The notes beneath the pieces are model-generated. The model had not been told where the DNA came from. It ran no database searches and was given only the letters and a program-made list of their open reading frames with translations. The position numbers were made by a program, and so were the translations under genes. 47,129 nucleotides of DNA from Candidatus Abyssobacteria bacterium SURF_5 (GTDB taxonomy: Bacteria; Abyssobacteria; SURF-5). Where the stretch lies: NCBI GenBank assembly GCA_003598085.1, contig QZKU01000047.1, positions 1 through 47,129 on the forward strand, given 5' to 3'. Each line of letters starts with the position of its first letter. Position 1 is the first letter of the stretch. Positions 1 to 47,129 of the stretch are shown piece by piece.

Positions 1-46
1 AGAAATCCATTGACATCTCTATAATGACAAAATGCAGACTCAAAAA

Positions 47-95
47 TGGCGGGGTTTAAACCGACCATCAGTGGCGGGGTTTAAAGCGACCGGTG
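47..95. mobile_element. Terminal direct repeats of a probable IS21-family element
   Basis: Two 20-bp direct repeats lie at 47-66 (TGGCGGGGTTTAAACCGACC) and 72-91, with one mismatch and a 25-bp period. They are followed by TGACA at 93-97, and TGACA also occurs at 10-14. Closely spaced subterminal repeats with a TGGC-GGGTTT core are typical of the ends of IS21-family elements, where the IstA transposase binds. No istA or istB is visible, so this is either the end of an element lying left of the window or a leftover. The family assignment is from memory of such ends. Confidence 0.35.
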
Positions 96-125
96 ACAAA
101 GAAAGAGGAAAAAGAAAAGATATTA

Positions 126-155
126 ACCGCAGGATGAACGCTGATGGACGCAGAC
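126..155. repeat. Decamer tandem repeat, array 1
   Basis: The stretch runs in 10-nt units: CGCAGGATGAACGCTGATGG, then ACGCAGACG. The GAACGCWGATG-type decamer is a short dispersed repeat seen in spacers of many environmental genomes. It makes nearby small open frames untrustworthy. Confidence 0.45.
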
Positions 156-215
156 GTAGAGGCGCCTGTCGCTGACTTGCGCAGGCGGGAATCTGATCGA
201 GAAGAAAAACGAACC

Positions 216-245
216 GCGAATGGACGCGAATGCACGCGAATTATT
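216..245. repeat. Decamer tandem repeat, array 2
   Basis: Three units of a 10-nt repeat occur at 216-225 (GCGAATGGAC), 226-235 (GCGAATGCAC) and 236-245 (GCGAATTATT, decayed). Period and composition match the array at 126-155. The surrounding stretch 99-472 has no gene I can support: a 68-codon open frame at 144-350 runs through both arrays and has no ribosome binding site or recognisable protein features. Confidence 0.5.
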
Positions 246-472
246 ACATCCAGTCAAAAGATTGGAACATGTTCGCCGGCAATACGGCACCCCAATATGT
301 TCTCAATCTCAAAGGAGAAGATAAGAAACAGGAGTGGGATCAAGCTATAGCAAGAAACTTTTGAACGGGAGGGACAGAGAAAAGAATACTCGGAGACTAC
401 TGAATCAGGCGCGCCTTTCGCCAGTTTCCGTGAAAGAACGCCAAAGAATTTCCTTCTGGGATAATTTTTCTA

Positions 473-501
473 TTGACAAGGCCACAGGCGAGTGATAAAT
501 T
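473..501 (+). promoter_or_regulatory. Sigma-70 type promoter for the propeller-lipase gene
   Basis: A perfect -35 box TTGACA (473-478) is followed after 16-17 bp by an AT-rich -10 region (ATAAAT/TAAATT, 495-501). Transcription would start near 508, giving a leader of about 90 nt before the ATG at 600. The -10 is weak, so the exact start is uncertain. Confidence 0.45.
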
Positions 502-599
502 CTTATGCGCGGGATTCACGTCCGTTTTATCTCTTGAGCTATCCAGTTCAATTGAGCAACATCAAGAAAGTTCCGAAAAATTCTTGGAGGAAAAAGATT

Positions 600-3500
600 A
601 TGGCTTCACGCCTCTTGTTGCGTATGCTGTTCCTCCTCATAGTTTCGTCTGTTGCACTTAAATGTACTGTAGCAAGTGCTTTTTCAGAAACACCAGTAAA
701 CAAGTGGTATCAGATTGGCCCTTGGGGAGGTAGTATTCTCTGCCTTGCCATTGATCCAGTAAATATATATGCGGGAACATTTTATGGTGTTTACAAGAGT
801 ATGGATGGGGGGGAGAACTGGTATCCTGCTAACGCGGGCTTGGAGGATATTAGGGTCATAAGCCTTGCGATTAACCCTATGAGTCCAAAGACGATATACG
901 TTGCTAAGCCTGACGGATTATGGCAGTTGAATCAAGAAATTCTGCCCGAGACTTTTGCAGCGCCGATAGTCGAATGGGACAAGACATTTGGTGGAATTGA
1001 ACCAGATGAGGGACAAGATGTAAAGCAGACGTCGGACGGTGGCTACATTATTGCAGGATGGACTACGTCATTTGGAGCTGGCTCGTCCGACATATGGCTG
1101 ATAAAAACCGACGCCAGCGGAAATAGCATCTGGGAGAGGACCTTTGGCGGAGAATCATGGGATTACGCCCACAGTGTTCAACAAACTATTGACGGTGGGT
1201 ACATTATCGTTGGAGAGTCTTACTCATGGAGCCCAGGAAATTGCGACATATGGCTAATTAGAACCGATTCCTCCGGAAATATTATTTGGAGTAAATTTTT
1301 TGGGGGATTACGAGATGATTATGGCGAAGATGTACAACAAACCGCCGACGGCGGTTACATAGTTACAGGCAGCACTTGGTCTTTTGGATCAGGCGATAGC
1401 GATGTATGGTTGATAAGGACGGACTCCTCAGGAAATAAGCTTTGGGACCAGACGTTTGGAGGACTGGAAAATGATGATGGATATGGCGTGCAGGAGACTA
1501 GCGGTGGCGATTTCATAATTGTCGGGGATACTCAGTCTTTTGGATATCAGGATGTGTGGTTGATTAAAACCGACGCTTCCGGAAATGAACTTTGGAATAA
1601 TACTTTTGGGGGAACAATTGGTAGTGCGGCGGGTCGAAGTGTACAGCAATGCTCTGACGGTGGATATATAATATCTGGTTTTATGCTACCGTCCGGATCA
1701 GGTTACTGGGACGTTTGGTTAATAAAAACCGATGCTTATGGAAACAAGGTCTGGGATAAAAACTTCGGAGGCTCTGATCACGATCTTGGATTCAGTGTTC
1801 AGCAGACACCTGATGGCGGATATATAATTGGCGGATACTCTCTTTCTTTTGGAGCGGGCAGTTATGATGTCTGGCTCGTGAAGACTGATTCTTTCGGAGA
1901 AATGATTTGGAATAAGGCAATCGGGGGAGTAAGTTGGGATTACGGTATAAATGTTGAACAAACGCGCGACGGCGGCTTTATAGTAGTAGGATGTACTACT
2001 TCTTTTGGAGCAGGTGATTCTGATATATGGCTTATTAAATTAGCCCCACCTGTCTCTGTCGTCAGCAAATATTGGTCAACAGGGGATTATCAGTTACATT
2101 TAAAGCTGAAGATCTCTCGGACGGATATTGTCTCGGTGACACTGACCGGGCCGGCTTATCTTGATACGGCGACTGTTAATAAATTTGGGGACCCGTACAG
2201 CCAGGATGACCCGAAGCGGCTGTATAATGACGGATTGCACTGGGATGGCGAGGCGGATGATACCGAATGGGCGGTTTTGCTGAATCTGGATACCATTCCC
2301 GTTGTCGGCGACCAGATCACGTTCCACATTACCTACGCCGACCTTACCACCGAAACCCGCACAGAGTCAGTCGCCAGCGTTCTTACCGATGCGCCTGCTC
2401 TCGTCTCTCCTTCTGATGGGGCTGCTCTGGCGACGACTACCGCAACCTTCGAATGGATATGCTCTTCACAAACTGGATTGACTTATTCCTTGCGCATTAA
2501 CGATGGGAATCAGGCGACAATTTACTACACTTCCGGCTTGCCGGATGGAACCACGTCTCATACTGTGCCCGAAGGCTATCTGGTCGACGGGCAGGCCTAC
2601 CATTGGCTTGTCGAGGCCACCGATATCTATGGGAATCAGGCGCTCACAGCATGGCGATCATTTACCATAAGTGGGACGGGACTGAACTGTGAAATTGAAC
2701 TTCGAGAGCAGGGGACTTCAAATCTCGTAGAATCCATCGATATTGGAGACTTTTTTGATATCTACGTTGGAGATTCGACCGGCGAAATCGTAACTGTGCG
2801 CTTCCTGAGCGACGACTATCAAAATGATGCTGTCGATGATCCCGCTGGGTGGACCGAGAACAGTTGGGACCTGAGCACAAGCGATTGGAACCATGAGACA
2901 AAGATAAAATCGTGGTCCTTCAATACGCCAGGTGAGAAAGAAATCTGGGTGGAGGTGGAAGATGTATACGGGCAGTTCTCCAGGAATCGCGCTCCCATTT
3001 TCGCTTCGCCCGGAACGTACATGCCGCTCGACTGCATGATCGAACTTCGCGCGCAGGGGACGCATACTGCGGTAGAGACAGTCGAAATCCGAGAAATCTT
3101 CGACATATACGTTGGTGATTCATTCGGCCAGATAGCGCAGGCGCGGTTCCTGAGCGATGAACTTCAGAATGGTGTGGTGGATGATCCGGCAGGCTGGACA
3201 GAACCTTTCTCCTGGACGGAATCCTCCGGCGGATGGAATCATCTCGCAAAAAAGATGGCATGGTCGTTTGCGACGGAGGGCCCGAAAGAGATCTGGGTCG
3301 AGCTGACTGATATCTACGGAGAGACCGCAAGCTCCTGCAAACCGATCTATACGGGAAATTTTCCGGTGGTCATTATTCCGGGCACTATGGGCACGTATCT
3401 CTATAATGATGAAAACAATAATGGTTATCCGGATTTTAGCCCAGAGTGGAAAGATGATGAACTGATTTGGCTGGATGAACAGTTAATACTAAGCGTTGAA

Positions 3501-4952
3501 GACCTCTTTTTAAAAGCGCTTCAGCTGAGAGATGATGGAGGCGACTATAGGAATCCCTGTGGACCGGATGACCATTCCGGATGTTTTCGAATCGACACGT
3601 GCGGCATTTTCGATAATAACGACGACGAACGCCTGAACTTTTACGGCCCTCTCATGATTAAATTGACCGGCAATGGATATTCGGAGCAGACTAACCTTTT
3701 TACCCTGCCCTACGACTGGAGGAAACGAATCGAGGGAACAGCCGGCGCCGCTGAAAAGCTAAGGGATCTGGTTTCGACGGAATTGGGAGAAAATGCAAGA
3801 ATAGATATAGTAGCTCACAGCATGGGTGGGCTCGTCGCGAGGGAATTTGCGAGAAAGAATCCAGGGCAGGTGCGGAAACTGATCTTTCTGGGAACGCCAC
3901 AAAATGGCGCTCCAGCGGCTTATCGTACGTTTCTTGATGGAAGCCTTGCGCATGCGGGGATACTGGATTTGCTAACATGGAACGCAACTATCGAATCCCT
4001 TGTCTGTAATTGGCCAGGATCGCATGAATTGTTGCCGAACAAAAGATATCGGGTGAAGCGTTGGGATACCTGGCATAATACGTTTCTTTTCACCCTGAAT
4101 GAGCCAGTCGAGTTGGAAGTTATTTATGGGCCACATAATCCTGATGTCGAAGATCTTCCCGGTCGGCTGCATGTTCCAAACCCGTATCTGAACTCGCAGG
4201 CCATGCAGTTTCATGATTCTTTCAATTTTACAGAAGGCGGGAGCGAAAATTATCTCATCATGGGGAATTTTGACAAAGGAACAATAGGAGGATATGTCTA
4301 CGTTCCCTTGGCAAGTCCCTTTGTACTATCCGGCCCGGGTGATAAGACTGTCCCTCTCCAAAGCGCATTAGGGATGCCGGCCGGGTATTACAACGATACC
4401 TTTATAGAAGACGGGGTGGAGCATGGCGATTATGCCAAGAACGACGCGGTCAATAATACGATTCTGAGCCTCCTGCAGAGCGACGGAACGCGTCTGTCGG
4501 ATCGCGAGTTGGCGGATATCGGGATTCGAAGATACACGGGAGAGGAAAAGGAGACGTACATCAGGATATTCGTGACTGCGCCCGGAAATCTGAAAATTTC
4601 GAATTCTGTTGGAGAGGTCGCTATGAAGCTGGGCCGCGAAGAGATCGAGGAGATACCCGGCAGCTCATTTTACGCGTTTCCAGGAACTCAAACAGCTTAT
4701 TTGACGCAACCGGATGATTATCAGATAGAAATAACTTCCGATCAGGTCGGTGAATTCTCTCTATTCATTGAAGCCGTCCGCGAGGACGTACAGGTAGCGG
4801 CAGGCGCTTTCCATAATGTCTCGATTACTCCCGAATCCATATGTTCCCTGCACATGAACATGGACGGCTTCCTTTCCAATTTGAATATGGATGATGAGGC
4901 AGATGGTATTGACAAGGTAATCTCGCCGGGCGCCCTCCCCGATTTCTGGTGA
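600..4952 (+). CDS. Exported seven-bladed propeller / Fn3-like / LCAT-type lipase protein
   Basis: The frame is open from 492, but the ATG at 600 is the better start: GGAGG lies 9 nt upstream and a signal peptide follows at once (MASRLLLRMLFLL..., cut near ASA). The protein has about 1450 residues. A BNR-like strand (YKSMDGGENW) comes first. Seven copies of a roughly 52-residue repeat follow (about residues 125-480; core TFGG...DGGYIIxG...DxWLIKTD), a count that suggests a seven-bladed beta-propeller. Next are an Fn3-like stretch and two copies of a 115-residue domain (from about 695 and 810). The C-terminal alpha/beta-hydrolase has IPGTMGTYLYND, the LCAT-like PYDWR and the nucleophile elbow AHSMGG (Ser about 1074). 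GDKTVP and VEHGDY may supply the Asp and His. Inferred role: an extracellular or periplasmic lipase/acyltransferase with a large binding or adhesion region. Substrate is unknown. Confidence 0.85.
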   Translation: MASRLLLRMLFLLIVSSVALKCTVASAFSETPVNKWYQIGPWGGSILCLAIDPVNIYAGTFYGVYKSMDGGENWYPANAGLEDIRVISLAINPMSPKTIYVAKPDGLWQLNQEILPETFAAPIVEWDKTFGGIEPDEGQDVKQTSDGGYIIAGWTTSFGAGSSDIWLIKTDASGNSIWERTFGGESWDYAHSVQQTIDGGYIIVGESYSWSPGNCDIWLIRTDSSGNIIWSKFFGGLRDDYGEDVQQTADGGYIVTGSTWSFGSGDSDVWLIRTDSSGNKLWDQTFGGLENDDGYGVQETSGGDFIIVGDTQSFGYQDVWLIKTDASGNELWNNTFGGTIGSAAGRSVQQCSDGGYIISGFMLPSGSGYWDVWLIKTDAYGNKVWDKNFGGSDHDLGFSVQQTPDGGYIIGGYSLSFGAGSYDVWLVKTDSFGEMIWNKAIGGVSWDYGINVEQTRDGGFIVVGCTTSFGAGDSDIWLIKLAPPVSVVSKYWSTGDYQLHLKLKISRTDIVSVTLTGPAYLDTATVNKFGDPYSQDDPKRLYNDGLHWDGEADDTEWAVLLNLDTIPVVGDQITFHITYADLTTETRTESVASVLTDAPALVSPSDGAALATTTATFEWICSSQTGLTYSLRINDGNQATIYYTSGLPDGTTSHTVPEGYLVDGQAYHWLVEATDIYGNQALTAWRSFTISGTGLNCEIELREQGTSNLVESIDIGDFFDIYVGDSTGEIVTVRFLSDDYQNDAVDDPAGWTENSWDLSTSDWNHETKIKSWSFNTPGEKEIWVEVEDVYGQFSRNRAPIFASPGTYMPLDCMIELRAQGTHTAVETVEIREIFDIYVGDSFGQIAQARFLSDELQNGVVDDPAGWTEPFSWTESSGGWNHLAKKMAWSFATEGPKEIWVELTDIYGETASSCKPIYTGNFPVVIIPGTMGTYLYNDENNNGYPDFSPEWKDDELIWLDEQLILSVEDLFLKALQLRDDGGDYRNPCGPDDHSGCFRIDTCGIFDNNDDERLNFYGPLMIKLTGNGYSEQTNLFTLPYDWRKRIEGTAGAAEKLRDLVSTELGENARIDIVAHSMGGLVAREFARKNPGQVRKLIFLGTPQNGAPAAYRTFLDGSLAHAGILDLLTWNATIESLVCNWPGSHELLPNKRYRVKRWDTWHNTFLFTLNEPVELEVIYGPHNPDVEDLPGRLHVPNPYLNSQAMQFHDSFNFTEGGSENYLIMGNFDKGTIGGYVYVPLASPFVLSGPGDKTVPLQSALGMPAGYYNDTFIEDGVEHGDYAKNDAVNNTILSLLQSDGTRLSDRELADIGIRRYTGEEKETYIRIFVTAPGNLKISNSVGEVAMKLGREEIEEIPGSSFYAFPGTQTAYLTQPDDYQIEITSDQVGEFSLFIEAVREDVQVAAGAFHNVSITPESICSLHMNMDGFLSNLNMDDEADGIDKVISPGALPDFW
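972..2045 (+). repeat. Seven tandem propeller-blade repeats inside the lipase gene
   Basis: Seven consecutive units of about 150-160 nt encode blades that start with W-x-x-x-F/I-GG and end with DxWLIKTDxxGN. The blades differ at many positions, so this is an old protein repeat rather than a recent DNA duplication. Confidence 0.75.
2682..3357 (+). repeat. Tandem duplication of a 115-residue domain
   Basis: Two adjacent units (2682-3026 and 3027-3357) encode related domains. Both start L-[ND]-C-x-IELR-x-QGT, share DIYVGDS, RFLSD and VDDPAGWTE in the middle, and end with KEIWVE-[VL]-x-D-[VI]-YG. I do not recognise the domain. Its beta-rich, Asp-rich pattern suggests an Ig-like fold that may bind calcium. 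Confidence 0.7.
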
Positions 4953-4968
4953 GGATAATTTTCCGGGG

Positions 4969-4997
4969 TTGACGAAATAATTCCTTCCCGCTATGAT
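4969..4997 (+). promoter_or_regulatory. Strong sigma-70 type promoter just before the sulfatase gene
   Basis: TTGACG (4969-4974), a 17-bp spacer and TATGAT (4992-4997). The ATG of the sulfatase begins only 9 nt after the -10 box, so the predicted transcript would start within a few nt of the start codon. No usable Shine-Dalgarno sequence lies between, so the message may be leaderless or nearly so. Confidence 0.6.
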
Positions 4998-5005
4998 ACA
5001 GGCTC

Positions 5006-6448
5006 ATGAGACGGCGGGAATTCATACGAGCGGTTTCCAAAGCGGCGGCCGCATCGGCATTTCTTGGCGTTGGGCCGTGTCTTTCGTGCGGCGGCGGCAA
5101 TGAATCCGCTGCGGGCGATCGCCCGAACATCGTGCTCCTCGTCGCCGACAATCTCGGCTGGAAGGACCTTGGCTGTTACGACAATCCTGATGTAAAAACT
5201 CCGAATCTTGACCGGCTTGCCCGCGAAGGCATCCGGTTCACGAACGCCTTCATAACCGCCTCGAGCTGTTCCCCAAGCCGCGCAAGCATCATCACCGGCC
5301 AATATCCGCACACCAACGGCGTAAACGGCCTCACCCACATCCATCGGCGCATGATGCTTTCTCCCTTTGTGAACACGCTCCCAAAGGTTCTTTCAAGAGC
5401 GGGCTACAACACGGCAATCGAGGGCAAGTGGCACGTGGCGCCGTATCTGCCGACAAGCTGGTACGGATACCGCGAGCGCCTGAGTGGAATCCTGCCAAAG
5501 GATTTCCTCATCACGTCGCCGGAGAAGGCGACCGAATTCATCGAACGAAACAGAAACGGTTCCTTCTACCTCGAACTCAACTACATGGACACGCATCGCG
5601 ACAGCCGCGGCGAATTTTCGCCCGTGGAAAGTTTTGATTATGACCCCGACACGATCGCGATACCGGAATACTACGCCCTGCCCGACTGGCCGGAGATACG
5701 GGCGGAAGTGGCGCAATACTACAGCCGCCTCTCCCGGATGGACGCGATGATCGGCGCAGTCCTGACAAAACTCGAAGAGGTCGGGCTTGCGGAGAAGACG
5801 CTTGTTTGCTTTGTCAGCGACAACGGCGCTCAGTTTCCCGGAGGCATCATGAGCCTGTACGACCGCGGCATCGGTACGCCGCTGGTCATGCGCTGGCCGG
5901 GTAAGATTCCCGCCGGTTCGGTGGATGACAGTCTTGTCAGCACGATCGACCTTATGCCGACATTGCTCGAAGCCGCGGGCGCCGTCATCCCAAAGAATTC
6001 CCAGGGAAAATCCTTTCTTCCACTGGCCAAACAAGAAAGCGCCGAAGGCCCGATCGAAGCCGTTTTTGCGGAGATGACATATCACGTCGATTATCTTCCC
6101 ATGCGTGCAGTCCGCACGGGGAAGTGGAAATACATCCGCAACTATTCCGACGACGCCATCGGGCTCGACCAACTGGCTCACAAGCCATGGGCCCGCCGGC
6201 TGTGCGAGGAGCGGAATCCCGACTGGCTTGGGCCGCGCCCGCCTGAAGAGCTGTACGATTTGGAAGCGGACCCGAACGAGCAATGCAATTTGGCCGCAGA
6301 CCCAACGTATGCTGAAACTTTAGGGGCGATGCGGACTCTCCTCGACAGCCGCATGCGCGAAACGAACGACCCCTACTTCGGGCGCGAGTTCGAACGCAAC
6401 TATTCGGGACGTGAATCCGGGCGATCGAGGGAAGAGCCGTATTTTTAG
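5006..6448 (+). CDS. Tat-exported sulfatase, N-sulfoglucosamine sulfohydrolase-like
   Basis: 480 residues. The N-terminus carries a twin-arginine signal (RRREFIRAVSK, then an Ala-rich stretch), so the enzyme is probably folded before export. The formylglycine motif is Cys-type: C88-S-P-S-R followed by ASIITGQYPHTNG. The metal site at the start reads VADNLG rather than the usual ADDLG, so the second Asp is Asn49. The C-terminal part (MRAVRTGKWKYIRN, RPPEELYDLEADPNEQCNLA) resembles heparan N-sulfatase-type family members. It would hydrolyse sulfate esters or sulfamates on polysaccharides after a maturase converts Cys88 to formylglycine. No dedicated maturase is visible here; the radical SAM proteins in the window lack anSME features. 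It stands alone downstream of its own promoter. Confidence 0.9.
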   Translation: MRRREFIRAVSKAAAASAFLGVGPCLSCGGGNESAAGDRPNIVLLVADNLGWKDLGCYDNPDVKTPNLDRLAREGIRFTNAFITASSCSPSRASIITGQYPHTNGVNGLTHIHRRMMLSPFVNTLPKVLSRAGYNTAIEGKWHVAPYLPTSWYGYRERLSGILPKDFLITSPEKATEFIERNRNGSFYLELNYMDTHRDSRGEFSPVESFDYDPDTIAIPEYYALPDWPEIRAEVAQYYSRLSRMDAMIGAVLTKLEEVGLAEKTLVCFVSDNGAQFPGGIMSLYDRGIGTPLVMRWPGKIPAGSVDDSLVSTIDLMPTLLEAAGAVIPKNSQGKSFLPLAKQESAEGPIEAVFAEMTYHVDYLPMRAVRTGKWKYIRNYSDDAIGLDQLAHKPWARRLCEERNPDWLGPRPPEELYDLEADPNEQCNLAADPTYAETLGAMRTLLDSRMRETNDPYFGREFERNYSGRESGRSREEPYF

Positions 6449-6517
6449 GCGGGGACGAAAGAATCTTTTGGCCTTCGCCCTGTTATCTTCTTTAGAAATT
6501 GCCCATCCCCAGCGGTG

Positions 6518-6566
6518 AGACCGGCCGAATGAATTCGGCGCTACCAAAAGGGGTTTTGCAGCGCAA
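6518..6566. repeat. 49-bp dispersed repeat, copy 1
   Basis: This 49-bp sequence recurs at 7542-7590 with two mismatches. It contains the inverted repeat GCCGAAT-GA-ATTCGGC and a tail GGGGTTTTGCAGCGCAA. Both copies lie in spacers flanking the small exported protein gene. Confidence 0.8.
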
Positions 6567-6597
6567 CCAATATGTAGGGCCTGACCGTTTTTTCCCT

Positions 6598-7260
6598 TCA
6601 CGGAGCAATACTGAATTCTATCTGATGAAGTGAAGAATAGCCTGTTCCGTTCATGAGCTTGTGAAATTCCAGATCAAGTTCGCACCAGCTCCCGGGCTTA
6701 AGGAAGCCGTCTGGAACGACATAATATGTAGCGGTCGGCGGCAGATAACCGGAATCAAGATCAACTTCGGATTCTATCTCCAGATAAATGCCGTCGATGC
6801 CGGCGGGCGGACTGTTCCAGGTGACGATAAAAGACGGTGAAGGCATAACCTGTCCATTGGTGGGACTGGTTATTGTTGGAAGCGCCGGCATGAAGGAATA
6901 ATTTACCTCAAAAGGATGCCTGACTGTGAGGGCGCCTTGCGCGATCATCAGTTCATACAAACCATTCGGAATCAGATTCGTGAAAACGGACCATTCCTCA
7001 TCTCGTACCAATTCCATTTCATCAAAGCCGGCTAAGTTCTGAAGAATTGTAATTGGCTTCGGTAGGCTCGCATGTTTCAGCGCAATAGCTGTAATTCCCT
7101 CTCCTTCGACTTCAATGCAGATGTCGCCTTCATAGACAGCAGATGAGCCGGTTTTTTCCTTAAAAATTTCTACTATACTCTCAATTTCCTGCGAAAATGC
7201 CGGCGCCGCGAACGTAATCGCCGCCACAACCACCGCCACCATGATCAGTCTCTTGCCCAT
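6598..7260 (-). CDS. Small exported hypothetical protein
   Basis: 220 residues with a clear signal peptide (MGKRLIMVAVVVAAITFA..., cleaved near AFS-QE). AAAGGAGGAGGT sits directly before the ATG, one of the strongest ribosome binding sites in the window. The middle contains TSPTNGQVMPSPSFIVTWN, the start of an Fn3/Ig-like strand pattern common in bacterial surface proteins. No catalytic motif is visible. The gene is single, flanked by two copies of a 49-bp repeat. It is probably a periplasmic or secreted protein. Function is unknown. Confidence 0.75.
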   Translation of the reverse strand: MGKRLIMVAVVVAAITFAAPAFSQEIESIVEIFKEKTGSSAVYEGDICIEVEGEGITAIALKHASLPKPITILQNLAGFDEMELVRDEEWSVFTNLIPNGLYELMIAQGALTVRHPFEVNYSFMPALPTITSPTNGQVMPSPSFIVTWNSPPAGIDGIYLEIESEVDLDSGYLPPTATYYVVPDGFLKPGSWCELDLEFHKLMNGTGYSSLHQIEFSIAP

Positions 7261-7354
7261 ACCTCCTCCTTTGTCAATGCTAACCCAGTTGTACCGCAGC
7301 GAGAATCGCCGCCTGCATTGAAGCCGAACGGTAAACGGTTTCGATTAAACCTGT

Positions 7355-7368
7355 TTTCACATGTGAAA
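7355..7368. promoter_or_regulatory. 14-bp perfect palindrome, candidate operator
   Basis: TTTCACATGTGAAA is its own reverse complement. It lies about 95 bp upstream of the start of the small exported protein gene (minus strand), a plausible place for a dimeric regulator to bind. No regulator gene is adjacent. Confidence 0.3.
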
Positions 7369-7541
7369 GGAATCATATTTCCTATCGGTTAATTTGTCAA
7401 GCCGAAAAGAGCCAGGGGGACAGGGCTTACACACGTCTAATTTGGCGATTTGGGAGCTTGTGGTCGAATCTTGATTCTGCTGCAAAAGTCCATTCTTTGA
7501 TAAGTTCTGCCGTGGCAAATGCGAATTTGCTCGCACATTCA

Positions 7542-7590
7542 AGACCGGCCGAATGAATTCGGCCCTACCAACAGGGGTTTTGCAGCGCAA
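7542..7590. repeat. 49-bp dispersed repeat, copy 2
   Basis: Second copy of the element at 6518-6566, in the same orientation, with the same 7-bp hairpin arms. Just upstream at 7514-7529 is another small hairpin, GCAAAT-GCGA-ATTTGC, which may belong to the same composite element. Nothing else in 7261-7720 looks like a gene. Confidence 0.8.
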
Positions 7591-7723
7591 TCTACTCTCG
7601 AGTTTTGACACGATGTGTCATAGGACGTTGGTTGATCCTATACGATAGTCCATCAAGACTGTCCAGCAAGGCGCGCGAGATGCCAGGATTCACAGCATCA
7701 GCGGCTTGATGCCGCCACATGGA

Positions 7724-7903
7724 TTAGCCGGTTTGTCCGGGGTCTGCGAGCATGACGCAAACCGACAAAACCTCCATCGCCTGTTCGATCTCTTCAACTG
7801 TTGGAAAACTGGGCGCTATCCGGATGCTTGAGTTATTGGGTTGATAAAGTCTGGTCTTTTTATCATACTTATAAGGCGCCGGCGCCTGCAGATGGTTCGC
7901 CCG
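7724..7903 (-). pseudogene. 3' remnant of a class Ic aspartate aminotransferase-like gene
   Basis: Reading the minus strand up to the TAA at 7724-7726 gives about 58 open codons. They end in NSSIRIAPSFPTVEEIEQAM, then EVLSVCVMLADPGQTG. This IRIAPSFP...EEIEQAMEVL..CV.LA ending is characteristic of the C-terminus of type Ic aspartate aminotransferases (MocR-like class I fold). Upstream the frame is closed by a stop at 7904-7906, there is no start, and the kinase gene begins at 7967 on the other strand. The remaining ~380 residues and the PLP lysine are gone. Confidence 0.6.
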
Positions 7904-7966
7904 TTACAAGCCGTTGGCTCTGCAGATTGTCGAGTCCTCGCATACAGAAGCCTCGCAGGTAATATA

Positions 7967-8986
7967 ATGGACGAGATAACGAAAAAAATTCAGGCATATC
8001 TCGATATGAAGCGGCAGGATGCGCCGGTGCTTCGCGGACGCGATTTCCGGATAACTCCTCTGGCGCAGGGCGAGTACAACTTGAATTACCTGCTTGCCTC
8101 AGAATCCATAAAGCTGGTGTTTCGGATCAATATCGGCACGCAAATCAACAGGGCCGACCAGGTCTTGTACGAGTACAGGGCTCTGGAACTCCTGAAAGAT
8201 TCAGGCGTCACTCCCCTCCCATATTTCGTCGACGATTCGCGCGAATTTTTCGAGACGGGAATTCTCATGGAAGAATACATCGAGGGCGAGCCGCTGGATT
8301 ACCTGCGAGATTTCACTTCGGCGGCCCGTCTGTTTGCCGCAATTCAACAGGTGGAGGTGCCGGAAGAAAATAATCACCTCATTCGGGAGGACGCGCCTTT
8401 GACCCTTATCTACAATGAGTGCAGCGGACTTCTCCAGAAATACTTTGACTCGGACCTTGCGGACGCTAAGATTCGAGATTATCTCAACGATGTGCTCGCA
8501 TGGGCGAATGAGGCGCGGGCGCGTGAAAGGTATTATAAGGAGGACCCATGCCTGTGCATTGTGAATACGGAAGTCAACTCCGGAAACTTCATCGTGAATC
8601 GAGCGCGGAATTCCATTCATCTGGTGGACTGGGAGATGCCGCGCTGGGGAGACCCCTCTCAAGACCTCTCGCATTTTTGTTCGCCATTGACAACGTTATG
8701 GAAAACGTCCTATCGCATGACCGAGCGCGACAAACTGGATTTCCTCAAGGAGTACTCGACTGCCGTGTCCGACGCGCATCTCCGCGACACGCTTGCCGAG
8801 CGGGTTCGCCTGCGTGATCCGTTCGTGTATCTGCGCGGCATATCCTGGTCGGCGATGGCGTACGTGGCCTATCAAACGGATTATAACGGCCTCAGGAATC
8901 CCGACACATGGGCGACGCTCCAGCGGTACATGGACATAGCCTTCATCCGGTCGCTCTTCGATCCGTTTCTGAATCTCCGGGTCTGA
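7967..8986 (+). CDS. APH/choline-kinase-fold phosphotransferase with altered catalytic loop
   Basis: The frame is open from 7841, but the ATG at 7967 (AGG 7 nt upstream) starts a protein of 339 residues that aligns with the fold from its first helix. The N-lobe has GEYNLNYLL and an ATP-lysine candidate in LVFRI. The hinge is MEEYIEGEPL. The C-lobe holds CIVNTEVNSGNFIV and LVDWEMPRWGDP. Known APH-family kinases have HGDxxxxN and D-x-[DE] here. In this protein the HGD triplet is N200-T-E202 while N207 and D221-W-E223 are kept. It could phosphorylate a small molecule with a Glu in place of the catalytic Asp, or be a non-catalytic relative. It overlaps no other gene, but the leader contains the aminotransferase remnant on the opposite strand. 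Confidence 0.8.
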   Translation: MDEITKKIQAYLDMKRQDAPVLRGRDFRITPLAQGEYNLNYLLASESIKLVFRINIGTQINRADQVLYEYRALELLKDSGVTPLPYFVDDSREFFETGILMEEYIEGEPLDYLRDFTSAARLFAAIQQVEVPEENNHLIREDAPLTLIYNECSGLLQKYFDSDLADAKIRDYLNDVLAWANEARARERYYKEDPCLCIVNTEVNSGNFIVNRARNSIHLVDWEMPRWGDPSQDLSHFCSPLTTLWKTSYRMTERDKLDFLKEYSTAVSDAHLRDTLAERVRLRDPFVYLRGISWSAMAYVAYQTDYNGLRNPDTWATLQRYMDIAFIRSLFDPFLNLRV

Positions 8987-8997
8987 CGACATCCTGG

Positions 8998-9047
8998 ATT
9001 CCTGCCCCGGATCGGGGTCCGGGGCATGCTTTAACGCTCGCAGGAAT
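8998..9047. repeat. Nested hairpin of the dispersed ATTCCTGC/GCAGGAAT type
   Basis: The outer arms are ATTCCTGC (8998-9005) and GCAGGAAT (9040-9047). The inner arms are CCCCGGA (9005-9011) and TCCGGGG (9018-9024). The GCAGGAATGAC edge recurs at 46820-46830. Such elements are common small dispersed palindromes in spacers. There is no T-run, so it is not a classical terminator. The rest of the spacer to 9291 shows nothing. Confidence 0.5.
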
Positions 9048-9291
9048 GACGAAAAGAAGGGACTTCGTTCGGGTGATTCGGCACTGATTCGATTCATTTG
9101 TGATAGTAAGGTTTTGTTTTGGCTGCGGCTGGAAGTGACGACGGAGGCGCCACAGCGGCCTTCAAAACCCATGCAAGTTTCACGCAACCAGCGCCTTACT
9201 AGGAAAGGCAATGGAGCGGGTCAGCAAGAAACTGGATTTGTCAAAAGCGGAGGGCTGACATCTTCTTCCCGAAACGCGTCGGATCGTTCAC

Positions 9292-10002
9292 TCATGTTGT
9301 GTCTGTTTTCGGGACCAGAGATGAAACGGTCTCGTCGATAACTGACAGAAGCTCCTTATGTGTCTCAAGCTTTAGTTGCCGGATCATGTCTCTGTCCTTC
9401 TTCAGGGGCTTTGCGAACGCGAGAGCTTCCTTCATCAGCTCGGGAAGAGGGCATGCTTTCATGATGATGTGGTGTTCTTGAGCCTCTTGAGCGGTGATCC
9501 TTTTCCCCGTGTACGCCATTTCCTCGAATTTGTAAAGGGGGAGGGCCCGCTTCGAGACAGCGGTGATGACCGGGCCGAGGGCAATACCAATATCGACCTC
9601 GTTCAGACACATCCATCCTCTGTCAGCGCGCATGAATCGAAAATCATGGATGAAAGACAATACGGCGCCGCCGGCAAACGCGTGGCCACTGATCGCGGCG
9701 ACTGTGATCATCGGATACGTCGGTAGGTGTCTGAGGAAACCATAGAACTCCACCAGGAATTTGTCGAGCGCCTGCGGGCCATCTTGTTCGACTGCGGGCC
9801 TCAGCCAGTCTAAATCTATTCCATTCGACCATATTTTTTCATGGGCCGATTTCACCACGAGAACCCTTGCGTCCGTGTCGCGCTCTATCGTAGCCAGTAT
9901 CTCCAGGAAATCGTTGAAGAAAGAAAAGTTGAAGCGGTTCTCTCCGCTGTTCATGGTCAGGATGGCTACATGCTCATCCATCTCATATTCAAATTTTGCC
10001 AT
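9292..10002 (-). CDS. Enoyl-CoA isomerase-like protein (crotonase superfamily)
   Basis: 236 residues, a usual length for the smaller Delta3-Delta2-enoyl-CoA isomerases. The oxyanion-hole region reads ISGHAFAGGAVLS and the second catalytic region GWMCLNEVDIGIALG. Hydratases need two Glu residues. Here the first position (after AGG) is not Glu, while the second (NEVD) is kept, the single-Glu pattern of enoyl-CoA isomerases. GGGAGAG precedes the ATG. The enzyme would shift double bonds in unsaturated acyl-CoAs during beta-oxidation, in the cytoplasm. It is followed after 105 bp by an unrelated enolase-superfamily gene on the same strand. Confidence 0.8.
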   Translation of the reverse strand: MAKFEYEMDEHVAILTMNSGENRFNFSFFNDFLEILATIERDTDARVLVVKSAHEKIWSNGIDLDWLRPAVEQDGPQALDKFLVEFYGFLRHLPTYPMITVAAISGHAFAGGAVLSFIHDFRFMRADRGWMCLNEVDIGIALGPVITAVSKRALPLYKFEEMAYTGKRITAQEAQEHHIIMKACPLPELMKEALAFAKPLKKDRDMIRQLKLETHKELLSVIDETVSSLVPKTDTT

Positions 10003-10107
10003 TGCTCACTCTCCCGTCTCGAATTCGCCGCCCCGCAAAGAAAGACGTTGCCATCACCACAACCCTCTCCCGAAGCGTCCCGAAGGGGCAAGGCGAAAAT
10101 GTAACTG

Positions 10108-11217
10108 CTATTCGAGCACGCTTATCTTCATTCGTTCCACAAGGTCCATATCGATGTCGTAGCCGAGGCCGGGATTCTCAGGAGCATGGGCAAAGCCGTC
10201 CTTGTCGATCCGGATGTTCTCGACCAGGCCGTACCACCATGCCTCGTGCGGCAACAAGACCTCCATGTACGTCGTGTTCTTGATCGCCATCTGGACGTGA
10301 AGATTCGCAACGTCATTGATCGCGTTCGATCCGTGATGGATTTCGATCTTCAAATCGAATGCCTCGGCGAGATGCGCGATCTTCATTAATGTTGTGATAC
10401 CGCCTTTGAGCATCACGTCCCCACGCAGCATGTCGGTCGCGCGGTTCATTATCCAGGGAGCATACATATCGAGCCAGCCGGGCGGAAACTCGGTCGCCAT
10501 AACCGGAATATCGAGCTTTTCGACAAGCTTCTGATAGTTGTAAATGTCGGAATACGGCATCGGGTCTTCATACCAGAGAAAGCCAAGCTCTTCGATGGCG
10601 CGCCCCACTCTTATCGCCTCACCGATGCTGTAGCTCGCGCGCGAGTCCAGCATCAGCGTGAAATCAGCACCAACCGCTTTTCGGACCGCCTGACACGCGG
10701 CGATGTCTTCTCGCCATCGTCCGTTCGGATGCAGCTTGTATCCATGATAGCCGGCGGCCTTCACGGCGAGCGCCTGCTCTACGTAACCCTCGACCGTCGG
10801 GTGCTGCTCGGAGCTGGCATAGACGGGAATCCTGTCGCGGAACGTGCCAAGGAGACGATGAATGGGAAGACGGGCGATCTTGCCGGCAATATCCCAGAGC
10901 GCTATGTCGACGGCGCAGATGGTGTTCGGCCCCGCCTGCTCGCGTCTCACGTAGAGCGTCTGGTAGAGGCGCTCGCGATCGAGCGGATCTTGCCCCAGCA
11001 GAATCGGCTTGAGAAAACTCACGACGCGCTGGGCATCAAGGCTTGCGGGGTGGAGCGACAGGCCGAGAAGGCTGTATCCGTTCAGGCCCTCGTCGGTCTC
11101 GATCTTGACGAGCCCCAGGTTGCTGTTCGTCGTCGTTATCCTGGCCTGCGCGTCATAACTTTTCAGCGGAATGTTTTTCCATGCGAACAGCGTCACTGTC
11201 AGATTCGTGATCTTCAT
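10108..11217 (-). CDS. Mandelate racemase/muconate lactonizing enzyme family protein
   Basis: 369 residues, full length for the enolase superfamily. After an N-terminal capping domain, the barrel carries a base motif K161-L-H163 and metal ligands D191 (LMLDSRAS), E217 (WYEDPM) and E243 (MATEF). IHHGSN near residue 295 supplies the late-strand His. This is the mandelate-racemase subgroup pattern: Mg2+-assisted proton abstraction alpha to a carboxylate, usually acid-sugar dehydration or racemisation. KxH instead of KxK argues against a standard MLE or dipeptide epimerase. The exact substrate cannot be read from sequence. The ATG follows GGAGG. The radical SAM gene upstream on the same strand ends 76 bp before this start. 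Confidence 0.88.
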   Translation of the reverse strand: MKITNLTVTLFAWKNIPLKSYDAQARITTTNSNLGLVKIETDEGLNGYSLLGLSLHPASLDAQRVVSFLKPILLGQDPLDRERLYQTLYVRREQAGPNTICAVDIALWDIAGKIARLPIHRLLGTFRDRIPVYASSEQHPTVEGYVEQALAVKAAGYHGYKLHPNGRWREDIAACQAVRKAVGADFTLMLDSRASYSIGEAIRVGRAIEELGFLWYEDPMPYSDIYNYQKLVEKLDIPVMATEFPPGWLDMYAPWIMNRATDMLRGDVMLKGGITTLMKIAHLAEAFDLKIEIHHGSNAINDVANLHVQMAIKNTTYMEVLLPHEAWWYGLVENIRIDKDGFAHAPENPGLGYDIDMDLVERMKISVLE

Positions 11218-11293
11218 TCTTGCCGCCTCCGTTTTGGTTTTCTCTTATGCCGGTAACCGGCGGTATGCTGCTCTTACAGAATAAGCGTCAAGG

Positions 11294-12652
11294 CTAATAA
11301 AAACTGTGGGTAAGCCACTCGTGCTTCTGCCAGTATTTCCTGAAGAAGGGGGTCTTCAGGCCGCATTTGATTATCGCGCTTGCGGTTCGCAGCCCGGCGA
11401 GAGCCGTACAGCGGTTGCCAGGATACAGGAAGTTCACCACGCACCGCCTGCAAATGGAGAACCTTTCCTTAAGTATGCGCTCGCGGAATCGCTCCGCCTT
11501 CTCGTTGGTCCAGATTTCCAGCAGGCTGTTTTGGGTGACGTTGCCGATCACGTAATCGCCGATATCAGCGCAGAAATTCACGTCGCCGTCGGGCATCACG
11601 TTCACGAGAAACCACGGCGCATAACATCTGTCGTAGCTCACGAGCAGGCTCGGTTCGTCGAACCAGTTCCCGAGCGCCTCATCATCGAGATACGGCATGA
11701 GATTGAAATTGATCTTGTCGTGATCCAGCAGCGACCGAATATTTCCGGCCAAAAGCCGGGCATCGATCTTTCTCTGCTCTTTGCGAAATCCTTTCCCCGC
11801 ACGCGATGCCACGTCGAAATCTCTCTTCAGGCTCTCCTCGTAATCCTTCTCCATGGCCTCGCTGTAGAAGAAGCAGAGGGTGAGCATCACGTCTCTCACT
11901 CCGAGCTCCGCCGCGACATGCGCCATTTCCGGAATGGCTTCGTAATTGTCGGGACTCACCACGAAGTTCAGCGATATCGGCTGAACCCTGTGTATCCTCA
12001 ATTCCTTCTGTGCGGCCTGTACTGCTGCGATTCCCTCGCGGGCCGCGTCAAATGTGCCCGGAACCCCTCGAATCAAATCATGCACCTCGCGCGGGCCATC
12101 GATGGATACATTAATGTGATCGACGTATTTCGCGACCTCATGGGCGTATCTCTTCAGTTGAGTCCCATTCGTATCCATCGACAAAAACAAATTGCTCTCG
12201 CTGATATGCCGCATCACATCGGCTATTCCCGGATACAGGAGCGGCTCGCCGCCCCGGAGCAGAATGATCGGCCGGAAACACCTGACGTCGTCTATGAATT
12301 GCTTCCATGCCTCGACGGACAGGTTCTTGCGATGCATGTTCAGCCCCGGCGAATTGAGATACCCGTATGTGCCCCGCTGACCGCACATCCTGCATTTCAG
12401 ATTGCATGTGTTCGTGATCTCGATCCAGATATGGTACGGAAGGAACGCTCGTTTATCCCTCTGCTCGAACAGCTTGAATCGGTGTTGCGGGCAGGCATCA
12501 AGCATGTTGTCCATGATATACGTTCGCTCCCGCAGTTTGCAGCGAGCAAGGACATCGCCGTTCTTCATCACCTTTCCTTTGCGGCAATGAATGCATTCGA
12601 GGCAATCGTGCGAAATCCTGATTCTCTTCAACTTGGCATCGTGCTCGCCCAC
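11294..12652 (-). CDS. Radical SAM/SPASM protein with N-terminal Cys-rich region
   Basis: 452 residues with a GTG start behind GGAGGAGG. The radical SAM cluster motif is C83-NLK-C87-RM-C90. A SPASM-like C-terminal region has Cys in CYAPWFLVNVMPDG, NFCADIGD and CRRCVVN...GNRC. Before the barrel, residues 17-54 add CLECIHC, C38 and C54, which may hold zinc or another cluster. SPASM proteins typically modify peptides or carry out maturation chemistry. No small precursor peptide is visible next door, and the CNLKCRMCG motif and layout do not match sulfatase maturases. Function is unknown. Many such proteins act in cofactor or sugar modification. Confidence 0.85.
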   Translation of the reverse strand: MGEHDAKLKRIRISHDCLECIHCRKGKVMKNGDVLARCKLRERTYIMDNMLDACPQHRFKLFEQRDKRAFLPYHIWIEITNTCNLKCRMCGQRGTYGYLNSPGLNMHRKNLSVEAWKQFIDDVRCFRPIILLRGGEPLLYPGIADVMRHISESNLFLSMDTNGTQLKRYAHEVAKYVDHINVSIDGPREVHDLIRGVPGTFDAAREGIAAVQAAQKELRIHRVQPISLNFVVSPDNYEAIPEMAHVAAELGVRDVMLTLCFFYSEAMEKDYEESLKRDFDVASRAGKGFRKEQRKIDARLLAGNIRSLLDHDKINFNLMPYLDDEALGNWFDEPSLLVSYDRCYAPWFLVNVMPDGDVNFCADIGDYVIGNVTQNSLLEIWTNEKAERFRERILKERFSICRRCVVNFLYPGNRCTALAGLRTASAIIKCGLKTPFFRKYWQKHEWLTHSFY

Positions 12653-12679
12653 TATCTTCCTCCTCCGAAATTATTCGCC

Positions 12680-12688
12680 ATTATAGCA
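12680..12688 (-). promoter_or_regulatory. Extended -10 promoter for the radical SAM gene
   Basis: On the minus strand TGCTATAAT forms an extended -10 element with a perfect TATAAT hexamer (12680-12685). No good -35 is present, as expected for extended -10 promoters. Transcription would start near 12673, giving a leader of about 20 nt that includes the Shine-Dalgarno sequence. Confidence 0.5.
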
Positions 12689-12839
12689 AATCTCGAGATC
12701 GCGCGGCTGGAACCGCCTTCACGCGATTGCACGCCTTGCAGAATTGCCTGTTCCTCGGATATCATTACGCACGAGCGGCGCATGCGACATCCACCGGTCA
12801 AACCGCCGAATAAACCGAAAACCGAAAGGAGCTGTCAAT

Positions 12840-13952
12840 ATGTTCATCACCGACCTCTGCAAAATGCTCGGAATCAAACACCCGATCATTCAAGCGGGAA
12901 TGGGACCGTTCGGCACCAACAAGCTCTCCATTGCGGCGGCAAATGCCGGCGTGCTCGGGCTGATCAGTTCAAGCGGCATCGATACCAGAGACACCCAGCC
13001 GGAAATCTATCGCCATTTCGTCACGACCGGCGGCGCGACCCTCGAAGATGACAAGAAGACCGCGCTCAAAAAGATTTTCCGGCAGACCCTCGAAGGCACC
13101 CGCAAGACAAAAGGCATTTTCGGAGTCAACGTGATGGTTTCGGCCGAATTGAAGGAACGGGCCGAAGAGATCATTAACGCTGCGATCGAGGCGCGCGAAG
13201 AGGACCCGGAAATGAAAGAGCGCTTCCGCGTCATGTTCACCTCGGCCGGCGATCCTCTGCCGTGGACCGAAAAGGTCAAGAACGCCGGCTTCAAGTGGCT
13301 TCACGTGATTCCCTCAGTCAAAGGCGCGCTCAGATGCAAAAAAGCGGGCGTGGATATCATTGTCGCTTCCGGTCACGAGGGCGGCTTTCACACCGCGTGG
13401 GAACCCGTTCATTCGATGGTCCTTTTGCCGGCCGTTGTCGACGCGCTCGCGGGCTCCGGAATTCCCGTTGTCGGCGCCGGCGGATTCTGCGACGGCAAGA
13501 CTCTTGCGGCGGCGCTTTCGTTGGGAGCGGCGGGCGTCCAAATGGGAACGCGTTTTCTGGCCACCAAAGAAAGCGATTTCGCCGAATTGTGGAAAAACAG
13601 TGTTGTCAAAGCAGGTGACCGCGGAACCCTGATCGCGAGAGGATTCGTCGGGCCGGCGCGATGGATAAAGACGCCGGTGACCGAAAAACATGCTGAAAAC
13701 TCGCTCAAGATGTCTCCCGGTGTCTTTCTCGGCAAGCCGGACGATTACACCACAATTCCCTATGAATTAATCATAAACGAAATAGCGGGGATCAACGCTG
13801 CATATTCCGGCGATGAGAGCAAGGCAATGATGGCCGCCGGCGAATGTGCTCAGCGCATTGACAACCTGCCGCTCGTTGAAGAACTCGTAGATCGTATCGT
13901 GCAGGACGCCGCCGAAATTGTCCGGAATCTTCCGAAGCGCGTTCTCGCTTAG
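12840..13952 (+). CDS. Nitronate monooxygenase / FabK-like FMN enzyme
   Basis: The frame is open from 12744, but the ATG at 12840 has AAGGAG 8 nt upstream and begins the family's normal N-terminus (MFITDLCKMLGIKHPIIQAG). 370 residues, usual for the family. The FMN-barrel motifs are present: the early IIQAGMG, then VDIIVASGHEGGFH with the conserved active-site His, and VVGAGGFCDGKTLAAALSLG before GVQMGTRFLAT. Family members are nitronate monooxygenases, which oxidise toxic alkyl nitronates, or enoyl-ACP reductase II. Sequence alone does not separate these. The gene is divergent from the radical SAM gene and single. Cytoplasmic. Confidence 0.88.
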   Translation: MFITDLCKMLGIKHPIIQAGMGPFGTNKLSIAAANAGVLGLISSSGIDTRDTQPEIYRHFVTTGGATLEDDKKTALKKIFRQTLEGTRKTKGIFGVNVMVSAELKERAEEIINAAIEAREEDPEMKERFRVMFTSAGDPLPWTEKVKNAGFKWLHVIPSVKGALRCKKAGVDIIVASGHEGGFHTAWEPVHSMVLLPAVVDALAGSGIPVVGAGGFCDGKTLAAALSLGAAGVQMGTRFLATKESDFAELWKNSVVKAGDRGTLIARGFVGPARWIKTPVTEKHAENSLKMSPGVFLGKPDDYTTIPYELIINEIAGINAAYSGDESKAMMAAGECAQRIDNLPLVEELVDRIVQDAAEIVRNLPKRVLA

Positions 13953-14198
13953 ACTTGATATCGCTTCCGAAACATTGAATTCGGACTATCGGCTTCACGC
14001 GTTGAATGAATTTATCGATAGAAGCACGGCAGGCCATGCCCGAAAACGTGTGTGTCGTGGAAAGGCATAATCACCCACTTCCTTGAGTACAAACGGTCCG
14101 TAAGAGCGACATCATGTGGTCGCCCGCAATGTAATCACAGCAGATCGCAGAATCGATTGCAGGAGACAGTGGGTTGGAACGACCGGAAGGATTTAAAA

Positions 14199-16091
14199 AT
14201 GAAATGCCTGCGGAATTTTGCCGTTCCTCTTAAAATATTTGCCGCCTCACTCTGTCTGCTGGTCGTGATTGCTCAATCCTCTTTTGGCGAGGAGAGCGAG
14301 GTAAAGCAAAGCAAGACCTTCTTCAAGGCCGACCTGCAATGGAAGCTGTATCAGCTCACCGACAAGTTCGACAAATATTTCAAGCTTCCCTGCATGAGGA
14401 TCGAGAATGGCACACCGGACCGATACGACAGGATCGAGGTCGAGAAAAACGTTCCGATCCCGATGCGCGACGGCGTGAGGCTCTCTGCCAACATCTACCG
14501 GCCGAAAGGGCCGAAGGCCGAGAGCAAGTTCCCGGTGATCCTGACAAGGCTCCCATACGGCAAGGACGAGTATTATTGCTGGATGCCCGCCATCGGCAAG
14601 TTCTGGGCTAAGAAGGGATATGTTTTCGTCGCTCAGGATGTCCGCGGAAAATTCTGTTCTGAAGGCGAATTCGATCCTCTCATCAATGAGGCCGACGACG
14701 GATACGACACGCTTGACTGGATTGCGGCTCAACCCTGGTGCGACGGCAACATCGGCATGGAAGGAGAATCGTACTACGGCTACACGACATGGGCCGGGGC
14801 GGTCACCGGGCATCCGAATCTGAAGTGTGTCTCGCCGATGAACACCGCCATGGATTTCCATGATCTGATGTTTCAGAACGGCGCGCTCACGCTCCAGACA
14901 CTGGGGCTTTATCCGATCTGGCTGCAGGGGAAAGCGTACCAGAATTTCTTCCGGCTCGACCGAATGCATCTCCCGCTCATCACGATGGATGACGCAGCCG
15001 GCATCCCCACTCCTCGATACGACACGATCCTCCGGCACCCGCTCCGCGATGAGGTCACGGAAAGCTATAATCTCCGTACGAGGCGCGAGCGCGTGGAGAT
15101 ACCCATACTTGTGGTAGCAGGCTGGTACGATGTTTTTCTCAAGGCGGCCATTGATGACTGGCTTATGCAAAGACAAAAGAACATGGAGACCGGCGCGAAA
15201 GAAAAGCAATGGATACTCATCGCCCCGATCGACCACGAGTGGACGCCGACGTTGACAAACCGGATTGGCCGCCTCGATATCGGCGACAAATGTGCGAATA
15301 CAACATGGGAAGTTAGACAGGCCTTTTACGACAAATATCTGAAGGGAATCGATAACGGCTTTGAGAAAACATCTCCAGTCCATATCTTCGTCATCGGCGA
15401 CAACGATTGGCGCGATGAGAACGAGTGGCCCCTGGCGAGAACACAATGTACCGATTACTACCTTCACAGCGCCGGGAGCGCGAACACGCTGGACGGAGAC
15501 GGTATGCTCAATCCGGACGCTCCCCTCGATGAGCCGTTTGATACATACGTGTACGATCCTCAGGACCCGGTGAAAATCCACTATGACATCGACCTCTGGG
15601 CGCTCGCCGCTGAGATGAAGGATAGGCGCGCCGCGGAAGAGAGAGAGGACGTTCTTGTTTATACGAGCGCCCCGCTCGAGAATGAGATGGAGATTACTGG
15701 ACCGATTTCGGTTACGCTTTATGCGGCATCATCGGCTGTGGATACGGACTTTACCGCCGCTCTGGTGGATGTTTTCCCGGACGGCTACCTGCATTTGATC
15801 CAGGAAGGCATCCAGCGGGCAAGCGTGCGCGAGTCAGCCACCGCGCCAACACCTCTCGAGCCCGAGAAGATATATGAGTACAAAATCGATCTTTGGGCGA
15901 CGAGCTACGTTCTTAAGGCCGGCCACAAGATACGCGTCGAGATATCCAGCAGTAATTTCGACCGGTTCGACCGCAATCTGAACACCGGCGCCGAATTCGC
16001 AATGAGTTCGGAAACGGAACGAGCGACACAAAGGATTTACCACAGCCAGGAACACCCGTCGCACATCACCTTGCCCGTTATTCCAAGATAA
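14199..16091 (+). CDS. Exported CocE/NonD-family hydrolase
   Basis: The ATG at 14199 has GGAAGG 8 nt upstream and starts a signal peptide (MKCLRNFAVPLKIFAASLCL..., cleaved near FGE). 630 residues. The alpha/beta-hydrolase part has VPIPMRDGVRLSANIYRP, the oxyanion/active-site region DVRGKFCSEG and the nucleophile motif GESYYG (S191). Asp and His of the triad probably lie in AGWYDVF and IDHEW. The C-terminal jelly-roll of X-Pro-dipeptidyl-peptidase type follows (GPISVTLYAAS, GHKIRVEISSSNFDRFDRN). The family includes cocaine esterase, glutaryl-7-ACA acylase and alpha-amino-acid ester hydrolase. Export suggests hydrolysis of an ester or amide in the periplasm. The 245-bp leader from 13953 shows no other feature. 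Confidence 0.9.
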   Translation: MKCLRNFAVPLKIFAASLCLLVVIAQSSFGEESEVKQSKTFFKADLQWKLYQLTDKFDKYFKLPCMRIENGTPDRYDRIEVEKNVPIPMRDGVRLSANIYRPKGPKAESKFPVILTRLPYGKDEYYCWMPAIGKFWAKKGYVFVAQDVRGKFCSEGEFDPLINEADDGYDTLDWIAAQPWCDGNIGMEGESYYGYTTWAGAVTGHPNLKCVSPMNTAMDFHDLMFQNGALTLQTLGLYPIWLQGKAYQNFFRLDRMHLPLITMDDAAGIPTPRYDTILRHPLRDEVTESYNLRTRRERVEIPILVVAGWYDVFLKAAIDDWLMQRQKNMETGAKEKQWILIAPIDHEWTPTLTNRIGRLDIGDKCANTTWEVRQAFYDKYLKGIDNGFEKTSPVHIFVIGDNDWRDENEWPLARTQCTDYYLHSAGSANTLDGDGMLNPDAPLDEPFDTYVYDPQDPVKIHYDIDLWALAAEMKDRRAAEEREDVLVYTSAPLENEMEITGPISVTLYAASSAVDTDFTAALVDVFPDGYLHLIQEGIQRASVRESATAPTPLEPEKIYEYKIDLWATSYVLKAGHKIRVEISSSNFDRFDRNLNTGAEFAMSSETERATQRIYHSQEHPSHITLPVIPR

Positions 16092-16212
16092 GGAATCAAG
16101 AAGATAGGGCCCAATTTCTTGCGCGATGCATCGCACCCCGCAACACACCCCTCTTTAATGGTTGGCAGTAAGCCAAACGATTAACAGCTCGTTCTTTCAT
16201 TCAACAAAATGA

Positions 16213-16240
16213 AGGCGCGCTGAAAAAAAACGGCGCGCCT
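16213..16240. repeat. Hairpin with A-rich loop between convergent genes
   Basis: Perfect 8-bp arms AGGCGCGC (16213-16220) and GCGCGCCT (16233-16240) enclose a 12-nt loop, TGAAAAAAAACG. It lies between the convergent CocE-type and PRC-barrel genes and may end transcription from either side, although no T-run follows the stem. Confidence 0.45.
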
Positions 16241-16310
16241 CCAACGTATCAGATTCACAGTGAATCAGAAGCCCTTATTTAGAGCCGGGCATTACTGTTT
16301 GTTCCCTCTC

Positions 16311-16868
16311 TTACCGCCACCAGGCTCTCCCGCGGGTGAGTTCGTCTTGCACCCCGATGTCCGGGCTCGGACGAAACCGCTGAACGTCCTCTTCTCCGTA
16401 ATACTCGCGCTGTTCCTCTTCAGCGCTCGGACGCGGAGCTACCCGGCCCTCCTCGCCGAAATAGGCATTGACCTCATCACTCCATCCAGGCCCCAACGTC
16501 TCACTGCGCCACATGGGCGCGTTCTGGATATCACTGGCCGACAATGTTAAGAGGACATTGGTGCGAGTGACGTTGTCGACGAACTGCCACGGAATCATCA
16601 TGTACCGTTCGGCAATGTCAAAAACTCCTCCTCTGGATAACTGAAGCATAACCTTGCCGTCCGAAGAGAGCACCAGATTCTCCACTTCTCCAAGAACCGC
16701 GCCGTCACTGCTGAGGATGGCCTTCCCTATCATCGTATCCGCATAATAATGGCGGACCGGCTGATTTGAAGGACCCGCTTCCTGCTGCTGGGCAACGATA
16801 ATGGCCGGCAATAAAACGAGGACGCTGACGGCAAAGGCCGCCACAATCAGAATACTTGACTTCTTCAT
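16311..16868 (-). CDS. Exported PRC-barrel domain protein
   Basis: 185 residues. The signal peptide (MKKSSILIVAAFAVSVLVLL...) is probably cut near VAQ-QQ. The central PRC-barrel runs from about residue 45 to 115 (IGKAILSSDGAVLGEVENLV, then RYMMIPWQFVDN). The tail is rich in Glu, Arg and Pro. PRC-barrels occur in RimM, in the reaction-centre H subunit and in many small proteins of unknown role, where they serve as protein-contact modules. Exported single-domain versions have no assigned function. A consensus ribosome binding site (AAGGAGAG) precedes the ATG. The gene lies 107 bp downstream of the acyl-CoA dehydrogenase but looks separately transcribed. Confidence 0.82.
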   Translation of the reverse strand: MKKSSILIVAAFAVSVLVLLPAIIVAQQQEAGPSNQPVRHYYADTMIGKAILSSDGAVLGEVENLVLSSDGKVMLQLSRGGVFDIAERYMMIPWQFVDNVTRTNVLLTLSASDIQNAPMWRSETLGPGWSDEVNAYFGEEGRVAPRPSAEEEQREYYGEEDVQRFRPSPDIGVQDELTRGRAWWR

Positions 16869-16975
16869 GACACTCTCCTTCTCTTTGCTGCAAACCTTTA
16901 TTACCCACTACAGCCTTTTTGTAATTATGTCACTTTCAAAAGGTACAATAAAGAGGAGAGCAATCATGAATTTTA

Positions 16976-18133
16976 TCATCTCTGGTTGAAGCGACGGCCC
17001 AGCATCGCGCCGGCGATGTTTATCCGCTGCATTTGGACGGTCCCGCCGGCCACCGGCCACCCGCGGCTGTCCCTCAGCATTCGCTCGATCGGGTATTCCT
17101 TCGAGTAGCCGTACCCGCCGAATACCTGCAGCGCCATATCTGTCACCTCTTTCGCCATCTCGTTGGCGAAACACTTGGCGACGGATGATTCAAATATCGA
17201 GGGCAGCCCCATCCCCGCATTCACCGCCGCCCGGTAAATCAGCAGTCTGGCCGCCTCGACCTTCATCGCCATATCCGCCAGAAGGAACTGAACGGCCTGG
17301 AATTCACATATCTGCTTGCCGAAAGCCGTCCGCTCCTGTGCGTATTTCTTCGCCGCTTCCAGCGCGCCCCACGCGATTCCGAGCGACTGCGTCGCATTTC
17401 CGCAGCGCTCCACGTCAAACGCCTGCATCAACATCGCGAACCCGCCCCCGGGAATTACCAGGTTCTCTTTCGGCACAATGCAATCTTCAAAAATCAAATC
17501 GCAGCTCGGGATGCCGCGAAGTCCCATAAATTCTTCCTGTTTGCCGAAGCTGAAACCCGGCGCCCCCTTCTCGATCACCAATCCGCCGATGCCCTTGTGC
17601 CCCTTCTTCTCGCTGAGCCGGACGTACACCATGTACCATTCTGAATGACCTCCGCCGGAGATAAACCGCTTTCGACCATTTACGACATAATGATCTCCCT
17701 CAAGCACGGCCCGCGTCGTCAGATCGGTCAGCGCCGAGCCGGCGCCCGGCTCCGTCATGCCGACCGCCATGAATTTTTCTCCTTTGCAGCACGGAGGGAT
17801 GAATCGCTCTTTCTGTTCTTCCGTGCCGAATTGCTCGACGACGCGAATTGGTCCGAAACTTGTCTCAAAGACCGGACCGGACGCGACGCAACTCACCCGC
17901 GCCAACTCCTCCATCGCCAGGATGGCGTCAAACGCCGTCAGCCCGCCGCCTCCGTATTTCTCGGGAAGCGTGATACCCAGCAGGCCGCGGTCCGCATATT
18001 CCTTTATAAGCGTCAAGTCCCTGACAAAACCTTCTCGCTCCCACGTATCGACCAGCGGAGCAAGCCGCTCGTCCGCAAAATCATGCACCATCTTCTTGAA
18101 AATTATCTGCTCCTCACTCAGTTGGAAATCCAT
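16976..18133 (-). CDS. Acyl-CoA dehydrogenase with relocated catalytic Glu
   Basis: 385 residues, the usual length. FAD and substrate motifs are visible: MAVGMTEPGAGSALTDL, then NGRKRFISGG and GGYGYSKEYPIERMLRD. In medium- and short-chain enzymes the catalytic base is the Glu of a YEGT motif near the C-terminus. Here that site is A-G363-G-T. A Glu is present instead at E242 (FDVER), the position used by isovaleryl-CoA and long-chain dehydrogenases. That suggests a branched or unusual acyl-CoA substrate. GGGAGG precedes the ATG and the acyl-CoA synthetase ends 18 bp upstream, so the two genes are probably co-transcribed: the acid would be activated, then dehydrogenated. It would pass electrons to ETF. 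Confidence 0.92.
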   Translation of the reverse strand: MDFQLSEEQIIFKKMVHDFADERLAPLVDTWEREGFVRDLTLIKEYADRGLLGITLPEKYGGGGLTAFDAILAMEELARVSCVASGPVFETSFGPIRVVEQFGTEEQKERFIPPCCKGEKFMAVGMTEPGAGSALTDLTTRAVLEGDHYVVNGRKRFISGGGHSEWYMVYVRLSEKKGHKGIGGLVIEKGAPGFSFGKQEEFMGLRGIPSCDLIFEDCIVPKENLVIPGGGFAMLMQAFDVERCGNATQSLGIAWGALEAAKKYAQERTAFGKQICEFQAVQFLLADMAMKVEAARLLIYRAAVNAGMGLPSIFESSVAKCFANEMAKEVTDMALQVFGGYGYSKEYPIERMLRDSRGWPVAGGTVQMQRINIAGAMLGRRFNQR

Positions 18134-18151
18134 TCTCGCCTCCCTTTGCGC

Positions 18152-19765
18152 TCACTGTTTATCTGGGCTTGCCGTTTCCCTGAATTGCTCGACCAGTTTG
18201 CTTTTCATTATTTTTCCGCCCGGATTCCTCGGCAGATCCGGCACGAGGAAAACCTTTCGCGGCATCTTGTAATCGGCAAGATGGCCGGCGCAAAATTCCC
18301 GTATCTCGTCCACGCCGATCGTTTCGACGTCCGGTCGAAGGATGACCGCGCATGCCACCGCACTGCCCATGACAGGGTCGGGCAGTCCGAAAACCGCCAC
18401 GTCGAGAATTTTCGGGTGGAGATGCAGAACGTTCTCCACCTCGACCGGATATACGTTCTCGCCGCCCCGATTGATCATCTCGCGCGTCCGCCCCACGATA
18501 AAAAGGAATCCGTCTTCATCCCGATACGCCATGTCGCCGGTGTGGAACCAGCCGTCGCGATACACCCTCGCCGTCTCCTCCGGCAACTTGTAATACCCCT
18601 TCGAAACAAGCGCGCCCCGCACCGCCAGTTCACCCACCGCATTCGGCCCCAATTCTTTCCCGTCAAGAAGATCAACGATCCTGACTTCCGAACACAAATT
18701 CGGTTGGCCTACCGACGTGGGATGAACTTCGCTGAAACGGTCATGGAGCGTGCTGATGACCGAGGCTTCCGTCAAGCCATATCCGTTCAGGCAGATCACG
18801 CCGGGAAAACTCTCCCTGATCTGCTTCAACAGGTCCGGCGGCATTGGCGCCCCGCCATACGTGATAATTCTGACGCTGTCGAGTTTGGCGTCGCGAACAG
18901 GCGTCTTGTTGAGAAGCAGCCAGTACATGGTCGGCGTTCCCGCCAGCACATTCACTCGCTCGCGGCTTAACAGTTCGACCACCTCCCACGGATTGAAGGA
19001 GGGAACGAGGATACAACTCCGGCCCAGAATCAAGGCCGACATTAATTGCTCCTGCAACGCCAACACGTGGAACAGGGGAGCAACCATCAACATCGTCTGC
19101 GCGCCGGATTCCTCCAAGCCGGAATATTGAGAGGTTATATGCATCGCCTTGAGAGCGCTGGTGATGATGTTCCGGTGAGTGATCATTACGCCTTTCGGCG
19201 TGCCCGCGGTCCCGGAAGTGAAGAGAACCAGAGCTGTGTCGTCTTCCGCTATTCCGTCCTGCGAATGCGCACCATCCCGTTTCGGAAGCTCATCCTGCCA
19301 ATTGTCCCCGAGCACGATTTGGCGAAAAGCCAAAGAGGCGGAATCGATCTCCTGCAGTTTCGGCGATAACAGCGGAGATGTGAGCAAAATCTTCAGGTCC
19401 GAAAATCGCAACTGCCGTTCCAGTTCGGCGGGCGCCAAACGAGTATTGAAAACAACCGAAGTCGCCCCCAGCTTCTGGATCGCCCAGAAAGAAATAACGA
19501 AGCGGAGGGAATTCTCCATCAGGATTCCGACGTGGTCGCCTTTTGCCGCCCCAACCTTTTCGAGGCGCGCAGCCATGCAGGCCGCCAATTCCGCCGTTTG
19601 CCGAAAGGTGAGGCGGGTCTGGCCCTCGATCAGAAAAATCTCGTTCTCGAAGGTAGCGGCGCATCTTGAAAACATTTCCCAAATAGTGCGGAAACGGTTT
19701 TTGAATGTTTGGATCGGATGCCCTGCGACCTCGACTGTTTCGACGGAAAAATCTTCGATTATCAT
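18152..19765 (-). CDS. AMP-forming acyl-CoA synthetase
   Basis: The ATG at 19765, with GGAAAGG 9 nt upstream, is preferred over an in-frame TTG at 19783; the product has 537 residues. The ANL-superfamily core motifs are in order: LVLFTSGTAGTPKGVMITH (about 181-199), NGYGLTEASV, HTGDMAYRDEDGFLFIVGR, and the C-terminal lysine motif NPGGKIMKSKL. The enzyme would make an acyl-adenylate and then the CoA thioester of a carboxylic acid. The chain type cannot be read. It lies 18 bp upstream of the acyl-CoA dehydrogenase and 73 bp downstream of the DUF6282 gene on the same strand, so it fits the activation step of the cluster. Confidence 0.93.
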   Translation of the reverse strand: MIIEDFSVETVEVAGHPIQTFKNRFRTIWEMFSRCAATFENEIFLIEGQTRLTFRQTAELAACMAARLEKVGAAKGDHVGILMENSLRFVISFWAIQKLGATSVVFNTRLAPAELERQLRFSDLKILLTSPLLSPKLQEIDSASLAFRQIVLGDNWQDELPKRDGAHSQDGIAEDDTALVLFTSGTAGTPKGVMITHRNIITSALKAMHITSQYSGLEESGAQTMLMVAPLFHVLALQEQLMSALILGRSCILVPSFNPWEVVELLSRERVNVLAGTPTMYWLLLNKTPVRDAKLDSVRIITYGGAPMPPDLLKQIRESFPGVICLNGYGLTEASVISTLHDRFSEVHPTSVGQPNLCSEVRIVDLLDGKELGPNAVGELAVRGALVSKGYYKLPEETARVYRDGWFHTGDMAYRDEDGFLFIVGRTREMINRGGENVYPVEVENVLHLHPKILDVAVFGLPDPVMGSAVACAVILRPDVETIGVDEIREFCAGHLADYKMPRKVFLVPDLPRNPGGKIMKSKLVEQFRETASPDKQ

Positions 19766-19838
19766 ATCTGCGCGCCTTTCCAAATTTTCTCAAACGTGCC
19801 CCGCTCGCGCCTCAATTGGATCGGGTGAACTTTCAATG

Positions 19839-20693
19839 CTACACCCCCAGCAGACGAGGCGGATTTTCGACCAGCATCGTTCTGATCTCGCCCCGGCTAA
19901 TGCCTTCCGTCATCAGAGCCTCGATGAAAGTCCGCATTCCTGCTACCGGATGCGGAAAAACCGACTGGCCCAGGTCGGTCACGAGAACACAACTTTCGGC
20001 GCCGATCGCCTTGATGCTCCCGGCCATTCTCTTGCCGCCGCCCTCCTGCGATAACAACATCGCGAGATAACATTTCTCCAGAACCGCGCCCTTTCTCGCC
20101 AGATCCACTTGTTGTTCAAGGGTCAACCCCACAAAAAACATGTCGGCGTGGGTGATCAGGATTTTCTCGACGCCTGCAGCCAGCGCGGCATCCGTCAAAA
20201 CAAGAATTTCGCGGGCTGAAAGATGACCCGTTCCCAATATGGCTTTGTTCTCCGCAATCTTTCGCAGAATCGGTCCAATCTCCGGCTTCAATCGACCGGC
20301 TTCATCGAGAACGCTCAGGCCGGCCAGCGCCGCTTCGGCTGCTGTGTCACTGTGCCCCCCGTAGTGGGAAAGGTGATTCTGAGAATCAAAAGTGGGGAAC
20401 CACACGAATTTGCCGCCCATCCTCAGCGCCGCATCTACGGCAGCCGCATTGAATCCGCCCACCGAGTGGTTTAAAACGACTCCGCCGCAGGCAGTAACCC
20501 CTTCCATTCTTGCGTTCACCAGTGCGGCGCGTCCGGCGGTCGGGCATTCATGCGCCTTTATCACCACCGCCCGCATGCCGGCTTCCTTCGCCTCGGCAGC
20601 CAGCCCGAAATCGTCCAGCGCCCGATCATACAGGCTCGGCCCGCTGTGAGTATGCAGATCAATCCCGCCTCTAAGCAGATTGTCGGTTGTCAT
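19839..20693 (-). CDS. DUF6282 metal-dependent hydrolase-like protein
   Basis: 284 residues. It starts IDLHTHSGPSLYDR, the HxH metal motif of amidohydrolase/PHP-type barrels. Further His and Asp ligands are probable at IKAHECPT, GTGHLSAREI, ILITHADM and VLVTDLGQ. A PTFDSQNHLSHYGGHSD stretch lies in the middle, and the end reads MLVENPPRLLGV, like the NPARLLG ending of amidohydrolases. The pattern matches the DUF6282 family, whose activity is not established. GGAGAAG precedes the ATG. It sits between the selenoprotein/FTR-like pair and the acyl-CoA synthetase. It may cleave a cyclic or amide intermediate before CoA activation, which is inference from position only. Confidence 0.75.
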   Translation of the reverse strand: MTTDNLLRGGIDLHTHSGPSLYDRALDDFGLAAEAKEAGMRAVVIKAHECPTAGRAALVNARMEGVTACGGVVLNHSVGGFNAAAVDAALRMGGKFVWFPTFDSQNHLSHYGGHSDTAAEAALAGLSVLDEAGRLKPEIGPILRKIAENKAILGTGHLSAREILVLTDAALAAGVEKILITHADMFFVGLTLEQQVDLARKGAVLEKCYLAMLLSQEGGGKRMAGSIKAIGAESCVLVTDLGQSVFPHPVAGMRTFIEALMTEGISRGEIRTMLVENPPRLLGV

Positions 20694-20707
20694 TTGCTTC
20701 TCCAGAA

Positions 20708-20736
20708 AATTGGGGACAGAGAATCTCCCCCTAATT
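20708..20736. repeat. GGGACAG-type REP-like hairpin
   Basis: AATTGGGG (20708-20715) pairs with CCCC...AATT (20727-20736), with a small bulge, around GACAGAG. It belongs to the same loose family as 22679-22703 and overlaps the stop codon of the FTR-like gene. It may protect or end mRNA segments inside the cluster. Confidence 0.4.
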
Positions 20737-21065
20737 TAGGCGGTCCTATCCTTCAATAGCCTTTCCGCCGCCGACTGCGTCATGAATAATCCGCAGTGAC
20801 AGCAGCCTTGCTCCTTGATTTGCGCGCGATGCTCCGCGCACGGACATACCGTCTTCTCAGCTTCCTGTGACATCTTAAGCAAATCATCCGTTACCACGTG
20901 GCACGAGCAAAAGGGGCGCCCATACCGCTCGAGATTGCGCGCCAAGCCGGCGAGAGTCGCCTCTTTGATGGACTCAATCGGATTCAGAAAATAGCCGGCT
21001 GCGCGGGCATGCTCTACCGCCATCTCTCGCACCTGAGCCAACGCCTTTGTATTCGGTTCGGCCAC
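20736..21065 (-). CDS. Ferredoxin:thioredoxin reductase catalytic-like Fe-S protein
   Basis: 109 residues with a GTG start. Three Cys pairs are visible: C53-S-C55, C74-P-C76 and C89-H-C91, ending CCHCGLF. This is the order of the plant/cyanobacterial FTR catalytic subunit (CPC, CPC, CHC), which holds a [4Fe-4S] cluster next to a redox disulfide and reduces disulfides one electron at a time. Differences: the first pair is CSC, and the spacings are 18 and 12 residues rather than 16 and 8. The start lies 1 nt after the selenoprotein stop, with the ribosome binding site (GGGAG) inside the selenoprotein's last codons, so the two are translationally coupled. It is a good candidate for the selenoprotein's reductant. 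Confidence 0.8.
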   Translation of the reverse strand: MAEPNTKALAQVREMAVEHARAAGYFLNPIESIKEATLAGLARNLERYGRPFCSCHVVTDDLLKMSQEAEKTVCPCAEHRAQIKEQGCCHCGLFMTQSAAERLLKDRTA

Positions 21066-21066
21066 T

Positions 21067-22662
21067 TCATACTCCCTTGGGACGAATCGCCCGCGTCACC
21101 GAATAGGTGATCCCGAACGTGGGAATCCACATCGAGTGTTTGCCGGGACCGCCGGCAACTATCACATTGATTGCGCCGGCCATCTGTGCCACCCGCAAGG
21201 TTCCGTCGGGTTCGACAAAGTCTTCTCTTCCGGCCTGTATATGGCTCAACTGTTCGGCCGACATCTTTCGCGTCGATACTCGCGCGTGCTCAAAGATATA
21301 TTCCTGGACATCTTTCTTGGAGAAGCCTCCCGCCGCTATTGTCGCGGCGTGCTCGGGCCCGAGGACCACGAACAGATCGCCCACTCTGTACAGATTGTTA
21401 TTGCCCGCGCTGCCAATCGCGCCGCAAATTGTGGTGAGAACCGCTTCCGCGGTCGTGCTGCCGTGGTCGTTGATGTTATGCGGCGGTTCCGCAGCCACGA
21501 CGGTGACTGTGCTCGCAGTTCGATCGAATCCCCGCTCGACATGCAGCGGCTCCCACGGGCTTTCCTCCTCGTTTTCGGCCATGCAGTAACTGTACTTGCC
21601 CGGATGCCCCATCGTAGCTTTGTCCAGTTCTCCCGGAATCCCGCCACCGACGTTTTGCATTGCGAGCCGGACCGCCCTGCCAATAACGGCATTCGCGCGA
21701 CTCCCCTGCCCAAAACAGTTGCCCTTGCTGTTAATTCCCAGCTCGCGAGCGAGGGGACCATTCACGATGATCAGCGGACTGCAGGGATGTGTCGTCGTCT
21801 GTATGCCGTACAGGTTGAACTGGTCCTCCATCATCGCCTCGACCGCGGCCAGCACCACCGGAAAATACGACGGCAGACAACCGGCCATCACGGTATTTGT
21901 GGCGATCTTCTCAACAGTTGCGGCGGCATAAACGGGCGGAAATTCGCCAAGCACCTCTTCCGGCTCCCTGCCGGCGGCAAGAAGCATTGCCTCCACTCGC
22001 TCGCGCGTCGGCGGTATCACTGGAAGACCATCGGTCCAGCCTTTGCCGTAAAAGAATTCCTGCTGTGCGTCTGCGTCACCGCTGATACTGAACTGTCGGG
22101 GTAAATCCGAGGCGGTTGCATCGGCATTCCGCGCCTCATGTCGGGTTACGTATTCGGTAATATTCTGAAAAGCCTTGCCCGCCAGCATTGTCACGTCCGA
22201 TTCGCTTCGCCCGCCGAGCGGATGCGGTATGACCGCAAGCGGAATGTCGGGCATCCCGAGCGCTCTCGCCTCGGCCGCCGCCAGTGGACGGAACTGGTCG
22301 GTCACGAGGGAAATGGTCGGGATGCCTTTCTTCTCGAAAGAGACGGAGTCGTGGATACTCCACGACGTGCACGACCCTCAGTCGCCGACGCCGCAGATCA
22401 CCAGATCGGCCGCATCGGCCGCCTCCTGAAGGTATTCTTCAGGAGCCGCGAATGCAGCGTTCTCCTTTCCTTTCCTCACGGTCTTCGTGGCGGGGTACTT
22501 TGCGGCGAACATCTTCACCAGATTGTCAAACAGGAGATTCACGTTGGGCTTTGCATTGCCAAAAAACACAACGGTCTTTCCCGCCAGATTCTTTTGGCGG
22601 CCCGCCAGCGTCTGTTTCTCCGCCGTTACTTCCCCAACGGGATTCAGCACTTCCACTTTCAT
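21067..22662 (-). CDS. UGSC-family selenoprotein (in-frame UGA = selenocysteine 95)
   Basis: The minus strand is open from the ATG at 22662 to 22381. It meets a single TGA at 22378-22380 and continues in the same frame to a second TGA at 21067-21069, giving 531 residues. Around the first TGA the protein reads LVICGVGD-U-GSCTSWSIHD, the U-G-S-C motif that names the UGSC family of selenoproteins known from metagenomes. A conventional reading would give a 94-residue protein and a second one starting at a GTG with no ribosome binding site; coding signal continues across the 72 bp between. A hairpin of SECIS type follows the UGA. The C-terminal domain has further conserved-looking Cys (AGCLPSYFP, HPCSPLI, GNCFGQG, YSYCMAEN). 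It is probably a thiol/selenol redox enzyme with unknown substrate. It needs SelA/B/C/D from elsewhere in the genome. Confidence 0.88.
22348..22366 (-). promoter_or_regulatory. Candidate bacterial SECIS hairpin
   Basis: Beginning 11 nt after the UGA on the mRNA, GUCGUGG pairs perfectly with CCACGAC around the 5-nt loop AGUAU. The loop starts 18 nt after the UGA and has a G among its first two bases. Both match what is known of bacterial SECIS elements recognised by SelB. The hairpin lies inside the coding sequence, as bacterial SECIS elements do. Confidence 0.7.
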
Positions 22663-22678
22663 AACCCAATTCCCTTTC

Positions 22679-22703
22679 AAAAATAGGGACAGAGCCTATT
22701 TTT
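22679..22703. repeat. Perfect GGGACAG-type hairpin upstream of the selenoprotein gene
   Basis: AAAAATAGG (22679-22687) and CCTATTTTT (22695-22703) form a perfect 9-bp stem around GACAGAG. It lies 16 bp upstream of the selenoprotein start, next to its ribosome binding site (AAAGGG). As RNA it could be a weak terminator for the genes upstream or a leader hairpin. As DNA it is one of several REP-like elements of this window. Confidence 0.55.
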
Positions 22704-22754
22704 TTGTTATAATTCCTTGCATACCAGTATGTTAAGAAAGCCCATCGGTTGTGC

Positions 22755-22910
22755 CTATCTCCGTAGGGTAAAAACTTTGAATATTAATCCATCATAAAAT
22801 TTCGGCTCTGTCTGCCCTCTTTTACTTTTCCTTGAGAGCTGTTTTGCGTATTTTCCAGAGGCAGTCACTGGCATCTCGTCAAGCAGGGCAAGAACGCGTC
22901 TTGCGGAGTG
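22755..22910 (-). pseudogene. C-terminal remnant of an acyl-CoA synthetase gene
   Basis: The minus-strand frame ending at the TAG at 22755-22757 contains RRVLALLDEMPVTASGKYAK. The pattern DEMPVTASGK is the C-terminal lysine motif of AMP-forming acyl-CoA synthetases (P-x-T-x-[ST]-GK). Nothing upstream in this frame looks like the rest of the enzyme; it runs into the end of the mutase subunit gene in another frame. It fills most of the 276-bp gap between the mutase B12 subunit and the selenoprotein. It may be the scar of a deletion within the cluster. Confidence 0.4.
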
Positions 22911-22938
22911 TGAAGATCGTCCTTTTTCCCCCTTTATC

Positions 22939-23340
22939 TCAGTTATTCGCGCCGACATGCTGATTGATGACGCCGACAATCTCGCCGATATCCGTGCCCG
23001 ATGTGAAAACGCCGGTGACGCCCATCTCCTTGAGCACCGGAATATCGGCCTCGGGAATGACTCCGCCGACCAGAATGATGACGTCCTCGATGCCTTCTTC
23101 CTTAAGCTTGTTTATGACGCGCCTGGTCAGCGGTACGTGCGCTCCGGAGAGAATGGACAGGCCGATGACCTTGACGTCCTCCTGGATCGCGGTGCTCACG
23201 ATCTTTTCCGGTGTCTGCCGGATGCCAAGGTAGATCACCTCGAAACCGGCGTCGCGCAGGCCATACGCAATCACCTTCGAGCCGCGGTCGTGCCCGTCAA
23301 GTCCTATCTTTGATATGAGAACTCTGACCTTATTCTCCAT
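22939..23340 (-). CDS. Acyl-CoA mutase B12-binding (small) subunit
   Basis: 133 residues from the ATG at 23340 (GAAGGAG 6 nt upstream), better than an in-frame ATG at 23355. It is the stand-alone cobalamin domain: KVRVLISKIGLDGHDRGSK contains DxHxxG, whose His replaces the dimethylbenzimidazole ligand of adenosylcobalamin. GLSILSGAH and IILVGGVIP supply the rest of the nucleotide-loop pocket. It pairs with the large subunit at 25221-26969 to form a radical carbon-skeleton mutase. The two genes are separated by the radical SAM/PDZ gene, which ends 11 bp before this start. Confidence 0.93.
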   Translation of the reverse strand: MENKVRVLISKIGLDGHDRGSKVIAYGLRDAGFEVIYLGIRQTPEKIVSTAIQEDVKVIGLSILSGAHVPLTRRVINKLKEEGIEDVIILVGGVIPEADIPVLKEMGVTGVFTSGTDIGEIVGVINQHVGANN

Positions 23341-23351
23341 CGTCGTCTCCT

Positions 23352-25199
23352 TCAATCAAATATGGGATCACATTCGACCAATCTCACCGGAATCTTCAGA
23401 GCCCGTTCAATATCCAGATAAACCCGCCCTGTCAGGTCTCTCCCCCATCGGCTGAGATGGAACGGGGATGTGGGAATGACAACGAGGCCGGGCCGTATCC
23501 TCTCTTCTTTAACAAACGTCTCGGCCGCTCGGATGAAATCCTCGACCACCATCAGGTCGCCCATAAAAATGTTTCCCCCAAAGAAATCGTTTTTGGGGAT
23601 GCGGATATGCAGCTTCACGCCGGAGAAGCTGCCGTTGTGCGCCAAGAGCCGCTCCAAAGCGGGGCGCACAAGCTTTGAGGTCAGCAGCAGCACCTCCCTC
23701 GCCCCGTGACTGACGATTACATCTTTAACCTTCGCTACCCATTCATGGGGAATGCCTGAAGACGCAAACACGATTCCCAGGTGTGTCGCTGTCCTCGGCG
23801 TGTAAGGATACTCGTAATCCTGCAAGCCGACCGTCACATCAAGCAGATTTCCGTTCCGCTCAATCAAAACAGCAGTCTCCTTGAGGTCGCTTTGATGGAC
23901 AGTCGTCAAGAGCGACCGCACCTGCGGGCGCGTGCTCACGGGAAGACCGTTCACCCGGACGATACGGTCGCCGCGACGGATGCCCGCCCGGCAGGCGGGA
24001 GAATTTTTCATCACACCGTGCACGAGCGGATCATTCGGCGCCGCGGGATCATCGAATTCCTCGAACAATCCCGGACGAATCACCAGCGGGCAGTCGACCA
24101 TGTTCCTCAGTTCTCCTGCCTCGGCTCTGAGTTCGGTCCACACCTCATCAAGAGGAAACGCTGCTTTCTCATGTAAGGAGCGCGCGCAGCCGGGCAGGCT
24201 GATCTGGATGAGAGTGGGATCAAATGACGCCGCGAAAGCAACCGTTTCCCGCAAGTCCTCCAACATCTCTTTCCGCGACGGGAATGGCCACGGCACGATT
24301 ACGACGGAGAACGGAATCTTTCCGGCTTTCAGACGTGCGAGCGACCCAATTGCTACCTGGGGCGAAGGATCATTCATCAGCCAACTTCGCCTCTCCGTCG
24401 ACGACGAGTTAAGTGATACATCCAATAAAACCGGCTTGACTTCCGCCAGGATTCCCACCATGGCCGGCGTCAACGCCGCGCCGTTGGTCGGGATGCGGAA
24501 AACCTCTGTGGTTTTGGCACGCAGTTGCCGCAATATACCCTCAATCCTGGGATGAGCAAGCATTTCCTTCGGGCTGCCCATGTTCGGAAATATGTTTAAT
24601 TTGCCGTTCGGCGCGTAGTGCTTGATGCGAGCCTCCACGTGCCGGTACTCAACTTCAGGATCGGCCGGCTTCAATGACAGGGCGGGAGGCGCATCGCTGT
24701 TATAGCAAAACCGGCAATGCAGGTTGCACCGGGACGCCGCATGAGCCAGGATATCATTGGCGCCGCCGCCGGGTGTAAGCCACTGGGGCGGATGCTTCAG
24801 CCGAAAACCATCAACGTCCACCGGCTTTCCGCCCGACTCCAGTTGCACCACCTCCATCAGCGATTCCAGCATCCTCTTGATGTACCCGATGCGAGGCTCG
24901 TACAATTCCAAAGGATCAGAGGCACAGCCGTTCCTGTCCGCGTGAACCCGATCGACACGTTGCACGATCTGCCGCTCGCTCAGAAGCTTGTATCCGTCAA
25001 CGCTCAGCTCGCGGCCTCCCCCCGTCGGGATCAGTAAATCGAGCAGCTCGCTCAAGTGTCGGCCCAGGAGATCGCTCGGACTGCACAAATGATTGCCCGA
25101 AGGATTCAGGGAAAACCTGAGGATGTCGTCGTCTTTGGTCATAAAAAATGGTTTGATGTCCAACGTATCCGACATGTCCGACCAGTCGGACGCGTCCAT
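23352..25199 (-). CDS. Radical SAM protein with internal PDZ domain
   Basis: 615 residues. The radical SAM motif is C158-NLH-C162-RF-C165-Y, preceded by about 150 residues of unknown fold. A PDZ domain follows the barrel at about 385-450 (GVMKNSPACRAGIRRGDRIV, then VNGLPV). The C-terminal 170 residues contain IPKNDFFGGNIFMGDLMVV and are reminiscent of the DUF512-type tail of other PDZ/radical SAM proteins, although the domain order differs. The ATG has GAGGGG 11 nt upstream, and the first residues (DASDWSDMSD) come from a short repeat, so the true start might be later. It lies between the two mutase subunit genes, with gaps of 21 and 11 bp. Inferred role: modification or repair linked to the mutase or its substrate. 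No activity is known. Confidence 0.85.
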   Translation of the reverse strand: MDASDWSDMSDTLDIKPFFMTKDDDILRFSLNPSGNHLCSPSDLLGRHLSELLDLLIPTGGGRELSVDGYKLLSERQIVQRVDRVHADRNGCASDPLELYEPRIGYIKRMLESLMEVVQLESGGKPVDVDGFRLKHPPQWLTPGGGANDILAHAASRCNLHCRFCYNSDAPPALSLKPADPEVEYRHVEARIKHYAPNGKLNIFPNMGSPKEMLAHPRIEGILRQLRAKTTEVFRIPTNGAALTPAMVGILAEVKPVLLDVSLNSSSTERRSWLMNDPSPQVAIGSLARLKAGKIPFSVVIVPWPFPSRKEMLEDLRETVAFAASFDPTLIQISLPGCARSLHEKAAFPLDEVWTELRAEAGELRNMVDCPLVIRPGLFEEFDDPAAPNDPLVHGVMKNSPACRAGIRRGDRIVRVNGLPVSTRPQVRSLLTTVHQSDLKETAVLIERNGNLLDVTVGLQDYEYPYTPRTATHLGIVFASSGIPHEWVAKVKDVIVSHGAREVLLLTSKLVRPALERLLAHNGSFSGVKLHIRIPKNDFFGGNIFMGDLMVVEDFIRAAETFVKEERIRPGLVVIPTSPFHLSRWGRDLTGRVYLDIERALKIPVRLVECDPIFD

Positions 25200-25220
25200 G
25201 AGTCCGTTCGCCCCTCGCGC

Positions 25221-26969
25221 CTACAATATCGACGCTGGCTCGTATTCGCCAAACACGCCGCGGAGAACGTCGCACACTTCCTGAATGGTGACATAAGCCT
25301 TGGCGCATTTCACCAAGTGCGGCGCCAGATTAACAGCCTCCTGCCGGGCCTGCTCATCCAACTCCTTCAACAGTCGTTCGACCTCTGCGTTGTCGCGGCT
25401 TCTCTTCACTTCCGTCAGTGCGGCAATCTGCTCGTCTTCAGCGCGCTCGCGCCGTTTCGGGTCATACGGATGAGGCACCAGACGTGTTGTCTCGACCTCG
25501 AGCTCGTTTTCGCCCGTAAAGCAATTGACCCCAACCACCAGCTTCTGTCCGGAACTGACCGCCTTTTGACGCTCGTATGCGCTCTTGGCGATCTGTCTCT
25601 GCATGTAGCCTTTCTCGATCGCCGCGACGGCGCCGCCCAGATCCTCCACCTTCTTCAGCTCTTCCCACGCTTCGGCTTCGATCTCGTCGGTCAGCGCCTC
25701 CATGCAATATGAGCCGGCAAATGGATCCTCCACGTCGAGCAGTCTCGCCTCGCAGATGAGTATCCGGCCGGCATCCTGCATAAGCTGTTGCGCTTCGAGG
25801 CTCCATCCCAGCCCGAGCGGTTCGTCATACGGCGGAAATGGAGCCGCCGTTCCGCCCGAAAGCGCTCCCATCACGGCGCCCATGACGGCGCGCGTCAGAT
25901 TGTTGAGCGGGCGCTGAATGGTCGTGTCCGACGGCCCGATGTGAGCGGTTATCGGCTGCCTGATCACCATGCTTCGCTGATCCTTTGCGCCGAATCTTTC
26001 TTTCACGATTTTCGCATACATGCGCCGGGCCGCTCGCTGGAAGGCGATCTCGTGCAGAAATTCCATGCTGCCGCCGAACGCGTTGAAGGTGAACCGCGGA
26101 GCGAAGGCGTCCACCTCGAGGCCCGCGTTCACGCCCTCCTGCAAATAGGCGATCGCATTCGCCATGCTGTAGGCGAGGTCCTGCACGCGAGTGGCGCCCG
26201 CCTCTCGAATATGATAGCCGCCCATGCTGGTGATGTTTACATGCGGCATATGCTCGTTGATGAAAACAAGCGTGTCGCGAAACAGCCGCATCGCCGGCTT
26301 CGGCGGAAATATGTACGTGCCGCGCGCTATGTATTCCTTCAGGATGTCATTCTGCGGCGTCGCCCTCAGTTTATTGAGAGGCACTCCCCTCTTTTCGGCC
26401 AGTGCCGCATACATCGCGATCAGATAGATGGCGGGCGCGTTGATCGTGAAGTTCGAGGCGATGCGGTCCAGATTCAAATCGCCCTGATACGGCTCGTAAA
26501 TGACTTCGAGGTCCCGAAGCGTATCGATCGAAACCCCGACTTTTCCGACTTCACCGGCCACCAGCGAGTTGTCCGAGTCGTACCCGCACTGCGTCGGCAG
26601 GTCCATAGCGAGGTTGGGTCCCTGCTTGCCGCCTCTGTCGATCAGGCTCTTGTAATAGTCGCGCGTGTCCTCCGGCTTGCCGTAACCCGAATATAAAGCC
26701 GCCCGCGTCGTGGCCGCGCCCGCCGGTGCTATGGCGGCGAATTTCGAGAGGCCGGCCATCGGGTCAAATGGATACGCTCCGGCGGTAAAAGGATACTGGC
26801 CCGGAAAGCCCACTTTCTCGATAAAATCGAAATCATCTTTCATGTCAAGCGGCGTATAAAAGCGGCTCGGACATTCACTCAAAAGCGGAAACCTCTTGAG
26901 CGCCTTCTCAACGCACGCCGCCTTCCATTCCTGTTCCTTTTTCTTGATCTCTTCTTTGCGCTCCTCCAT
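25221..26969 (-). CDS. Divergent adenosylcobalamin-dependent acyl-CoA mutase, large subunit
   Basis: 582 residues from the ATG at 26969 (AGGAG 8 nt upstream). The family TIM barrel is clear: FPGQYPFTAGAYP, then AMDLPTQCGYDSD, PQNDILKEYIARGTYIFPP, and GGYHIREAGA. By alignment from memory, Q206, R216 and H253 match Gln197, Arg207 and His244 of methylmalonyl-CoA mutase. Arg207 binds the substrate carboxylate, so a dicarboxylic acyl-CoA is possible. The loop that carries Tyr89 (TMYR..PWT) is replaced by a longer Ala/Gly-rich stretch at 68-92, with no equivalent Tyr. The substrate therefore probably differs from methylmalonyl-CoA. The small subunit is separate. No MeaB-type chaperone is nearby. 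It follows the GntR gene by 10 bp. Confidence 0.92.
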   Translation of the reverse strand: MEERKEEIKKKEQEWKAACVEKALKRFPLLSECPSRFYTPLDMKDDFDFIEKVGFPGQYPFTAGAYPFDPMAGLSKFAAIAPAGAATTRAALYSGYGKPEDTRDYYKSLIDRGGKQGPNLAMDLPTQCGYDSDNSLVAGEVGKVGVSIDTLRDLEVIYEPYQGDLNLDRIASNFTINAPAIYLIAMYAALAEKRGVPLNKLRATPQNDILKEYIARGTYIFPPKPAMRLFRDTLVFINEHMPHVNITSMGGYHIREAGATRVQDLAYSMANAIAYLQEGVNAGLEVDAFAPRFTFNAFGGSMEFLHEIAFQRAARRMYAKIVKERFGAKDQRSMVIRQPITAHIGPSDTTIQRPLNNLTRAVMGAVMGALSGGTAAPFPPYDEPLGLGWSLEAQQLMQDAGRILICEARLLDVEDPFAGSYCMEALTDEIEAEAWEELKKVEDLGGAVAAIEKGYMQRQIAKSAYERQKAVSSGQKLVVGVNCFTGENELEVETTRLVPHPYDPKRRERAEDEQIAALTEVKRSRDNAEVERLLKELDEQARQEAVNLAPHLVKCAKAYVTIQEVCDVLRGVFGEYEPASIL

Positions 26970-26979
26970 GGCAGATCTC

Positions 26980-27744
26980 CTATCTTTTATGCAAATGGGA
27001 AGAGTCCTGTTGCGTAACCCTTTCAAGTATTGTGATCGGGCCGTAAGCGTCTCCCGGCAAGTGCGTCTCAGACACCTGAACCGCCCTGTCCAAAGCCGTG
27101 AAAAAGATGCGCCTCAACACCAGGATCGGATGACCGACTCCAACACCCATCGCCGATTCATGTTCTGCGGCGGCTACTTTCGCGCAGATGGTCTGATGCG
27201 CTCGCGTGACCCTCTGCAGCGACGCCTCCTCTACCGCGGCAATAAAGAACGGACTACTGAAATTCCCCAGCGTGATCTTTTCACCGATATCCCCGGGAAC
27301 CCATGCCCGGAACAAACCCTTGAACTGCATCTCATCAAAAGATCGAATCCCCTCGAAGAAGTACACTTCCTCATCTTCGTCCAGATGCATCTCTTCGGCC
27401 AGTTGGTTATCGACCTTCATCAGGGTTCTTGTGTGCAGTTCGAGCGTCGTCTTCGAGCCGAACAGAAAAAGGTCGTCCATGAATCCATACGCCACAAATA
27501 AATCGTCCCGCCCATTCCTCTCATTTATGAAGGTGCCGCGGCCCTGCTCTCTGACGAGCAGGCCGTCCCGCTCCAAAATCATGAGCGCCTGCCGGACGGT
27601 GGCCCGGCTGACACCGTACTCCTCGCACAGCTCCCGCTCATTCGGAAACGCCTGCACGCCGTTCTTGCGGTTCGAAAGGATTCGCTTGCGCAGCGCCCGC
27701 TCAAGCTGATAATAAAGGGGTATCGGCCCTTTTTTCAGTTTCAT
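26980..27744 (-). CDS. GntR-family regulator with UTRA ligand domain
   Basis: 253 residues from the ATG at 27744 (AGGAGAAG upstream); a longer frame to 27891 has no support. The winged helix is at 5-75 (IPLYYQLERALRKRIL, ERELCEEYGVSRATVRQALM, REQGRGTFI). A UTRA domain of the HutC subfamily follows. These repressors release DNA when they bind a small effector, often the substrate of the operon they head. It is the first gene of the minus-strand cluster and lies 10 bp before the mutase gene, so it probably controls itself and the genes downstream. Confidence 0.9.
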   Translation of the reverse strand: MKLKKGPIPLYYQLERALRKRILSNRKNGVQAFPNERELCEEYGVSRATVRQALMILERDGLLVREQGRGTFINERNGRDDLFVAYGFMDDLFLFGSKTTLELHTRTLMKVDNQLAEEMHLDEDEEVYFFEGIRSFDEMQFKGLFRAWVPGDIGEKITLGNFSSPFFIAAVEEASLQRVTRAHQTICAKVAAAEHESAMGVGVGHPILVLRRIFFTALDRAVQVSETHLPGDAYGPITILERVTQQDSSHLHKR

Positions 27745-27834
27745 GCGATCTTCTCCTGCGTGAACTCCAGCCCTCAGTTTCCTCCCGGACAGCTCAGGAG
27801 GAAAGTAGTCACCGATCCGCTGGTTCGCGGCCAG

Positions 27835-27863
27835 TATATTATAATGTCCGTACCAATTGTCAA
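27835..27863 (-). promoter_or_regulatory. Promoter of the GntR/mutase/selenoprotein cluster
   Basis: On the minus strand a perfect TTGACA (27858-27863) precedes a TATAATATA-like region (27835-27843). With a 16-17 bp spacer the -10 is TAATAT or AATATA; TATAAT itself is only 14 bp away. Transcription would start about 85 bp before the GntR ATG. CAATTGTC here (27854-27861) recurs at 28016-28023 in the same spacer and could be part of an operator. Confidence 0.5.
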
Positions 27864-27931
27864 GGAAAAAAGACGGCCCACTCTCAAACAAACGCCTGCT
27901 CCTCCCTTTTATTCACCTTTCTGGCGCACTG

Positions 27932-27950
27932 GCGCAGGCAACTTGCCTGC
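27932..27950. promoter_or_regulatory. 19-bp perfect palindrome between divergent promoters
   Basis: CGCAGGCAACTTGCCTGCG has 9-bp perfect arms around one base. It lies midway between the GntR-cluster promoter and that of the QueG-like gene. It may be an operator for one or both, or a dispersed palindrome. The rest of the 358-bp spacer holds only the two promoters and a 9-bp direct repeat TTTCAGTTC (28008-28016, 28028-28036). Confidence 0.35.
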
Positions 27951-28041
27951 GACTTCAAAGTATATTACCCCGTTCCCTTCGTCCCCTCCTGTTTCCATCT
28001 TCTCTTTTTTCAGTTCAATTGTCTCTATTTCAGTTCTCTTT

Positions 28042-28070
28042 TTGGCCGCGCGGCGCAGTTGTGGTAAAAT
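28042..28070 (+). promoter_or_regulatory. Sigma-70 type promoter of the QueG-like gene
   Basis: TTGGCC (28042-28047), a 17-bp spacer and TAAAAT (28065-28070). The start codon at 28103 lies 33 bp beyond the -10, with GGAGAG as ribosome binding site between. Confidence 0.45.
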
Positions 28071-28102
28071 CCCTTTGATTCCCTTCAAAAAGGAGAGACC
28101 CC

Positions 28103-28864
28103 ATGAACAAGCCAAATCTGAAACAGCAGTTGCTGAAAAAGTGCGAGGCGCTGGGTGCGACGGAAGTCAAAGTGCTCCAGACTGAATCATTCAACGATTC
28201 GGAGGCGCTTCATGCAAACATGCTGAAGATACTGCCCGAAGCCAAAAGCGTTGTATCATTCCTTGTTCCCTTCCCCAAAGGATGTCTACATCTCCTGAAA
28301 GACCCGCAGCGGGCGATGCCTTTCTATGTTCGTCTCGCCGGAATCGGCGGGAGAAGGCTCGATGCAATGTCCATCGATATCTCTCTGTATCTGGAGGAAC
28401 AGGGATTTGTCGCCGCGCCGGTTTTCATTTGTACTCCACTCGAGATGCCCAAGAGCTTCGACCTGTGGGGATATCTCTCGCAGATCGATCTGGCGGCCAG
28501 GTCCGGCCTCGGCTGGATCGGAAAAAACGGACTGCTCGTCTCGCCGAAGTACGGCCCGCGAGTCGGCCTCGGAACCGTCGTAACAGATGCGGTCCTTGAA
28601 GAGGACCGTCCGCTGAATGAAAGATGCCCCGACGACTGCTCCATCTGTGTCGACAAATGTCCGGCCGGAGCCCTCGATGGGACCGGAAAAGTGAACCGCA
28701 TCAATTGCACGATGACGCAGGCGCTCGCGCCGCTCTCTATCATGCTGATGAAAGAGTATTCGATGAAGGAGCACCGCGACATGATCGTCAACATGGGGGC
28801 CGTCGACGAACACACATGGTACCGTTGCAATGCCTGCGTCGTCCACTGCCCCATTGGATTATAG
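28103..28864 (+). CDS. Short QueG-like 4Fe-4S protein
   Basis: 253 residues. DLAARSGLGWIGKNGLLVSP and GPRVGLGTVVTD are the cobalamin-binding-domain motifs of epoxyqueuosine reductase QueG. Two ferredoxin clusters follow: CPDDCSICVDKCPAGAL and CNACVVHCPIGL. QueG is about 370 residues and ends in HEAT-like repeats that bind tRNA. This protein stops right after the second cluster, so it is probably not the queuosine enzyme but one of the shorter QueG-like reductases of anaerobes. Its cobalamin use is inferred. It begins a plus-strand group divergent from the mutase cluster, and the crotonase gene follows after 51 bp. Confidence 0.82.
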   Translation: MNKPNLKQQLLKKCEALGATEVKVLQTESFNDSEALHANMLKILPEAKSVVSFLVPFPKGCLHLLKDPQRAMPFYVRLAGIGGRRLDAMSIDISLYLEEQGFVAAPVFICTPLEMPKSFDLWGYLSQIDLAARSGLGWIGKNGLLVSPKYGPRVGLGTVVTDAVLEEDRPLNERCPDDCSICVDKCPAGALDGTGKVNRINCTMTQALAPLSIMLMKEYSMKEHRDMIVNMGAVDEHTWYRCNACVVHCPIGL

Positions 28865-28915
28865 AAGAAGGACGCACGTCAGTTTTTAGGGAAGCTGTGC
28901 ATTGGGAGGTAATCG

Positions 28916-29701
28916 ATGAGCGAACTGATCAAGATCAATAGGAATGATGAGGTGTGTGAAGTTCTTTTGAACCGGCCCCAGTCGTTCAACGCCTTCAATC
29001 TCGAAATGATCGAGCTGCTCGCAAACCGCCTGATCGGCATTGCGATGGACGATACCGTTTTGGCGGTGATCATTTCAGGCGAAGGAAAAGCGTTCTGCGC
29101 CGGAGGCGATCTGAAGTGGGCGCTCGAACAGCCTTCAGGCCGACCAGCGGCCTTCCACGAACTCGCCGCGCGATATCATCAGGCAATCCTCGAAATCCGC
29201 CGGATGAAAAAACCCGTCGTCGCCGCGATCAATGGAGTCGCCGCGGGCGGCGGTTTCTCGCTGGCGCTCGCGTGCGATTTTCGCGTGATGGCGAAATCAG
29301 CCATCATGCGGCAGGCCTACACCTCCGCCGGCCTGTGCATAGACGGCGGCGGCACCTTCTCCCTGCCTCGCGTCGTCGGCGTCGCGCGCGCAATGGAAAT
29401 TATGGCATTTGACAAACCGATCTCCTCGGAGCAGGCGCTGGCATGGGGGCTGGTGAATAAGGCGGTCGACGACGGCCGCGTCATGGAAGAGGCGCGCACG
29501 ATGGCGCACGACCTGCTCAAAGGCTCGATCCATTCTTTTGGGTGGTGCAAGGAACTTATCGCCGACTCATTCAACACGCCGTTTGAGATGCAGCTCGAAC
29601 GCGAGCGCGCCGCGCTTTCCACCTGCGCCGCCCATCCCGACGGCAAGGAAGGCCTTACGGCTTTCGCGGAGAAAAGAAAACCGGTTTTCAATCGCAGATA
29701 G
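28916..29701 (+). CDS. PaaG-like enoyl-CoA isomerase/hydratase
   Basis: 261 residues, standard for the crotonase family. The oxyanion region is AAINGVAAGGGFSLALACDF. Both Glu residues of true hydratases are missing: the first site (GGGFS) has Ser and the second (RQAYTSAG) has Tyr. An Asp is present in CIDGGGTFSLPR, at the place where PaaG-type ring-epoxide isomerases and related enzymes keep their catalytic Asp. This predicts isomerase-type chemistry on a CoA ester rather than simple hydration. GGGAGG precedes the ATG. It lies between the QueG-like gene and the malic enzyme and is probably co-transcribed with the former. Confidence 0.87.
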   Translation: MSELIKINRNDEVCEVLLNRPQSFNAFNLEMIELLANRLIGIAMDDTVLAVIISGEGKAFCAGGDLKWALEQPSGRPAAFHELAARYHQAILEIRRMKKPVVAAINGVAAGGGFSLALACDFRVMAKSAIMRQAYTSAGLCIDGGGTFSLPRVVGVARAMEIMAFDKPISSEQALAWGLVNKAVDDGRVMEEARTMAHDLLKGSIHSFGWCKELIADSFNTPFEMQLERERAALSTCAAHPDGKEGLTAFAEKRKPVFNRR

Positions 29702-29838
29702 TCGGGCGCCGTTGCAATGAGCATATTCTTAGCATCACGACGCGTTTAGAAACACAATAATGTAGTAGCGACGCGAGGGGGATTGACTCCGTTTACCTTC
29801 TCTCTGGCTCCCGGGATCCTATCGACGAGGGACTTCGT

Positions 29839-31275
29839 ATGCACAGGACGCCAAGCCCGAGCTATGGTATTCTCATTCGCCTCGAGATATCGAACAAGCC
29901 GGGCAAACTCGGAACGGTGACATCCGCCATCGGCAAAGCCGGCGGCGATATCGGCTCCATCGATATCATCGGCTTCGGCAAAGACACCATCATTCGCGAT
30001 GTCGTTGTCAATGTGGGCGATATCCCGATGGGGCAGACCGTGGTCGATGAGATCAAGCAACTGCCGGGTGTCAAGGTTCTCAACGTGACCGACCGCACGT
30101 TCAGGGCGCATCAGGGCGGGAAAATCGAGATCAGAAACAAGCTCCCCCTCAAGACGCGCGAGGACCTCTCGATGATATACACGCCCGGAGTAGCAAGAGT
30201 CTGCACCGCCATCCGCGAAGACCCGAACCGAGTCTATGACTTCAGCATCAAAAAGAATTGCGTCGCCATTGTTACCGACGGACCGGCCGTGCTCGGGCTC
30301 GGTGATATCGGGCCGGAGGCGGCATTGCCGGTAATGGAAGGAAAGGCGATGCTGTTCAAGGAATTCGGAGCGGTCGACGCGTTTCCTATCTGCTTGAATA
30401 CAAAAAATCCGGATGAAATCGTTTCCGCGGTTCGCTGGATAGCGCCCGCCTTCGGAGGCATCAATCTTGAAGACATCTCCTCCCCGCGGTGCTTCGAAAT
30501 GGAGGAGCGCCTGAAGAAAGAACTCGATATCCCCGTGTTTCACGACGACCAGCACGGAACGGCCGTCGTGATATTGGCCGGCTTGATCAACGCCCTGAAA
30601 CTCGTTGACAAACGCCTCGAAGATATCCGGATCGCCGTTTGCGGCCTCGGCGCCGCAGGAATCGCCTCGATCCGGCTGCTCCTGGCCGCGGGAGTGAAAC
30701 ACATAGTCGGGTCCGACCGAGCCGGCATCCTCTACCGCGGCCGAAAAGAAAACATGAATCCGCAGAAAGAACTGCTGGCCCGGCAAACGAATCCCGAAGG
30801 CCTTCGCGGTTCCATATCGATCGCAATGAAAGGCGCGGACGTCTTCCTCGGCCTTTCCCAGCCATGCACCATAGGTTCTGCGGAAGTCGAAAGGATGGCG
30901 AAGGGCGCAATCGTTTTCGCCATGGCAAATCCCGATCCCGAAATCCTGCCCGAGGACGTTGGACCGAACGCGCGCATCGTCGCCACGGGAAGATCGGATT
31001 ATCCGAACCAGATCAACAACGTGCTCTGCTTTCCGGGCCTGTTCCGCGGCCTGCTCGACTGCCACGCGAAAGAGATCAATAATGAAATGCTTTTTGCGGC
31101 GGCTCATGCTATCGCCTCCGTTGTGGCGGAAGAGGAACTGACGGAAGATTACATCATCCCCAGCGTCCTGAACCGGCAGGTGCCGGAAAAAGTGGCGCGC
31201 GCCGTTCGCGACGCAGCTATCAGAACAGGCGTGGCCCGCCTCGAGGAGCACTATCTGACCTTCTATCGGGTATAA
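29839..31275 (+). CDS. NAD(P)-dependent malic enzyme with N-terminal ACT domain
   Basis: 478 residues. An ACT regulatory domain occupies about 10-90 (SNKPGKLGTVTSAIGKAGGD). The malic enzyme follows: MIYTPGVARVC, then VAIVTDGPAVLGLGDIGPEA, with catalytic Lys in MEGKAMLFKEFG. The metal ligands are near DIPVFHDDQHGTA, and the NAD-binding GLGAAGIAS follows. It decarboxylates malate to pyruvate with reduction of NAD(P). The ACT domain suggests control by an amino acid or similar ligand, as in other bacterial enzymes of this layout. GAGGGAC lies before the ATG. In this window it would remove succinate- or fumarate-derived C4 products of mutase-type pathways. Confidence 0.93.
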   Translation: MHRTPSPSYGILIRLEISNKPGKLGTVTSAIGKAGGDIGSIDIIGFGKDTIIRDVVVNVGDIPMGQTVVDEIKQLPGVKVLNVTDRTFRAHQGGKIEIRNKLPLKTREDLSMIYTPGVARVCTAIREDPNRVYDFSIKKNCVAIVTDGPAVLGLGDIGPEAALPVMEGKAMLFKEFGAVDAFPICLNTKNPDEIVSAVRWIAPAFGGINLEDISSPRCFEMEERLKKELDIPVFHDDQHGTAVVILAGLINALKLVDKRLEDIRIAVCGLGAAGIASIRLLLAAGVKHIVGSDRAGILYRGRKENMNPQKELLARQTNPEGLRGSISIAMKGADVFLGLSQPCTIGSAEVERMAKGAIVFAMANPDPEILPEDVGPNARIVATGRSDYPNQINNVLCFPGLFRGLLDCHAKEINNEMLFAAAHAIASVVAEEELTEDYIIPSVLNRQVPEKVARAVRDAAIRTGVARLEEHYLTFYRV

Positions 31276-31362
31276 TTGATGAAACGTTCGATTGCGCTGC
31301 GACAATAATCTAAGATCGTTGCGCTGCTCTTGTTCACAACATCTTGAGGAGGAGGCCGAAAA

Positions 31363-31812
31363 ATGGCGGTGAATCCGGATTTGCTCGCTCCCTGCGGGCT
31401 GTACTGCGGCGTGTGCGGAGTCTACATCGCGCACCGGGATGATAACGACAAATTCAAGGAGCGGCTGGCGACCGTCTACGGCGTGACACCGGCGGAAGTC
31501 CGCTGCAAAGGATGTCTTTCAAACGATCCGTTCGGATACTGCCGCATGTGCCCGATCAAGAACTGCTCTACGAAAAAAGGCTATCAGGGCTGCCACCAGT
31601 GCTCGGATTTTCCCTGCGAATTGATCGAGAATTTTCCGCTGCCTGTCGGCAAGCGCGTCATCAACCGCGCGATACCGCAATGGCGCGAGATGGGGACGGA
31701 AAAGTGGGTCGCCGCCGAAGAGGCGCGCTATGTTTGCCCCCATTGCGGCGCCAGTCTCTTCCGCGGCGCCAAACGCTGCCGCGAGTGTAAAGAAGCCGTG
31801 GACATGGATTGA
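31363..31812 (+). CDS. DUF3795 Cys-rich protein
   Basis: 149 residues with 16 or more Cys. LLAPCGLYCGVCGVYIA starts the DUF3795 pattern, followed by CKGCLSN, YCRMCPIKNC and CHQCSDFPCELI. A C-terminal zinc-ribbon has CPHCGASL and CRECKE. Small proteins of this family are common in anaerobes, and no role is established; metal or cluster binding is evident from the Cys pairs. GAGGAGGAGG precedes the ATG. It is single, between the malic enzyme and the phosphotriesterase-like gene. Confidence 0.82.
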   Translation: MAVNPDLLAPCGLYCGVCGVYIAHRDDNDKFKERLATVYGVTPAEVRCKGCLSNDPFGYCRMCPIKNCSTKKGYQGCHQCSDFPCELIENFPLPVGKRVINRAIPQWREMGTEKWVAAEEARYVCPHCGASLFRGAKRCRECKEAVDMD

Positions 31813-31988
31813 TTCGCCGCCTTCATTATTTGTTTTCCATTACGATGCGGTGTCTGTCAATCCGCCTCTCTCCATCCCCGCATTCCTTCTGGGTGGGCGC
31901 CGCGTCCTGGTTGATCTGCGAGTCCAAATGTTATATACTCCGCCCAGCATGATCTATCATCTATAAAATAAGCAGCAGGGAGAATCTT

Positions 31989-33017
31989 ATGAGCGGACCA
32001 AAAGGGAGAATACAGACAGTCCTCGGATTGATCGAGCCGTCGAAACTGGGCTTCACGCAAACGCACGAGCATCTGCTGGTGAACCTGATCCCGCCGGGAA
32101 TACGCGAGGGAATGGAAGGGGAGCCGATCACGCTCGAGAACATCGGCTTTTTGCGGCGGAACTGGCTTTCGAATGTTTACAATTTATATTTGGATGATGA
32201 GAAAGTGGCCATCGAGGAATTGAAGAGATACAAGAATTCCGGCGGCGGCGCAATTGCCGAGCTGACCGTTATCGGCATCGATCGCAATCCGGAAGCGCTG
32301 GTGCGGATATCAAAGGCTACGGGCGTGCACGTCGTCATGGGAACCGGCTACTACACTGCCGCCTGTCACCCCGCGGAAATAGAAGACCTCCCGCCCGAAC
32401 AGATCGCGGATATTCTTGTTTCCGAATTCCGAGAGGGCGCAGGCGACACCAAAATCAAACCCGGCATTATCGGCGAGATCGGACTCGATTGGCCGCTGCA
32501 CCCGAAAGAAGAGAAGGCTCTGCGCGCGGCCACTCTGGCTCAGATCGATACCGGCGCTTCACTTAATATCCATCCCGGCCGCGCTCCCGAGGCCCCATTT
32601 GATGCCATCGGCATCGTGAAGGAAACCGGCGGAGACCCCGAGCGCGTCGTCATGAGCCATCTCGACCGGACGCTGTTTGGCCTCGACGAAGTCCTCAGGC
32701 TGGCCGAAACCGGCTGTTACCTCGAATATGACCTCTTCGGACAGGAATCGAGCTATTACCCGATTTCCGACATCGACATGCCGAATGACGCCACCCGCAT
32801 CGATTACATCATGGGGCTGATCGAGCGCGGTTATCGCGACAAGATTCTCGTCTCAGAGGATATCTGTCACAAGACCCAGCTTGCGCGGTATGGCGGCGAC
32901 GGCTACAACCATATCCTCGACAACGTGCTCCCGATCATGCGCCGAAAAGGCATGACCGAACAGGATATCGAGGCGGTAACCGTCAAAAATCCGGCTCGGA
33001 TGCTGGCGTTTGTGTGA
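31989..33017 (+). CDS. Phosphotriesterase-family metal hydrolase
   Basis: 342 residues. The barrel motifs are in order: FTQTHEHLLVN (HxH metal ligands), GEIGLDW (Glu), NIHPGR and VMSHLDR (His ligands), ILVSEDICHK (Asp), and KNPARMLAF at the end. GEIG in place of the carboxylated-Lys strand is frequent in family members that are lactonases or have unknown roles. It probably opens a lactone or hydrolyses an ester. True organophosphate activity cannot be inferred. AGGGAG precedes the ATG. It converges on the PfkB-type gene with a 29-bp gap. Confidence 0.88.
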   Translation: MSGPKGRIQTVLGLIEPSKLGFTQTHEHLLVNLIPPGIREGMEGEPITLENIGFLRRNWLSNVYNLYLDDEKVAIEELKRYKNSGGGAIAELTVIGIDRNPEALVRISKATGVHVVMGTGYYTAACHPAEIEDLPPEQIADILVSEFREGAGDTKIKPGIIGEIGLDWPLHPKEEKALRAATLAQIDTGASLNIHPGRAPEAPFDAIGIVKETGGDPERVVMSHLDRTLFGLDEVLRLAETGCYLEYDLFGQESSYYPISDIDMPNDATRIDYIMGLIERGYRDKILVSEDICHKTQLARYGGDGYNHILDNVLPIMRRKGMTEQDIEAVTVKNPARMLAFV

Positions 33018-33046
33018 TAGTTTCTTGAATCTGATCAAGGGTTGCT

Positions 33047-33955
33047 CTATAAAGAATGTTCCTTAAGGAACTTTTCGACCTTCCCTAAAGTCGGGATATC
33101 GCCCCAGCCGTTCATGCCGGAGACCATTATCGCGGCCGCCGCGTTGGCGAATTGCGCCGCCCGCCGATGCGGCCATCCCTGCAAATAGCCGTAAAGATAC
33201 GCCCCCTGGAAGACGCCACCCGCGCCTGTCGTGTCCGCCGCTTCAACCTGAAAAGCCGGCGCCTCCACCGTCTCGTCGGCCGTGACCGTAACGCTCCCCT
33301 TTTTCCCGCGGGTCACCACGACCAGATCGAGGTTGTATTTCTTCAATAACTTCTCCGCTGCTGCGCACGGGTCCTCCTCGCCGACCAATTCACAGCCGAT
33401 CTCGCGCGCCGGCATGAAGATGGTCGCGAGCTCAAGCAACTCCTCCAGCCCCGGGTACAGTCCATCTGCATCGACTGAGATTGGAATGCCGGCCTCTCGC
33501 GCAATTTCGCACGCGGCGCGAACCGCTGGAGTGAACAAATCCGCATGAAGCAGGCGAGCGGATTTTATTGTTCCCGGATCGATATGTTCTTCCGATACGG
33601 TCAGCGCGCAGCCGGGATTGAAAGCGATCGAGCGCGCTTTCGTTGAGGCGTCAACGAGCACCATCGAAAAAGGCGTGCTCTCGCCGTCGGCAAGGCAAAG
33701 CGAGCCGGTATCGATTCCCTCGGTTTTCATTCCGTCAGCGATAAAATTCCCGTATTCATCATTCCCGAGTTTGCCCATGTAACTCGTCTTCAGTCCGAGC
33801 CGCTGCAGCGTCACAAGCGCGTTCGCGACCGGCCCCCCATGATGTTTATGAAAATCGAGCACCAGCACAGTCTCCTCACTTTTTGGAATGCTGGTGACCG
33901 TCGCCTTCAGATCGACTACGGCAAGCCCCACGCCAACAACATCGACCGCCATCAC
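33047..33955 (-). CDS. PfkB/ribokinase-family protein lacking the catalytic Asp
   Basis: 302 residues, the usual length. HHGGPVANALVTLQRLG is the N-terminal PfkB signature and GKLGNDEYGNF the substrate loop. The C-terminal signature normally reads D-T-x-G-A-G-D. Here it is D241-T-T-G-A-G-G247: the codon is GGC, so the catalytic base Asp is Gly. Either the protein has lost kinase activity, or another residue acts, or the substrate is simply bound. All else in the fold looks intact. GGGAGGAGG precedes the ATG. It is single and divergent from the Ser/Thr kinase. Confidence 0.85.
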   Translation of the reverse strand: MMAVDVVGVGLAVVDLKATVTSIPKSEETVLVLDFHKHHGGPVANALVTLQRLGLKTSYMGKLGNDEYGNFIADGMKTEGIDTGSLCLADGESTPFSMVLVDASTKARSIAFNPGCALTVSEEHIDPGTIKSARLLHADLFTPAVRAACEIAREAGIPISVDADGLYPGLEELLELATIFMPAREIGCELVGEEDPCAAAEKLLKKYNLDLVVVTRGKKGSVTVTADETVEAPAFQVEAADTTGAGGVFQGAYLYGYLQGWPHRRAAQFANAAAAIMVSGMNGWGDIPTLGKVEKFLKEHSL

Positions 33956-34214
33956 TTCCTCCTCCCTTTCCTTTGGACCTGATGAAACGCCAAACTGCGT
34001 CCTGTGCGAAACGAGTGTATCATCTTTCTTTTGCCATCACAAATGGGTGGTTAATTTGCCTCCACTACTCAAGGCGGAAAACGATCAATCGGCAAACGAA
34101 AATGAACATCCCAGATATCTTTTCCTAATCGGAAAAACGGGAGCTTGTTCCTGAAACAATCGCAAGTCTTTGAAGTCAAGTGTCTTAGAAAGCTCGAACC
34201 GCGGACGGCACTCA

Positions 34215-34230
34215 TGGCATGCATATTGCC
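34215..34230 (+). promoter_or_regulatory. Sigma-54-type promoter before the Ser/Thr kinase gene
   Basis: TGGCATGCATATTGCC has GG and GC separated by exactly 10 bp and matches the -24/-12 consensus TGGCAYR-N4-TTGCW at all but the last base. Transcription would start near 34241, about 90 nt before the ATG. A sigma-54 promoter implies control by an AAA+ activator; none is encoded nearby. The rest of the 33956-34332 spacer shows no gene. Confidence 0.55.
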
Positions 34231-34332
34231 TCTTTTCGAATGAGAAACACTCCATATCATGTTTTGGCGCGCGGAAGGGTTGATCTTTCCCGGCGCCTTC
34301 ATTCTAATCATTCTATTTAGGAAAGCTTTCAT

Positions 34333-35358
34333 ATGCCAATGGAAGAAAAGGTTGGGAATTTTGAAATAGTTTCTCCCATAGCATCTGGCGGAATGGGAAG
34401 AGTATATCTGGCGAAGCACAGCCTGAACGGCGGCTTTATAGCCATCAAGGTGCTGCCCGACCATTTCCTCAATGACCGCAAGCGGTCGCGCTATCTCGAG
34501 CGCGAAGTAAAAATAGCGAAACAACTAAACCATCCAAATGTCATCAAGATTTACGGGCTTCACGTGCAAAACGGGGTCGGCTATCTTCTCATGGAATACA
34601 TGGACGGCGGAAATCTGCGGCAGTTTATGAAGGCGCAGACCCTCGACCTGTGCGATGTCATAGATATCAGCCTCAAGATATGCGCCGGCCTCCATTACAT
34701 TCACCATCATCGGTTCGGCCAAGGTCGCTTCCACAGCATCATCCACATGGATATCAAGCCGGAGAATATCCTGCTGTCGAAAAACGGGGCGCTCAAGGTT
34801 GCCGATTTCGGATTGAGCGTCGCCGAGGATTTCTTCTCGTTGCTCGGTCCGCGCTCGCGGGCCGGAACTCCGCTGTACATGTCGCCGGAACAAATCCGCG
34901 GCAGAACCCTCGATATCCGCACCGATATCTATTCGCTCGGACTGGTTATCTATGAACTGATTACGGGGCAATTGCCGTACAAGGCTCAGGACAGGAAGCA
35001 GTACATGAAGATGGTCATCAGCAAGAGCGTCAAGCCGGCGCCCCCGTCATACACCAACAAGAAGGTCCCGCGCCAACTCGATGAGGTGACGATGAAGGCG
35101 CTGGAGAAAGAACCGGCCAAGCGATACCAGACGGTAACTGAAATGATGCTCGATCTGCAGCGGGTCCCGCTCGTTTTGAAACGCGCCTACGAGCAACTGC
35201 AACCGGCCGCCGACGATATTCCCGCCAGCGCAGATGCCGGCACATCTGACCTCGAAGAAGACTCTTTAGCCCTTTATGTGCGGGCCGACCTGCCGAAACA
35301 GCGGGAAAGTATCGATTCGAAAAAGGTTCCTCCGCAAAAAGCGGGTGGGCGCGCCTAA
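34333..35358 (+). CDS. Soluble Ser/Thr protein kinase
   Basis: 341 residues. Kinase landmarks: SPIASGGMGRVYLAKH (Gly loop), FIAIKV with K39, HMDIKPENILLS with catalytic D140, VADFGLS with D158, and GTPLYMSPEQIRGR (activation segment end). HMD replaces HRD, so the activation-loop-anchoring Arg is absent and activity may not depend on loop phosphorylation. No membrane segment or sensor domain is seen. The C-terminal 60 residues are low-complexity and acidic (SDLEEDSLALY), then basic. AGGAAAG precedes the ATG. It is preceded by a sigma-54-type promoter and converges on the next gene with a 3-bp gap. Targets are unknown. Confidence 0.92.
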   Translation: MPMEEKVGNFEIVSPIASGGMGRVYLAKHSLNGGFIAIKVLPDHFLNDRKRSRYLEREVKIAKQLNHPNVIKIYGLHVQNGVGYLLMEYMDGGNLRQFMKAQTLDLCDVIDISLKICAGLHYIHHHRFGQGRFHSIIHMDIKPENILLSKNGALKVADFGLSVAEDFFSLLGPRSRAGTPLYMSPEQIRGRTLDIRTDIYSLGLVIYELITGQLPYKAQDRKQYMKMVISKSVKPAPPSYTNKKVPRQLDEVTMKALEKEPAKRYQTVTEMMLDLQRVPLVLKRAYEQLQPAADDIPASADAGTSDLEEDSLALYVRADLPKQRESIDSKKVPPQKAGGRA

Positions 35359-35361
35359 AAT

Positions 35362-36225
35362 CTATCCTCGAAACCGCTCATCCAAAGCATACTTTTCGCT
35401 CAGGCCGATCACTTCGGCGAATTCATTGAAGTCCATCATGCGGTCTCGCATCGGTTGCGATGTTCCATGCTCGAGCAGGCACGCGTACACATCGCTCAAT
35501 GCCTTCGCCGCGGCGTACAGGCCAGAGAGCACATAACCCACTGCAATAAAGCCGAGTTCCTTCAGTTGCTCCAGCGGCAACAGGGGCGTCTGCCCGCCCT
35601 CGATACAATTGATCACCAGCGGGGGCGGCACCTGGCGCGCGATCTCGCGAAGGTCCTCTACGGTCCTCGGCGCCTCTACAAAAATCAAATCGGCTCCGGC
35701 TTGCTTGTACAAATTCGCTCTGCGAATCGCCTCATCAAGCCCGTGCGTAGCCAACGCGTCTGTTCGCGCAGTTATCATCAAGGCGTAGTCGCCGCGCGCC
35801 TCGACCGCGGCCCGAATCTTCTGCTCGTGCTCCCCCGCCGGAATGACGTCCTTTCCCCTCATGTGCCCGCATCGCTTCGGCCACACCTGATCCTCCAGCA
35901 GCACCCCGCGCGCCCCCATCTCCTTGAGCGCTTCCACCAGCCGAAAAACGTTCAGTGCGCCGCCGTATCCCGTGTCGCCATCCACCGACACAGGAATACT
36001 CACGGCATTGCAGATTCTGCGGGCGGCATCAATGAGCTCGGTCTGCGTCATCAGCCCGAAATCGGGCTCCCCCAGCGTTGACGCCGACACCCCGTATCCC
36101 GTCACGACAACGGCGTGAAAGCCGGCACGCTCGGCAAGTTTCGCCGATAGGGCGTCATACACTCCTGCCGCCAGGAATATTTCCCCCTGCGCTATCATTT
36201 GATGCACTCTCCTGTCGCTGCTCAT
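35362..36225 (-). CDS. PEP mutase/isocitrate lyase family enzyme
   Basis: The ATGs at 36225 and 36228 both follow AAGGAG; the first gives 287 residues and the better spacing. The fold motifs are GVYDALSAKLAERAGF, then SVDGDTGYGG (metal), LEDQVWPKRCGHMRGK (K-R-C-G-H with the catalytic Cys of lyases) and ITARTDAL. The Cys in the gating loop suggests a C-C lyase such as methylisocitrate or dimethylmalate lyase, or an oxaloacetate decarboxylase-type enzyme, rather than PEP mutase. With a mutase cluster 8 kb away, a role in propionate-like metabolism is possible but not shown. Confidence 0.87.
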   Translation of the reverse strand: MSSDRRVHQMIAQGEIFLAAGVYDALSAKLAERAGFHAVVVTGYGVSASTLGEPDFGLMTQTELIDAARRICNAVSIPVSVDGDTGYGGALNVFRLVEALKEMGARGVLLEDQVWPKRCGHMRGKDVIPAGEHEQKIRAAVEARGDYALMITARTDALATHGLDEAIRRANLYKQAGADLIFVEAPRTVEDLREIARQVPPPLVINCIEGGQTPLLPLEQLKELGFIAVGYVLSGLYAAAKALSDVYACLLEHGTSQPMRDRMMDFNEFAEVIGLSEKYALDERFRG

Positions 36226-36306
36226 CATAAAACTCCTTGCGGTTCGATCCGCTAAAAGACTTGGCCCGGAGACGTATGCGATGCTATCCCGCTGCCTGAT
36301 TGTTTG

Positions 36307-36335
36307 AAAATACACCTTCATTTCGAGCTTGTCAA
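36307..36335 (-). promoter_or_regulatory. Sigma-70 type promoter of the lyase gene
   Basis: On the minus strand TTGACA (36330-36335), a 17-bp spacer and TATTTT (36307-36312). The predicted start lies about 75 nt before the ATG at 36225. Confidence 0.55.
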
Positions 36336-36435
36336 GCCGCCGTTCGGCCCAATGATCGCTAGCAATCATGAACCGATGTAGTCAAAATGGAACAAGGATA
36401 CCTGTTTTTTATCACGTAGGTGAAGGGCAAATTCT

Positions 36436-37245
36436 ATGGTGGAAACGAAACAGTACAAGCTGGTCTGCCTGGATTCAGGCATTGAACGACCCTACGAGAT
36501 TGCGCCGGAGGGGGCCGACATCATCTCGCGGTGGCTGAGTCTGCTCAACGAGACGGAAGTCGATTATGCGGTGGGCGGCGCCTTCGCGATGCACGCACAT
36601 ACCGGCATCTGGAGAGATACAAAGGATTTCGACGTTTTTGTCGCCCCGCAGGATTTGAAGAAGGTGCTCAACAGGCTGAGTCAGGCCTATTTCAATCCCG
36701 ATATCCGGGACACGTCCTGGCTGGCAAAGGTCGAATCCACTCCTTATAACTTCGATATCATATTCGGCTTTCGCAACGGCCTGATGAAGATCGATCGGCA
36801 ATTCCTTGAACATTCCGTGCGCGTCGAGGTCATGGGAGTCCAAACCCGAGCGCTTGAAATCGAGGAGCTGATTGCCTCGAAAGCCTATATCGCCAGACGA
36901 TACCGGTTCGACGGAGCCGATATCGCGCATCTGATCCGGGAATCAAAGGGCAAACTCGATTGGGAACGCTTGCTGCGCCTGATGGACGGGAATCGCGACG
37001 TCCTCTTCTGGCACTTGATATTCTTCCTGATCGTCTATCCGGGTCATTCGGATTTTATCCCGCGCGATCTGCTGGCCGACTTGTTCAACCAGCTTGTGGA
37101 GCGCGGCCAAAAAATCACGAACCCAAAGCTCTTTCAGGGAACCTTGCTCGATCCGGTCTCCTTCGGGATCGATTACCTGAATTTCGGGTACGAGGGCTAT
37201 TACCGCGCAAAACCGCTGGTCAACCATCAGGGAGAAGTCCTGTGA
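36436..37245 (+). CDS. Nucleotidyltransferase-fold protein
   Basis: 269 residues. The nucleotidyltransferase core is at about 35-110: VDYAVGGAFAMHAHTGIWR, then TKDFDVFVAP with the DxD metal pair and PYNFDIIFGF as third strand. The helical part contains LEIEELIASKAYIARRYRFD and GADIAHLI. The core resembles AbiEii-type and related polymerase-beta-fold transferases that act on nucleotides, tRNA or aminoglycosides. No substrate is known. Its stop codon overlaps the GTG of the next gene (GTGA), so the two proteins are made together. GAAGGGC precedes the ATG. Confidence 0.82.
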   Translation: MVETKQYKLVCLDSGIERPYEIAPEGADIISRWLSLLNETEVDYAVGGAFAMHAHTGIWRDTKDFDVFVAPQDLKKVLNRLSQAYFNPDIRDTSWLAKVESTPYNFDIIFGFRNGLMKIDRQFLEHSVRVEVMGVQTRALEIEELIASKAYIARRYRFDGADIAHLIRESKGKLDWERLLRLMDGNRDVLFWHLIFFLIVYPGHSDFIPRDLLADLFNQLVERGQKITNPKLFQGTLLDPVSFGIDYLNFGYEGYYRAKPLVNHQGEVL

Positions 37246-37946
37246 AGATCGCCGCCGTCGCCGATGTCCACTGCACCGTCAACTCGCGAGGCCATATCCG
37301 CGAACTCCTGCGCGATGTCGAGGAGGCGGACGTCCTCGTGCTTGCGGGAGACCTCACCGACGTCGGCAAGATCGAGGAGATGGAAGTGCTGATGGATGAA
37401 TTGAGCCATTTCTCGCTGCCGATCATCGCAGTCCCTGGCAATCACGACCACGAGGCCGACCAGACCGATCTCCTCGTCGCGATGATGGAATGGAGCGGCA
37501 TACATGTGCTCGATGGCGCCTCCTTTAACATCGATGGCATCGAGTTCATTGGAACCAAGGGATTCTGCGGTGGGTTTGGACATCTGCTCGTGCAGCCGTT
37601 TGGCGAGCCGGCTCTGAAGGCTTTTATCAACGCCACCATAGAAGAGGTGTTGCGATTCGAAAGGTTATTGAGAAATGTAAAAGCGGACCATAAAGTGGCG
37701 GTAATGCACTACGCCCCGATCAAGGAAACCCTCTCCGGCGAAGAGCCCGAATTGTTCCCCTTCCTGGGAACCTCCCTTTTCGCCGATGTCCTCGATGCCC
37801 ATAAGGTGGATGTCGTCTTCCACGGACACGCCCATAACGGCTCGCCCACCGGATTCACAAAACACAAGATACCCGTCTATAACGTCTCGCGCTTCGTCCT
37901 CGCCCGCAGTGGCCGCACCCCACCCTATTTCGTGTTTACGCTGTAG
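37242..37946 (+). CDS. Metallophosphoesterase, translationally coupled
   Basis: The GTG at 37242 overlaps the upstream stop by 4 nt and is preceded by GGGAGAAG; the frame is open further upstream but that part is inside the transferase gene. 234 residues. All calcineurin-like motifs are present: IAAVADVHC (DxH), VLAGDLTDV (GD), AVPGNHDHE (GNHD), VAVMHYAP and VFHGHAHNG (GHxH). It would hydrolyse a phosphomonoester or phosphodiester with a two-metal centre. Coupling to a nucleotidyltransferase suggests the two act on the same nucleotide-type group, one adding and one removing it. Confidence 0.88.
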   Translation: MKIAAVADVHCTVNSRGHIRELLRDVEEADVLVLAGDLTDVGKIEEMEVLMDELSHFSLPIIAVPGNHDHEADQTDLLVAMMEWSGIHVLDGASFNIDGIEFIGTKGFCGGFGHLLVQPFGEPALKAFINATIEEVLRFERLLRNVKADHKVAVMHYAPIKETLSGEEPELFPFLGTSLFADVLDAHKVDVVFHGHAHNGSPTGFTKHKIPVYNVSRFVLARSGRTPPYFVFTL

Positions 37947-37981
37947 AGCGAACAGGCTGGCTCCATTTGCGAAATCGCGCA

Positions 37982-38041
37982 GGGGACTGACTCCGATTGC
38001 GGAATCCTGTCTTTTGGATTCGGAGAATTGTGCCTGTCCCC
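37982..38041. repeat. Long imperfect REP-like hairpin
   Basis: The outer arms are GGGGAC (37982-37987) and GTCCCC (38036-38041). The inner arms are GAATCC (38002-38007) and GGATTC (38016-38021), with CTCCGA/TCGGAG between. It lies just after the metallophosphoesterase stop, next to the aminotransferase terminator on the other side. It belongs to the GGGACAG-type family of the window. Confidence 0.45.
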
Positions 38042-38049
38042 GGAGCGCC

Positions 38050-38086
38050 AAAAAAAGAGCGGGAACGGCATTTCTTCCGTTCCCGC
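38050..38086 (-). terminator. Rho-independent terminator of the class III aminotransferase gene
   Basis: On the minus strand a perfect 10-bp stem GCGGGAACGG/CCGTTCCCGC with an 8-nt loop is followed 2 nt later by seven T residues. It begins 27 bp after the aminotransferase stop. It is the clearest terminator in the window. Confidence 0.9.
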
Positions 38087-38112
38087 ATGAACTTCAACCT
38101 GCTAACGATCGT

Positions 38113-39483
38113 CTAGAGCATCTCTTTTTCCATCTGGGGTATTGAGGAATCGATTGCATCTACGATCATGTCTATATCCTTCTTTGTTATGGTGAGCGGC
38201 GGGGCAACCGCGATGGTCTCGAACATCGCTCTTGCGAAAACGCCTTTCTCCCAGGTCAGTTCTTCCAGCCGATGCGTGCTCTCCATGGGAAGCTCGCCTA
38301 TCTGCTCTTTCGTTTCTTTATCCTTTACAATCTCGACCGCCGCCATCAATCCCTTCACGCGGATATCGCCGACCGACTTGTGATCGTACAATCCCTTGAG
38401 GCGTGCTTGCAGATATTCGCCCATCTCGGCGCCGTTCTGGACAAGTTTCTGGTCTTCGATAATCTTTATATTTGCCAGGCCGGCCGCGCAGCCCGCAGGA
38501 TGGTTCTGATAGGTATACCCGTGCAGGAACGGCAGGTATTCCGGAAGCTCGTTCACGAGCGTATTGAAGATTTCGTTGTTCACGACGGCTGCTCCAAGCG
38601 GGAAGTAGCCGCTGCTGATTCCCTTGGCTATGGAAATGAGGTCCGGCCGCAAATCCCAGTTCATGCACCCAAACATTTTCCCCGTTCGCCCGAAACCGGT
38701 GATCACCTCGTCAGCGATAAACAATACATCGTACTTATCACAGATCGCCCTCATTTTCGGCCAGTATTCGTTCGGAGGACAGATCACACCGCCCGTCCCC
38801 ATGACCGGCTCGCCGATAAAGGCCGCAACGGTATCCGGCCCTTCTCTCAGAATGGCCTCTTCGAGCTGATCGGCGCATGCGGTATTACATTCCGGGTATG
38901 TAAGGCCCAGCTCGCAGCGGTAGCAGTACGGCGGCATGATATAGATGAAGTCAGGAGGAACGGGACCAAACCCATGGTGGAAGAACGTGATGCCCGTCGC
39001 GTACATCGAGCCGAGGCTGACCCCATGAAACGCATAATTGCGCGAGATGATTTTCTTCTTCTCTTCCTTTCCCTTCAGCGACCAGTACAGGCGCGCGATT
39101 TTCATGTTTGTGTCGTTCGTCTCAGAGCCGCCGCACGTGAACGTGACATGGCCCATGTTCCAATTCTTCGGGATGAGGCTGATCACTTTGGCGGCAAGCT
39201 CGATGGCCGGCGGATTCGAGAAGCCGAAGAAACTCGAAAAGTATTCGAGCTTGTTCATCTGCTCCACCACGGCATCAACGACAGCCTTCTGCCCATGCCC
39301 GATTACGACGTTCCACAGCACGGAGAATGCGTCGATATATTCTTTCCCGTCTATATCCTTGACGCGATTGCCGTTGCCCTCAACAATAATTCGAGGGCCC
39401 TTCTCCTGGATCTGCTTGAGTTGGCTGGTGGGATGCAACACATACTTGCGGTCCATTTCGCTCAATTCTTTTTTCGATCTCAT
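38113..39483 (-). CDS. Class III PLP-dependent aminotransferase
   Basis: 456 residues, full length. IDAFSVLWNVVIGHG and TFTCGGSETNDTNMKIAR (phosphate loop) are followed by AFHGVSLGSM. DEVITGFGRTGKMFG carries the cofactor Asp, and SIAKGISSGYFPLGA holds the PLP Lys. A Cys-rich insertion (CYRCELGLTYPECNTAC) is found in a subset of the family. Relatives include taurine:pyruvate and beta-alanine:pyruvate aminotransferases. The exact amino donor cannot be assigned. AAGGAG precedes the ATG. It is a single-gene unit with a strong terminator. Confidence 0.93.
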   Translation of the reverse strand: MRSKKELSEMDRKYVLHPTSQLKQIQEKGPRIIVEGNGNRVKDIDGKEYIDAFSVLWNVVIGHGQKAVVDAVVEQMNKLEYFSSFFGFSNPPAIELAAKVISLIPKNWNMGHVTFTCGGSETNDTNMKIARLYWSLKGKEEKKKIISRNYAFHGVSLGSMYATGITFFHHGFGPVPPDFIYIMPPYCYRCELGLTYPECNTACADQLEEAILREGPDTVAAFIGEPVMGTGGVICPPNEYWPKMRAICDKYDVLFIADEVITGFGRTGKMFGCMNWDLRPDLISIAKGISSGYFPLGAAVVNNEIFNTLVNELPEYLPFLHGYTYQNHPAGCAAGLANIKIIEDQKLVQNGAEMGEYLQARLKGLYDHKSVGDIRVKGLMAAVEIVKDKETKEQIGELPMESTHRLEELTWEKGVFARAMFETIAVAPPLTITKKDIDMIVDAIDSSIPQMEKEML

Positions 39484-39772
39484 GTCAATGCGTCTCCTTT
39501 TATATGATTCCAGAGGAAAACTCCGTCATACTAACGGCAGGCGCTAGTTTATCACATTCTATCGCGACTGAAAAGACCTTTTGCAAATAAACAGTCCTCG
39601 CCGCACCGGTTGAGTGGATAAGACGGATTTTAACTGTTATGGTTACCCCTAACCCGCTCATTTGACATTTCTCATCCATTTCTATAACATTTCTAGTATT
39701 AATATGCTCCCGGCCTGCCTGAGACTGGGCGTATAGCTGAAAAAAGACGTTCACGCCGTGAATATACGGCTT

Positions 39773-40003
39773 TTATAGATGCGTTATCAGTAAAGCGATG
39801 TTTGCAGCACCGTGTATCCAAAACATCCCGCCAGAGGGAAGTCCCCCACTGATTCCCGCGCTCGAGATTTCTCCTTTTCTGATCTTCCCGGTGATGGTTA
39901 TCTTGTCCCAGGCATCCATTCCATTGGGAGCCAAGAGCCCCTCTTTTCCCGTCCCTCCTTTGTCGATCTGCGCGAACCGTCCGACATTGCCCAGAAGGCC
40001 GGA
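39773..40003 (-). pseudogene. Possible decayed gene end in the 39.5-40.2 kb spacer
   Basis: In the 39484-40215 spacer one minus-strand frame is open for 77 codons up to the TAA at 39773-39775. It reads like protein (for example GNVGRFAQIDKGGTGKEGLL and SSAGISGGLPSGGMFWIHGA). It begins at an upstream stop without any start codon or ribosome binding site, so it may be a gene remnant. Other frames here are open by chance. Apart from a hairpin at 40150-40180, I see nothing else in this 730-bp spacer. Confidence 0.25.
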
Positions 40004-40149
40004 TTATCCGGATTTCCACTTGCGCCATGAGGTATCACCTGCCCAAATAAGAAGCTAATGGCGCACCTGTTAATGATTATCCAGGATTACCACAAAAATG
40101 CTCAAAGAGGTATTTAATTCATATCGGCTGAAGAAAGAAAATTGTTTGC

Positions 40150-40180
40150 AATGCCGGCTCGCCTGCTGATATCCGGCATT
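40150..40180. promoter_or_regulatory. Leader hairpin before the ABC exporter gene
   Basis: AATGCCGG (40150-40157) and CCGGCATT (40173-40180) form a perfect 8-bp stem with a 15-nt loop, 35 bp before the ATG. It could be an operator or an RNA leader structure. Confidence 0.3.
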
Positions 40181-40215
40181 ACTGTTCATTTTTATCTGGG
40201 ACGGGAGAGAAAGGC

Positions 40216-42045
40216 ATGAAGATAGAAGACTCGAAAAGCGGCGGCTACGCTCTCGCGAAAAGGACGCTTCCTTTTGTGCGGCCATATCGGGTTGGAGTGC
40301 TGGGCGCCATATTCCTTACGGTGCTGACCTCCTCCATGGATGCGGCCGAGCCTCTTTTGATGAAAGTTCTCTTTGATTCGTTCGCGGTAAAACATCTCAA
40401 CATGCTACTCGGGGCAGCCGGCGGTCTGATCGCGCTCGGAATGAGCCGGCAGGCGATCGGGGGATTGCTCAGCGTTATCATGTGGTACGTACACATGGGA
40501 GTCAATGTAAACATCCAGAAGGCAGTGGTCGAGCGCCTGTATTCGCTTCCGCTCTCTTTCTTCCGCAATGAAAATGCAGGCGGCATAATCACGAAAATGA
40601 ATCAATCGATTGCCGGGTATCTTGCGGCTCTGTCTGAAATAACGACAAAAGTCCTGCCCAACATCCTTTATCTCCTCTTCTCTTTGATTTCCATGTGTGT
40701 TCTCGACTGGCGCCTGTTCCTGCTGGCTCTTGTCTTTGCGCCGCTTCCTTCCCTCATCGGCGTATGGGCTTCGACCGAACAGACGCAGAGAGAAAAAAAG
40801 CTGCTTGTCCGCTGGGCCCAGGTGTATTCCCGTTTCTACGAGGCATTGTCCGGCATCGCCGTCGTAAAAAGCTTCGCGAAGGAACATGAGGAGATGCTGA
40901 ATTTTATAGGCAGAGTGAGAGATACGAACCGGATTGTCATGAAAGGCGTGATCAGGGATAATACGATCGGCTCGACCAACAACCTCATCGTCACCTTTAG
41001 CCGCGTGCTGGTGGCGGCTGTCGGCGGCTATATGGTGATCCAGGGGAAAACCACCGTCGGGACCGTTGTCGCGTTCATCAGCTACATGGGCGGCCTCTAC
41101 GGCCCGGTCCAGGGGCTCACCGGCACGTATCAGATTCTGCGAAAGGCTTCGGTGTTCCTGAAGTCCATTTTCGGCATCCTGGACGCGCCCGACCCGCTCA
41201 AGGACGAACCGGATGCAATCGCAATCTCGAAAATTCGAGGCGAAATCCAGTTTTCAAACGTCTCGTTCAGCTATAACGGCACACAACCGGTGCTCAGCGA
41301 CATCTCCTTTCACGTTCATCCCGGCGAGACTATCGGGCTCATCGGCCCGAGCGGCTCGGGCAAGACCACGATCATCTCGCTTCTCCAACGTTTTGAAAAT
41401 CCGGTCTCGGGAGAGATTCTCGTTGACGGCATCAATGTCAAGAGTCTTCGCATCGGCTCCCTCCGTTCTCAAATCGGATTCGTTCTCCAGGACAATATCC
41501 TCTTCAACACAACGATCCGCGATAACATCGCCTACGGCCGGCCCGACGCATCCACGGAGGAGATAGAAAAGGTCGCCGTCGCCGCCAACGCTCATGACTT
41601 TATCATGAGCCTGCCGAAAGGTTATGACACATTGGTGGGTGAGGGAGGCAAATGCTTCTCGATGGGACAGCGCCAGCGCATCGCAATCGCGCGCGCGCTC
41701 CTGAAAGACCCGCCAATCATTATTCTCGACGAAGCCACATCGGCTCTCGACATCGAGTGCGAATCGCTCGTCCAGGAAGCGCTCAACCGGCTGATGCAGG
41801 GGCGCACGGTCATCGTTATCGCTCACCGGCTGCAAACGGTAGTCAACGCCAATCGCATCATGGTGCTGCGGGAAGGCCGTATCGTCGAAGCAGGCTCCCA
41901 CAGCGAGCTCATAACTGCAGACAGCTATTATGCTTCACTGATCAAAAAACAAAACGGCGGCTGGCAGCAATCAGAAACGTCCCCGATACAATTGGACAAA
42001 ATGCCGGTCACACAAATGCCGGTAGACATATCGGTTTGTAATTAG
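40216..42045 (+). CDS. ABC exporter (fused membrane and ATPase domains)
   Basis: 609 residues, an MsbA/lipid-exporter-like half transporter. The first 320 residues hold about six membrane segments (for example VGVLGAIFLTVLT and VLPNILYLLFSLISMCVL). The ATPase has Walker A GPSGSGKTT, Q-loop GFVLQDN, signature FSMGQRQR, Walker B IIILDEATSALD and H-loop IAHRL. The signature is FSMGQ instead of LSGGQ, a tolerated change. It works as a homodimer or with a partner; no second half is adjacent. The substrate is unknown (lipid, peptide or drug). GGGAGAG precedes the ATG. Confidence 0.92.
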   Translation: MKIEDSKSGGYALAKRTLPFVRPYRVGVLGAIFLTVLTSSMDAAEPLLMKVLFDSFAVKHLNMLLGAAGGLIALGMSRQAIGGLLSVIMWYVHMGVNVNIQKAVVERLYSLPLSFFRNENAGGIITKMNQSIAGYLAALSEITTKVLPNILYLLFSLISMCVLDWRLFLLALVFAPLPSLIGVWASTEQTQREKKLLVRWAQVYSRFYEALSGIAVVKSFAKEHEEMLNFIGRVRDTNRIVMKGVIRDNTIGSTNNLIVTFSRVLVAAVGGYMVIQGKTTVGTVVAFISYMGGLYGPVQGLTGTYQILRKASVFLKSIFGILDAPDPLKDEPDAIAISKIRGEIQFSNVSFSYNGTQPVLSDISFHVHPGETIGLIGPSGSGKTTIISLLQRFENPVSGEILVDGINVKSLRIGSLRSQIGFVLQDNILFNTTIRDNIAYGRPDASTEEIEKVAVAANAHDFIMSLPKGYDTLVGEGGKCFSMGQRQRIAIARALLKDPPIIILDEATSALDIECESLVQEALNRLMQGRTVIVIAHRLQTVVNANRIMVLREGRIVEAGSHSELITADSYYASLIKKQNGGWQQSETSPIQLDKMPVTQMPVDISVCN

Positions 42046-42307
42046 GCAATTGCCTTGAGTTTTTCCTGTCTGAGTCCGCGGCTCTGCCGCCGGGACGTAT
42101 TTCAATGATCCTTTCTCTCACAGACAACGATGCCGTTTGCGCCCGAATGCGGGAGCTGAATCTGAAAAAAATTCCTCTTTACCCGGAACTTTTTTCCCTT
42201 CTCACAAAGTCCGCAACAGGAATTCCTCCCTGAATGATATTGGAATTTTCTTCACAAATAACTGAAGGAAGCGGTCTTGGACCAGCCTCTCAGTGCGGCT
42301 TAGCCCG

Positions 42308-42322
42308 TGGCACTGAATTTGC
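42308..42322 (+). promoter_or_regulatory. Sigma-54-type promoter before the beta-helix/cohesin gene
   Basis: TGGCAC (42308-42313) and TTGC (42319-42322) place GG and GC exactly 10 bp apart, a near-consensus -24/-12 element. Transcription would start near 42334. The rest of the 42046-42430 spacer has only a GGCAATTGCC palindrome at the exporter's stop codon. Confidence 0.6.
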
Positions 42323-42430
42323 CTTTGCTACAGATGGTGATTTGTAGGCATTGTAAGCGGTCCCGAGCGCAACCGCCTGGTCGAGCAATGAGCTTTGGCA
42401 GCCTTTGAATGGCCGCCACCCGCGTGAAAA

Positions 42431-45400
42431 ATGAAACTATGTTTTTGCCCCCGCCAGACAGTCTCTGAGCAAGCCCCCATAATGATAGATGCTTCGCCCT
42501 TGGTGGGTTCCCGCTTTGGATCGCTTCGCCTGATCGGATCACAAGTGAACGCGAGCAGAAAAACCGGGTGCATACCTGTCGCGGCCGTGAGACTGAGGCC
42601 GGGTGTCATTCCGGCTCTTACGCTGGTTATGGTCCTTTTCCTGTCAACAGCGGCCGCAGGAGAAATCCTTCACGTACCGGATAATTTCCCAACCATTCAG
42701 TCCGCTTTGGACGCGGCGACGGACGGCGATACCGTAATCCTCAGCGACGGTCTATACTCAGGCATCGGGAATAAAAACCTGAGCTTTCAGGGAAAGGCAA
42801 TCCTTCTGCGTTCGCAGAACGGGCCAATCACTTGCGTTATCGACTGCGAGAACGACGGAAGAGCTTTTCTCTTCAACAAGGGCGAATCAGCGGCATCGGT
42901 TGTAGATGGTCTCACGATCACCCGGGGTTCCATCTTCGGCGGCGGCGGTGCTATTTATTGCTATAGATCGTCTCCAACGATTTCCAACTGCGTCATCACC
43001 GGGAACTCCTCCAGCGGTTTTGGCGGCGCCATCGCTTGCGCTTACTCCTCATTTCCCTCGATACACAATTGCGAAATCAGCGGTAATTCCTCTTCGCTGG
43101 GCGGCGCAATCTATTGCAGCGCATCTTCCTCGCCGCATATCAGCGGGAGCACGATAAGCGATAATTCGGCGGATTCCGGTGGAGCCATTTACAGCAGGAC
43201 GGCTGCCCCCAGCATCACAAATTCCATTTTGTGGAATAATTCGGCCGCTGCAGGAAGTGAAATCGCGCTTGCAGTTGACTCAACCCTTGACGTTGATTTC
43301 TGTGATGTTGAAGGCGGAGAGGCGGCGGTATCCGCAGAGGACGGCTCTAGCCTCATTTGGGGGGCAAACAATATCGATTCCGACCCTGTGTTCGTGGATG
43401 CGCGGCAGGGAAATTATCGGTTGGGTTACGGCAGCGAATGCATAAACTCCGGAACGACCAACGGCTCCGTCGCTGACGGCTTTACGGATATGGGAGTGTA
43501 TCCCGCGGTGACCGCGGACGACGAGCCGGGCCAGAATCATGCAACCATCGGAGCTGCCCTGGCAGATCTGGCCTTCATTGACGCATGGGGCGGTTCCGTC
43601 GTGGTCTTCCCGGGCCGCTATTTTGAAGACATCTCCATCAGAGAAGGGATAGACCTCATCGGCGCCGGTCCGCACCAATCGATAATCGAGGCGCCGAAAG
43701 GGATTTCCTGCATCGGCATAGGGAGCGCGCATATCAGCGGTTTTATGATACGCGATGCGATAGACGGAATCACGATTGACGCTTCCTCGCCGGTTATCTC
43801 GAATAACGTTTTCACCGGCTGCGTGAATTCCGCTCTTACCTGCAAAGCTTCGTCCAGTCCAACCATAAGAAATAATACGATCGATAAGATTGCCGGCGGC
43901 GGCATCATCATCGGCCCGGGCGCCTCTCCCGTCATGGTTAACAACATCATTTCCAATACCGTACGCGGGATCACTGCGACAGGGGGAGACGGCTTTCGAA
44001 TCGACTACAACAATCTGTATAACGTATCCGAACCTTACTCCGGCTGCTCAGCCGGCCCGCATGACATCGCGGCGGACCCAATGTTCATCGATTCGGCAGC
44101 CAACGATTATCGTCTCAACAAATGCTCGTTCGCCATTGATGCGGGGGACGCGGTCGAGGCGTTGACGATGGACTATCTGGCGTTGAGTCTGGAGATATAC
44201 GTCAACGAGGTGACCAATATCAGCACGGGAGACATTATCTGGATAACCGACGGCGTGAATATCGAAAACGCAACTGTCGCCGGGTTTGACGCAGACTTGA
44301 TCTACATCGAAAACGGTTTCGAGAACAGTTACCGCGCGGCCGACGGAGCGTATGTCGCTTCTCGATTTTCGATCTATTCGACCGAGCCCGCCCCAGACGG
44401 AGGCAGAGTCAATATGGGAGCATATGGCGGCGCCCCGGAGGCCGCAACCAGCGAATCTGTAACGGATGACGACGGCGACGCCTGCTCCGAGTGTGAGAGC
44501 GATTGCGATGACGCGAATGGACAGGTTTATCCCGGCGCCCAGGAGACATGCAACAGCATCGATGATGACTGCGACGGCCTCGTGGACCTCAATGACCCGG
44601 ACTGCACCGGCCTCATCTATTACTACAATGACAGCGACCAGGACGGCTACGGCGTCGACGGCGATACGCGGCAACGCTGCGCGCCAGAGTCTCCGTACAC
44701 TGCCACGAGCGCCGGCGATTGTGATGACGCGAATGAAAACATCAATCCCGGAATTCAGGAAATATGCAATGGGATCGACGACGACTGCGACATGCTTGTT
44801 GACGCAGAAGACCCGGACACCATCGAAGCCGGCACCTACTACAGGGACGACGACGATGACGGCTACGGCGTCGACGGCGACATGCAACGACTCTGTGCGC
44901 CGCAGGCTCCCTATACCGCCCTGGAAGCAGGTGATTGCGATGACGAAAATATTCAAATCAATCCCGGCTCGCAGGAGATATGCAACGGCGCAGACGACGA
45001 CTGCGACAGCCGTATCGATGATGACGATGACAACTGTATCGGACTCAGCAGCTACTATAAGGATGAAGACGAGGACGGCCATGGCGTGGAGGGCGAGCTG
45101 CAACAGCGGTGTGACCCGGAATATCCCTACACCGCGCTGGTAGGCGACGATTGTGATGATACGGCCTCGACCGTGTATCCCGGGGCTCTCGAAACCGCCT
45201 GTGACGGAATCGATCAGGATTGCGACGGAAGCGATTCGTGTTCCTGCCGGATCATTGCGGAAAATGCCGCAGTTTCAGGTGGAAATCTTGTCCGCGTGCC
45301 GGTGCGGCTCGAGACCGCCTGCAATATCGTGGATGCATTCAGCTTCGATTTCGATTATTCGGAATGTCATCTCTTGGGCTACCTGTCGTTTACCGGAAAC

Positions 45401-45856
45401 TACACGCGCGGCGACCTGACTGCTAACTGGGATTATATCGACGCATGGGAGGTCTCCGCCGGCGTGGTGCGCGTTGCAGGTCTCACTCTGAATGATATAA
45501 TCCTCGAGGGAGAAAGAGGCGTACTCGTTGAATTGGAATTTGAATTGCTGCAGTGCACGCCCGATGACACCTGCAGCAATGCTCTCACAAATCTCGCCAG
45601 TGACATAAACGGGTGGGGCGTCGTTCCCGGCACATTCGAGTGCGACTGCCCGTCTGACGGCGATGTGAATGGCGACGGACAGGCGACCCCCGGCGACGCG
45701 CTCCTCGCATTTCAGCATTATCTGGGGACAGTTCAACTGACGCCATGCGAAGCCGAGCATGCAGATGTGGACGGAGACGCGCTCGTCAGCCTCTCAGACT
45801 CACTGTGCATATTCCAGTGCTATATGGGAAACCCGTGTCCCGAACTCTGCCCATGA
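42431..45856 (+). CDS. Exported beta-helix / MopE-repeat / cohesin / dockerin protein
   Basis: The frame is open from 42431. The signal peptide, however, begins at a GTG at 42587 (VRLRPGVIPALTLVMVLFLS...), which is probably the real start despite a weak ribosome binding site. In 42431 numbering, a right-handed beta-helix runs from about 90 to 640 (repeated GGAIYC, SPTISNC, NSSSGFGGAI). Four exact 72-residue MopE-like putative metal-binding repeats follow at about 690-935 (DCDDAN...PG.QE.CNG.DDDCD). A cohesin-like domain lies at about 940-1070 (NIVDAFSFDFDYS, FTGNYTRGDL) and a dockerin at 1076-1140, with two DxNGDG/DxDGDA calcium loops. It is a large secreted surface protein that can bind partners through cohesin-dockerin pairs. 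It is followed after 54 bp by a second cohesin gene. Confidence 0.87.
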   Translation: MKLCFCPRQTVSEQAPIMIDASPLVGSRFGSLRLIGSQVNASRKTGCIPVAAVRLRPGVIPALTLVMVLFLSTAAAGEILHVPDNFPTIQSALDAATDGDTVILSDGLYSGIGNKNLSFQGKAILLRSQNGPITCVIDCENDGRAFLFNKGESAASVVDGLTITRGSIFGGGGAIYCYRSSPTISNCVITGNSSSGFGGAIACAYSSFPSIHNCEISGNSSSLGGAIYCSASSSPHISGSTISDNSADSGGAIYSRTAAPSITNSILWNNSAAAGSEIALAVDSTLDVDFCDVEGGEAAVSAEDGSSLIWGANNIDSDPVFVDARQGNYRLGYGSECINSGTTNGSVADGFTDMGVYPAVTADDEPGQNHATIGAALADLAFIDAWGGSVVVFPGRYFEDISIREGIDLIGAGPHQSIIEAPKGISCIGIGSAHISGFMIRDAIDGITIDASSPVISNNVFTGCVNSALTCKASSSPTIRNNTIDKIAGGGIIIGPGASPVMVNNIISNTVRGITATGGDGFRIDYNNLYNVSEPYSGCSAGPHDIAADPMFIDSAANDYRLNKCSFAIDAGDAVEALTMDYLALSLEIYVNEVTNISTGDIIWITDGVNIENATVAGFDADLIYIENGFENSYRAADGAYVASRFSIYSTEPAPDGGRVNMGAYGGAPEAATSESVTDDDGDACSECESDCDDANGQVYPGAQETCNSIDDDCDGLVDLNDPDCTGLIYYYNDSDQDGYGVDGDTRQRCAPESPYTATSAGDCDDANENINPGIQEICNGIDDDCDMLVDAEDPDTIEAGTYYRDDDDDGYGVDGDMQRLCAPQAPYTALEAGDCDDENIQINPGSQEICNGADDDCDSRIDDDDDNCIGLSSYYKDEDEDGHGVEGELQQRCDPEYPYTALVGDDCDDTASTVYPGALETACDGIDQDCDGSDSCSCRIIAENAAVSGGNLVRVPVRLETACNIVDAFSFDFDYSECHLLGYLSFTGNYTRGDLTANWDYIDAWEVSAGVVRVAGLTLNDIILEGERGVLVELEFELLQCTPDDTCSNALTNLASDINGWGVVPGTFECDCPSDGDVNGDGQATPGDALLAFQHYLGTVQLTPCEAEHADVDGDALVSLSDSLCIFQCYMGNPCPELCP
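44501..45250 (+). repeat. Four MopE-like repeats at exact 216-bp spacing
   Basis: The DCDD motif begins at 44501, 44717, 44933 and 45149, exactly 216 bp apart each time. The units differ at many silent and replacement sites, so the length is conserved by selection rather than by recent copying. Confidence 0.8.
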
Positions 45857-45910
45857 GGTGAAACCGCTTCCGCGGCCTGAAAAGCGAAGGAGACCGCAGA
45901 GGAACTGTTA

Positions 45911-46702
45911 ATGAGATATCAAAGCTTTCTCAGCCTTTGCCTGCTCATCCTTATCATATTTGCTCAATACACCGGCGCGCTGGCGCAAGAGTGCGCGATT
46001 TCATTGGACAGCCGGCAGGCGCAGAGCAGCAGCAGCGTAACGCTCTGTGTCACCATCGATCAGGCGCCAAATGTCGTGGACGCATTCGGCCTTGACGTTA
46101 TATATGATACCGGTATCCTTACTTATACGGGGAACTGGCTGGAGGGCGATCTGGGGGCCGGATTTCAATTCCTGGACGTGAACGAGCTCGTCCCCGGACA
46201 AATCAGAATCGGCGGCTTCACCACTGAGTATCCCATCGGGCAGCAATCGGCCGGTACGATATCCTGCCTCGAATTCGTTGTCGGCGAATGCGGCTCCACC
46301 ACGCTCACGCTTTCAAATCTGGTCGATGATATTTCCGGATGGCCAAAATGTGATGGACAACTCTCCTGCCTGTCTCACGAGTTGACGAACATACACCTTC
46401 AATTCCCGGTGAACCAGGCACTACTGTCACAGCCTCCCACCTTCACTTGGTCCGCCGACGGTGGAACCAGTAATGTCTTCGCCGTCGACATTGGCGGCTC
46501 CCCGGGTTTGCCGAAGTACTGGTCCACCTATGAAGATCTTCATCAAATCATCAACAACTCGGCGTGGACAATACCAGCGCCGATATGGAATTCAATCCCG
46601 TCCGGTACTGAACTATTCTGGCGCGTTCGCGGCGTTGATCTCGATGCCGCTCCGCCTGATATCATCATCAGCGATGAAATATGGTCCTTCAGCAAGCAGT
46701 AG
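45911..46702 (+). CDS. Exported cohesin-domain protein
   Basis: 263 residues with a signal peptide (MRYQSFLSLCLLILIIFAQY..., cut near ALAQ). Residues 28-155 form a cohesin-like domain homologous to that of the upstream protein (NVVDAFGLDVIYD, YTGNWLEGDL, IRIGGFTTEY). Residues 160-263 form an Fn3-like module (SQPPTFTWSADGG, TELFWRVRGVDLD). There is no dockerin, membrane anchor or sorting signal. AGAGGAA precedes the ATG and the gap to the upstream gene is 54 bp, so both are likely made from one mRNA. It could hold the upstream protein's dockerin. Confidence 0.85.
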   Translation: MRYQSFLSLCLLILIIFAQYTGALAQECAISLDSRQAQSSSSVTLCVTIDQAPNVVDAFGLDVIYDTGILTYTGNWLEGDLGAGFQFLDVNELVPGQIRIGGFTTEYPIGQQSAGTISCLEFVVGECGSTTLTLSNLVDDISGWPKCDGQLSCLSHELTNIHLQFPVNQALLSQPPTFTWSADGGTSNVFAVDIGGSPGLPKYWSTYEDLHQIINNSAWTIPAPIWNSIPSGTELFWRVRGVDLDAAPPDIIISDEIWSFSKQ

Positions 46703-47129
46703 CGGCGCTGCGCCCTCTGCTTGATCCGCAGATCCCACTGATTTCCGCGGACTCTTTCCAAAATCCAAAATCGGCAATAGAAACTAAAATGGAGGAACCG
46801 TGATCAACGCCGTTTTGGCGCAGGAATGACATTTTAAGGTTTATCATCGGCGTTCATCGGCGGTTGAAGAGAGAGATTCTTCCCCCGCGAACCACGCGAA
46901 ACGCGTGGCAGGTCAGCGGGGTCAGAATGATGAAAGAGGCAGGTCAAAATGACGCGACCACGGATGCCCCTACGATGGATAAATAAATTGGTTCAAGAAA
47001 TTCGTTAGTCGAGTAGACATTCCAAAGGTTTCCTGTAGGTCTGCTTTGTGTTCCCCGTTTGCTCCTCTCTTTCGATATGAGGAGTGTCACAAGATTCGAC
47101 CCTGGGAACCATTCTAATGCCCCTCACAG
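46703..47129. other. Repeat-rich non-coding end of the window
   Basis: No gene is supported here. The stretch contains GCAGGAATGAC at 46820-46830 (shared with 9040-9050). A GTTCATCGGCGGTTGAA segment at 46851-46867 is the reverse of the decamer type seen at 126-155. A perfect hairpin CCACGCG-AAA-CGCGTGG lies at 46892-46908. The following 200 bp are AT-rich and show no open frame. Confidence 0.6.

What the first reader, a model, noticed from the sequence alone, without database searches (positions are those of the whole stretch)
21067..22662. UGSC-type selenoprotein gene split by an in-frame UGA
The sequence shows one continuous minus-strand frame broken only by the TGA at 22378-22380, with the motif GD-U-GSCT around it. 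UGSC is a selenoprotein family known from metagenomes with no assigned reaction. A standard gene caller would report two proteins, the second starting at an unsupported GTG. The stop at the end is also TGA, so decoding must depend on the local RNA structure.
Basis: partly seen in the sequence, partly recalled or inferred. Interest (0 to 1): 0.85.

Follow-up and report, generated by a model that had tools for sequence, protein, structure and literature searches.

The report
Selenoenzyme related to glycine reductase
The gene is a real selenocysteine-containing protein of the known UGSC family; comparison suggests its active site is a distant cousin of glycine reductase, giving this family of unknown function its first testable reaction type, and one groundwater bacterium turns out to carry about 150 copies.

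Summary
Minus 22662-21067 is one frame broken only by TGA 22380-22378. It is UGSC (PF24696; NF041046 above cut-off) fused to a ~340-aa domain with no Pfam family. The genome has selA, selB, selD and tRNA-Sec(TCA). Outside one expanded genome, 45 homologues have Sec 33, Cys 11, Met 1 at this site. A SECIS hairpin follows the UGA and covaries in relatives; the terminal TGA has none. The UGSC family and a 'UGSC/Unknown_1' fusion were published in 2008, so this gene is a new member of a known kind. New here, as inference: (1) the UGSC profile matches the C-terminal half of glycine reductase GrdB (hhalign 96-97%, Sec on Sec; reversed control 1%), and the predicted fold is flavodoxin-like, not thioredoxin-like as proposed; (2) the second domain is often a separate adjacent gene, beside thioredoxin reductase elsewhere and FtrB here, with DUF6282 and CoA-metabolism genes. 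Best explanation: a two-part Sec reductase recycled by ferredoxin or thioredoxin, feeding a CoA pathway; substrate unknown. In passing: a Chloroflexi MAG carries 152 distinct UGSC domains with UGA at the Sec site; the published selenoproteome maximum is 63.

The parts
21067..22662 (-). UGSC + C-terminal-domain fusion selenoprotein gene, 531 aa with Sec95; stop TGA 21069-21067
22144..22653 (-). UGSC domain (PF24696), residues 4-173; predicted flavodoxin-like alpha/beta fold; profile-related to the GrdB C-terminal half
22378..22380 (-). in-frame UGA = Sec95 (U95-G-S-C98)
22348..22366 (-). SECIS-like hairpin, 8 bp with GUA loop, 14-32 nt after the UGA (GUCGUGGA-GUA-UCCACGAC)
21082..22095 (-). C-terminal domain (about residues 190-527), no Pfam family; separate adjacent gene in many genomes; likely the 'Unknown_1' of PMC2398784
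21877..21879 (-). Cys262 of the C-terminal domain, Cys in 138 of 142 aligned domains
20736..21065 (-). FtrB, ferredoxin:thioredoxin reductase catalytic chain; GTG start 1 nt after the UGSC stop
19839..20693 (-). DUF6282 protein; also beside UGSC genes in haloarchaea and a Chloroflexi MAG
18152..19783 (-). AMP-dependent acyl-CoA ligase
16976..18133 (-). acyl-CoA dehydrogenase
22939..23355 (-). B12-binding subunit, methylmalonyl-CoA mutase type
23352..25199 (-). radical SAM + PDZ protein between the mutase subunits
25221..27026 (-). methylmalonyl-CoA-mutase-type large subunit; a 51% identical homologue lies in UGSC-gene stretch L140

Best explanation
A selenoprotein of the UGSC family fused to its partner domain, acting as a GrdB-like reductase. 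Shown by sequence: UGA95 is read as Sec, the Sec machinery is present and a SECIS follows. Supported by profile comparison: the UGSC domain shares ancestry with the Sec-bearing C-terminal half of GrdB, with the same U-G-x-C-T motif and spacing. Inferred: Sec95 attacks a polarised bond (C-N or another C-heteroatom bond) of a small carboxylate held with the C-terminal domain (Cys262); Sec95 and Cys98 close to a selenylsulfide; a disulfide reductase reopens it (FtrB with ferredoxin here, TrxB/Trx elsewhere); the product goes on through CoA ligase, acyl-CoA dehydrogenase and B12 mutase.
For: Family, frame, machinery. Sec/Cys exchange: 128. SECIS: 109, 111. GrdB link: hhalign local 95.6-95.7%, global 96.7-97.2%, C95 aligned with the GrdB Sec; reversed GrdB 1.0%, C-domain 0.1%. 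Two-part system, fused or adjacent genes: 28, 29, 33-36, 54, 55, 100, 101. Reductant genes: TrxB-like near UGSC in Arthrobacter, Roseovarius, Variovorax SRS16, Haloterrigena and Chloroflexi L046, TrxA in Arthrobacter, FtrB here. CoA metabolism and importers: 5, 28-34, 98, 100, 101, 115. GrdB-type proteins are proposed to serve substrates beyond amino acids: monofluoroacetate operon (PMC10838667, 118).
Against: hhalign E-values are for a single pair, not a database; the local match is 77 columns. UGSC members give no Pfam GRDB hit even at E 10, and the N-terminal half of GrdB is absent. No substrate or activity is known. Homologues are common in presumably aerobic haloarchaea and proteobacteria, where a Stickland-type role is not expected. 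FtrB follows only in the window among the loci held.
Confidence: 0.55

Rival explanations
1. UGSC is a generic thiol oxidoreductase with a thioredoxin-like fold, as suggested in 2008; its partner domain is only a fusion passenger.
For: U-x-x-C motif; opinion in PMC2398784; Trx/TrxB/FtrB neighbours.
Against: The predicted fold is a five-strand alternating alpha/beta flavodoxin-like domain; profile match to GrdB; the partner domain is repeatedly adjacent as well as fused, with catabolic CoA and transport genes.
Confidence: 0.2
2. Sec-assisted detoxification module (organometal or electrophile removal), with UGSC and FtrB working as in FtrB double-selenoprotein systems.
For: FtrB directly downstream; weak similarity to the FtrB_double_U model.
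Against: 48 bits against a cut-off of 160; the FtrB here is a Cys protein; the other neighbours are CoA catabolism genes.
Confidence: 0.08
3. The TGA is a true stop, a pseudogene lesion or an assembly error.
For: Gene callers would see two ORFs.
Against: Same TGA in many relatives, covarying SECIS, full Sec machinery.
Confidence: 0.02
4. The C-terminal domain is the enzyme (weak fold resemblance to class I fumarase) and UGSC only supplies or carries electrons or sulfur for it.
For: The domain also occurs without an adjacent UGSC gene (Haladaptatus, neighbouring genes only); Foldseek's first 22 hits are class I fumarases.
Against: Best E 3e-3, TM to query 0.22-0.27, rmsd about 17 A; only one Cys strictly conserved, so no obvious Fe-S ligand set.
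Confidence: 0.15

Closest known systems
UGSC family (PF24696, NF041046)
   Same: Profile, U-G-S-C motif, Sec/Cys exchange; a fusion to a domain 'Unknown_1' already reported (PMC2398784)
   Different: FtrB, DUF6282, ligase, dehydrogenase and mutase context described here; the paper's supplementary alignment was not seen, so identity of Unknown_1 is not checked
Glycine reductase selenoprotein B GrdB (PF07355) and D-proline reductase PrdB
   Same: U-G-[TS]-C-T, 18 residues from Sec to the G-I-P-T motif, HP[LV]G segment near the end, Trx-linked operons
   Different: Lacks the N-terminal ~190 residues of GrdB; partner domain has no GrdE/PrdA hit in Pfam; no GrdA/C/D seen near it
FtrB double-selenoprotein systems (NF041072)
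   Same: FtrB next to a selenoprotein gene
   Different: FtrB here has Cys and scores far below the cut-off

Membership tests
UGSC family | Profile score above curated cut-off | tested here: met
   PF24696 161.8 vs 25 bits; NF041046 132.9 vs 125
UGSC family | U/C-G-S-C motif with Cys homologues | tested here: met
   33 U, 11 C, 1 M of 45
UGSC family | Sec machinery in the genome | tested here: met
   selB 381 bits, selA 588 bits, selD 388 bits, tRNA-Sec 67.5 bits with TCA
Bacterial SECIS | Stem-loop shortly after UGA, G in the apical loop, helix kept by compensatory change | tested here: met
   8-bp hairpin, loop GUA at +22; MFE -18.3 here; mean -16.6 at the UGA against -9.3 to -14.7 at 30 nt or more away in 152 genes; in 24 other genes 86% paired against 75% shuffled, slid versions at most 56%
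GrdB/PrdB | PF07355 domain hit | tested here: not met
   No GRDB hit among UGSC members up to E 10
GrdB/PrdB | Homologous Sec-bearing segment | tested here: met
   hhalign 95.6-97.2%, Sec aligned to Sec, reversed control 1.0%
GrdB/PrdB | Pyruvoyl partner GrdE/PrdA and protein A/C | tested here: inconclusive
   C-domain has no Pfam hit to glycine reductase; genome-wide grdACDE not searched
Thioredoxin fold | Trx-like fold | tested here: not met
   AF2 model alternates five strands and helices; Foldseek hits include azoreductase, flavodiiron core, lumazine synthase; model confidence moderate
FtrB double-selenoprotein (NF041072) | Score above cut-off, two Sec | tested here: not met
   48.1 vs 160 bits, Cys only
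Any of the above | Selenium in the purified protein | not testable with these tools
   needs protein

The most novel reading that the evidence does not exclude
UGSC plus its partner domain is a separate, widespread class of GrdB-derived selenoreductase with interchangeable substrate specificity; one Chloroflexi lineage has multiplied it to about 150 Sec copies, mostly beside dipeptide-type ABC binding proteins, making the largest selenoproteome known.
Probability: 0.4. Interest if true: 0.85.

Novelty: new member of a known kind. Interest (0 to 1): 0.55.

Why it matters
UGSC has been listed since 2008 as one of the most abundant aquatic selenoprotein families, without a reaction. A link to GrdB, a constant partner domain and Trx/FtrB neighbours turn it into a testable reductase. 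The expanded genome would more than double the published maximum of selenoprotein genes and shows that annotation that reads UGA as stop hides most of them.

Tried and rejected
Rfam found nothing in the window at gathering thresholds. No phage or viral-contig homologue. No convincing PDB sequence relative of UGSC, the C-domain or GrdB. The C-domain gave no Pfam family and no relation to UGSC or GrdB. The short GrdB-like alignment was first queried with a fragment from the wrong half of GrdB and redone (93.7%). A global TGA reassignment in the expanded MAG was rejected: TGA ends 34 of 125 C-domain genes there. Strain duplication was largely rejected: nearest-neighbour identity has median 70%, only 3 of 152 at 90% or more. 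The other two genomes of the window's phylum have no homologue. The 83-nt fold around the UGA taken alone is not exceptional (z -0.6); the position-specific and covariation tests are what count.

Full report
Observation. Reading window 22662-21067 on the minus strand with TGA as a residue gives 531 residues with a single internal TGA at 22380-22378 (residue 95) in GVGD-U-GSCTSW and a terminal TGA. With table 11 the second ORF would start at GTG 22305. PF24696 (UGSC) matches residues 4-173 across the TGA with E 2.3e-47, and NF041046 'UGSC family (seleno)protein' passes its cut-off. It is the only UGSC gene of this 98.5% complete, 5.1 Mb genome. The genome belongs to a phylum of which only three genomes are held; the other two have no match.

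Sec decoding. selB (381 bits) and selA (588 bits) are adjacent on contig C41, selD on C42 itself carries one TGA, and tRNA-Sec on C101 scores 67.5 bits with anticodon TCA. In 45 UGSC homologues outside one expanded genome (the window's gene included), the site is Sec in 33, Cys in 11 and Met in one degenerate Vibrio copy. After the UGA a perfect 8-bp hairpin GUCGUGGA-GUA-UCCACGAC lies at +14 to +32. Over 152 UGSC genes of a Chloroflexi MAG, folding of 45-nt windows is strongest at the UGA (mean -16.6 to -16.9 kcal/mol, against -9.3 to -14.7 at distances of 30 nt or more). In 24 other genes the six inner pairs stay paired in 92-100% of sequences, with changes on both sides (for example CGGCC-AGUGU-GGCCG, CGUGC-AGUGU-GCACG, CGUGG-AGUAU-CCACG); all eight pairs average 86% against a shuffled mean of 75%. 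These sequences are related, so the shuffles are not a probability. The terminal TGA region folds no better than chance.

Two parts. Residues 190-527 form a second domain without a Pfam family or a PDB sequence relative. In haloarchaeal, actinobacterial and proteobacterial plasmids, and in Chloroflexi, the same domain is either fused or a separate gene directly beside UGSC, in either order. Among 142 such domains Cys262 is kept in 138, with G261, G302, P303, N324, R329, E363, W370 and K449 nearly invariant. The 2008 GOS paper already reported a UGSC fusion to a domain 'Unknown_1'; it is probably the same domain, but its supplementary alignment was not available here.

What it works like. I built a UGSC profile and a profile of GrdB proteins taken from Chloroflexi genomes. 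hhalign gave 95.7% locally and 97.2% globally with the Sec columns aligned; after removing a fragment, 95.6% and 96.7%; reversed GrdB gave 1.0%, the C-domain 0.1%, and the short GrdB-like family 93.7%. The spacing from U to the G-I-P-T motif is identical (18 residues: UGSCTSWSIHDSVSFEKKGIPT here, UGTCTRCGATMAKEIERAGIPT in GrdB). The E-values are for one pair, and no single UGSC member hits the Pfam GRDB model, so this is remote homology of the active-site segment, not membership in GrdB. The AlphaFold2 model (mean pLDDT 75.7) shows five alternating strands and helices for UGSC, with Sec at the start of the helix after strand 3, and Foldseek hits include azoreductase, flavodiiron core and lumazine synthase. 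That disagrees with the thioredoxin-like fold assumed in 2008. The C-domain model (pTM 0.79) has only weak resemblance to class I fumarase (best E 3e-3, TM 0.22-0.27), a lead at most.

Context. In the window the next gene, 1 nt after the stop, is FtrB, then DUF6282, an acyl-CoA ligase and an acyl-CoA dehydrogenase; upstream, beyond a 276-bp gap, lie B12 mutase subunits around a radical SAM/PDZ gene. Elsewhere TrxB-like genes lie beside or near UGSC in Arthrobacter (with TrxA), Roseovarius, Variovorax, Haloterrigena and a Chloroflexi genome. DUF6282 recurs near UGSC in Natrinema, Halorientalis and the Chloroflexi MAG, and mutase homologues occur in three stretches of that MAG fetched for their UGSC modules or C-domain genes, one 51% identical to the window's. 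CoA-transferases, CoA lyases and TRAP or tricarboxylate transporters are common neighbours. So a disulfide reductase of one kind or another and CoA metabolism often accompany the module. GrdB-type enzymes have been proposed to act even on monofluoroacetate (PMC10838667). I therefore propose a Sec reductase recycled by Fd/FtrB or NADPH/TrxB/Trx. The recycling and the bond cleaved are inferred, not shown.

In passing. A search of the MAG behind L018-L020 (JACPQD01, groundwater Chloroflexi) gave 165 matches, with only 150 of 258 candidates scored. I fetched 806 kb of it and found 152 distinct UGSC domains with TGA at the Sec column, none with Cys, motifs UGSC 60, UGGC 32, UGAC 31, UGTC 22. Nearest-neighbour identity has a median of 70% and only 3 reach 90%. 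TGA is a genuine stop there too. selB and a TGA-containing selD are present, but no tRNA-Sec passed the cut-off in the MAG (the best hit is tRNA-Ser) and selA was not searched. 58 of 80 stretches hold an ORF of the cluster represented by SBP_bac_5. The recent review gives 63 as the upper bound for a bacterium (PMC13188914). MAG chimerism remains the main caveat.

Verdict. The gene is a well-supported member of a known selenoprotein family. What is of interest is the remote GrdB link, the partner domain and the reductase context, which make the family's function testable, and the expansion in the Chloroflexi MAG.

Noticed in passing
L018-L020, L037-L042, L054, L076-L095, L100-L159 (Chloroflexi MAG JACPQD01, handle G003): 152 distinct UGSC-family domains with in-frame TGA at the Sec site in one MAG, none with Cys; published bacterial selenoproteome maximum is 63. 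tRNA-Sec not found in the MAG.
   Followed up: partly
L077, L079, L111, L127, L128, L153, L155, L156: ORFs of a cluster whose representative is a pyruvate-formate-lyase-like protein (glycyl radical enzyme family) near UGSC modules in the same MAG; most stretches also have family-5 solute-binding proteins.
   Followed up: partly
L197, L198 (Paracoccus plasmids), L025 (Acidovorax IncP plasmid p2-T1): Sec-type UGSC genes on plasmids, unannotated or annotated as broken hypothetical proteins; selB lies nearby in Paracoccus ferrooxidans, and IS1071 near the Acidovorax copy.
   Followed up: no
window 23352-25199: Radical SAM protein with PDZ domain encoded between the two methylmalonyl-CoA-mutase-type subunits; possibly an activator, function unknown.
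   Followed up: no
L184, L189 and similar short loci: Short proteins matching the C-terminal part of GrdB are common in Chloroflexi and also relate to UGSC by profile.
   Followed up: partly
window 42431-45856: Large protein with beta-helix/NosD repeats, MopE-type metal-binding motifs and a dockerin domain.
   Followed up: no
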